34,577 bases of DNA from Paracoccaceae bacterium (GTDB taxonomy: Bacteria; Pseudomonadota; Alphaproteobacteria; Rhodobacterales; Rhodobacteraceae), in contig JAHDDY010000033.1 in NCBI GenBank assembly GCA_020629115.1, forward strand, positions 1 through 34,577, read 5' to 3'. A program made the position numbers and the translations under genes. The notes under the pieces are model-generated. The model searched no databases and had not been told where the DNA came from. It saw nothing but the letters and a program-made list of their open reading frames with translations. Numbering within the stretch: the stretch's first letter is position 1; every line of letters starts with the position of its first letter. Of the stretch, positions 1-34,577 are shown one piece after another.

Positions 1-57
1 GAATTCCTACAGGTGATCAGCCCGTGGGAGCGGGAGCATTTGTTGTTGAATGTTTGA
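1..57 (+). CDS. Possible 3' end of an upstream gene, truncated by the window edge
   Basis: Reading from base 1 in frame 1 gives 18 codons (EFLQVISPWEREHLLLNV) ending in TGA at 55-57. The first ~42 bases are GC-rich like the rest of the chromosome, while everything after is AT-rich, so this may be the end of a resident or mobile-element gene at the edge of the AT-rich islet. The ISPWEREH stretch loosely recalls the SP-x-x-x-EHI pattern near the C-terminus of Tn3-family transposases. That is a weak resemblance, and the call may be chance. Confidence 0.22.
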   Translation, partial: EFLQVISPWEREHLLLNV

Positions 58-111
58 AAAAAATACATAAAAGTAAAATATATATTGTTGGTTTATATAT
101 GAGAGCAGTGC

Positions 112-1611
112 ATGAGTGCGGCAAGCAAAGAGCTGGCAGTAGAAAGTGGTATAAAGTCACTTCCTGCTTTCGATGAGCATATTTGTGCGATAAATTTGCG
201 TGCAAATACCAATAATCCAACTGATGGCTATGGTGTCGGTATTTCGGCTTATTTCGGAAGCGAAAGAGTTAATTTAAAAATTGGTGATGAGGAGATTAGC
301 TTCAAATTTGAAATTTATAAAGCTGAATTAACAATAGATGCAGTAAACTGTGAAATTGATGCCACTTTCACTCCCAAATTTGATATAGAAGAGCCTTTTC
401 CGCCCGAGTCTTTAGATGAAGTAGATAGTAGGGAGGTGAAAACAAGGTGGAAAGTTAGTTCAGGAAGTTTAATACAAAATGTAGCTAATATAGATTATGA
501 GCGAAGCACTGAAGGATTAGCTCCTAAAAAAATTGAATCTTGGTACCAGATACACAGATTGAATGATCGAACTTTGCAGATCGCAAGTTTAGGAAAGAAT
601 TCTAAACCACTAAACGGTAAAATAATATCAGAATATGTTGGATGGTATGTATTGCCTAAGCTCAACAGTGACTCAGGTATCTTGGCTAAAGTAAGAGTTC
701 GTGAAGATTGGATAAAGCTAGTAGATCCTATTCCTTTGGATCATGATGGACCAATCTGGGAACAAATATATCGTTTTCTTAGGAAGGGTTCTAACGAATC
801 TAGAGCCAGGCGTGAAGCATTCAATATTCTTTTAACACATCTTGTTGAGATTGGCCTTCAAGCTAATAGCAATTCAAAAGAAGCTACTCTCGATGTGGAT
901 GCTATTGTGGTACGACCAGCTGATGATCTCATATACAAGATAGAATCCAGCAAAGTAGACTCCCCACCGCTTTCAATTAGTGTTTCAGAAATAACATATT
1001 TTTTGCAATCAGCACCTGGCTCTGAAAGAGCAATTCTTGAAGAAATTGGTGTTCCGAAGCAAAGACTGTTGGAGTATTCAGAAGCTCTTGCGATAAATAC
1101 TGGTCCACCAGAAACTAAAAGATTAAGTAATAGAAGTGCATATCAAATTTATGATGATCTAAGTGCTGATCAAATCAACATAAAGACTGTGAAGGAGTGG
1201 TTAATTAGGGTGATTCAAAACCAGCGATATGATGGGTTTCTTCCCTTGACAGAATTTGGACACCATGCGCGACTTCAGTTCCAAAATCAAAGGTCCATTC
1301 CCAGAGAGCTTGGTTTCGCAAAGTATTCTGATATGATTGATGCAATAGCTGGAGTTGATATAGTCGAAAAAAATAGTGTTCCTGGAGTGGTAATTGATAT
1401 CGAATTTTTTGTTCGCGAAAAAGTTTACGAAATAATAAAAATGAATGATGATAATATCAGTTTAGCTTACTTAGGTGTAAAGTGCTCCCAAATTTTTCCT
1501 GGAAAAGGAAAAGTGCACAGACGTCTTGGATACAAAACACTTACTGATATGATTTCTTCATTTGGGCTAAATATAAGTGGAGCGGCTCCTAAATATACTG
1601 TCAGTATATAA
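112..1611 (+). CDS. AT-rich islet protein with two C-terminal LOTUS/OST-HTH-like domains
   Basis: This is a 499-residue protein of unknown function. Residues 1-~350 match no family I recognise; the first ~130 look beta-rich, with alternating hydrophobic strands. Residues ~359-434 and ~435-499 each read like a LOTUS/OST-HTH winged-helix RNA-binding domain. The first has DGFLPLTEFG, then an aromatic-containing linker, then LGFAKYSDMIDAI. The second has ISLAYLG, then FPG, then LGYKTLTDMI. LOTUS domains bind RNA (G-rich RNA in some studied cases) and in bacteria often accompany NYN nucleases, but no NYN domain is visible here. The start is ATG 112, preceded by GAGAG at 101-105. Codon use and base composition are strongly AT-rich, unlike every other large gene here, which points to recent transfer. 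No partner gene is visible, and the left edge of the window may hide one. The LOTUS call is by eye. Confidence 0.8.
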   Translation: MSAASKELAVESGIKSLPAFDEHICAINLRANTNNPTDGYGVGISAYFGSERVNLKIGDEEISFKFEIYKAELTIDAVNCEIDATFTPKFDIEEPFPPESLDEVDSREVKTRWKVSSGSLIQNVANIDYERSTEGLAPKKIESWYQIHRLNDRTLQIASLGKNSKPLNGKIISEYVGWYVLPKLNSDSGILAKVRVREDWIKLVDPIPLDHDGPIWEQIYRFLRKGSNESRARREAFNILLTHLVEIGLQANSNSKEATLDVDAIVVRPADDLIYKIESSKVDSPPLSISVSEITYFLQSAPGSERAILEEIGVPKQRLLEYSEALAINTGPPETKRLSNRSAYQIYDDLSADQINIKTVKEWLIRVIQNQRYDGFLPLTEFGHHARLQFQNQRSIPRELGFAKYSDMIDAIAGVDIVEKNSVPGVVIDIEFFVREKVYEIIKMNDDNISLAYLGVKCSQIFPGKGKVHRRLGYKTLTDMISSFGLNISGAAPKYTVSI

Positions 1612-1624
1612 GTTAAAATTATAA

Positions 1625-1645
1625 GACTGATTTAAGTAATCAGTC
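1625..1645. terminator. Stem-loop terminator between convergent genes
   Basis: GACTGATT (1625-1632) and AATCAGTC (1638-1645) form a perfect 8-bp stem with a 5-nt loop, just after the islet gene. It overlaps the TGA stop of the converging 3-hydroxybutyrate dehydrogenase (1646-1644). It has no long T tract, so it is probably a bidirectional terminator. The hairpin also marks the point where AT-rich DNA gives way to GC-rich DNA. Confidence 0.5.
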
Positions 1646-2432
1646 ACAAAGCCGTCCACCCCCCATCCACCGAAATCGTCGTCCCCGTGATCTGGACCGC
1701 CGCGTCGGAGCACAGGAACGCCGTCGTCTCGCCGATCTGCTCGACGGTGGCGAATTCGCGGGTGGGGGTGCGGGTGAGCATGACCTTGTCGATCACCTCG
1801 TCCTTGGTCATGTCGTTGGCGCGCATCTGGTCCGCCAGTTGCGCCTCCACCAGCGGCGTCCAGACGTAGCCGGGGCAGACCGCGTTGCAGGTCACGTCCA
1901 CCCGCGCCTCGGCCGCCTCCAATGCCACGACCTTCGACAGGCCGACCACCCCGTGCTTGGCCGCGACGTAGGCGCTTTTATACGGCGAGGCGGTCAGGCC
2001 GTGGGCGGATGCGATGTTGACGATGCGCCCGTGCCCGCGCGCCTTCATCCCGGCCATGGCGGCGCGGGTGGTGTGGAAGGCGGAGGAGAGGTTGATGGCG
2101 AGGATGGCGTCCCACTTGCCGGTGGGGAAGTCCTCGATCTTCTCGACATGCTGGATGCCCGCGTTGTTGACGAGGATGTCGACCCGCCCGAAGGCGGCCT
2201 CGGCCTCCTCGACGAGCCGCGCGCAGGCCTCGCCCTTCGACATGTCGGCCCCGATGTAGCGCACGTCCGCGCCCGTCTCCTTGGCCAGGTCGGCGGCGAT
2301 GGCGCGGGACTCGTCGGAATGGGTGTGGTCGTTCAGCACGACCGAGGCCCCCTTGCCCGCCAGCACCCGGGCGATGCCGAGGCCGATGCCGCTGGTCGAG
2401 CCGGTGACGATGGCGATCTTTCCGTCGAGCAT
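1644..2432 (-). CDS. bdhA: 3-hydroxybutyrate dehydrogenase (SDR family)
   Basis: This NAD-dependent short-chain dehydrogenase oxidises D-3-hydroxybutyrate to acetoacetate in cytosolic ketone-body and polyhydroxybutyrate metabolism. It has the TGSTSGIG nucleotide-binding motif (residues 10-17), NNAG near 89-92, catalytic S142-Y155-K159 (SAYVAAK), and the bacterial HBDH-type C-terminus ending in ISVDGGWTAL. At 262 residues it has the usual family length. The ATG at 2432 is preferred to the in-frame ATG at 2450 because AGGA lies at good spacing before 2432. It lies 69 nt downstream of the AlaX gene on the same strand and may be read as the tail of that operon. BdhA is clearer than a generic SDR because the C-terminal half follows the HBDH pattern closely. 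Confidence 0.9.
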   Translation of the reverse strand: MLDGKIAIVTGSTSGIGLGIARVLAGKGASVVLNDHTHSDESRAIAADLAKETGADVRYIGADMSKGEACARLVEEAEAAFGRVDILVNNAGIQHVEKIEDFPTGKWDAILAINLSSAFHTTRAAMAGMKARGHGRIVNIASAHGLTASPYKSAYVAAKHGVVGLSKVVALEAAEARVDVTCNAVCPGYVWTPLVEAQLADQMRANDMTKDEVIDKVMLTRTPTREFATVEQIGETTAFLCSDAAVQITGTTISVDGGWTAL

Positions 2433-2501
2433 GGGGGCGGTCCTTTTCATGACAGAGCGTTTTTCCCAATCATAGTGTGCCGCACAATCGCGGCCATGCG
2501 A

Positions 2502-3188
2502 TCAGGCCAGATGCAGCGAGACGCGGCGGTTCTGCCGCCCCTTCTTCTCGATCTTACCGAGGCGGACGGGGCCGATCAGCGCGGTCGAGGCGACGTGGGT
2601 GCCGCCGCAGGGCTGGAGGTCGACATCCCCGATCCGCACGAGGCGCACCCGGCCCTGGCCCATGGGCGGCTTGACGGACATGGTCTTCACGAGGCCGGGA
2701 TTGGCCTCCAGCTCCGCATCCGTGATCCATTCGTCGGTCACCGGATGGTCGGCCTCGATCATGGCGTTCAGCGCCGCCTCGATGGCGTCCCGGTCCTCGG
2801 GCGCCTCGGGCATGTCGAAGTCGAGGCGGGACTTCTCCGCCCCGATGGCCCCGCCGGAGACGGGCAGGGGGATGGCGACGGAGAGGAGGTGCAGGGCGGT
2901 GTGCATCCGCATGTGCGTGAAGCGCCGCTCCCAGTCGAGCGCCGCCGTCACCGTCTCGCCCACCACCGGCAATTCGCCCTGGCACAGGTGCAGCACCGCG
3001 CCGTCCTCGCCCTTCACGGTGTCGTGGACGACCGCGCCGTCGAGCGTGCCGGTATCGCCCGGCTGGCCACCGCCGGCGGGGTAGAACACCGTCCGGTCGA
3101 GCACGACCCCGCCCGCGGGGGTCACCTCGACGACGGTGGCCTCGCACTGGTCGAGGGCGGCGTCCTCGCGGAACAGAAGCTCGGTCAT
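2502..3188 (-). CDS. alaX: AlaX-type alanyl-tRNA editing protein
   Basis: This 228-residue stand-alone editing domain is related to the editing half of alanyl-tRNA synthetase. It hydrolyses mischarged Ser- or Gly-tRNA(Ala) in the cytosol. The zinc-site signatures are present: HMRMH (residues 92-96) and CGGTH (194-198). The GG-rich GGGQPGDTG motif at about 39-47 is also typical. The length fits the medium AlaX class. The start ATG overlaps the stop of the upstream MscS gene (ATGA, 3188-3185), so translation is probably coupled. It is the last gene of a five-gene overlapping operon. Confidence 0.92.
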   Translation of the reverse strand: MTELLFREDAALDQCEATVVEVTPAGGVVLDRTVFYPAGGGQPGDTGTLDGAVVHDTVKGEDGAVLHLCQGELPVVGETVTAALDWERRFTHMRMHTALHLLSVAIPLPVSGGAIGAEKSRLDFDMPEAPEDRDAIEAALNAMIEADHPVTDEWITDAELEANPGLVKTMSVKPPMGQGRVRLVRIGDVDLQPCGGTHVASTALIGPVRLGKIEKKGRQNRRVSLHLA

Positions 3189-5752
3189 GCGGTCTTTCCT
3201 TCTTCGTCGGTCGGGGCGGGGCGGGGGGCGTGGGCGGCGGCGCGCGACATCAGCTCGATCATCTCGCCGGCGTTCTTGACGGTCACGTCGGTCTGGCCGA
3301 ACGGCACCTCGATATTCTCCTCGGCGAAGCGGCGCTCGATCTCGAAGTTGACGTCCGAGCGGGTGGCGAGCACCCAGTTCACGTCGCGCAGGAAGGCGCG
3401 CAGCTCGAAATCGAGGGACGAGGCGCCGAAGCCCTGGAAGATCACGGCGGGCGGCGGGCGGCGCAGGACCATGGGATGCGCGCGGGCGATCTCCAGCAGG
3501 ATGCGCTCGACGAGGCGCACGTCCGTGCCGTAGGCGACCCCGACCGGACAGATGACCCGGCCCATCACGTCCTCGTGGGTGTAGTTCGTCACCGCGCCGG
3601 AGATCAGTTCCGAGTTGGGGACGATGTAGCTGGCCTTGTCGAAGGTCTTGATCTCGGTCGAGCGCACGTTGATCTTGCGCACGGTGCCGTGGGTGCTGGC
3701 CACCTCGATCCAGTCGCCGACCTTGATGGGCCGCTCGATCAGCAGGATGATGCCCGAGACGAAGTTGTTGACGATGTTCTGGAGGCCGAAGCCGATGCCG
3801 ACGCCCAGTGCCGCGCCGAGGAAGGCGAGGTTCGTCAGGTCGATCCCGCCGATGGAGATGGCCGACAGCGCCGCGACGAAGAAGCCGAGATAGCCCAGCC
3901 CCGAGACGATGGACGAGCGCGCGCCCACGTCGAGCTTGGTGCGCGGCATGACCGCCCGGCGCATGATGGCCTGCAGCAGCCGCGTCAGGAACAGGCCGAA
4001 GCCGAAGACGAGGGCGGCGATGAGCAGGTCGCCGGGGCGGAACCGCGTCTCGCCGATGCTGAAGCCCTGGGTGATGCCGAAATAGGCCTCGCGCAGGTCG
4101 CCGGTCGTCGCGCCCCAGACGAGGGCGAGGACCGGGATGGCGGCGAGGCACAGGACGAAGCCGATGAAGACCGGGAACAGGCCCACCCCCGCCTCGCCGC
4201 GATCCGCCTCGCCCTTGGCCTCGCGGTTCTCGCGCCCCGCCTCGTAGAGCGCCTGGGACGCCTCGTTGGCGATGAGGAACAGGATGACGACGCCGCCGAT
4301 GACCACCGCGCTCAGGATGCCGCTCTGGAGGATGTAGCGCGACAGGGCGTAGTACCCCGCCACCGCCGCGAGCGGCGTGACCACCGCCAGGAGGTAGGCC
4401 CCGCGCCGCAAGCCCCGGACGAGGTTCTCCGTCAGCCAGTTTTCGTCGGCCTGGGGGGCCTCCTCGCCCTCGACCGCCACGACCGGCGCGCGGCGTCGCC
4501 CCGACCAGACGCCGGCCACGCGCCACAGCCCCCAGGAGGCGAGCAGCACGGTCACGAGGTTGTAGACGGCCAGCGCGGCGGCGGGCATGTCGAGCGCCTC
4601 GCCCGCGCCGACGAGGCCGATGTTGAAGGCCAGCGCGATGGCCACGACCATCGTGTAGAACGCCGTCTGCCGCGCCGTCGCATCCGCCATGTCCGACAGC
4701 CGCAACTCCGGGATGCGGGGGGAGAAGAGCGTCGAGATGAGCGCCGAGGCCACCACGATGAAGGCGAGGCCGGTGAAGACCCCGTCCATGAGCACCCGCC
4801 CCGTCGGCCCGAGCACGTCGAGCAGGCGCAGGGCGTAGCGCGCCGCGAGGATGGCGGCGATGGGCATGATGAGCCGGGTCAGCGCCATGCCCGTGCCGAT
4901 CAGGAGGCGGCGGACGCGGCCCGGCCTCGGCCCCTGCCCGTCGGCGGCGGGCGTGACCGCGGCCGCCTCGGGGGATGCGTCGGTTTCCGCGACGGCCTCG
5001 GCCCGCCCCGTGGGCCGGATGGCCAGGAATAGCCTGCGCATGGCGTAGCGGCGCACCACCACCAGCATCACGAAGGCGAAGGTCAGCGCGGCGATCGCCG
5101 TCAGGCCCGAATCCCGCCACACCTCGCGCCGCCGCTCCGCCGCCTCGCCGGAGGTGGCCTCGGTCACCGCCTCGGCCGTCACGGCGGCGAGCCGCGTCCC
5201 GGCTGTCAGCCAGTGGCGCGGGTCGATGGGGGCCGGTCCCTGCTGGAGCAGGGCGTCGGTGAAGCGCGCGCGCTGGGCCGCCGAGGCGACGTCGATGAGG
5301 CGGTCGGCCCGGGTGAAGGCGAGATCGGCCTTGCTGACGACCCCGCGCAGGGTGGCGATGCGGCGGTTGAGGTCGTCGCGCTCCGACTTGACCTCCGCGC
5401 TCTCGGTCTCGCCTTCCGCCGGGGCCGGGCCGAGCGAGTCGAGCTGGGCGAGGAGGGGGGCGAGCTGGTCCCGGGCCTGGGCGGCCAGGGTCCGCGCGTT
5501 CACGCGCTGGGGGTCGAGCGCCTCGCGGATGGAGGCGAGCACCTCCGTCGTGATCTCCTCCTCCTGGAGCCGCTTCTCGATCGTCGCCGCCTGCTGCTCC
5601 CATCTGAGGAAGAGCGTATCGGCATTGTCGATCGAGACGACGGTCACGCCGCCCGCGGCCCCGGTCGACTGGGCGAGGGTCGGGGCGGGGGAGGCGAGGG
5701 CGAAGGCGAGCAGGACGAGGAGGAGGCGTCCGAGGCGTCTGATATCAGGCAT
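3185..5752 (-). CDS. DUF3772 mechanosensitive ion channel family protein (MscS/MscK-like)
   Basis: This 855-residue inner-membrane channel of the large MscS type would release solutes on hypo-osmotic shock. It has a signal peptide (residues 1-28, ending PTLAQ), a periplasmic alpha-helical DUF3772 region (about 37-165), many transmembrane helices from about 205 on, and the MscS pore and beta domain from about 652 (GIGFGLQNIVNNFVSG, then IERPIKVGDWIEV). The C-terminal cytoplasmic domain runs to the end. The ATG at 5752 is chosen because it directly precedes the signal peptide. It overlaps the threonine aldolase stop by 8 nt, and a longer in-frame extension upstream would read through that gene. 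The 3' end overlaps alaX by 4 nt. Confidence 0.9.
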   Translation of the reverse strand: MPDIRRLGRLLLVLLAFALASPAPTLAQSTGAAGGVTVVSIDNADTLFLRWEQQAATIEKRLQEEEITTEVLASIREALDPQRVNARTLAAQARDQLAPLLAQLDSLGPAPAEGETESAEVKSERDDLNRRIATLRGVVSKADLAFTRADRLIDVASAAQRARFTDALLQQGPAPIDPRHWLTAGTRLAAVTAEAVTEATSGEAAERRREVWRDSGLTAIAALTFAFVMLVVVRRYAMRRLFLAIRPTGRAEAVAETDASPEAAAVTPAADGQGPRPGRVRRLLIGTGMALTRLIMPIAAILAARYALRLLDVLGPTGRVLMDGVFTGLAFIVVASALISTLFSPRIPELRLSDMADATARQTAFYTMVVAIALAFNIGLVGAGEALDMPAAALAVYNLVTVLLASWGLWRVAGVWSGRRRAPVVAVEGEEAPQADENWLTENLVRGLRRGAYLLAVVTPLAAVAGYYALSRYILQSGILSAVVIGGVVILFLIANEASQALYEAGRENREAKGEADRGEAGVGLFPVFIGFVLCLAAIPVLALVWGATTGDLREAYFGITQGFSIGETRFRPGDLLIAALVFGFGLFLTRLLQAIMRRAVMPRTKLDVGARSSIVSGLGYLGFFVAALSAISIGGIDLTNLAFLGAALGVGIGFGLQNIVNNFVSGIILLIERPIKVGDWIEVASTHGTVRKINVRSTEIKTFDKASYIVPNSELISGAVTNYTHEDVMGRVICPVGVAYGTDVRLVERILLEIARAHPMVLRRPPPAVIFQGFGASSLDFELRAFLRDVNWVLATRSDVNFEIERRFAEENIEVPFGQTDVTVKNAGEMIELMSRAAAHAPRPAPTDEEGKTA

Positions 5753-6821
5753 AGGCGGGCTGGAGGTCCGAGCATAGGTCGAGGAAGGCGTCCACGTCCT
5801 CTTCGGTGGTCGATGGGGCGCAAACAAGGCGGATGCCCACGCTGATCCCGTCGCCATCCTCGGTCTGGGATGCCGGTTCGAGGTAGTAGGCCGCGCCGGC
5901 GGCGCGCAGGCGGCGGTGCATGGCGAGCGGCAGGCGCGCGAAGATCATGTTCGCTGCCGGATCGTTCTCGATCTCGACATCGGCGATCTCGCGCAGGCCC
6001 GCGGCGAGGCGCTGGCCCATGGTGTTGGAGCGCGCGGCGCGGTCGAGCCAGAAATCGTCGCGCAGCCAAGCGTCCATCTGCGCGGAGAGCAGCCGGCCCT
6101 TCGAGACGAGGTGCCCGCCGCGCTTGCGCCGGAACTCGAAGGAGGAGATGGCCGCCGCCTGACGCGCGGGGTCGAAGTAGATGACCGCCTCGGCGGCCAA
6201 TGCGCCGTTCTTCGTCGCGCCGAGGCACAGGATATCGACCCCCGCCCGCCAGGACAGGTCCGCCGGGGATTCGCCCCCCGCCATCACGGCGTTGGCGAAG
6301 CGCGTGCCGTCCATGTGCACCGCGCAGCCGCCCGTCCGGGCCGTCGCGGTGAGGACGGCGATCCGGTCCGGGCGGTAGAGCGCGCCGCGTTCGGTCAGGT
6401 TGGTCAGGCTCAGGGCGGCGGGCTGGGTCTGGTGCACGCCGCGCGCCCCGCATTCGGCGATGGCCTCGACCAGCGCGTCCGGGTCGATCCTCGCGTGCCT
6501 GCCGGGCAGGTGACGCAGGCTCAGCCCGCCGCCGAAGAACTCGGGCGCGCCGCATTCGTCCTCGGCGATATGCGCCTCGCGGTGGCAGAAGACCGTGCCC
6601 CAGGGCGGCGAGACGCTGGCCAGCGCCAGGGCGTTGGCCGCGGTGCCGGTGGTGACGAGGAAGACGCGCAGGTCCGTCTCGAAGATCTCGGCGAGGCGCT
6701 CCTCAACCCGGGCGGCGAGCGGGTCGGTACCGTAGGAGCCGAGCACGCCCTTGTTGGCCGCCGCCATCGCCTCGATGATCTCGGGTGCCGCGCCGTCGCT
6801 GTTGTCGCTGGTGAAATTCAT
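5745..6821 (-). CDS. ltaE: Low-specificity L-threonine aldolase family protein
   Basis: This PLP-dependent fold-type I enzyme cleaves L-threonine or L-allo-threonine to glycine and acetaldehyde. At 358 residues it matches the family length. It starts with the typical MNFTSDNSDG segment. HMDGTRFANA (residues 169-178) carries the cofactor aspartate D171, and GATKNG places the Schiff-base lysine at K204. The start ATG at 6821 overlaps the TGA of the upstream ycgN-like gene by one base (TGATG). The gene sits in the middle of an all-overlapping operon. Related beta-eliminating lyases share the fold, so the exact substrate is inferred. Confidence 0.9.
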   Translation of the reverse strand: MNFTSDNSDGAAPEIIEAMAAANKGVLGSYGTDPLAARVEERLAEIFETDLRVFLVTTGTAANALALASVSPPWGTVFCHREAHIAEDECGAPEFFGGGLSLRHLPGRHARIDPDALVEAIAECGARGVHQTQPAALSLTNLTERGALYRPDRIAVLTATARTGGCAVHMDGTRFANAVMAGGESPADLSWRAGVDILCLGATKNGALAAEAVIYFDPARQAAAISSFEFRRKRGGHLVSKGRLLSAQMDAWLRDDFWLDRAARSNTMGQRLAAGLREIADVEIENDPAANMIFARLPLAMHRRLRAAGAAYYLEPASQTEDGDGISVGIRLVCAPSTTEEDVDAFLDLCSDLQPAYA

Positions 6822-7279
6822 CAGTGCCCTTCCTCGACGACGTAGTCGTACCAGTCGTCCTCGTCCACCTCGTATTCGGGGACAGTCCTGTCCTGCATCG
6901 AATTGCCCGATCCGTGTACGGAATTCGCGTCCCCGGTCAACAGCGGGTGCCAGTCCGGCAGCCTGTCCCCGTCGGCGAGCAGGCGATAGGCGCAGGTCGA
7001 GGGCATCCAGTGGCGCGATTCCACGATGCTCTCGGGGGTCAGGCGGATGCAGGTCGGCACGAGGGTCGAGCGTAGGGCGTAGCTGGTGCAGCGGCAGGTC
7101 TTCTCGTCGAACAGGCGGCAGGCGATGGTGGTGAAGGCGATCTCGTGGGGCGGCTCCTCGTCCTCCATCTTCAGCATGCAGCACTTGCCGCAGCCGTCGC
7201 ACAGCGCCTCCCATTCCGGGCCGGTCATCTCGGCGAGGGGCACCCTTTCCCAGAAGCGGGGACGCAGGGGCGCGCTCAT
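6821..7279 (-). CDS. YcgN family (UPF0260) cysteine-cluster protein
   Basis: This 152-residue cytosolic protein of the YcgN/UPF0260 family carries a zinc- or iron-binding cysteine cluster. The cysteines lie in CDGCGKCC (residues ~27-34), IACRLFDEKTCRCTSY (~53-68) and single positions after them. The family pattern of W-x-P-x-x-C is seen as HWMPSTCAYR. The biochemical role of the family is not established. The start overlaps the stop of the upstream small membrane protein by 4 nt, and the stop overlaps the aldolase start by 1 nt. Confidence 0.9.
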   Translation of the reverse strand: MSAPLRPRFWERVPLAEMTGPEWEALCDGCGKCCMLKMEDEEPPHEIAFTTIACRLFDEKTCRCTSYALRSTLVPTCIRLTPESIVESRHWMPSTCAYRLLADGDRLPDWHPLLTGDANSVHGSGNSMQDRTVPEYEVDEDDWYDYVVEEGH

Positions 7280-7551
7280 CGAGACAGCACCTCCCCCATG
7301 CCGCCCGTGAAGGCGGTGACGACGAACCAGACCACGGCGAGGAAGGCCGCGATGGCCAGCGCTTGGAGCGTGACGTTGAGCGGGGTCATGCGCCAGTCGA
7401 GGGGCGGGTCGTCCTGCGCCTCGTCGGGGTCGAGACCCGCGCGGTCGCGCGCCTCGCGCCCGGTCAGCGCGCCGCCCGCCTCGTGGCGCATCCGGTCCAG
7501 CCGCGCCTGCGCATCGCGCCGCCGTTCCTCGTCCCCGTCTGGTCCTGCCAT
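7276..7551 (-). CDS. Small one-TM membrane protein, first gene of the operon
   Basis: This 91-residue protein of no recognised family has a charged, Arg/Glu/Asp-rich N-terminal half (residues 1-~55) followed by one transmembrane helix (~58-82, LNVTLQALAIAAFLAVVWF). It is probably anchored in the inner membrane with its N-terminus in the cytoplasm. The ATG at 7551 has GAGGCGAGAG upstream. Its stop overlaps the start of the ycgN-like gene (ATGA), which supports it as a real gene heading a coupled operon. It faces a divergent TlpA-like gene across 172 nt that should hold both promoters. Confidence 0.7.
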   Translation of the reverse strand: MAGPDGDEERRRDAQARLDRMRHEAGGALTGREARDRAGLDPDEAQDDPPLDWRMTPLNVTLQALAIAAFLAVVWFVVTAFTGGMGEVLSR

Positions 7552-7723
7552 GCTCTCGCCTCGTTCGCGCGGTCTATGCGCCCTCGCCCCGACCCTAGCG
7601 CAGCCGTGATCGCACCGTTAGGACTTTGTCCATTTCCCTCCGCGAAACGTGAAGCGCCGGGACTGGACAATCCGACCCTGCACGCGGCAAGCCGGTCCGG
7701 TTCGAACAGTCAGGAGAACGCGC

Positions 7724-8317
7724 ATGTTCAGGAAGATTATCGCCGCCGCCCTCGTCGCCGCGACGGCCACCCCCGCCTTCGCCTGCAACCGCCCCGGCAT
7801 GGACGACCTGTACCGCGCCGTCATCGTCGGGGGCGAGCGCAGCTATTCGGAGCCGGTACCCATCGCCTTCCCCGACTTCTCGTATGTCGACGAGAGCGGC
7901 ACGCGCCGGACGCTGGCCGATCACGCGGGCAAGGCGCTGATCGTGACCTTCTGGCATCCCGACTGTGCGGGCTGCAAGATCGACCTGCCGCGTCTCGACA
8001 GCCATCTTGAGAACGCCCCCGGCATCGACCCCGACCAGTTCGTGCAGATCTCCATCGAGACGCTGAACGAAGGCCCCCGCAACCGCAGCGTCGATCTCGC
8101 CGAGGTGAAGGACTATCTCGACGGCAAGGGCTACGACGCGGTGAAGGGCAACTACGATCCCGACAACGCGCTGTTCAACGCCAGCTGCCTCGTCGCCACG
8201 CCCTCGCACCTGATGATCGACAGCGACGGCAAGGTGACGGACGTCCTGTTCGGGCCGCTGCGCTGGTCCGAGCCGCCCTTCGCGGACATCGCCCGCAACT
8301 ACCTCGCCAATTTCTGA
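7724..8317 (+). CDS. TlpA-like periplasmic thioredoxin-fold protein (first of a pair)
   Basis: This 197-residue exported redoxin has a signal peptide (MFRKIIAAALVAATATPAFA, then C21) and a TlpA/AhpC-TSA-like thioredoxin fold. The active-site motif is FWHPDCAGCK with C81 and C84, and TPSHLMID supplies the cis-proline loop. It probably acts in the periplasm as a thiol-disulfide reductase or chaperone. ATG 7724 is preferred to an upstream in-frame ATG at 7649 because it has AGGAG at 7712-7716 and opens the signal peptide. A lipoprotein reading (C21 as the first residue) is possible but the lipobox AFAC is poor. The next gene is a second member of the family only 20 nt away. Confidence 0.82.
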   Translation: MFRKIIAAALVAATATPAFACNRPGMDDLYRAVIVGGERSYSEPVPIAFPDFSYVDESGTRRTLADHAGKALIVTFWHPDCAGCKIDLPRLDSHLENAPGIDPDQFVQISIETLNEGPRNRSVDLAEVKDYLDGKGYDAVKGNYDPDNALFNASCLVATPSHLMIDSDGKVTDVLFGPLRWSEPPFADIARNYLANF

Positions 8318-8337
8318 TCCCCGACGGAGACATGCCC

Positions 8338-8901
8338 ATGCGCCCCGCCGCCCTCCTTGCCGCCGCCCTCGCCGCCACGCTGTCGCTCACGGGAGCGGCC
8401 CTCGCCGAGCCGGGCGACCCGATCTTCGCCGCCAACGTGCAGCAGACGGAGCCGGGCATCTCCATCCCCACCTCCGAGATCCGCTACGAGGACGGGCGCA
8501 CCGGCTCGCTGGCCGACTATGCGGGCGAGGTGCTGGTGGTGACGCTGTGGCAGGAGCATTGCCCCTACTGCCGCAAGGAGATGCCGGTCCTCAACCGCCT
8601 CTCCGCCGAGATGGCCGGCGAGGGCGTGCGGGTCGTGGCGCTGGGCCTCGATCAGGACATGGGCCTCATCACCCGCTACCTCGACGGGCACGAGTACGAC
8701 GCCATCGAGCCGGTCATGGATCTGGAGAAGATCAACGGCTCGCTGCTGTCCATCGAGCATTTCGGCCGCTGGTCCATCGCCACGCCCACCAGCTTCATCG
8801 TGGACAAGAAGGGCGAGGTCGTCGCCCGGGTCTGGGGCCTCGTCGACTGGGACGGCGACGCGGCGCGCGGCTTCCTGCGCTCGCTGGTGCGGCAGGGGTA
8901 G
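8338..8901 (+). CDS. TlpA-like periplasmic thioredoxin-fold protein (second of a pair)
   Basis: This 187-residue exported redoxin has a signal peptide (residues ~1-23, ending ALA). The thioredoxin-fold domain has active site QEHCPYCRK (C75, C78) and the cis-proline loop ATPTSFIVD. CPYC is the glutaredoxin-type dipeptide. ATG 8338 is favoured over ATG 8332 because GGAG at 8326-8329 is only 2 nt from the latter but 8 nt from the former. It is co-transcribed with the upstream paralogue-like gene. A role in cytochrome c maturation or copper handling is common for TlpA proteins, but nothing here proves it. Confidence 0.82.
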   Translation: MRPAALLAAALAATLSLTGAALAEPGDPIFAANVQQTEPGISIPTSEIRYEDGRTGSLADYAGEVLVVTLWQEHCPYCRKEMPVLNRLSAEMAGEGVRVVALGLDQDMGLITRYLDGHEYDAIEPVMDLEKINGSLLSIEHFGRWSIATPTSFIVDKKGEVVARVWGLVDWDGDAARGFLRSLVRQG

Positions 8902-8980
8902 GGCCGCTATACCGACGCGAGCGGACGCTCGCCGTCTTGCGCTACCCCGGATGCCTTGCGGCGTGACATGACGTAAGGCT

Positions 8981-9031
8981 GGTCCGGGGCCTGTTCGAGC
9001 GGAGAGCTTTACCGAGAGAGGCCCCCGGTCC
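8981..9031. repeat. Imperfect GC-rich inverted repeat
   Basis: GGTCCGGGGCC at 8981-8991 and GGCCCCCGGTCC at 9020-9031 can pair with one indel and one mismatch. The 248-nt gap between the TlpA pair and the CNNM gene has no credible coding frame. The element resembles the GC-rich hairpins near 16.4 kb and 34.4 kb in style, not in exact sequence. It may terminate the TlpA operon. Confidence 0.35.
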
Positions 9032-9149
9032 TTGCCGGTAACGGGGTGGACCTGTCGGTCGAATCATTGTCCACCTCCCGGATTCGGCATGAGCGAATCT
9101 TGCCCTAGATGCAGGACCATCCGCAGATGATCCGCATCCGAGGCCGCCC

Positions 9150-10202
9150 ATGACCCTGCTCATCCTCTTCGTCGTTCTCGCCATCGGCGTGTCGTTCCTG
9201 TGCTCGATCCTCGAAGCCGTGCTGCTGTCGATCACTCCGTCCTTCGTGGAGGGGGCCGAGGCCGAGCGGCCCGAGCTGGCCGGAAAGCTGCGCGGCCTGC
9301 GCGCGGATATCGAGCGCCCCCTCGCCGCGATCCTGTCGCTCAACACCATCGCCCACACCGTCGGCGCGACCGGGGCCGGGGCGCAGGCGGCGGTGGTGTT
9401 CGACGATACCGGGGTGGGCATCTTCTCCGCCGTCCTGACGCTCGGCATCCTCGTCCTGTCGGAGATCGTGCCGAAGACGCTGGGGGCGACCTACTGGCGC
9501 GGGTTGGCCCCCTTCGCCGTCCGGGTTCTGCCTTGGCTCATCGTCGCGCAGCTGCCGCTCGTCTGGATGAGCCAGGCCATCACGCGGATCCTGACGGGCG
9601 GGGACAAGGGCGACGAGGTATCCCGCGAGGAGATCGCCGCCCTGACCACCGCCGGCCAGCGCATCGGCGTGGTCGAGGAGGACGAGACGCGCTTCATCTC
9701 GAACCTGTTCAGCCTGCCCGAGACTACCGTCCGCGAGGTGATGACCCCCCGCACCGTAATCGAGCACCTGTCCGCCGCAGGCACCGTGGGCGAGGTGGTC
9801 GCGGGGCGGGACACCTTCCCCTATTCGCGCCTGCCCGTGACGGGGGAGTCCGTCGACGAGGTGAGCGGCTTCGTCCTGACGCGCGACCTGCTCGTGGCGG
9901 CGCTGGGCGGGCAGGGGGAGCGGACGATCGGGGAACTGGCGCGCGACCTGCTGCGCGTGCCCGAGGATACCGACCTCGATGCCATGTTCGACCTGTTCAT
10001 GGACGCGGAGGCGCATATCGCGCTGGTGCAGGACGAGTACGGCGGCACGGCGGGCATCGTGACGATGGAGGATGTGCTGGAGACCCTGCTCGGCGTCGAG
10101 ATCGTGGACGAGCAGGACGAGGCCCGGGACATGCGTGCCGTCGCCGTCGCCCGGGCGCGGCGGCGCGACGGTGCCGCGCGACGGGAGGCGGTCGAGGAAT
10201 AG
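9150..10202 (+). CDS. CNNM/CBS domain membrane protein (HlyC/CorC-type transporter family)
   Basis: This 350-residue inner-membrane protein belongs to the CNNM family, implicated in Mg2+ or Co2+ transport. Residues ~1-150 form the CNNM domain with three to four hydrophobic segments and the conserved SEIVPKTLG (104-112). Two CBS domains follow (about 196-255 and 260-322), including REVMTPRTV and DEYGGTAGIVTMEDVLE. The C-terminal CorC_HlyC domain of longer relatives is missing, and the tail is a short Arg-rich stretch. The gene appears monocistronic, since the next gene converges on it. Confidence 0.88.
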   Translation: MTLLILFVVLAIGVSFLCSILEAVLLSITPSFVEGAEAERPELAGKLRGLRADIERPLAAILSLNTIAHTVGATGAGAQAAVVFDDTGVGIFSAVLTLGILVLSEIVPKTLGATYWRGLAPFAVRVLPWLIVAQLPLVWMSQAITRILTGGDKGDEVSREEIAALTTAGQRIGVVEEDETRFISNLFSLPETTVREVMTPRTVIEHLSAAGTVGEVVAGRDTFPYSRLPVTGESVDEVSGFVLTRDLLVAALGGQGERTIGELARDLLRVPEDTDLDAMFDLFMDAEAHIALVQDEYGGTAGIVTMEDVLETLLGVEIVDEQDEARDMRAVAVARARRRDGAARREAVEE

Positions 10203-10210
10203 GACGGCCA

Positions 10211-10233
10211 GGCCCCGCATCCGAAGCGGGGCC
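10211..10233. terminator. GC-rich bidirectional terminator hairpin
   Basis: GGCCCCGC (10211-10218) and GCGGGGCC (10226-10233) form a perfect 8-bp stem with a 7-nt loop. It lies between the 3' ends of two convergent genes (stops at 10202 and 10252). There is no U tract on either strand. Confidence 0.6.
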
Positions 10234-10251
10234 GCCACGTGCGGACCCCGC

Positions 10252-10842
10252 CTACTTCCGTCCGCCGGGCAGCATCCGCCGCAATACCTCGTCCCGGTCG
10301 ACGAAATGGTGCTTGAGCGCGGCCGCGACGTGCACCGCCAGGATGGCCGCGAGCAGGTAGACGCTGACCCAGTGGACCGTGTGGAAGATCTCAGTCAGGC
10401 GGTCGTCGCCCGGCTGGATCGGGTCGGGCATCTCGAACAGGCCGAAGACCATGTTCTTCATCTGCGCCGGATAGGCGTCCACGTCGTTGAGCGGCGAGGC
10501 AGAGGACATGAGCCAGCCGCTGAGCGGAATGACGAACATCAGCGCGTAGAGCGCGACATGAGCCGCCTTGACCCCCGCCCTCTCGATCGCCGACGGCGCG
10601 CCCGGCAGGTCCGGCACCGCCGGGTTGATCCAGCGCCACAGCAGCCGCAGCCCGGCGAGGACGAAGACGACGAAGCCGAAGGACTTGTGCGTCTGCGTCA
10701 GCTCGATCTGGAGGAACATGTCGTCCAGGAAGTTCGCCATGTACGTGCCGACGACCGCGAGCGCGAGGATGAGCGCCGCCATGGTCCAGTGAAAGACCTT
10801 GGCGGGCCACCCCCAACGCGCGCGGGTGTTCTTCAGCCCCAT
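10252..10842 (-). CDS. Cytochrome b561-type (cytochrome b/b6 domain) membrane protein
   Basis: This 196-residue four-helix inner-membrane cytochrome b of the YodB/CybB type passes electrons, probably from the quinone pool. Histidines in or near the helices are candidate haem ligands: H18 (FHWTMA), H52 (THKSFGF), H95, H154/H157 (FHTVHW) and H171. The final segment KHHFVDRDEVLRRMLPG is the typical family C-terminus. Its ATG overlaps the TAA of the YceI gene by one base (TAATG). Cytochrome b561 and YceI are a recurrent bacterial pair. Confidence 0.9.
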   Translation of the reverse strand: MGLKNTRARWGWPAKVFHWTMAALILALAVVGTYMANFLDDMFLQIELTQTHKSFGFVVFVLAGLRLLWRWINPAVPDLPGAPSAIERAGVKAAHVALYALMFVIPLSGWLMSSASPLNDVDAYPAQMKNMVFGLFEMPDPIQPGDDRLTEIFHTVHWVSVYLLAAILAVHVAAALKHHFVDRDEVLRRMLPGGRK

Positions 10843-11435
10843 TAAGAGGCGGGGAAGATTTCGAGGTCGATGCGCACCGGCATGATGTTGCCGATCGCGC
10901 CCTTGGCGTAGGTCACCCCGTATTCGGTGCGGTCGATCTCGCCCTCGATGACGAAGCCGGTCACGACCTTGCCATTGAGCTGGGGCAGGGGCGAGGGCGC
11001 GGACTTGCGCATCGTCACCTCGAAGGTCTCCTCGTTCGTGTTGCCGAGGATGGTCAGGTCGCCGGTGAGCGTCGCGGTATCGTCGCCCGTCATCTCGATG
11101 CTCTTGGACTTGAACACGATGTCGGCGTGGCTCTCCACATCGAGGAAATCGCCCCCGCGCAGATGCTTGTCGCGCGCTTCCCACAGCGTGTTGATCGAGG
11201 CCGCGTCGATGGTGAAGGTCACCGAGGAATCCTCGGGCGCCTCGGGGTCGTACAGGATATCGGCGTCGAACTGCGTGAAGAAGCCGTGGGTCATCGAATA
11301 GCCGAGGTGGTCGACCTTGAAGGTCACGGCGGTGTGCGACTTGTCCAGCTCGTAGGGCTTCGGTTCGGCTAGGGCGGCGGGCGCGGCGAGGCCGGTTGCG
11401 AGAAGGGCGGCGAGGGCGAGGGGACGGACGGGCAT
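10842..11435 (-). CDS. YceI family periplasmic lipocalin-like protein
   Basis: This 197-residue exported protein has a signal peptide (residues 1-23, ending ALA) and the YceI beta-barrel, a lipocalin-like fold that in characterised members binds isoprenoid quinones. Family features include YELDKSHTAVTFKVDHLGYS at the mature N-terminus, DVESHADIVFKS, and GDLTILGNT. ATG 11435 is chosen because AGGAG precedes it at 7-nt spacing and it opens the signal peptide. An upstream in-frame ATG at 11540 has neither. It is coupled to the downstream cytochrome b561. Confidence 0.9.
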   Translation of the reverse strand: MPVRPLALAALLATGLAAPAALAEPKPYELDKSHTAVTFKVDHLGYSMTHGFFTQFDADILYDPEAPEDSSVTFTIDAASINTLWEARDKHLRGGDFLDVESHADIVFKSKSIEMTGDDTATLTGDLTILGNTNEETFEVTMRKSAPSPLPQLNGKVVTGFVIEGEIDRTEYGVTYAKGAIGNIMPVRIDLEIFPAS

Positions 11436-11538
11436 GGAGGCGCTCCTGATGATCGTCGAGACGGGGACTGACGTGCCTGCTATATGCACCGGCCCGTTCG
11501 ACGCGTCATCGTCCATCACGGAAGCGTGAGCGAAAGTC

Positions 11539-11556
11539 AACGCCTCTCAAGGCGTT
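11539..11556. promoter_or_regulatory. Small hairpin in the divergent intergenic region
   Basis: AACGCCT (11539-11545) and AGGCGTT (11550-11556) form a perfect 7-bp stem with a 4-nt loop, between the divergent YceI and PEP-CTERM-like genes (gap 11436-11631). It could be an operator or a 5'-UTR structure. Function unknown. Confidence 0.3.
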
Positions 11557-11631
11557 AGGCGGCTGTAGACGACTCTCCTGTAGGGTTACCCCATCGAACA
11601 TTTCGAACACGAACGGACCGGAGAGCATCGC

Positions 11632-12216
11632 ATGGTTCCCAAGCACAGACTGCACGCCGCGATTCTTGGGTCGCTCTTCCTTCTCGGCATGGCGGCCGGG
11701 GCGCGGGCCGACGTCATCACCTACGATCTCGTGGACACGCCCCACGGACGCTATCTCCCGGGCGGCTTCTACAAGAACGTCGGCGGGGACCCGCGCTTCG
11801 AGACCTACAGCTTCGAAGAGCCGGGCGCGCGGGCGCGGCTGGTCTACGACGAGGATCGCGGCATCGTCCGGGTTCACGGGCGGACCTACAACCGCGTGAC
11901 GGAGGAATTCTCGAACTTCAACCTGTCGTACAATAGCGTCGAGCGGGACGGCGACAAGCTCACGCTCCAGAACATGAACACGGTCGGCTTCTTCGGCAAT
12001 ACCGATACGAACGGCAAGGGCTTCACCCTCACCCTGGGCGATACGATCACCGGGCACGGCTGGCTGACCGACCCGACCACGGGGCGGCATTTCGGCGATT
12101 TCCACTTCGCCGGGGTGCGTTCGGCGGAGACGGGCAGCATTCCCGCCCCGGCACCGCTTGGTCTGCTGGCCGTGGCGGCCCTGTTCGGCCTGCGCCGCCA
12201 CCTGCGCCGGGGCTGA
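11632..12216 (+). CDS. Exported protein with a PEP-CTERM/VPLPA-type sorting tail
   Basis: This 194-residue secreted protein has a signal peptide (residues ~1-26, ending ARA) and a beta-rich body of no recognised family (~27-165). The C-terminus has a short PAPAP motif, a hydrophobic helix (LGLLAVAALFGL) and a basic end (RRHLRRG). That tripartite tail is the pattern of PEP-CTERM or VPLPA-CTERM proteins handled by exosortase-type membrane enzymes. GGAGAG precedes ATG 11632. No exosortase or polysaccharide genes lie nearby. The tail could instead be an ordinary TM anchor. Confidence 0.72.
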   Translation: MVPKHRLHAAILGSLFLLGMAAGARADVITYDLVDTPHGRYLPGGFYKNVGGDPRFETYSFEEPGARARLVYDEDRGIVRVHGRTYNRVTEEFSNFNLSYNSVERDGDKLTLQNMNTVGFFGNTDTNGKGFTLTLGDTITGHGWLTDPTTGRHFGDFHFAGVRSAETGSIPAPAPLGLLAVAALFGLRRHLRRG

Positions 12217-12357
12217 CGGCCGGAAATCCGGCGGCGGGCGCCTCGCTTCACCCGCACGGGACGTCTCATCGCCATCCCCGCCGTGCTCGTCGCACAGATG
12301 CCGGGCACCACGCGCGCCGCCGACTGGTCGATCCCCGGACCCGCTACCGAACCGGCC

Positions 12358-13248
12358 CTACCGCGTCGGAACGGGCGCATCCCCGCGATAGTCGTAGAAG
12401 CCGCGCCCCGTCTTGCGGCCCAGCCAGCCCGCCTCGACGTATTTCACCAGAAGCGGGCAGGGGCGGTACTTGGTGTCGGCCAACCCGTCATGCAGCACGT
12501 TCATGATGGCGAGGCAGGTGTCCAGCCCGATGAAGTCGGCCAGCTCCAGCGGTCCCATCGGGTGATTCGTGCCCAGCTTCATCGCCGTGTCGATGCTCTG
12601 CACCGTGCCCACGCCCTCGTAGAGCGTGTAGACCGCCTCGTTGATCATCGGCACCAGCACGCGGTTCACGATGAAGGCGGGGAAGTCCTCGGCGCTGGCG
12701 GCCTCCTTCCCGAGCGAGGCGACGACGGCGCGCATGGTGTCGAAGGTCGCCTCGTCGGTCGCGATGCCCCGGATCAGCTCGACCAGCTTCATCACGGGCA
12801 CGGGGTTCATGAAATGGATTCCCATGAACCGCTCGGGCCGGTCGGTGACGGTGGCGAGCCGCGTGATGGAGATGGAGGAGGTGTTCGAGGCGAGGATCGC
12901 GCGTTCCGGCACCACCTCGACCAGCTTGCGAAAGATGGTCTTCTTCAGGTCCTCGATCTCCGCCGCCGCCTCGATCACCAGATCGCAGTCGCCGAAATCG
13001 GCCATGTCGGTGGTGCCCCGGATGCGGCCCAGCGCGGCGACGCTGTCCTCCGCGCCGAGCAGGTCGCGGTTCACCTGACGTTGCAGGTTACCCTCGATCG
13101 CGGCGAGCGCGGCGTCGACCCGGTCCTGTTCGAGATCGCTCATCACCACGTCGTAGCCCGCGACGGCGAAGACGTGGGCGATGCCGTTGCCCATCTGCCC
13201 CGCGCCGACCACGCCCACCGTCCCGATGCCTTCGACCGGATTGCCCAT
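12358..13248 (-). CDS. hbd: 3-hydroxybutyryl-CoA dehydrogenase
   Basis: This 296-residue NAD(P)-dependent enzyme interconverts (S)-3-hydroxybutyryl-CoA and acetoacetyl-CoA in the cytosol (fatty acid, butyrate or PHB-linked metabolism). The N-terminal Rossmann motif is VGAGQMGNGIA (residues 14-24). The catalytic histidine lies in GIHFMNPVPVMKLVE (H145), and E-x-x-x-E is seen in the 3HCDH linker region. The C-terminal 3HCDH domain contains GTNHPMGPLELADFIGLDT. Length is normal. Its 3' end converges on the PEP-CTERM-like gene. PaaH-type annotation is equally possible. Confidence 0.9.
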   Translation of the reverse strand: MGNPVEGIGTVGVVGAGQMGNGIAHVFAVAGYDVVMSDLEQDRVDAALAAIEGNLQRQVNRDLLGAEDSVAALGRIRGTTDMADFGDCDLVIEAAAEIEDLKKTIFRKLVEVVPERAILASNTSSISITRLATVTDRPERFMGIHFMNPVPVMKLVELIRGIATDEATFDTMRAVVASLGKEAASAEDFPAFIVNRVLVPMINEAVYTLYEGVGTVQSIDTAMKLGTNHPMGPLELADFIGLDTCLAIMNVLHDGLADTKYRPCPLLVKYVEAGWLGRKTGRGFYDYRGDAPVPTR

Positions 13249-13445
13249 GCCGCCTCGCCCTCGTGATTACGGCATCCGATGTATGCGAAGGGGAGCGGGT
13301 CGGCAAGGGCCGCGCGGTCGTGGCATCATTCGGCGGGCGGGCAGGTGCGCGGCCCGTTGGTAGCGCAGAGCAGAAGTAGCCGACGCGTGTCCTACCAAGG
13401 ATAGGCACCCTTGAAGCATTTTACTGAAAGAATTCGGTTGCACTT

Positions 13446-13655
13446 CTATCTTGTGTGACAAGTTGGAGAGCAGTGTTTGCAGCCATTGGCAGTTCTATAC
13501 GTCTTCTTCGCTTCACGAACAGCGGGAGCACAACTCTCGAACGTGCCGAGATATTTTCGATTCTTTTCGAGGGCAGGGGTGGGACATTTGTCGGCCCTGT
13601 GAACTTCGTGGTCGCCGTTCGCCTGTGCTTTTGTGTTGACGTAATATCTAGGCAT
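13446..13655 (-). CDS. Small Cys/His-rich conserved protein in an AT-rich islet
   Basis: This 69-residue protein resembles a widespread family of unknown function whose members begin YYVN-x-x-AQ-x-NGDHEVH and end in a Cys/His cluster. Here the start is MPRYYVNTKAQANGDHEVH, the middle has KYLGTFESCAPAVREAKKTY, and the end is GCKHCSPTCHTR. The cysteines and histidines at ~24, ~42 and 59-67 suggest metal binding. GAGAT precedes the ATG. Base composition is lower in GC than the neighbours. The surrounding gap (13249-13445 and 13656-13776) has no other credible gene. Function unknown. Confidence 0.75.
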   Translation of the reverse strand: MPRYYVNTKAQANGDHEVHRADKCPTPALEKNRKYLGTFESCAPAVREAKKTYRTANGCKHCSPTCHTR

Positions 13656-13681
13656 TGGTTTGATCTCTTTTCGTTCTTTTC

Positions 13682-13722
13682 ATTAAGTACCTAATAAGTA
13701 CTTAATTTCAAATGCACGTCAA
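13682..13722 (-). promoter_or_regulatory. Promoter region with a perfect inverted repeat (candidate operator)
   Basis: ATTAAGTAC (13682-13690) and GTACTTAAT (13698-13706) form a perfect 9-bp inverted repeat with a 7-nt spacer, 27-51 nt upstream of the small Cys/His protein start. On the minus strand a good -35 box TTGACG lies at 13722-13717, so the repeat occupies the expected -10 area. No strong -10 box is seen. A repressor dimer binding the repeat would block transcription. Confidence 0.5.
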
Positions 13723-13776
13723 GAGTGTTAATGCGTGATTTCTATTTTTAAGGGTATTGGAGCTTTGCCGCCCCCC

Positions 13777-14340
13777 TCACGCCGCCATCTGCCATTCGCG
13801 AATCCAGTCCTGCGGGGCGAGCAGCATGATGACGTTGAGCGTCAGACCGTCGCGGATGACCGCGCCGACGGCCACCTCCGCGATCACGAACAGCGCCAGG
13901 CTCGCCCAGACCGGCAGCACGCGGGCGAGGGCAAAGCCGACCCACATCCAGGCGATGTCGGCCACCGAGTTCACCACGCTGTCGCCGTAATAGTCGAGCG
14001 CGATGGTGGCCTCGCGGTAGCGCTGGATCACCGCGTCGGTGTTCTCGGCGATCTCCCATGCCGCCTCGATCAGCGTGGCGATCACGAGGCGGGTGCCGAG
14101 CGCGGCGCGGCGCAGGATCAGCCACAGGAAGGCGTAGAAGATCAGCCCGTGCAGGATGTGGCTCGGCGTGTACCAGTCGGCGATGTGCTGAGAATTTTCC
14201 GACGACACGACCGCCCCGTGCCAGAGCTTGACCGTCCCGCATTCGCAGATCGGCGCGCGGCCCATCGCAAGCAGGACCGCCGCCGTCAGGACGACGATCC
14301 CGGCGGCGAGGGCGATATGCCGGCGGCCCATCCCCGCCAT
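13777..14340 (-). CDS. UPF0314/DUF2585 family membrane protein
   Basis: This 187-residue integral membrane protein belongs to the alphaproteobacterial UPF0314 (DUF2585) family, function unknown. Characteristic stretches are GRAPICECGTVKLWHG (~27-42), SSENSQHIADWYTPSHILHG (~46-65) and EAAWEIAENTDAVIQRYR. Four to five hydrophobic segments are visible. It starts 4 nt after the stop of the upstream membrane protein, so the two are probably co-transcribed. An ATG three codons downstream is an alternative start. Confidence 0.88.
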   Translation of the reverse strand: MAGMGRRHIALAAGIVVLTAAVLLAMGRAPICECGTVKLWHGAVVSSENSQHIADWYTPSHILHGLIFYAFLWLILRRAALGTRLVIATLIEAAWEIAENTDAVIQRYREATIALDYYGDSVVNSVADIAWMWVGFALARVLPVWASLALFVIAEVAVGAVIRDGLTLNVIMLLAPQDWIREWQMAA

Positions 14341-14344
14341 CGAA

Positions 14345-14839
14345 TCAGACGTAGCGCGCGTCGCGCATGACCACCGCCAGCGCCAGACCGTAGATCACGT
14401 GCCCGACCAGCGCGACCCAGGTCAGGTCCCCGAAGCCGAGGAAGGGCGGGTTCCCCGCCACCAGATGCGCCATCACGTAGAGCGCGAAGGCCCAGATCAC
14501 GACGCCGAACACCGCCCCCGTCACCCACCAGTGCAGGCTCGGCGCGATCATCCGGCTGATGGGGCGGGCGAGGAGGACGTAGCCGAGCGGATAGCCGAGG
14601 ATGCCCATCGCGTAATGAGCGAGCCGGCCGTATTGCGTGTACTCCTCGCCGAAGAGCGCGCCGAGCGACTGGGTGGCGAGGGGCACCGGGGCGAGGCGCG
14701 GATAGCCCGCCTCGGGCGCGTAGATCTGGCCGAAGGCGTCGAAGGCGGCCATGGCGAGCGCGCCGCCGATGAGCATCAGGAGGATCGTCCCGATGAACGA
14801 GCCGCCCTCGTCGTAATCGTCGTAACCGTAGTCGCGCAT
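14345..14839 (-). CDS. Integral membrane protein, YagU/DUF1440-like
   Basis: This 164-residue inner-membrane protein has an acidic, tyrosine-rich N-terminus (MRDYGYDDYDEGG). Four hydrophobic segments follow, at about 15-35, 75-93, 103-125 and 137-158. The general layout resembles YagU/DUF1440-type proteins. That assignment is weak and the function is unknown. ATG 14839 was chosen because the sequence upstream in this frame is Arg/Pro-rich and runs into repeat DNA. It lies immediately upstream of the UPF0314 gene on the same strand. Confidence 0.65.
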   Translation of the reverse strand: MRDYGYDDYDEGGSFIGTILLMLIGGALAMAAFDAFGQIYAPEAGYPRLAPVPLATQSLGALFGEEYTQYGRLAHYAMGILGYPLGYVLLARPISRMIAPSLHWWVTGAVFGVVIWAFALYVMAHLVAGNPPFLGFGDLTWVALVGHVIYGLALAVVMRDARYV

Positions 14840-15294
14840 GGTCGCATCCCCGTCATGGCCGGCCCCCGCCGCCAGCTTTCTTGGGGCTTTCCTTACGCCG
14901 TGGTCCGCCCCCGGATCAACCCGCATACGTACAGAATAAAACGATGCGCGAAGCCTGTGGCATCCGGGGCCTTCCTTGTCAAGGCAATCGGGTGAGGCAC
15001 GTCTTGACACACGTGAGGTCATTGTCGGGCTTGACCCGACGATCCACGGCTGACGCACGTGCAGGTCCTGCAGCCCTGGATCGCCGGGTCCAGCCCGACG
15101 ATGACCGTTTCATCACGCCGAAGGGCCATTGCTGGCATGACAATTCATTCACCCGATTGCCCTGCCTTCCTTGGTCGGGCATCGCGGCCCGGGCAGGACC
15201 GGGTCGTCCGCGCGCGGCTCCGCAGGGCCGCGTGTTGCCAAGCCCGTTGGGCGGTGAGAGAAAGACCGCCTCCGTATCCATCCGAGGCGATGCC
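14840..15294. other. 455-nt intergenic region with repeat DNA
   Basis: There is no credible gene in this gap. Most of it is the inverted-repeat element at 14983-15161. The left part should hold the promoter of the leftward membrane-protein pair, and the right part the promoter of the aminotransferase. Frames here translate to Pro/Arg-rich strings of the kind often misannotated from this repeat type. Confidence 0.7.
14983..15161. repeat. MITE-like element with 13-bp perfect terminal inverted repeats
   Basis: GGCAATCGGGTGA (14983-14995) and TCACCCGATTGCC (15149-15161) are perfect inverted repeats about 180 nt apart. Between them lie two longer arms (about 15017-15049 and 15074-15107) that are inverted copies with about four mismatches. 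Each is built on TCGGGCTKGACCCGRCGATCC, a palindrome-rich sequence common between alphaproteobacterial genes. RNA from either strand would fold into a large hairpin. No transposase is present. Confidence 0.7.
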
Positions 15295-16404
15295 ATGGCC
15301 GACCTGCCCTCCTTCGCGCCGATCCCCGCCGCGTTGCCCGCGACCGTCCCCTTCGTCGGGCCGGAGGAGATGGCACGCGGGCGCGGGCGGGATTTCACGG
15401 TGCGGCTGGGGGCGAACGAGCTGACCCTGCCGCCGTCCCCGGCGGTGGCCGAGGCGATCCGGCGGGGGGCGGCGGAGGCGCGCTGGTATCCCGATTCGGC
15501 CGCCCACGACCTGCGCGTGGCCCTCGCCGCCCATTTCGGCTACGCGCCGGAGGAGGTGATGGTGGGCGAGGGGATCGACGGGCTGCTCGGCCTCGTCGCC
15601 CGGCTGTTCCTCGCGCCGGGGCAGGTCGCGGTCACGTCGCTGGGGGCGTATCCGACCTTCAACTACCACGTCGTCGGCCATGGCGCGCGGCTGGAGACGG
15701 TGCCCTATCGCGGCGACCGCGAGGACCCCGAAGCGCTGGCGGCGAGGGCACGCGAGACGGGCGCGCGGCTGGTCTACCTCTCCAACCCGGACAACCCGAT
15801 GGGGAGTTGGGTCTCCCACGCCGCCGTCGACACTCTGGCGCAGGCGGTGCCGGATGACTGCCTCGTGCTGCTCGACGAGGCCTATGCCGAGTTCCACACC
15901 GACGCGGATGCTGTCACCCCGCGCGGCTACCGCCGCCCCAACGTCATGCGCCTGCGTACCTTCTCCAAGGCCTACGGGCTGGCGGGGATGCGGGTCGGCT
16001 GCGCCATCGGGCACCCGGAGCTCGTCGCGGGGTTCGACCGCATCCGCAACCATTTCGGCGTCACGCGCCTGTCGCAGATCGCGGCGCTGGCGGCGCTGGG
16101 CGATGCCGAGCATCTGGCCGGGGTGGTCGAGCGGGTCGCCGCCGGGCGGGCGCGGCTGGCGGCTATCGCGGAGGCGAACGGGCTGGTGCCGCTGCTCTCG
16201 GCGACGAACTTCGTCACCATGGATTGCGGGCGGGACGGGGACCATGCCCGCGCGGTGCTGCGGGAATTGCTGGCCCGCGACGTCTTCGCCCGGATGCCCG
16301 GCCCCGCCCCCCTCGACCGCTGCATCCGCATCGCGACGGGCACGGAGGCGGAGCTGGACGTGGTGGCGGAGACCCTGCCGGAGGCGTTGCGGGCCGTGGG
16401 ATAG
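15295..16404 (+). CDS. HisC-like PLP-dependent aminotransferase
   Basis: This 369-residue class I/II aminotransferase of the histidinol-phosphate aminotransferase group uses PLP in the cytosol. SNPDNPMG carries the cofactor asparagine (N164), DEAYAEF places D194 and Y197, and TFSKAYGLAGMRVG carries the Schiff-base lysine K225. The final helix region CIRIATGTEAELD is also typical. GAGG at 15284-15287 precedes ATG 15295. There are no his genes nearby, so the substrate may be another amino acid. It is not proven to be the biosynthetic HisC. Confidence 0.85.
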   Translation: MADLPSFAPIPAALPATVPFVGPEEMARGRGRDFTVRLGANELTLPPSPAVAEAIRRGAAEARWYPDSAAHDLRVALAAHFGYAPEEVMVGEGIDGLLGLVARLFLAPGQVAVTSLGAYPTFNYHVVGHGARLETVPYRGDREDPEALAARARETGARLVYLSNPDNPMGSWVSHAAVDTLAQAVPDDCLVLLDEAYAEFHTDADAVTPRGYRRPNVMRLRTFSKAYGLAGMRVGCAIGHPELVAGFDRIRNHFGVTRLSQIAALAALGDAEHLAGVVERVAAGRARLAAIAEANGLVPLLSATNFVTMDCGRDGDHARAVLRELLARDVFARMPGPAPLDRCIRIATGTEAELDVVAETLPEALRAVG

Positions 16405-16414
16405 GAACGCTTCC

Positions 16415-16435
16415 GCCCCGCACTCGATGCGGGGC
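16415..16435. terminator. Repeat-type terminator hairpin (copy also at 34487-34507)
   Basis: GCCCCGCA (16415-16422) and TGCGGGGC (16428-16435) form a perfect 8-bp stem with a 5-nt loop, just after the aminotransferase stop. The 29 bases at 16415-16443 recur exactly as the reverse complement at 34479-34507, so the hairpin belongs to a dispersed repeat. Confidence 0.6.
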
Positions 16436-16465
16436 CTGTCGCGATGAGGCGCTTCGCTCGAAAAG

Positions 16466-16486
16466 GCCCCGGCTCAAGGCCGGGGC
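16466..16486. terminator. Second GC-rich terminator hairpin
   Basis: GCCCCGGC (16466-16473) and GCCGGGGC (16479-16486) form an 8-bp stem with a 5-nt loop, adjacent to the stop of the convergent dehydrogenase at 16493. It pairs with the hairpin at 16415 to insulate the two convergent genes. Confidence 0.55.
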
Positions 16487-16492
16487 AGAGTC

Positions 16493-17374
16493 TCAACCCT
16501 CCCCCTTCACCCCCTTGAAGAATTCCATCGCCATCGCCTGATCCTCCCCGCCCAGCCCCGCGGCGGTCAGCAGGCGGTGGATTTCGAGGCACAGGGCGGT
16601 CATGGGCATGGCAGTGGTGGTGCGCCGGGCGAGATCCTGCACGGCGTGGAGGTCCTTGACCATGTTGTCGATGCGGCCCGTGCGGCGGTAGTCCTTCGTC
16701 GCGTAGCGGGGCATGTATTCCTGGAGCAGGGCGCTGTCGGCGCGACCTCCCTTCAGCGCCGCCGGGATCTTCTCCGCGTCCACCCCGGCATCCAGGGCCA
16801 GTTGCGCCGCCTCGGCCACGGCGAGGAAGCCGAGGCCGCACAGCACCTGGTTGATGAGCTTGGTCGTCTGCCCCGCGCCGGGGCCGCCCATATGCGTGTA
16901 GTTCGCCGCGACGTGGCGCAGGGCGCGGTGGGCGCGCTCCACGTCCGCCGCCTCGCCCCCGGCCATGAGCGTCAGTTCCCCCGTCGCCGCCTTGGGCGCG
17001 CCGCCCGAAAGCGGGCTGTCGACCCAGGCGAGGCCCGCCTCCTTCGCCCGGGCGGCCATCTCGCGGGTCGCCTCGGGGTCGATGGAGGACATGTCGATGA
17101 TCAGCGTGCCCGGCGCGGCCCCCTCGGCCACGCCCCCCTCGCCGAAGACCGCCCGTTCGACGATGGCCGCCGAGTTGAGGCTGGTAATGACGAACTCGGC
17201 CCCGCGCGCGGCGTCGGCGGCGCTGGCGGCGGCCGTCGCGCCCCTGTCGGTCAGGGTCGCCACGCGGTCGGCGTCGAGATCGAAGACGGTCAGGGCGTTG
17301 CCGGTCTCCAGCAGGCGCGCGCCGATGGCGCCGCCCATGGCCCCCGCACCGATCAGGGCGATTGTCTCGGACAT
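16493..17374 (-). CDS. NAD(P)-dependent beta-hydroxyacid dehydrogenase (HIBADH family)
   Basis: This 293-residue protein of the 3-hydroxyisobutyrate / tartronate semialdehyde / 6-phosphogluconate-like dehydrogenase family has an N-terminal Rossmann motif IGAGAMGGAIG (residues 8-18) and the substrate loop DSPLSGGAPKAATGEL (119-134). The catalytic lysine is K172 in GQTTKLINQ. The all-alpha C-terminal dimer domain is complete. It is 21 nt downstream of a gluconate 5-dehydrogenase on the same strand, so a role in sugar-acid catabolism (GarR-like) fits better than valine breakdown. The substrate is inferred. Confidence 0.85.
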   Translation of the reverse strand: MSETIALIGAGAMGGAIGARLLETGNALTVFDLDADRVATLTDRGATAAASAADAARGAEFVITSLNSAAIVERAVFGEGGVAEGAAPGTLIIDMSSIDPEATREMAARAKEAGLAWVDSPLSGGAPKAATGELTLMAGGEAADVERAHRALRHVAANYTHMGGPGAGQTTKLINQVLCGLGFLAVAEAAQLALDAGVDAEKIPAALKGGRADSALLQEYMPRYATKDYRRTGRIDNMVKDLHAVQDLARRTTTAMPMTALCLEIHRLLTAAGLGGEDQAMAMEFFKGVKGEG

Positions 17375-17395
17375 GATGGATGGTTCTCCCGGTGT

Positions 17396-18169
17396 TCAGA
17401 GCGACGCGGTGATCCCGCCGTCGACGTAGAGCGTATGCCCGTTGACGAAGCTCGACGCCGCCGAGGACAGGAAGATCGCCGCCCCCACCAGCTCCTCCAC
17501 GTCGCCCCAGCGCCCGGCGGGGGTGCGCTTGGCGAGCCAGGCGGTGAAATCGGCATCGGCGACGAGGGCCGCCGTCAGCTCGGTGTCGAAATAGCCCGGC
17601 GCGATGGCGTTGCATTGCAGGCCGTACTGCGCCCAGTCCGTCGCCATGCCCTTGGTCAGGTTCACCACCGCACCCTTGGTCGCGGTGTAGGGGGCGATGC
17701 CGGGGCGGGCCAGCGCCGACTGGACGCTCGCGATGTTGACGATCTTGCCCGCGCCCCGCCCGATCATGTGCCGCGCCGCCGCCTGCCCCACGTGGAACAC
17801 GCTGGCGATGTTGGTCTGGAGCAGCGCCTCGAAGGCCTCGGCCGGAAAATCCTCCAGCGGGGTGCGGTGCTGCATCCCGGCATTGTTGACCAGGATGTCG
17901 ATGGGGCCGGTATTCTCCTCGAAGCCGTCCACCGCCGCGCGCGCCGCCGCGTGGTCGGTCACGTCGAAGGGCAGCGTCTCGACCGTCGCCCCGCCCGCGC
18001 GCAGCGTTTCCGCCGCGCTGTCGAGACGCCCGGCATCGCGCCCGTTCAGCACGACGGTCGCCCCCGCCCCGGCGAGACCCTTGGCCAGCGCGTAACCGAT
18101 GCCCTGGGACGAGCCGGTGACGAGCGCGCGTTTTCCGGCGAGCGAGAACAGGGGGTGGGAATCGGGCAT
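17396..18169 (-). CDS. idnO: Gluconate 5-dehydrogenase-like SDR
   Basis: This 257-residue short-chain dehydrogenase has TGSSQGIG at 18-25, NNAG at 95-98 and catalytic S148-Y161-K165. It ends in the glycine-rich YVDGGITASL typical of gluconate 5-dehydrogenases, which reduce 5-keto-D-gluconate to D-gluconate. GGAG lies 8 nt before ATG 18169. It is divergent from an L-idonate 5-dehydrogenase gene. The two reactions are consecutive in L-idonate catabolism, which supports the IdnO assignment. The upstream in-frame ATG at 18277 lies in promoter DNA and is rejected. Confidence 0.85.
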   Translation of the reverse strand: MPDSHPLFSLAGKRALVTGSSQGIGYALAKGLAGAGATVVLNGRDAGRLDSAAETLRAGGATVETLPFDVTDHAAARAAVDGFEENTGPIDILVNNAGMQHRTPLEDFPAEAFEALLQTNIASVFHVGQAAARHMIGRGAGKIVNIASVQSALARPGIAPYTATKGAVVNLTKGMATDWAQYGLQCNAIAPGYFDTELTAALVADADFTAWLAKRTPAGRWGDVEELVGAAIFLSSAASSFVNGHTLYVDGGITASL

Positions 18170-18206
18170 CGGCGTCTCTCCGGGCGGGCAATGCGGCCTG
18201 CCGGGA

Positions 18207-18256
18207 TTGACAGGGGATACCGATGCAGCATGTTCCCGGTAACGCGGGGATGTCAA
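18207..18256. promoter_or_regulatory. Overlapping divergent promoters of idnO and idnD
   Basis: A perfect -35 TTGACA lies at 18207-18212 on the plus strand, with CATGTT 16 nt on as a partial -10 box. A second perfect TTGACA lies on the minus strand at 18256-18251, facing the first. The two promoters therefore share the same ~50 bp. The short palindrome ATGCAGCAT (18223-18231) sits between them and is a candidate operator. Confidence 0.5.
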
Positions 18257-18291
18257 CCTGACGCACCCGCCCCGCACGGAGACCGCCCCCC

Positions 18292-19323
18292 ATGAAAGCC
18301 ATCGTCGCCCACGGCCCGAAGGATCTGCGCATCGAGGACCGCGAGGTCGGCACGCCGGGGGAGGGCGAGGTGCTGGTGCGCATGGCCGCCGGGGGCATCT
18401 GCGGCTCGGACCTGCATTACTACGCCCATGCGGGCTACGGCACCGTGCGCCTGCGCGAGCCGATGATCCTCGGGCACGAGGTCTCGGGCCACGTCGCCGC
18501 GCTGGGGCCGGGGGTGACGGGCCTGCGCGAGGGTCAGCTCGTCGCCCTCTCGCCGTCGCGCCCCTGCGGCGCGTGCCGCTACTGCCGGGAGGGGACGCCG
18601 AACCATTGCCTCGACATGCGCTTCTACGGTTCCGCCATGGTCTTCCCGCACATCCAGGGCGCGTTCCGCGAGATGATCGTCGCGAAGGCCGAACAATGCA
18701 TCCCCGCCGACGGGCTGAGCGCGGGCAAGGCGGCGATGGCCGAGCCGCTGGCCGTGGTGCTGCATGCGGCGAAGCTGGCCGGGGACCTTATGGGCAGGCG
18801 CGTGCTGGTGACGGGCTGCGGCCCCATCGGCCTGCTCGCCGTCATGGTCGCGCGCGCCGCCGGGGCCATCGAGGTCGTGGCGACCGACATCGCGCCCTTC
18901 ACCCTCGACATGGCCCGCACGGTCGGGGCCGACACGGCGCTGAACGTGGCCGAGAACGCCCAGGCGCTCGATCCGTACGACGCGGACAAGGGCCGCTTCG
19001 ACGTGCTGTTCGAATGCTCCGGCGTCGCCTCGGCCCTGGCCGGAGCCGTGCCGAGCCTGCGCCCGCGCGGGGTGCTGATGCAACTCGGCCTCGGCGGCGA
19101 CATGACGGTGCCGATGCAGATGATGACCGCCAAGGAGATCCAGCTTCGCGGCTCCTTCCGCTTCCACGCGGAATTCCTCACGGCCGTCGAGATGATGCGC
19201 AATGGCCGCCTCGACGTGGCCCCGCTCATCACCGGCACCATGCCCCTCTCGGACGCCCTCGCCGCCTTCGAGCATGCGGGCGACCGGAGCCGGGCGATCA
19301 AGACGCAATTGGCGTTCGGCTAG
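18292..19323 (+). CDS. idnD: L-idonate 5-dehydrogenase
   Basis: This 343-residue zinc-dependent medium-chain dehydrogenase oxidises L-idonate to 5-keto-D-gluconate with NAD(P). Catalytic zinc ligands are C37 (GGICGSDLHYY) and H62-E63 (GHE). The structural zinc is held by C92, C95, C98 and C106. The Rossmann motif is VTGCGPIGLLA. GSDLHYY and the AMAEPLAVVLHA region favour L-idonate 5-dehydrogenase over threonine or sorbitol dehydrogenase. It is divergent from idnO. No idonate or gluconate transporter or IdnR regulator is seen in the window. Confidence 0.88.
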   Translation: MKAIVAHGPKDLRIEDREVGTPGEGEVLVRMAAGGICGSDLHYYAHAGYGTVRLREPMILGHEVSGHVAALGPGVTGLREGQLVALSPSRPCGACRYCREGTPNHCLDMRFYGSAMVFPHIQGAFREMIVAKAEQCIPADGLSAGKAAMAEPLAVVLHAAKLAGDLMGRRVLVTGCGPIGLLAVMVARAAGAIEVVATDIAPFTLDMARTVGADTALNVAENAQALDPYDADKGRFDVLFECSGVASALAGAVPSLRPRGVLMQLGLGGDMTVPMQMMTAKEIQLRGSFRFHAEFLTAVEMMRNGRLDVAPLITGTMPLSDALAAFEHAGDRSRAIKTQLAFG

Positions 19324-19334
19324 GAGACCCGGTC

Positions 19335-19420
19335 ATGGTCGGGTCCGTTCCGACCATCCATCTCTCCATTCGGACGGCTTTCGACGTTGAGAGATGGACC
19401 CTCGCAACGCGTGCGAGGGT
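19335..19420. terminator. Three contiguous stem-loops between convergent genes
   Basis: Stem 1 is ATGGTCGG (19335-19342) with CCGACCAT (19350-19357). Stem 2 is CCATCTCTC (19358-19366) with GAGAGATGG (19389-19397). Stem 3 is ACCCTCGCA (19398-19406) with TGCGAGGGT (19412-19420). All are perfect and abut without a single unpaired base between them. They sit between idnD and the DUF1028 gene and probably terminate both. Confidence 0.65.
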
Positions 19421-19436
19421 GACCCGATCCATGTTC

Positions 19437-20111
19437 CTACACGTCCCCCGGCACGCCGTAGCTTGGCGCCGCCGACGGGTCGAGGGCGCGGGTGACGTAG
19501 GCGTCGAGTTGCGGTTCGTAGAGCGTCCAGAGCGCCGCGAGCGCCTCGACGGGGCAGTCCTCCGTCCAGTCCACGCGCAGGTCCGCCACCGGCCAGGCGA
19601 CTTCCCGCACCAGCAGCATCCCCGCCGAATGCACCGGCCCCGCCTCGCCCCCCGCCGCCAGCGCCGCGCGCATGGTCGCGACGAGCCGGTCGCCCAGGGG
19701 GCCGGTCGTGGCCCCGAACGCCTCGACCATGCGCGCGGGCACGTCCTCGCTCGCCAGCAGGTTCCCGCCGCAGGCGACGTCCTCCCCCCGCGCCTCGGCC
19801 CAGAGGCCTAAGGCGTTGCCGCCCGAATGGATCGCGCTGCGCCCCGCCCCGTCGACCGCGAGCACCTGGCGATAGTCCATCGCCCCGCCCGTCGCGCGCA
19901 GGATGGCCACCGCCTCCGGCGCGCTCGCCCCGAGGCCCATGAGGTCGAGCGCGCGCGGCCCCAGCGTCGGGTCGGTCACGTTCTGGCTCGCCACCGCGCC
20001 GACGCCCGCGCGGGCATAGGTGCAGCGCGCGGCCACCGCCGGCGAGGAGGAGGCGACCGCCACCCCGAACATGCCGCTCCCGGCACAGCGCGCGACGACG
20101 GAAAAGGTCAT
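19437..20111 (-). CDS. DUF1028 domain-containing protein
   Basis: This 224-residue protein belongs to the DUF1028 family, which is related to Ntn hydrolases. It starts MTFSVVAR with T2 or S4 as possible nucleophiles. Family stretches include GVAVASSSPAV, ARAGVGAVASQN (~34-44), GPRALDLM and CGGNLLASEDV. No reaction is established for the family as a whole. Its ATG overlaps the stop of the Rieske oxygenase gene (ATGA), so it is the third gene of a coupled operon with RidA and the oxygenase. A role in amide or imine processing is inferred from context only. Confidence 0.88.
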   Translation of the reverse strand: MTFSVVARCAGSGMFGVAVASSSPAVAARCTYARAGVGAVASQNVTDPTLGPRALDLMGLGASAPEAVAILRATGGAMDYRQVLAVDGAGRSAIHSGGNALGLWAEARGEDVACGGNLLASEDVPARMVEAFGATTGPLGDRLVATMRAALAAGGEAGPVHSAGMLLVREVAWPVADLRVDWTEDCPVEALAALWTLYEPQLDAYVTRALDPSAAPSYGVPGDV

Positions 20112-21166
20112 GCCCGGTTCTCCTGTCCCGCGTAGAGGAAGTCGTGGAAATCCGCGATGACGCCCTCCAGATGCTCCGGCGCGAGCGGCCCGGCATCGGC
20201 GAAGCGCGAGGCGATGCCGCGCTGGGTCGCCTCCAGCCGCGCCCGGTCCTCCTCGTTCACCGCGCTCCACAGGGCGATGCGCTGGGCCTTCGTCGCCTCG
20301 TCCATCTCGTCGCCGTAGGACGCGAGGCTCCAGCGCACGCGCGTCCGGCCCGGTCCCTCCGGGATGAGGCAGAAGGAGGCCTGAAGGCTCGCCGCCTGCG
20401 AGACGAGGTGGCACGGGTAGACGCAGAACAGCGTCGAGCGCCGCCGTTCCGCCTCGCTCAGCCCCGGCGCGCCCCGCCCACGCGGGGCGGCCCTGTCGGG
20501 GTAGTTGGCGCAATAGCCGGTGAAGGCCCCGCCGCCGTCGAACTTCCGCGCCAGCGCCGTGGGCGTGTAGTCGTGCAGCGTCTTCGTGTGGACGACCGAC
20601 AGGTGATAGGCTTCGAGGAAGTTCTCCACCACCGCCTTCCAGTTCGCCGCCCAGACCTTCTCGCCGGTATGGAAGGTGCGGAAGTCCCCGGGCGCGTAGG
20701 GGTCGACCCGCCCGGCCAGCGCGTCGAGCCGCGGGGCGAGGGCGGGGGCCGCGCCGTCGAGGTTCACGTAGAGGAAGCCGCGCCATTCCTCGGCCCGGTG
20801 CCGGGGCAGGCACAGGTCCGCGATGGCCTCCCGGGGCATGCGCGGGGCCGACAGGAGCGCGCCGTCCCGCCCGTAGCTCCAGGCGTGGTAGGGGCAGACG
20901 AAGCGCCGCGCATGTCCCGACCCCTCGGCCACGGGGCTGGACCGATGGCGGCACAGGTTCGCGAAGACCCGCGCGACGCCGTCGTCGCCCCGCACCGTCA
21001 GCAGCGGCTCGCCGCACAGGTCGAGCGTCAGGTAGTCGCCCGGCGCCGCGATCTCGTCCGTCCGCCCGATGCACAGCCAGCCCCGGCGCAGCACGTCCGC
21101 CGTCTCCGCCTCGAACACGTCCCGCGCGGCATAGGCCCGGCCCGCCAGCCCCGCCCGCGCGGTCAT
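20108..21166 (-). CDS. Rieske non-haem iron oxygenase, alpha subunit
   Basis: This 352-residue oxygenase has an N-terminal Rieske [2Fe-2S] centre (C72-x-H74 in NLCRHR, C91-x-x-H94 in CPYHAW). The C-terminal mononuclear iron site has NWKAVVENFLEAYHLSVVH, with H188 and H193 as ligands. This pattern is closest to the choline monooxygenase, glycine betaine and carnitine oxygenase side of the family, but the substrate cannot be read from sequence. The reaction needs O2 and electrons from a reductase, and no reductase or ferredoxin gene lies in the window. The gene overlaps RidA upstream and DUF1028 downstream by 4 nt each. Confidence 0.88.
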   Translation of the reverse strand: MTARAGLAGRAYAARDVFEAETADVLRRGWLCIGRTDEIAAPGDYLTLDLCGEPLLTVRGDDGVARVFANLCRHRSSPVAEGSGHARRFVCPYHAWSYGRDGALLSAPRMPREAIADLCLPRHRAEEWRGFLYVNLDGAAPALAPRLDALAGRVDPYAPGDFRTFHTGEKVWAANWKAVVENFLEAYHLSVVHTKTLHDYTPTALARKFDGGGAFTGYCANYPDRAAPRGRGAPGLSEAERRRSTLFCVYPCHLVSQAASLQASFCLIPEGPGRTRVRWSLASYGDEMDEATKAQRIALWSAVNEEDRARLEATQRGIASRFADAGPLAPEHLEGVIADFHDFLYAGQENRA

Positions 21167-21600
21167 GCCGGGGCCTGCCATTCGTCGTCCGGGATCACCG
21201 CCGTCGCGTCGATCTCGACCAGCCAGCCGGGCCGGGCCAGCGCGCTGACCACGAGGCCGGTGGAGACGGGGTGCACGCCGCGGATGTACTCGCCCATCGT
21301 CCGGTAGACCGCCTCGCGGTGGCGCACGTCTGTGATGTAGACGACGACCTTGACCAGATGCGCCATCGTCCCGCCCGCCTCCTCGATGAGCTGGCGGATG
21401 TTCTGCATGACCCTGTGCGTCTGCTCGGCGGGGTCGTGGCTGCCGATATCGACCCCGTCGTCCAGCGATTGCGGGCATTGCCCGCGCATCCAGACGGTGC
21501 GCCCGCCGCGCGTGACGACGGCCTGGCACAGGTCGGTGTCGAGGGCCTGCTCGGGATAGGTGTCGCGGGTGTTGAACCTGCGGATGCGGGTATGCGCCAT
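21163..21600 (-). CDS. RidA family (YjgF/YER057c/UK114) deaminase
   Basis: This 145-residue RidA-fold protein heads the operon. Family features are the N-terminal RFNTRDTYPE stretch, GQCPQSLDDG (~40-49), and the substrate arginine R123 in ARPGWLVEIDATAV with E129. RidA proteins hydrolyse reactive imines or enamines. GGAGG precedes ATG 21600 at good spacing. Its stop overlaps the Rieske gene start (ATGA). In this context it may clear an imine formed by oxidation of an amine substrate, which is inference. Confidence 0.88.
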   Translation of the reverse strand: MAHTRIRRFNTRDTYPEQALDTDLCQAVVTRGGRTVWMRGQCPQSLDDGVDIGSHDPAEQTHRVMQNIRQLIEEAGGTMAHLVKVVVYITDVRHREAVYRTMGEYIRGVHPVSTGLVVSALARPGWLVEIDATAVIPDDEWQAPA

Positions 21601-21662
21601 GCTCGTCCCTCCGAAAGTGGTCTGCCCCCTCGACGCTTTCACGGAACCCCCCGCCTCGGAAA

Positions 21663-21721
21663 GGCGGAATCCGCCAAAAGGTGGCCCGAATGCGACGCGG
21701 CGTCGCCCGATTCGATTCGGG
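21663..21721. promoter_or_regulatory. Cluster of three dyads in a divergent promoter region
   Basis: Between the RidA operon and the flavoprotein gene lie three dyads: GGCGGA-A-TCCGCC (21663-21675), GCGACGC-G-GCGTCGC (21692-21706), and CCCGA-6-TCGGG (21706-21721). They are candidate operators for a shared regulator. No regulator gene is adjacent. Confidence 0.4.
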
Positions 21722-21777
21722 TTCGCGCGGCGCGCGTTTCGCGCTAGCGTCGGGCCGAAGCAGCTCGGGAGGACGCG

Positions 21778-23037
21778 ATGGGGCGGGTCGGGGAGACGGA
21801 TACGCTGGTGGTCGGCGGCGGTCAGGCGGGCCTCGCCATGAGCGCGCATCTGGGCAAGGGCGGCATTCCGCATCTGGTGCTGGAGAAGGGCCGCATCGCC
21901 GAGAAATGGCGCTCGGCGCGGTGGGATTCGCTGGTGGCCAACGGTCCCGCCTGGCACGACCGCTTTCCCGACATGGCCTTCGAGAACGAGAATCCCGATT
22001 CCTTCGTCCCCAAGGAGCGGGTGGCCGACTATTTCGCCGCCTTCGCGCGCCGCATCGACGCCCCCGTCCGCTGCGGGGTCGAGGTGCGGCGGGTGACGCG
22101 GCGGACGGGCGCGCCCGGCTTCCGCGTCGAGACGTCGGACGGCGCGATCCATGCCAGGCGCGTGGTCGCCGCGACCGGCCCGTTCCAGCGCCCGCTCGTC
22201 CCGCCGCTGGTGCCGGAGGACGCGCCGGTGATGCAGATGCATTCCAACGCCTACCGCAACCCCGCGCAGCTACCCGACGGGGCGGTGCTCGTGGTCGGCT
22301 GCGGCTCGTCGGGCACGCAGATCGCCGAGGAGCTGATGCGGGCGGGGCGGCGCGTCTACCTCTCGGTCGGCCCGCACAACCGCCCGCCCCGCCGCTATCG
22401 CGGGCGCGACAACGTCTGGTGGCTGGGCGTGCTGAACAAGTGGGAGGCATCGGCGATGACGCCGGGCATGGAACACGTCACCATCGCCGTCAGCGGCGCG
22501 CGGGGCGGGCACACGGTCGATTTCCGCCGCCTCGCCGGGCAGGGCATGACGCTGGTGGGCATGGCCGAGCGCTATGCGGACGGGGCGATACATTTCGCCG
22601 GCGACCTCGCGCGCAACCTCGCGCGGGGGGATGCGGACTACCTGTCGGTCCTCGACGAGGCCGACGCCTATGCCGCCCGCAACGGTCTCGACCTGCCACG
22701 GGAGCCGGAGGCCCGCATCATCCCGCCCGACCCCGATTGCGTGACGGACCCCCTGCGCCGCCTCGACCTGCGCGCGGCGGGCGTCGGGACGATCCTCTGG
22801 GCGACGGGCTACGCGCAGGATTTCGGCTGGCTGCCGCCCGGGGCGCTGGACGGGGCGGGACGGGCGCGGCACGAGCGCGGGGTCTCCGCCGAGCCGGGGG
22901 TCTACTTCCTCGGGTTGCCGTGGCTGTCGCGGCGGGGATCGTCCTTCATCTGGGGCGTGTGGCAGGACGCGAAGTTCGTCGCCGACCACATCGCCATCCA
23001 GCGCGCCTACCACGCCTACGAACCGGCCCCGGCCTGA
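21778..23037 (+). CDS. Flavin-containing monooxygenase-like NAD(P)/FAD oxidoreductase
   Basis: This 419-residue flavoprotein has an FAD Rossmann motif VVGGGQAGLAMS (residues 11-22) and a second, NADPH-type motif VVGCGSSGTQIAEEL. ATGYAQDF near residue ~342 is the usual family motif before the C-terminal part. The family covers Baeyer-Villiger and N- or S-oxygenating monooxygenases, often mislabelled as potassium-transport flavoproteins. GGGAGG precedes ATG 21778. It is divergent from the RidA-Rieske-DUF1028 operon and may act on the same compound. Its substrate is unknown. Confidence 0.85.
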   Translation: MGRVGETDTLVVGGGQAGLAMSAHLGKGGIPHLVLEKGRIAEKWRSARWDSLVANGPAWHDRFPDMAFENENPDSFVPKERVADYFAAFARRIDAPVRCGVEVRRVTRRTGAPGFRVETSDGAIHARRVVAATGPFQRPLVPPLVPEDAPVMQMHSNAYRNPAQLPDGAVLVVGCGSSGTQIAEELMRAGRRVYLSVGPHNRPPRRYRGRDNVWWLGVLNKWEASAMTPGMEHVTIAVSGARGGHTVDFRRLAGQGMTLVGMAERYADGAIHFAGDLARNLARGDADYLSVLDEADAYAARNGLDLPREPEARIIPPDPDCVTDPLRRLDLRAAGVGTILWATGYAQDFGWLPPGALDGAGRARHERGVSAEPGVYFLGLPWLSRRGSSFIWGVWQDAKFVADHIAIQRAYHAYEPAPA

Positions 23038-23048
23038 GGGGGCCGGGG
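23027..23048. terminator. Bidirectional terminator hairpin overlapping a stop codon
   Basis: CCCCGGCC (23027-23034) and GGCCGGGG (23041-23048) form a perfect 8-bp stem. The stop codon of the flavoprotein (23035-23037) lies in the 6-nt loop. The next gene converges, ending at 23057. Confidence 0.55.
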
Positions 23049-23056
23049 GGCCGGGC

Positions 23057-24076
23057 CTACGGGTAGCCGGCGCGGTCGTAGATCTGGATCGCGGCGTTCT
23101 GGTTCTCGCCCAGCACCGTCAGGGGCATCGTGTCCTGCCGGAACAGGCCGAGCCGCGCGACGGAGGGGGACAGGCCGATGCCGGGGACGGCGGGATACTC
23201 GTCGTTGCCGGCGGAGAAGTATTCCTGCGCGCTCTCGGAGGCGAGGTATTCGAGGAACCTGACCGCGTTCTCCCGGTTCGGCGCATGGGCCGCGACCCCG
23301 CCGAGGGAGAGGTTCACATGCGTGCCCCGGTCGGACTGGTTGGGGAAGACCCAGCCGATCATGTCGGTCTCGCCGGACAGGTTCTTCACGTCCTTCCGCA
23401 GCGCGCGGGCGAAATAGTAGGTGTTCGCCAGCACGATGTCGCATTCGCCCGAGACGATGCCGCGCAGCTGGTCCGTATCGCCGCCCGAGGGCTTGCGCGC
23501 GAAGTTCGCGTAGAGACCCTTGGCCCAGTCCTCGGCCGCCGCCTCGCCATGGGTCTCGATGATCGAGGCCAGCAGCGAGATCATGTAGATGTTGGACGAG
23601 GAGCGCGCGCAGACCATCCCTGCGTATTTCGGGTTGGCGAGGTCCTCGTAAGTGCGCGGCGGGTCGGCCACGTCGGCCTTGTCGTAGAAGATGACGCGCG
23701 CGCGCTGGGAGAAGCCGAACCAGTGGCCGTCCGGGTGGCGCAGGTTGCCGGGGATCGCACGTTCGAGCACGTCCGAGGCGGTGGGCTGGAGAAGGCCCGC
23801 CTGGTCCGCCTGCCACATGCGGCCCGCGTCGACGGTCAGCAGGATGTCGGCGGGGCTGTTGCGGCCCTCGGTGCGCATCCGCTCGATCAGCGCGCCGGCC
23901 TTGGCCTCGATGCGGTTGACCGTGATGCCCGTCCGCTCCTCGAACTCCGTGTACAGGCGCTCGTCGGTGTCGTAGTGGCGCGAGGAATAGAGGTTCACCT
24001 CGCCCTCGGCGAAGGCGGGCGCGGCCATCAGCGCCGCCATGACCCCCGCGAGGGCCGTCTTCAGAATGCCGTTCAT
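23057..24076 (-). CDS. Fe(3+) ABC transporter substrate-binding protein (FutA/FbpA-like)
   Basis: This 339-residue periplasmic iron-binding protein has a signal peptide (residues 1-23, ending AFA) and a mature start EGEVNLYSSRHYDTDE that is characteristic of the FutA/IdiA/FbpA group. NTYYFAR (~218-224) supplies the tyrosine pair typical of ferric-iron coordination, and NQSDRGTHVNLSLGGVA follows. It would deliver ferric iron to an inner-membrane ABC importer. No permease or ATPase gene is adjacent, so it is an orphan in this window. The upstream DNA is AT-rich with a promoter-like TTGACT. Confidence 0.9.
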   Translation of the reverse strand: MNGILKTALAGVMAALMAAPAFAEGEVNLYSSRHYDTDERLYTEFEERTGITVNRIEAKAGALIERMRTEGRNSPADILLTVDAGRMWQADQAGLLQPTASDVLERAIPGNLRHPDGHWFGFSQRARVIFYDKADVADPPRTYEDLANPKYAGMVCARSSSNIYMISLLASIIETHGEAAAEDWAKGLYANFARKPSGGDTDQLRGIVSGECDIVLANTYYFARALRKDVKNLSGETDMIGWVFPNQSDRGTHVNLSLGGVAAHAPNRENAVRFLEYLASESAQEYFSAGNDEYPAVPGIGLSPSVARLGLFRQDTMPLTVLGENQNAAIQIYDRAGYP

Positions 24077-24128
24077 GCCGTTCTCCCGAACTGTCCCGGC
24101 CCGGCAGGGTCGCCGTGCCTGCCTATGG

Positions 24129-24155
24129 ATGATAATTTCCGAGTGTTTTAGTCAA
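24129..24155 (-). promoter_or_regulatory. Candidate promoter of the iron-binding protein gene
   Basis: On the minus strand, TTGACT (24155-24150) is followed after 15 nt by TATCAT (24134-24129), in an AT-rich stretch 53 nt upstream of the start codon. Spacing is short. An iron-responsive operator is expected here but I cannot assign a specific box. Confidence 0.4.
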
Positions 24156-24263
24156 GCTATATCTTAGCAAAGAGGTCGGCTTTTCACGATTTCGATCGTA
24201 TCGTTTCGAACAGTGATGCAGGATCAGGACGATGGGGTATGTTGACATATCGGAGTGTTACCC

Positions 24264-24292
24264 TTGCACGCCCCCGCATTCCCTACTAGGAT
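24264..24292 (+). promoter_or_regulatory. Candidate sigma-70-type promoter of the 146-residue protein gene
   Basis: TTGCAC (24264-24269) and TAGGAT (24287-24292) are separated by 17 nt, the ideal spacing, and lie 35 nt upstream of the start codon at 24327. Confidence 0.5.
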
Positions 24293-24326
24293 AGTCGGAA
24301 TACAGCGAGTCGATCAGGAGCCTGCC

Positions 24327-24767
24327 ATGGGTGCCCTTGCCGTCTTTCCGGAACGGATCGCGTCGATCCCGGACGCGCCGACCGCACGCGTGGCGCTCGA
24401 TGCCGCGGACGGGCGGCTGGTGGCGTCGCTGCGCCGTCTGGCCCGCGCGTCCCGGGCCGCGCCCCGGCTCGATCTGCATCGGGCCTGCGCCCTGCTGGCC
24501 CACGGGTCGGACGAGGCGGCGGACGTCTACGGGATGACGCTGCTGCGCGCCCTCGACCGGGAGGCGGCGCGCACCGTCGTCTTCCACGCGGGCCACAACG
24601 CCGCGCCGAGCTTCGACGAGTTGTGGCTCCTGCGCATCCTGCGCCTGTTCCAGGGGGGCGACGAGGCGGGCGCGCGCTTCCTGATCGCGGGGCGGGTGCC
24701 GATGCGCTCGCGGCGCATGATCGCCTTCCTCGCCGCCCGCTTCGCGGAGGGGCTGGACTCCGCGTAG
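24327..24767 (+). CDS. Conserved hypothetical protein, unrecognised
   Basis: This 146-residue protein has no signal peptide or membrane helix and is rich in Ala, Arg and Leu, probably mostly helical. The central part has VFHAGHNAAPSFDELWLLRILRLFQGGDE, and the C-terminus a RVPMRSRRMIAFLAARF segment. I do not recognise the family. ATG 24327 is chosen over the in-frame ATG at 24255 because AGGAG lies at 24316-24320 and a promoter fits just upstream. It lies 80 nt before dps on the same strand. Confidence 0.72.
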   Translation: MGALAVFPERIASIPDAPTARVALDAADGRLVASLRRLARASRAAPRLDLHRACALLAHGSDEAADVYGMTLLRALDREAARTVVFHAGHNAAPSFDELWLLRILRLFQGGDEAGARFLIAGRVPMRSRRMIAFLAARFAEGLDSA

Positions 24768-24800
24768 ACTTTCGGCCCGGTCGTCATATCTCTCACCATC

Positions 24801-24817
24801 CGGCCCTTGACGGGCCG
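24801..24817. terminator. Small hairpin upstream of dps
   Basis: CGGCCC (24801-24806) and GGGCCG (24812-24817) form a 6-bp stem with loop TTGAC. It may terminate the upstream gene. The loop with the next base gives TTGACG, so it could also be part of the dps promoter. Confidence 0.35.
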
Positions 24818-24847
24818 TTCGCCACTATCGAGGAAGGGAAGAGCGCC

Positions 24848-25321
24848 ATGAGCAGCGTCGCGACGAAGATGGAACCCGAAGCGCTGAAGGCGGTCGTCGC
24901 CGGGCTGACGCAGGCCCTGGCGGAGACCTCCGTCACCACGATGAAGGCGCAGAACTACCACTGGAACGTGCAGGGCATGGCCTTCGGCTCGCTGCACGAA
25001 CTGTTCCAGCAGATCTACGAGGATCATTTCGCCGGACAGGACGATCTGGCCGAGCGGGTCCGGGCGCTGGGGTCGCTGGCGACGGGGCGCTACGACGCGT
25101 TCCTCAAGCTGTCGAAGGTCGAGGAAGGCGACGGCCGCCTCGACGACAAGGCGATGATCGCCGACCTGCGCGACGCGCAGACGACGGTCGCGGGCACGCT
25201 GGCGGCGCTGGCCGAGGCGTCGGCGGAGGCGGGCGACCCGCTGACCGAGGATCTGGCCATCGAGCGCGGACGCATCCACGAGAAGTTCGCCTGGCTGCTC
25301 GACGCGCATCTCCAGGGCTGA
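24848..25321 (+). CDS. dps: Dps family DNA-binding ferritin-like protein
   Basis: This 157-residue dodecameric mini-ferritin oxidises and stores iron with H2O2 and can protect DNA. The ferroxidase ligands fall at the canonical spacing: H38 (NYHWNVQG), H50 (SLHELF), D65 and E69 (DDLAER). The length is normal. The start ATG 24848 follows a GGAAGGGAAG stretch. It ends in a rho-independent terminator. It sits near the ferric-binding protein gene, so both may respond to iron or oxidative stress, though they are transcribed in opposite directions. Confidence 0.93.
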   Translation: MSSVATKMEPEALKAVVAGLTQALAETSVTTMKAQNYHWNVQGMAFGSLHELFQQIYEDHFAGQDDLAERVRALGSLATGRYDAFLKLSKVEEGDGRLDDKAMIADLRDAQTTVAGTLAALAEASAEAGDPLTEDLAIERGRIHEKFAWLLDAHLQG

Positions 25322-25344
25322 ACCGGCGCGATTGCGGACACAGG

Positions 25345-25373
25345 AAGGCCGTCCCCCCGGGGGCGGCCTTTTT
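25345..25373 (+). terminator. Rho-independent terminator after dps
   Basis: AAGGCCGTCCCC pairs with the complementary arm ending GGCGGCCTT, followed by TTT, 24 nt after the dps stop. It is the most classical intrinsic terminator in the window. Confidence 0.85.
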
Positions 25374-25444
25374 CGGTCCCGGCCATTGCCGGATGTGCCG
25401 TCGATGGGTAGATAATCGCGTAACGAACGGAAAGGAATGACCGG

Positions 25445-26488
25445 ATGAAGCGCAAGATTCTGATTCTCGGAGCCTCCTACGGCTCGCTGCTCGGCACGAA
25501 ACTCATCATGGCCGGGCACGACGCCACCCTCGTCTGCCGCGCGCGCACCGCCGCGCTCATCAATGCCGAAGGAACCGAGGTGCGCATCAAGCTGCGCGGC
25601 GAGGACGATCACCGCGCCATCCGCTCGGGCGAGCAGCCCGGCGCGCTCGACGCCTGCACGCCCGGGGATGCGGACCCCTCCCGCTACGACCTCGTCGCGC
25701 TGGCCATGCAGGAGCCGCAATATTCCGACCCGGCCCTGCGCGACCTGCTGGCGCGGACGGCGGCGGCGAAGGTGCCGTGCCTGTCGATCATGAACATGCC
25801 GCCCCTGCCGTATCTCAGGCGCATCGAGGGTCTCGACGCGGCGGGGCTGGAGGCGGCCTATACCGATGCGGGCGTGTGGGACGGGTTCGAGCCGGGGCTG
25901 GTGTCGCTGTGCTCGCCCGACCCGCAGGCCTTCCGCCCGCCGGAGGAGGGGGCGAACGTGCTGCATGTCGGCCTGCCCACCAACTTCAAGGCCGCCCATT
26001 TCGCCGACCCCGCCCATACCGCCCTGATCGAGCGGCTCGCCGCCGATATCGAGGCCGTGCGCCTCGACGGGCAGGAGGTGCCGGTCAAGCTGCGCGTCCA
26101 CGAATCGCTCTTCGTGCCGCTGGCGAAATGGGCGATGCTGCTGGCGGGCAACTACCGCTGCGTGACCCCGGACGGCGTGCGCCCCATCGCCGAGGCGGTA
26201 TGCGGCGAGGAGGAGACGGCGCGGGCGGTCTACGACTACGTGAACGCGCTGACCCGCAGGCTGGGCGCGGACGAGGCCGATCAGGTGCCGTTCGAGAAAT
26301 ACGCCAATGCCGCGAAATCCCTGCTCAAGCCCTCCTCGGCGGCCCGGGCCATCGACGGCGGCGCGGCGCGGATCGAGCGGGTCGACCGGGTGGTCCAGAG
26401 CGTCGGGCGGCATCTGGGGATGGAGAGCGCGGCGGTGGATTCGGTCGTCGAGACCGTCGACGCCCGCCTCGCGGCCAATTCCGCCTGA
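25445..26488 (+). CDS. Ketopantoate reductase (ApbA/PanE)-like dehydrogenase
   Basis: This 347-residue protein has an N-terminal ApbA-type Rossmann domain (ILILGASYGSLLGTKL, residues ~5-20, then VCRAR). A helical C-terminal domain has KYANAAKSLLKPSSAARAIDGG, where a lysine and serine resemble the ApbA_C substrate site. The GxSxGS phosphate loop replaces the usual GxGxxG. Substrate unclear: it may be a 2-keto acid or an opine-type substrate, not necessarily ketopantoate. AAGGA precedes ATG 25445. The next gene converges on it. Confidence 0.8.
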   Translation: MKRKILILGASYGSLLGTKLIMAGHDATLVCRARTAALINAEGTEVRIKLRGEDDHRAIRSGEQPGALDACTPGDADPSRYDLVALAMQEPQYSDPALRDLLARTAAAKVPCLSIMNMPPLPYLRRIEGLDAAGLEAAYTDAGVWDGFEPGLVSLCSPDPQAFRPPEEGANVLHVGLPTNFKAAHFADPAHTALIERLAADIEAVRLDGQEVPVKLRVHESLFVPLAKWAMLLAGNYRCVTPDGVRPIAEAVCGEEETARAVYDYVNALTRRLGADEADQVPFEKYANAAKSLLKPSSAARAIDGGAARIERVDRVVQSVGRHLGMESAAVDSVVETVDARLAANSA

Positions 26489-26496
26489 CCGGCCTC

Positions 26497-27327
26497 TCAG
26501 GGGCGGCCAAGCGGCATGTGCCGGTTCACGTCCTTGTAGAGCAGATAGCGGAACGGTCCCGGCCCGCCCGCGTAGCAAGCCTGCGGGCAGAAGGCGCGCA
26601 GCCAGAGGTAGTCGCCCGCCTCGACCTCGACCCAGTCCTGGTTGAGGCGGTACACCGCCTTGCCCTCCAGCACGTAGAGACCGTGCTCCATCACGTGCGT
26701 CTCCGCGAAGGGGATGACCGCGCCGGGCTGGAAAGTGACGAGGTTCACGTGCATGTCGTGGCGCAGGTCGGCGGGGTCCACGAAGCGGGTCGTGGCCCAG
26801 CGCCCGTCCGTGCCGGGCATCGGCGTCGGGGCGACGGCCCGCTCGCTCGTCACGAACGCTTCGGGCGCGGCGAGGCCCTCGACGGCTTGGTACGCCTTGC
26901 GAATCCAGTGGAAGCGCGCGGGAACGTCGCCCTCGTTGCGCAGCGTCCACGGGCCGTCGGGGGGCAGGTAGGCGTAACCGCCCGGTTCGAGCGCATGGGA
27001 CGCGCCATCGAGGGAGAGCGCGATCCGCCCCTCGACCACGAACAGCACTCCCTCGGCCCCCGCCTCCGTCTCGGGCCGCGCGCTGCCGCCGCCGGGGGCG
27101 ACCTCCATGATGTAATGCGAGAAGGTCTCGGCGAAGCCCGACATCGGGCGGGCGATGACCCACAGGCGCGTGTCCTCCCAGAAGGGCAGGAAGCTGGTCA
27201 CGATATCGCTCATCGTCCCCTTCGGGATGACGGCATAGGCCTCCGTGAACATCGCCCGGTCGGTCAGGAGCTGCGTCTGGGGGGGCAGGCCGCCCGTCGG
27301 CGCGTAGTAGCGGGGCGCGTCGGTCAT
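26497..27327 (-). CDS. allE: (S)-ureidoglycine aminohydrolase (bicupin)
   Basis: This 276-residue double-cupin enzyme releases ammonia from (S)-ureidoglycine to give (S)-ureidoglycolate, using Mn2+. The metal site of the second cupin is complete: E209, H211 and H215 in AETHVMEHGLYVLEG, and Q249 in CPQACYA, as in characterised ureidoglycine aminohydrolases. The N-terminal cupin lacks an obvious full ligand set. The ATG overlaps the puuD stop (ATGA, 27327-27324), so it is coupled to it in the uraH-puuD-allE operon. Confidence 0.9.
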   Translation of the reverse strand: MTDAPRYYAPTGGLPPQTQLLTDRAMFTEAYAVIPKGTMSDIVTSFLPFWEDTRLWVIARPMSGFAETFSHYIMEVAPGGGSARPETEAGAEGVLFVVEGRIALSLDGASHALEPGGYAYLPPDGPWTLRNEGDVPARFHWIRKAYQAVEGLAAPEAFVTSERAVAPTPMPGTDGRWATTRFVDPADLRHDMHVNLVTFQPGAVIPFAETHVMEHGLYVLEGKAVYRLNQDWVEVEAGDYLWLRAFCPQACYAGGPGPFRYLLYKDVNRHMPLGRP

Positions 27328-28550
27328 CGGCTGGCCTCGCGGTACCAGGCGACGATCTTCGCGCGCTCGGCCTCCTCCATCCAGGTCACGTTGGCGGGGG
27401 GCATGGCGTGGCTGAGGCCCGATTGCAGGTAGATTGCGCGCGCGGCGGCGGCGATATCGGCATCGGTCTCCAGATAGACGTGCTTGGGCGCGTAGGGCAC
27501 GCCCTCGTAATACGGCTCGCGCGCGTGGCACATGGAGCACCGGCCCAGCACGATATCCCGCGCCTCCCCGAACCGGGGCGCCTCGGCGAAGCGCAGGGCG
27601 GCGGGGGGGATGGCGGCGTCGTAATCGGCCTCGGCCCGGGTCGCGCCCAGGCTCGACAGGCCGACGATGCCGAGGAACAGGAGCGCGGTGGCCAGCCAGG
27701 TCCAGTTCGGGCCGGTGCCGGTGGCGTGCATTGTGTTGAAGTAATGCCGGATCGTCACGCCCATCAGGAACACGAGCGCGGCGATGAGCCAGTTGTACTC
27801 GGTCGCGAAGGCCAGCGGGTAGTGGTTCGACAGCATCAGGAAGATGACCGGCAGGGTCAGGTAGTTGTTGTGCATCGAGCGCAGCTTGGCGATCTTGCCG
27901 TATTTCGGGTCGGGCGTGCGCCCTGCCTTGAGGTCGGCGACCACGATGCGCTGGTTCGGCATGATGACGAAGAACACGTTCGCCGTCATGATGGTCGCCG
28001 TGAAGGCCCCCAGATGCAGCAGCGCCGCGCGACCCGTGAAGATGCGGTCGTAGCCCCAGGCCATCGCCACCAGCAGCACGAACAGCAGCAGCATGAGCGT
28101 CGTAGGCCGCTCGCCCAGCGCGCTCCTGCACAAGGCATCGTAGATTAACCAGCCCAAGCCCAGCGACCCAGCGGAGATCAGCACCCCCTGCCAGACCGCG
28201 AGATCGGCCTTCGCGCTGTCGATCAGGTAGAACTCCGCCCCGATCCAGTAGACGATGGCCAGCAGCGCGGCCCCCGAGAGCCAGGTCGAATAGCTCTGCC
28301 ACTTGTGCCAGGTCAGGTGCTCCGGCAGGCGGGCGGGGGCGACGAGGTACTTGGTGGTATGGTAGAAGCCGCCGCCATGGACCTCCCACTCCTCGCCATG
28401 CGCGCCCTCGGGCATGTCCTTCGCGGGCTTGAGCATCAGGTCGAGCGCGATGAAGTAGAAGCTCGCGCCGATCCAGGCCATGGCCGTGATGACGTGCAGC
28501 CACCGCACGGCAAAACCCGTCCAGTCCCAGAGGATCGCCCAGTCGGTCAT
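27324..28550 (-). CDS. puuD: Membrane-bound urate hydroxylase with C-terminal cytochrome c
   Basis: This 408-residue inner-membrane enzyme of the PuuD family oxidises urate to 5-hydroxyisourate. About eight transmembrane helices span residues ~10-315. A periplasmic cytochrome c domain follows, with the haem motif CSMCH (338-342) and the axial methionine in HAMPPANVTW (M383). Electrons would pass to the respiratory chain instead of directly to O2. The gene starts 3 nt after uraH and overlaps allE by 4 nt. Complete length and both domains are present. Confidence 0.93.
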   Translation of the reverse strand: MTDWAILWDWTGFAVRWLHVITAMAWIGASFYFIALDLMLKPAKDMPEGAHGEEWEVHGGGFYHTTKYLVAPARLPEHLTWHKWQSYSTWLSGAALLAIVYWIGAEFYLIDSAKADLAVWQGVLISAGSLGLGWLIYDALCRSALGERPTTLMLLLFVLLVAMAWGYDRIFTGRAALLHLGAFTATIMTANVFFVIMPNQRIVVADLKAGRTPDPKYGKIAKLRSMHNNYLTLPVIFLMLSNHYPLAFATEYNWLIAALVFLMGVTIRHYFNTMHATGTGPNWTWLATALLFLGIVGLSSLGATRAEADYDAAIPPAALRFAEAPRFGEARDIVLGRCSMCHAREPYYEGVPYAPKHVYLETDADIAAAARAIYLQSGLSHAMPPANVTWMEEAERAKIVAWYREASR

Positions 28551-28553
28551 GGC

Positions 28554-28910
28554 TCAGCTCCCCCGGTAGGTCGAGTAGCCGTAGGGCGACAGGAGCAGGG
28601 GCACGTGGTAATGCGCCTCCCCGTCGGCCATGCCGAAGCGGATGGGAACGTCGTCGAGGAACAGCGGTTCCGCCCCCGCCAGCCCCGCCCCGCGCAGGTA
28701 CGCGCCGACCGCGAAGACCAGTTCGTAGGTGCCCGTCTCGAAATCCGCCGCGGCGAGGATGGGGGCATCCGTGCGCCCGTCCTCGTTCGTGACGGCCTCG
28801 GCCACGAGGGTCCGCTCCCCCCCGTCGAGGCGGTGGAGGGAGATGGCGATCCCCTCCGCGGGGATGCCCCGCGCCGTGTCGAGCACGTGTGTCGTCAGGA
28901 AACCCGTCAT
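28554..28910 (-). CDS. uraH: 5-hydroxyisourate hydrolase (transthyretin-like)
   Basis: This 118-residue enzyme hydrolyses 5-hydroxyisourate to OHCU. It has the N-terminal [11 protein letters not shown] with the active-site histidine H8, internal [16 protein letters not shown], and the diagnostic C-terminal YRGS. AGGAC lies before ATG 28910. It is the first gene of the leftward operon uraH-puuD-allE and faces the puuE-uraD fusion across 148 nt. No signal peptide, so it acts in the cytosol. Confidence 0.95.
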
Positions 28911-28976
28911 CGTCGTCCTCTCCCTCCCTGTGGTACGCGGGATACGCTGTCGGAGAAATGCCGCACCGCAAAAAAG

Positions 28977-28996
28977 ACGCTTCAAAAACGCTTCAA
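28977..28996. promoter_or_regulatory. Direct repeats in the divergent purine-catabolism promoter
   Basis: ACGCTTCAA occurs at 28977-28985 and again at 28988-28996, an 11-bp period of about one helical turn, in the 148-nt gap between uraH and puuE. This is a candidate binding site for a regulator of both urate operons. Confidence 0.45.
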
Positions 28997-29058
28997 GGCG
29001 CGGCACGGTCCTGATTGCACGAAAACGCGGCGCAGCGAAAGAGGGACAAGGGGACGCG

Positions 29059-30468
29059 ATGCGATATCCGCGCGACATGCTCGGCCATGGCGAGACGCCG
29101 CCCGATCCGCGCTGGCCGGGAGGGGCGCACATCGCCGTGCAGATCGTCCTCAACTACGAGGAGGGGGGCGAGAACTGCCTGCTGCACGGCGACGCGGCGT
29201 CTGAGGCGTTCCTGTCAGAGATCGTCGGGGCCGCCGCCTGGCCGGGACAGCGGCACTGGAACATGGAATCGATCTACGAATACGGCGCGCGGGCGGGCTT
29301 CTGGCGGCTGCATCGCCTGTTCACGCAGGCCGGCATCCCGCTCACCGTCTACGGCGTCGCCACCGCGCTCGCCCGCTCCCCGGCCCAGATGCGCGCGATG
29401 CAGCGCGCGGGGTGGGAGATCGCGAGCCACGGGCTGAAATGGATCGAGTACAGGGATGCCGCCCCCGAGGACGAGCGCGCGCACATGCGCGAGGCGATCC
29501 GGCTGCACGAGGAGGTCACCGGCGCGCGCCCGCGCGGGTGGTATACGGGGCGCTGCTCGATGGAGACGGTGCGCCTCGCCTCGGAGGAGGGGTTCGACTA
29601 CGTGTCGGACACCTATGCCGACGACCTGCCCTACTGGCTGCGCGCGGGGGACCGGGACCAGCTGATGATCCCCTACACCCTCGACACGAACGACATGCGC
29701 TTCGCCACGCCGCAGGGGTTCAATTCGGGCGACCAGTTCTTCGCCTATCTGAAGGACAGCTTCGACGTGCTCCATGCCGAAGGGCAGGCGGGGGCGGCGA
29801 AGATGCTGTCCGTCGGGCTGCATTGCCGCCTCGCCGGGCGGCCGGGGCGGGTGGCGGCGCTCCGGCGCTTCCTCGATTACGCGCAGGGGCACGAGGGCGT
29901 GTGGTTCCCCCGCCGCATCGACATCGCCGAGCACTGGGCGCGGGAGCATCCGCCCGTAGCCGTGGAGCGCCCCTCACGCATGAGCCGGGAGGCGTTCGTC
30001 GCCCGGTTCGGCGGCGTGTTCGAGCACAGTCCCTGGATCGCCGAAGGGGCGCACGCGCTGGAGCTTGGCCCCGCCCATGACTGCGCCGACGGGGTGCACA
30101 ATGCATTGGCCCGCGTCTTCCGCAGCGCGGATCGCGAGCGCCGCCTCGGCGTCCTGCGCGCCCATCCCGACCTCGCCGGAAAGCTGGCCGCGGCCAGGCG
30201 CCTGACCGCCGAATCGACCTCCGAGCAGGCAGGCGCGGGGCTGGACGCGCTGACGGATGCCGAGCGCGAGACCTTCGGCGCGCTGAACGCCGCCTATGCC
30301 GAGAAGCACGGCTTTCCCTTCATCGTCGCGGTGCGCGACCACGACAAGGCGGGAATCCTCGCCGCCTTCCGCCGCCGCCTCGACAATGACGGCGAGACCG
30401 AATTCACGGAGGCCTGCCGCCAGGTCGAGCGCATCGCCGAACTGCGCCTCGCGGACATGCTGCCGTGA
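29059..30468 (+). CDS. puuE-uraD: Fused allantoinase (PuuE) / OHCU decarboxylase (UraD)
   Basis: This 469-residue bifunctional protein joins two steps of urate breakdown. Residues 1-~300 form a metal-independent allantoinase of the polysaccharide-deacetylase-like PuuE type ([21 protein letters not shown], then [25 protein letters not shown]). Residues ~308-469 are OHCU decarboxylase, with catalytic H369 in AHPDLAGKL and E389 in [17 protein letters not shown] precedes ATG 29059. The stop overlaps the GTG start of the ureidoglycolate lyase gene. It opens the rightward operon with allA and the purine permease. Confidence 0.93.
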
Positions 30469-31037
30469 CGGGCCGTGCGGGCACGGACCGCACCGTCTCC
30501 ATCGAGCGGTTGACCGCATCGGCCTTCGCGCCGTTCGGCGAGGTTCTGGAGGCGGCGGGCGAACCGGACAGGATCATCAATCAGGGCCTCTGCCGGCGTT
30601 TCCACGACCGCGCCGCGCTCGACTTCCCGGACGGGCGGGCGGGGATCAGCCTGTTCGACGCGCGACCGCGGACCCTGCCCCTGACGCTCGACATGATGGA
30701 GCGGCATCCGCTGGGCAGTCAGGCGTTCGTGCCGATGACCTACACGCCGTTTCTCGTGATCGTCGCGGAGGATGCGGGCGGCGCGCCCGGCACACCGCGC
30801 GCGTTCCTGACCGCGCCGGGGCAGGGCGTGAACTATCGCCGGAACGTGTGGCACGGCGTGCTGACCCCGCTCGCGCCGCCGCGGGGACGGGCCGATATCG
30901 GTCTGCCCCTGGAAGCGTCGCCCCGGCGGTCCGCGCCGGGCCTGTTCGCCGTGATCGACCGGATCGGCGACGGCGACAATCTCGAAGAGCACTGGTTCGA
31001 CGAACCATGGACGGTCACCGACCGCCGAAGACGATAA
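30465..31037 (+). CDS. allA: Ureidoglycolate lyase
   Basis: This 190-residue cupin-like enzyme splits (S)-ureidoglycolate into glyoxylate and urea. Family features are the N-terminal TASAFAPFGEVLEAAG, the central HPLGSQAFVPMT, the C-terminal NYRRNVWHGVLTPL with a metal-site histidine, and FAVIDRIGDGDNLEEHWFD. The start is GTG at 30465, overlapping the stop of the puuE-uraD gene (GTGA), which indicates coupling. The N-terminal ~8 residues are the only uncertain part. Confidence 0.92.
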   Translation: MTGRAGTDRTVSIERLTASAFAPFGEVLEAAGEPDRIINQGLCRRFHDRAALDFPDGRAGISLFDARPRTLPLTLDMMERHPLGSQAFVPMTYTPFLVIVAEDAGGAPGTPRAFLTAPGQGVNYRRNVWHGVLTPLAPPRGRADIGLPLEASPRRSAPGLFAVIDRIGDGDNLEEHWFDEPWTVTDRRRR

Positions 31038-31064
31038 TTCTCGAAACACGAGGGGAGACCACGA

Positions 31065-32471
31065 ATGGACAACTCATCCATCGGGACACCGGAGCAGCTC
31101 CGCGACCCGAACTACACACCCGGATTCCACAAGGCGATCCCGCTGGGGATTCAGCACGTGCTGGCCATGTTCGTCTCGAACGTGACGCCCGCCATCATCG
31201 TCGCGGGGGCCGCCGGGTTCGGCTTCGGGTCCAACTCGCCCGACTTTCCGGAGCTTCTGTACCTGATCCAGATGTCGATGCTCTTCGCCGGGCTGGCCAC
31301 GCTGCTCCAGACGATTACGCTCGGCCCCGTGGGCGCGGGCCTGCCCATCGTGCAGGGGACCAGCTTCGCCTTCCTGCCCATCATGATCCCGCTGGTGGCC
31401 GGAAAGGGCGTGGACGGTCTGGCCGCGCTGTTCACCGGGGTGCTGGTGGGGGGCATCTTCCATGCGATCCTCGGCCTGTTCATCGGACGCATCCGCTTTG
31501 CCCTGCCGCCCCTCGTGACCGGGCTGGTGGTGACGATGATCGGGCTGGCGCTCGTGAAGGTCGGCATCCAGTACGCCGCCGGGGGCGTGCCCGCGATGAA
31601 CACGCCGGAATACGGCTCGCTGCTCAACTGGTCGGCGGCGGGCGTGGTCATCGTCGTGACGCTGCTGCTGAAGTTCTTCACGCGCGGGATGCTGTCGGTC
31701 TCCGCCGTGCTGCTGGGCCTCGTCGCGGGCTATGTCTACGCGCTCGCCGTCGGGATGCTGACGGTCGAGGCCATCGTCGGCTCGTGGGAGCGCGCCGCCG
31801 TCTTCGCCCCGCCGATGCCCTTCAAGTACGGCATCGAGTTCTCGGCCGCCGCGATCATCGGCTTCTGCCTCATGGCCTTCATCTCGGCCATCGAGACGGT
31901 GGGCGACGTGTCGGGCATCACCAAGGGCGGCGCGGGCCGCGAGGCGACCGAGAAGGAAATCGAGGGCGCGACCTATGCGGACGGTGTCGGCACCGCCGTG
32001 GCGGGCATCTTCGGCGGCTTTCCGAACACCTCCTTCAGCCAGAACGTCGGCCTCGTCGCCATGACCGGCGTGATGAGCCGGCACGTCGTGACCTGGGGCG
32101 CGCTGTTCCTGATCCTGTGCGGGCTGGTGCCCAAGGTCGGCGCGGTCATCCGCACGGTGCCCATCGAGGTGCTGGGCGGGGGCGTGATCGTGATGTTCGG
32201 CATGGTCGTCTCCGCCGGCATCTCGATGCTGTCGGACGTGGTGTGGAACCGGCGCAACATGGTCATCTTCGCCATCGCACTCGCCGTCGGCCTCGGGCTG
32301 CAGCTTGAGCCGAACGCGGTGCAGTACCTGCCCGACACGGCCCGCATCCTGATGACCTCGGGCCTCCTCCCCGCCGCCTTCATCGCCATCGTCCTGAACC
32401 TGATCCTGCCGGACGAGCTGGGCCAGGACAGGATGACGGAGATTTCCGGTGCGCCGGGAGGCGAGCGATAG
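31065..32471 (+). CDS. NCS2 family purine/xanthine-uric acid permease
   Basis: This 468-residue inner-membrane transporter of the NCS2 (nucleobase-ascorbate) family has about 12-14 hydrophobic segments. Signature residues are QHVLAMF near residue 30 (H31), QGTSFAF (97-103), the TM8 glutamate E277 in AIETVGDVSGI, and GGFPNTSFSQNVGLVAMTG from 317. These match the xanthine/uric acid branch (UacT-, PbuX-, UapA-like), not the uracil branch. The GAGGGGAG ribosome-binding region precedes ATG 31065, 27 nt after allA. Its place in the operon supports urate or xanthine as substrate. Confidence 0.9.
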   Translation: MDNSSIGTPEQLRDPNYTPGFHKAIPLGIQHVLAMFVSNVTPAIIVAGAAGFGFGSNSPDFPELLYLIQMSMLFAGLATLLQTITLGPVGAGLPIVQGTSFAFLPIMIPLVAGKGVDGLAALFTGVLVGGIFHAILGLFIGRIRFALPPLVTGLVVTMIGLALVKVGIQYAAGGVPAMNTPEYGSLLNWSAAGVVIVVTLLLKFFTRGMLSVSAVLLGLVAGYVYALAVGMLTVEAIVGSWERAAVFAPPMPFKYGIEFSAAAIIGFCLMAFISAIETVGDVSGITKGGAGREATEKEIEGATYADGVGTAVAGIFGGFPNTSFSQNVGLVAMTGVMSRHVVTWGALFLILCGLVPKVGAVIRTVPIEVLGGGVIVMFGMVVSAGISMLSDVVWNRRNMVIFAIALAVGLGLQLEPNAVQYLPDTARILMTSGLLPAAFIAIVLNLILPDELGQDRMTEISGAPGGER

Positions 32472-32481
32472 CGCCATGTCC

Positions 32482-32511
32482 TGCTTCTCCCGCACAGGTG
32501 CGGGAGAAGCA
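32482..32511. terminator. Strong bidirectional terminator hairpin
   Basis: TGCTTCTCCCGCA (32482-32494) and TGCGGGAGAAGCA (32499-32511) form a perfect 13-bp stem with a 4-nt loop, between the permease stop (32471) and the converging toxin stop (32517). It is the longest perfect stem seen in the window. Confidence 0.75.
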
Positions 32512-32516
32512 CTCCT

Positions 32517-32909
32517 CTATCGGTACGTTCTGATGAATGTCGAGCCGACCTCGATGTTCAGAAGCGCGCCGCGCTTCAGACGCAGCCATTCATGCTCGAT
32601 CAGATCGAGCGCTTCCTCGAAGCGGTGCGACGCCTCGAAATCCCTGCATTTTATCAGTGCCCTGTGCAGGTGATGAAGCTGCTTTCTCGTCACGCCCGCC
32701 GCCTTGGCCCGGCCACGGAAGTCTCCGTCCGAGCTTACCAGGATCGCGCCCCTGTCGATGGCGGTCGCAGCGACGACGTTGTCCTTCGCGTCGGTCGCGA
32801 GATGCTTGCGAAGGTATTCGACCTCGTGGCCTGCGGCGGCAAGAACGCGACCGACGGAATCGGGGACGTTCTGATCGAGAAAGAAAAGCAGTGTCGCCCT
32901 ACGGGCCAC
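32517..32909 (-). CDS. DUF5615 PIN-like toxin of a toxin-antitoxin pair
   Basis: This 130-residue PIN-like (Mut7-C/VapC-related) protein is a predicted ribonuclease toxin. The acidic residues are D12 and N14 in FLDQNVP, D43 in AKDNVV, and D61/D63 in SSDGDF. The family usually has about 110-130 residues. The start is GTG at 32909, which overlaps the TAG stop of the upstream DUF433 gene by one base (TAGTG). DUF5615 and DUF433 genes are a known toxin-antitoxin pairing. The catalytic set looks intact. Confidence 0.88.
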   Translation of the reverse strand: MARRATLLFFLDQNVPDSVGRVLAAAGHEVEYLRKHLATDAKDNVVAATAIDRGAILVSSDGDFRGRAKAAGVTRKQLHHLHRALIKCRDFEASHRFEEALDLIEHEWLRLKRGALLNIEVGSTFIRTYR

Positions 32910-33538
32910 TATGCGGCTCTCTCTTTCTCGTAGACCCTCGCGGCTTCGATATCGTCGGCGGTCAGGTCGGGGTATTCCGCCATGATCCGCGCGCTGGAAT
33001 ATCCGGCGTCGAGCCATTCCTTGATCGTGGAGACCGGGATGCGCGTACCGGCGATGACGGGTTTGTTCCGCATCACGTGACGCGATTGCGAGATGCGTCC
33101 CGAGGTCTCGGGATCGCGCGCGTTCAGCCGGCTTACCGCCGCTTCGAGATCTTCGATGACATCGGCCAAGACGATGGTGATGACGCCCTGTCCGTCGATC
33201 ACGCTCTGCGGCCTGTCGCTTCCCTCGGGAACGAAGACCACCTGCCGGTTGACCACATGGAGCCGGGTGCGCGTCCACCGATCGTTCCCGAGCCCGGACA
33301 GTTTCTCCCGGACCTCGCGAAGATGCGGCATCGAGCATTTCATGTTGTTCCGGAGATTGTTCAGAACGCGCAGGGCCGCCACGTCCCGAAAGGAGTAGAT
33401 GCGTCCGTAGGGAACGCCATCGGCGTCAAGGACGCTCGGCACGAAAAAACCGTTGCGGTTCCACGCGCGTAGCTGGCCGACGCTGACCCCGGACAGGCGC
33501 GCCGCATCGTCTTCCGTGAATGATCCGATCCGGCTCAT
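32909..33538 (-). CDS. Antitoxin with MerR-like HTH and DUF433 domain
   Basis: This 209-residue protein has an N-terminal MerR-type winged helix (residues ~5-65: FTEDDAARLSGVSVGQLRAW, GRIYSFRDVAAL) joined to a C-terminal DUF433 domain (~153-205: RHVMRNKPVIAGTRIPVSTI, YPDLTADDIEAA). The first would bind its own promoter and the second should contact the DUF5615 toxin. It is upstream of and coupled to the toxin. Only 52 nt separate its ATG from the stop of the aldolase gene, so it may use a promoter there. Many DUF433 antitoxins lack the MerR part, so this is a longer variant. Confidence 0.87.
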   Translation of the reverse strand: MSRIGSFTEDDAARLSGVSVGQLRAWNRNGFFVPSVLDADGVPYGRIYSFRDVAALRVLNNLRNNMKCSMPHLREVREKLSGLGNDRWTRTRLHVVNRQVVFVPEGSDRPQSVIDGQGVITIVLADVIEDLEAAVSRLNARDPETSGRISQSRHVMRNKPVIAGTRIPVSTIKEWLDAGYSSARIMAEYPDLTADDIEAARVYEKERAA

Positions 33539-33590
33539 GCAACGACATGTATAGCCGCAGGACCCGTTTCTCCATAGGGAAACGCGCGTA

Positions 33591-34421
33591 TCACACCCGC
33601 CCCATCCCCCGGATCACCGCGCGGGCCGCCGCTTCCACCGGGTCGTGGGTCTCCTTGAGGATGCTCACGCGGTCGAAGCGCTTGGGGTCGCGGGTCACGG
33701 CGTCGCGCAGGGCCGCGCCGAAGGCCATGCGCAGTTCGGTGCCGACGTTGTACTTGCAGATGGCCGAGGTCCGCGCGAGGTGCGTGCGCTGGGCCACCGG
33801 CACGCCCGACCCGCCGTGGATGACGAGCGGGATGTCCGTCACCGCCTCGATGGCGCGGATGCGGGCCTCGTCGAGGCCGCCTTCTCGGTTCTGCTGGAGA
33901 TGCACGTTGCCGACCGAGATAGCCATGGCGTCGACGCCGCTCTCGCGGGCGAAGCGCGCCGCCTCGCCGGGGTCGGTCCCGTCCGAGGCCGCGCCGTCCG
34001 CGTAGCCGACGAAGCCGATCTCCCCCTCGCAGGAGATGCCCGCGCCATGGGCGAGCGCCGCCACCGCCGCCGTCTCGTCGATGTTCTGCGCCAACGGCTT
34101 GCGCGAGCCGTCGTACATCAGCGAGGTGAACCCGCTGTCGAGCGCGATGCGGCATTCGTCCATCGTGTAGCCGTGGTCGAGATGCACGACCACCGGCACC
34201 GAGGCGCGCTCCCCCAGATGGCGCATCATCGCGCCGAGTACCGGCAGCGGCGTATGCTCGCGGCAGGACGGCCCGGCCTGGAGGATGACCGGCGCATCCT
34301 CGGCCTCGGCGGCGGCCACGAAGGCGCGCATGTCCTCCCATCCGAGGCAGACGAGGCCCGCGACGGCGTAGCCGCGGTCGCGGGCGGGGACGAGGACGTC
34401 CGATAGGGTGGCGAGGGGCAT
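33591..34421 (-). CDS. Class II fructose/tagatose-bisphosphate aldolase family protein
   Basis: This 276-residue zinc-dependent aldolase belongs to the FbaA/KbaY/GatY family. Residues seen are H80-L-D82-H83-G (zinc and proton-transfer site), E134 (SCEGEIG), H174 (GNVHLQ) and H202 (IHGGSG). The GNVHG pattern of true FBP aldolases reads GNVHLQ here, so the substrate may be a different ketose phosphate, as in the KbaY/GatY group. The family length is about 280-290, so the protein is complete. It probably belongs to a sugar-catabolic operon reaching beyond the window. Confidence 0.87.
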   Translation of the reverse strand: MPLATLSDVLVPARDRGYAVAGLVCLGWEDMRAFVAAAEAEDAPVILQAGPSCREHTPLPVLGAMMRHLGERASVPVVVHLDHGYTMDECRIALDSGFTSLMYDGSRKPLAQNIDETAAVAALAHGAGISCEGEIGFVGYADGAASDGTDPGEAARFARESGVDAMAISVGNVHLQQNREGGLDEARIRAIEAVTDIPLVIHGGSGVPVAQRTHLARTSAICKYNVGTELRMAFGAALRDAVTRDPKRFDRVSILKETHDPVEAAARAVIRGMGRV

Positions 34422-34435
34422 GGGTGGTTCCTCCT

Positions 34436-34456
34436 GCCCCGCACCCGATGCGGGGC
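34436..34456. repeat. GC-rich hairpin repeat, copy 1 of this gap
   Basis: GCCCCGCA (34436-34443) and TGCGGGGC (34449-34456) with a 5-nt loop share the stem sequence of the hairpin at 16415-16435. It lies upstream of the aldolase start. Confidence 0.6.
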
Positions 34457-34486
34457 CTCCATCAGTAGGGCGCCGTGCCGCGACAG

Positions 34487-34507
34487 GCCCCGCATCGAGT
34501 GCGGGGC
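34487..34507. repeat. GC-rich hairpin repeat, copy 2; exact inverted copy of 16415-16443
   Basis: GCCCCGCA (34487-34494) and TGCGGGGC (34500-34507) form an 8-bp stem. The 29 bases 34479-34507 are the exact reverse complement of 16415-16443. It probably terminates the leftward gene that ends at 34523. Confidence 0.65.
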
Positions 34508-34522
34508 AGCGCTATCCCGGGA

Positions 34523-34577
34523 TCACTTGAACTTCGCGACCATGTCCTTGATGCCCGGGATGGTCTCGACCTGGTAC
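34523..34577 (-). CDS. 3' end of a leftward gene cut by the window edge
   Basis: The last 17 codons read YQVETIPGIKDMVAKFK followed by TGA (34525-34523). The Lys-rich amphipathic ending and its place upstream of a sugar aldolase gene would suit a sugar ABC transporter substrate-binding protein, but 17 residues do not prove this. Partial at the right edge of the window. Confidence 0.55.
   Translation of the reverse strand, partial: YQVETIPGIKDMVAKFK

Follow-up and report, generated by a model that had tools for sequence, protein, structure and literature searches.

What is a lone AT-rich gene, ending in a pair of LOTUS domains, doing in a GC-rich contig of an alphaproteobacterium, and does it belong to the host, to a mobile element or to a system of defence against invaders? 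The window, that is, the whole stretch of 34,577 nucleotides that was analysed, is the entire contig C298, one of 304 that make up a 4.3-Mb draft assembly, and the left flank of the gene is therefore just 111 bases long. The GC content of the gene is 0.371 (GC3 0.258) versus 0.694 for the remaining window, in which no 1-kb stretch falls below about 0.60. All four segments of the gene that were examined, the tail included, are low (GC 0.33–0.40). The 499-residue reading frame and its AT-rich character in a GC-rich chromosome, both noted in an initial sequence-only reading of this DNA, are present as described. The features of the locus are collected in Table 1.

Table 1. Features at the left end of the window.
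Feature	Position	Strand	Basis
Upstream host gene, 3' end, truncated at the contig edge; probably of the glutamine synthetase family	1..57	+	Weak DNA matches
Family gene, 499-aa protein P0001	112..1611	+	Open reading frame with ATG start, translation; GC 0.371
Conserved N-terminal domain, residues ~1–325	112..1086	+	Alignment to family members; no Pfam match
First OST-HTH/LOTUS domain, residues 357–420	1180..1371	+	PF12872, 25.6 bits alone
Second OST-HTH/LOTUS domain, residues ~434–486	1411..1569	+	PF12872, 18.1 bits alone; aligns with the first
Downstream host gene, 3-hydroxybutyrate dehydrogenase type	1644..2450	-	Three plasmid matches annotated so

Some of the weak matches of bases 1–57 fall inside annotated glutamine synthetase family genes. 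The best DNA match of the window start is to Pseudorhodobacter, which makes Rhodobacteraceae the probable family of the host. The dehydrogenase gene on the other side is convergent with the AT-rich gene, from which it is separated by 32 bases, and it has long matches in 11 of the 13 other congeners. No glutamine synthetase tail was recognised in up to 1.5 kb of the congener flanks of this gene, so that the gene order of the window is not the usual one in the genus. Read by eye, the remaining genes of the window appear to serve metabolism and transport, and none was seen that looks mobile or defence-related. A search of the same genome with the relaxase of a mobilizable element that carries a relative (L141, below) gave no match, a weak negative. 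Composition and patchy distribution are the two signs of mobile cargo that the window copy itself displays. A terminator-like hairpin of eight pairs with a T-rich tail lies on the minus strand at 1625–1645, after the dehydrogenase gene and in an AT-rich stretch.

The C-terminus of P0001 was compared with the Pfam OST-HTH/LOTUS model (PF12872; curated cut-off 23.8 bits). The whole protein scores 33.2 bits (E-value=4.7e-8) over two stretches, the best being residues 357–420. Scanned by itself the first domain is over the cut-off; the second is below it (E-value=0.0024), and PF12872 is the sole Pfam match in that segment. The two halves align with one another (24% identity over 54 aa, two-sequence E-value=4e-4), and each contains, by eye, a Ghxph motif, GFAKY at residues 401–405 and GYKTL at 473–477. 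This motif, located in the insert between helix 2 and helix 3, is defining for OST-HTH/LOTUS according to PMC2848206. The tandem LOTUS domains proposed from the sequence are accordingly present at the C-terminus, one above and one below the Pfam threshold. A single-sequence AlphaFold2 model of residues 335–499 had a pLDDT of 38, and the tail gave no match of note among PDB sequences. LOTUS domains, familiar chiefly from the germ granules of animals, have been reported elsewhere to recognise structured or G-rich RNA. By analogy, the pair in P0001 would recognise RNA of this kind.

The gene had been described as an orphan, wrongly, since its N-terminal ~325 residues define a protein family. Nine relatives were found: six intact and two broken copies in genomes of the same bacterial family, and one on plasmid pRt932 of Rhizobium tumorigenes (P0002; residues 8–282, 26.7% identity, tblastn E-value=9e-17). 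P0001 shows 40% identity over 332 aa to P0007 and 24–31% to the six other intact members. A two-row profile placed a member in 7 of 393 other genomes of the bacterial family; an eight-row profile found one in 4 of 291 other genomes of the order, three of them known already and one new, and in none of 356 others in the class sample. P0001 as query matched nothing in 60 related genomes or in 384 genomes of the class, nor did a two-row full-length profile in a phylum sample of 397 genomes (own genome excluded from all three counts). The family gene was found in none of the 13 other congeners, some of which are incomplete. Plasmid searches yielded no family match besides the Rhizobium plasmid. Phage records had no match to P0001 or P0007, and viral contigs none with P0001, alignment A1 or alignment A2; five stretches of viral contigs that fitted a motif pattern are all unrelated to the family. 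The genome contig collection held no relative by alignment A1, and none of the 104 stretches that fitted the motif pattern there looked like a relative in its translated surroundings (by eye), from which it follows that the family is rare in this collection or the motif too strict. P0008 and P0011 were compared with PDB sequences and gave nothing of note.

Two of the eight copies in other genomes of the bacterial family are broken, one by a stop codon (L146:9387-11060) and the other across two frames (L154:4755-6574). Such copies would be expected of a gene that is moved by chance and decays, selfish or non-functional, without a selected role. The seven other intact genes, however, are open at only 24–40% identity to P0001, a divergence that we take to require prolonged selection on the protein, and we regard simple drift as improbable. 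At a third locus (L147:10756-11593) there is a 420-bp perfect tandem duplication that includes the 3' end of the family gene and is either recent or an assembly artefact.

The similarity within the family is confined largely to the front of the protein. Alignments of P0001 with the seven other intact members end at residues 272–338, and the mean pairwise identity of the intact members drops at residue 325 from 25% to 15%, the latter being taken as near the level of a forced alignment. When the tails are compared by themselves, P0009, P0010 and P0012 prove related (E-values=1.6e-26, 1.5e-6 and 0.001); no other pair of tails is similar at an E-value of 0.001. The C-termini of these three proteins are HTH-like, with Pfam scores that in every case miss the cut-off, and the tail of P0010 found nothing of note among PDB sequences. 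The tails of P0002, P0007, P0008 and P0011 are unclassified, with no Pfam domain above cut-off. Exchange of the tail is not equally sharp throughout, because full-length similarity crosses the boundary in two pairs, P0007–P0012 (to residue 409) and P0002–P0012 (to residue 432). Among the eight intact members only P0001 has a Pfam LOTUS match, and for this reason a role in RNA recognition is not transferable from P0001 to the family.

That restriction bears on the possibility that P0001 is a host accessory of RNA processing or RNA decay, recruited through LOTUS as NYN-LOTUS proteins are thought to be. LOTUS is certainly common in this bacterial family, with a match in 51 of 90 genomes drawn from it (own genome included). 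Twenty LOTUS loci were inspected (L164–L183), and all 20 hold an open reading frame of 230–365 aa with LIDADN near its start, a segment that we take to be NYN/LabA-like, and a LOTUS-like end. The first choice of reading frame at these loci required a D-x-x-N motif; when frames were chosen by their LOTUS-like end instead, LIDADN was found at 19 of 19 loci, and L165, which this choice missed, has LIDADN in its frame from the first choice. One of the local NYN-like/LOTUS proteins matches the solved structures 2kpm and 2kzv, of which 2kpm is the LOTUS structure named in PMC2848206. A profile of the local NYN-LOTUS tails scored 9.0 bits against the first domain of P0001 and 3.5 bits against the second (separate segments). 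The only PF12872 match in the genome of the window is at 112–1611; it thus has no second LOTUS match although NYN-like/LOTUS proteins are widespread in its bacterial family. P0001 matches no NYN or other nuclease and has a foreign composition, the gene was not found in the 13 other congeners searched, some of them incomplete, and Pfam recognises LOTUS in none of the seven other intact members; a host accessory role is given little credence here.

The N-terminal domain itself was screened in several ways. Residues ~1–325 gave no match to Pfam, NCBIfam, PADLOC or PHROGs, and the whole protein gave nothing against NCBIfam, PADLOC, PHROGs or PDB sequences. At E-values up to 10, Pfam returned OST-HTH only for P0001, with no NYN/DUF88, other nuclease or S1 domain; the impression that this N-terminus is not NYN and resembles nothing recognised is borne out. 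The N-terminal part of the eight intact members has no Pfam match above threshold, a sub-threshold match of P0007 to PAS_7 (E-value=0.22) having been recorded. This domain family has no model in Pfam. The positions conserved in seven or more of the eight members are D21, N34, G169, G177, G189, R197, W200, Q250 and P269, in a screen limited to polar, glycine, proline, tyrosine and tryptophan residues, and no known catalytic pattern was found among the conserved positions of the alignment. A single-sequence structure model of residues 1–330 had a pLDDT of 33, and a profile of the N-terminal alignment made one chance-level match to PDB sequences (E-value=0.87). A variable Gly/Ser/Ala-rich stretch in this part was considered as a membrane-inserting beta hairpin and found unsupported: in a comparison of hydrophobic moments with shuffled sequences none of the eight members reached p 0.05, the lowest value being 0.092.

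Several relatives lie on mobile DNA. Loci L141 and L143, from two genera, carry apparently the same tRNA-Arg-linked element (L141:7352-11138, L143:8291-12216). They have in common a 47-bp att-like stretch (97.9% identity), which in L141 is the 3' end of tRNA-Arg(CCT) and at which no tRNA was called in L143, a relaxase gene (91.4% over 1562 bp; Pfam MobA/VirD2 in L141) and a putative higBA region recognised by eye (91.2% over 626 bp). No relative of the L141 relaxase was found in the viral contigs. In each locus the interval between relaxase and higBA holds a single open reading frame of at least 90 aa, the family member. The two family proteins are only 25% identical over 333 aa and their genes are oppositely oriented relative to the relaxase. 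Because such diverged, oppositely oriented genes sit between flanks of ~91% identity, the interval behaves as a cargo slot, and it is a place to look for more such genes. L145 is, by eye, a prophage-like region. L146, L147 and L154 have in common a stretch of ~1.7–1.9 kb, essentially the gene alone, at 80–90% identity; their surroundings differ, and transposase-like reading frames lie close by (by eye). At L142 the family gene stands alone amid carbon-metabolism genes (by eye), as does the window copy among its own metabolic neighbours. The homologs are therefore not core genes devoid of mobility. With its foreign composition, its occurrence in 7 of 393 other genomes of the bacterial family and the mobile context of several relatives, the gene at 112–1611 looks horizontally acquired, a well supported conclusion that agrees with the original view of it as a transferred gene.

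These contexts also admit the main rival to a role in defence, namely that the family consists of regulators or maintenance factors of mobile elements, such as DNA-binding repressors or entry-exclusion proteins, with tails that bind element DNA or RNA and an N-terminus that oligomerises. The HTH-like ends of three relatives (sub-threshold in Pfam), the location of two relatives in the relaxase–higBA slot of a mobilizable element and that of one in a prophage-like region would all suit such proteins. The window copy and L142, however, lie beside metabolic-looking genes where no element was recognised, and the close copies at L146, L147 and L154 have little but the gene in common. Slot proteins of 25% identity in opposite orientation, within flanks of 91% identity, fit cargo better. 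A regulatory or maintenance function is on this evidence somewhat unlikely.

The neighbourhoods of the relatives were then considered for defence genes. A hand-picked set of 10 neighbours came from five of the eight loci (L141, L143, L144, L145 and L147), and defence genes were present at four of these five. The neighbours at L141 include MzaC, MzaD and MzaE, together with a C5-methyltransferase motif pair; at L143 there is a phosphorylase-superfamily effector, at L145 FRG/PDC-S15, and at L147 PDC-S46 and nSTAND3/PDC-S73, while the neighbours picked at L144 include no defence gene. When 91 neighbour proteins from the eight loci were pooled and scanned, 88 PADLOC models were matched (E-values up to 1e-10), a result that covers all eight loci together and not each locus, versus five models (mad3, mad2, a CARF model and two viperin models) for 121 control proteins taken from eight other regions of the same contigs, which were not matched for mobile DNA. 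The neighbour set contains only open reading frames of at least 150 aa that do not overlap the family gene, and frames were picked longest-first, so that some are spurious in relative and control sets alike. Of the 25 models listed out of the 88, 17 describe methyltransferases and were each matched by a single member, probably the same protein throughout, and the contrast of 88 with five is therefore real but inflated. Defence genes gather on mobile DNA regardless of the function of a neighbour. The evidence that P0001 is a defence component is circumstantial: known defence genes lie at four of five relatives' loci, but the two genes adjacent to the window copy look metabolic.

On the Rhizobium plasmid the family gene is preceded by a DndB-like DGQHR protein, protein P0003 and a D12 adenine methylase (L002:3949-7874). 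A plasmid of Zymomonas carries a comparable trio (L005:4484-8146), with DUF4433 and macro-domain genes about 2 kb further on. P0003 matched no PADLOC model at E-values up to 1. Since the trio is found in Zymomonas, yet only the Rhizobium plasmid matches the family, a DndB-like/methylase operon of this kind need not include the family gene. A large protein, P0006, adjoins the Rhizobium family gene and has relatives on two other plasmids (L007:7947-10256 and L008:5635-8004); by eye it contains an E-x-K stretch resembling PD-(D/E)XK nucleases.

Our preferred reading, held tentatively and at a little under even chances, is that the gene is single-gene mobile cargo with an anti-invader function, in which a constant N-terminal module is joined to an exchangeable recognition tail. 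The constant part would be the module of ~325 residues and the exchangeable part a C-terminal module for nucleic-acid recognition. In P0001 the tail would sense, the N-terminal module would carry out or relay the response, and the invader targeted would be a phage or a plasmid. Recognition of RNA, this division between a sensing and an acting half and protection against invaders are inferred. Conflict systems commonly swap their recognition part while the core stays constant, and this, the nucleic-acid-binding type of the recognisable tails and the defence genes among several neighbours are the grounds for the anti-invader reading. A narrower version, according to which the family consists of undescribed single-protein immune receptors with swappable nucleic-acid-recognition tails and P0001 detects invader RNA via its LOTUS pair, is unlikely. 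A bacterial protein in which LOTUS is joined to a different, unclassified domain, within a family that differs in its tails and is often accompanied by defence genes, would offer a prokaryotic context where LOTUS might serve to sense invaders.

In the open-licence literature no paper was found that links a LOTUS domain with phage defense, nor any description of LOTUS joined to this N-terminal family or of the family with differing tails; OST-HTH is absent from the main text of PMC3710099. The closest known proteins are the bacterial NYN (LK-nuclease, DUF88/LabA-like) proteins, which carry a C-terminal OST-HTH/LOTUS domain, single or duplicated, and as of 2010 bacterial LOTUS was almost always joined to an NYN-type nuclease (both according to PMC2848206). 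P0001 resembles them in its C-terminal LOTUS. It differs from them in its larger, unclassified N-terminus without an NYN match and in LOTUS domains that match theirs weakly; by joining LOTUS to an unclassified, non-NYN domain it departs from the standard bacterial architecture. Modules of OST-HTH with S1 occur as effectors in TERNS3 conflict systems, as reported in PMC8195603. They too place LOTUS in a prokaryotic conflict setting, but P0001 has no S1 match. Mza, PDC-S15 (FRG), PDC-S46 and PDC-S73 are found at loci in common with relatives, each at the locus of one relative only. Unlike these systems, neither P0001 (E-values up to 10) nor P0002 (E-values up to 1) matches a PADLOC-DB 2.0.0 model, in scans that covered these two members. 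Polymorphic toxins combine a constant N-terminus with variable C-terminal modules. The family is like them in having a common N-terminus and differing C-terminal modules, and unlike them in that no toxin or export domain was matched in Pfam and the recognised tails look nucleic-acid binding. Placed among these systems, P0001 can be counted as a mobile modular protein with an unclassified core domain and a probable association with defence.
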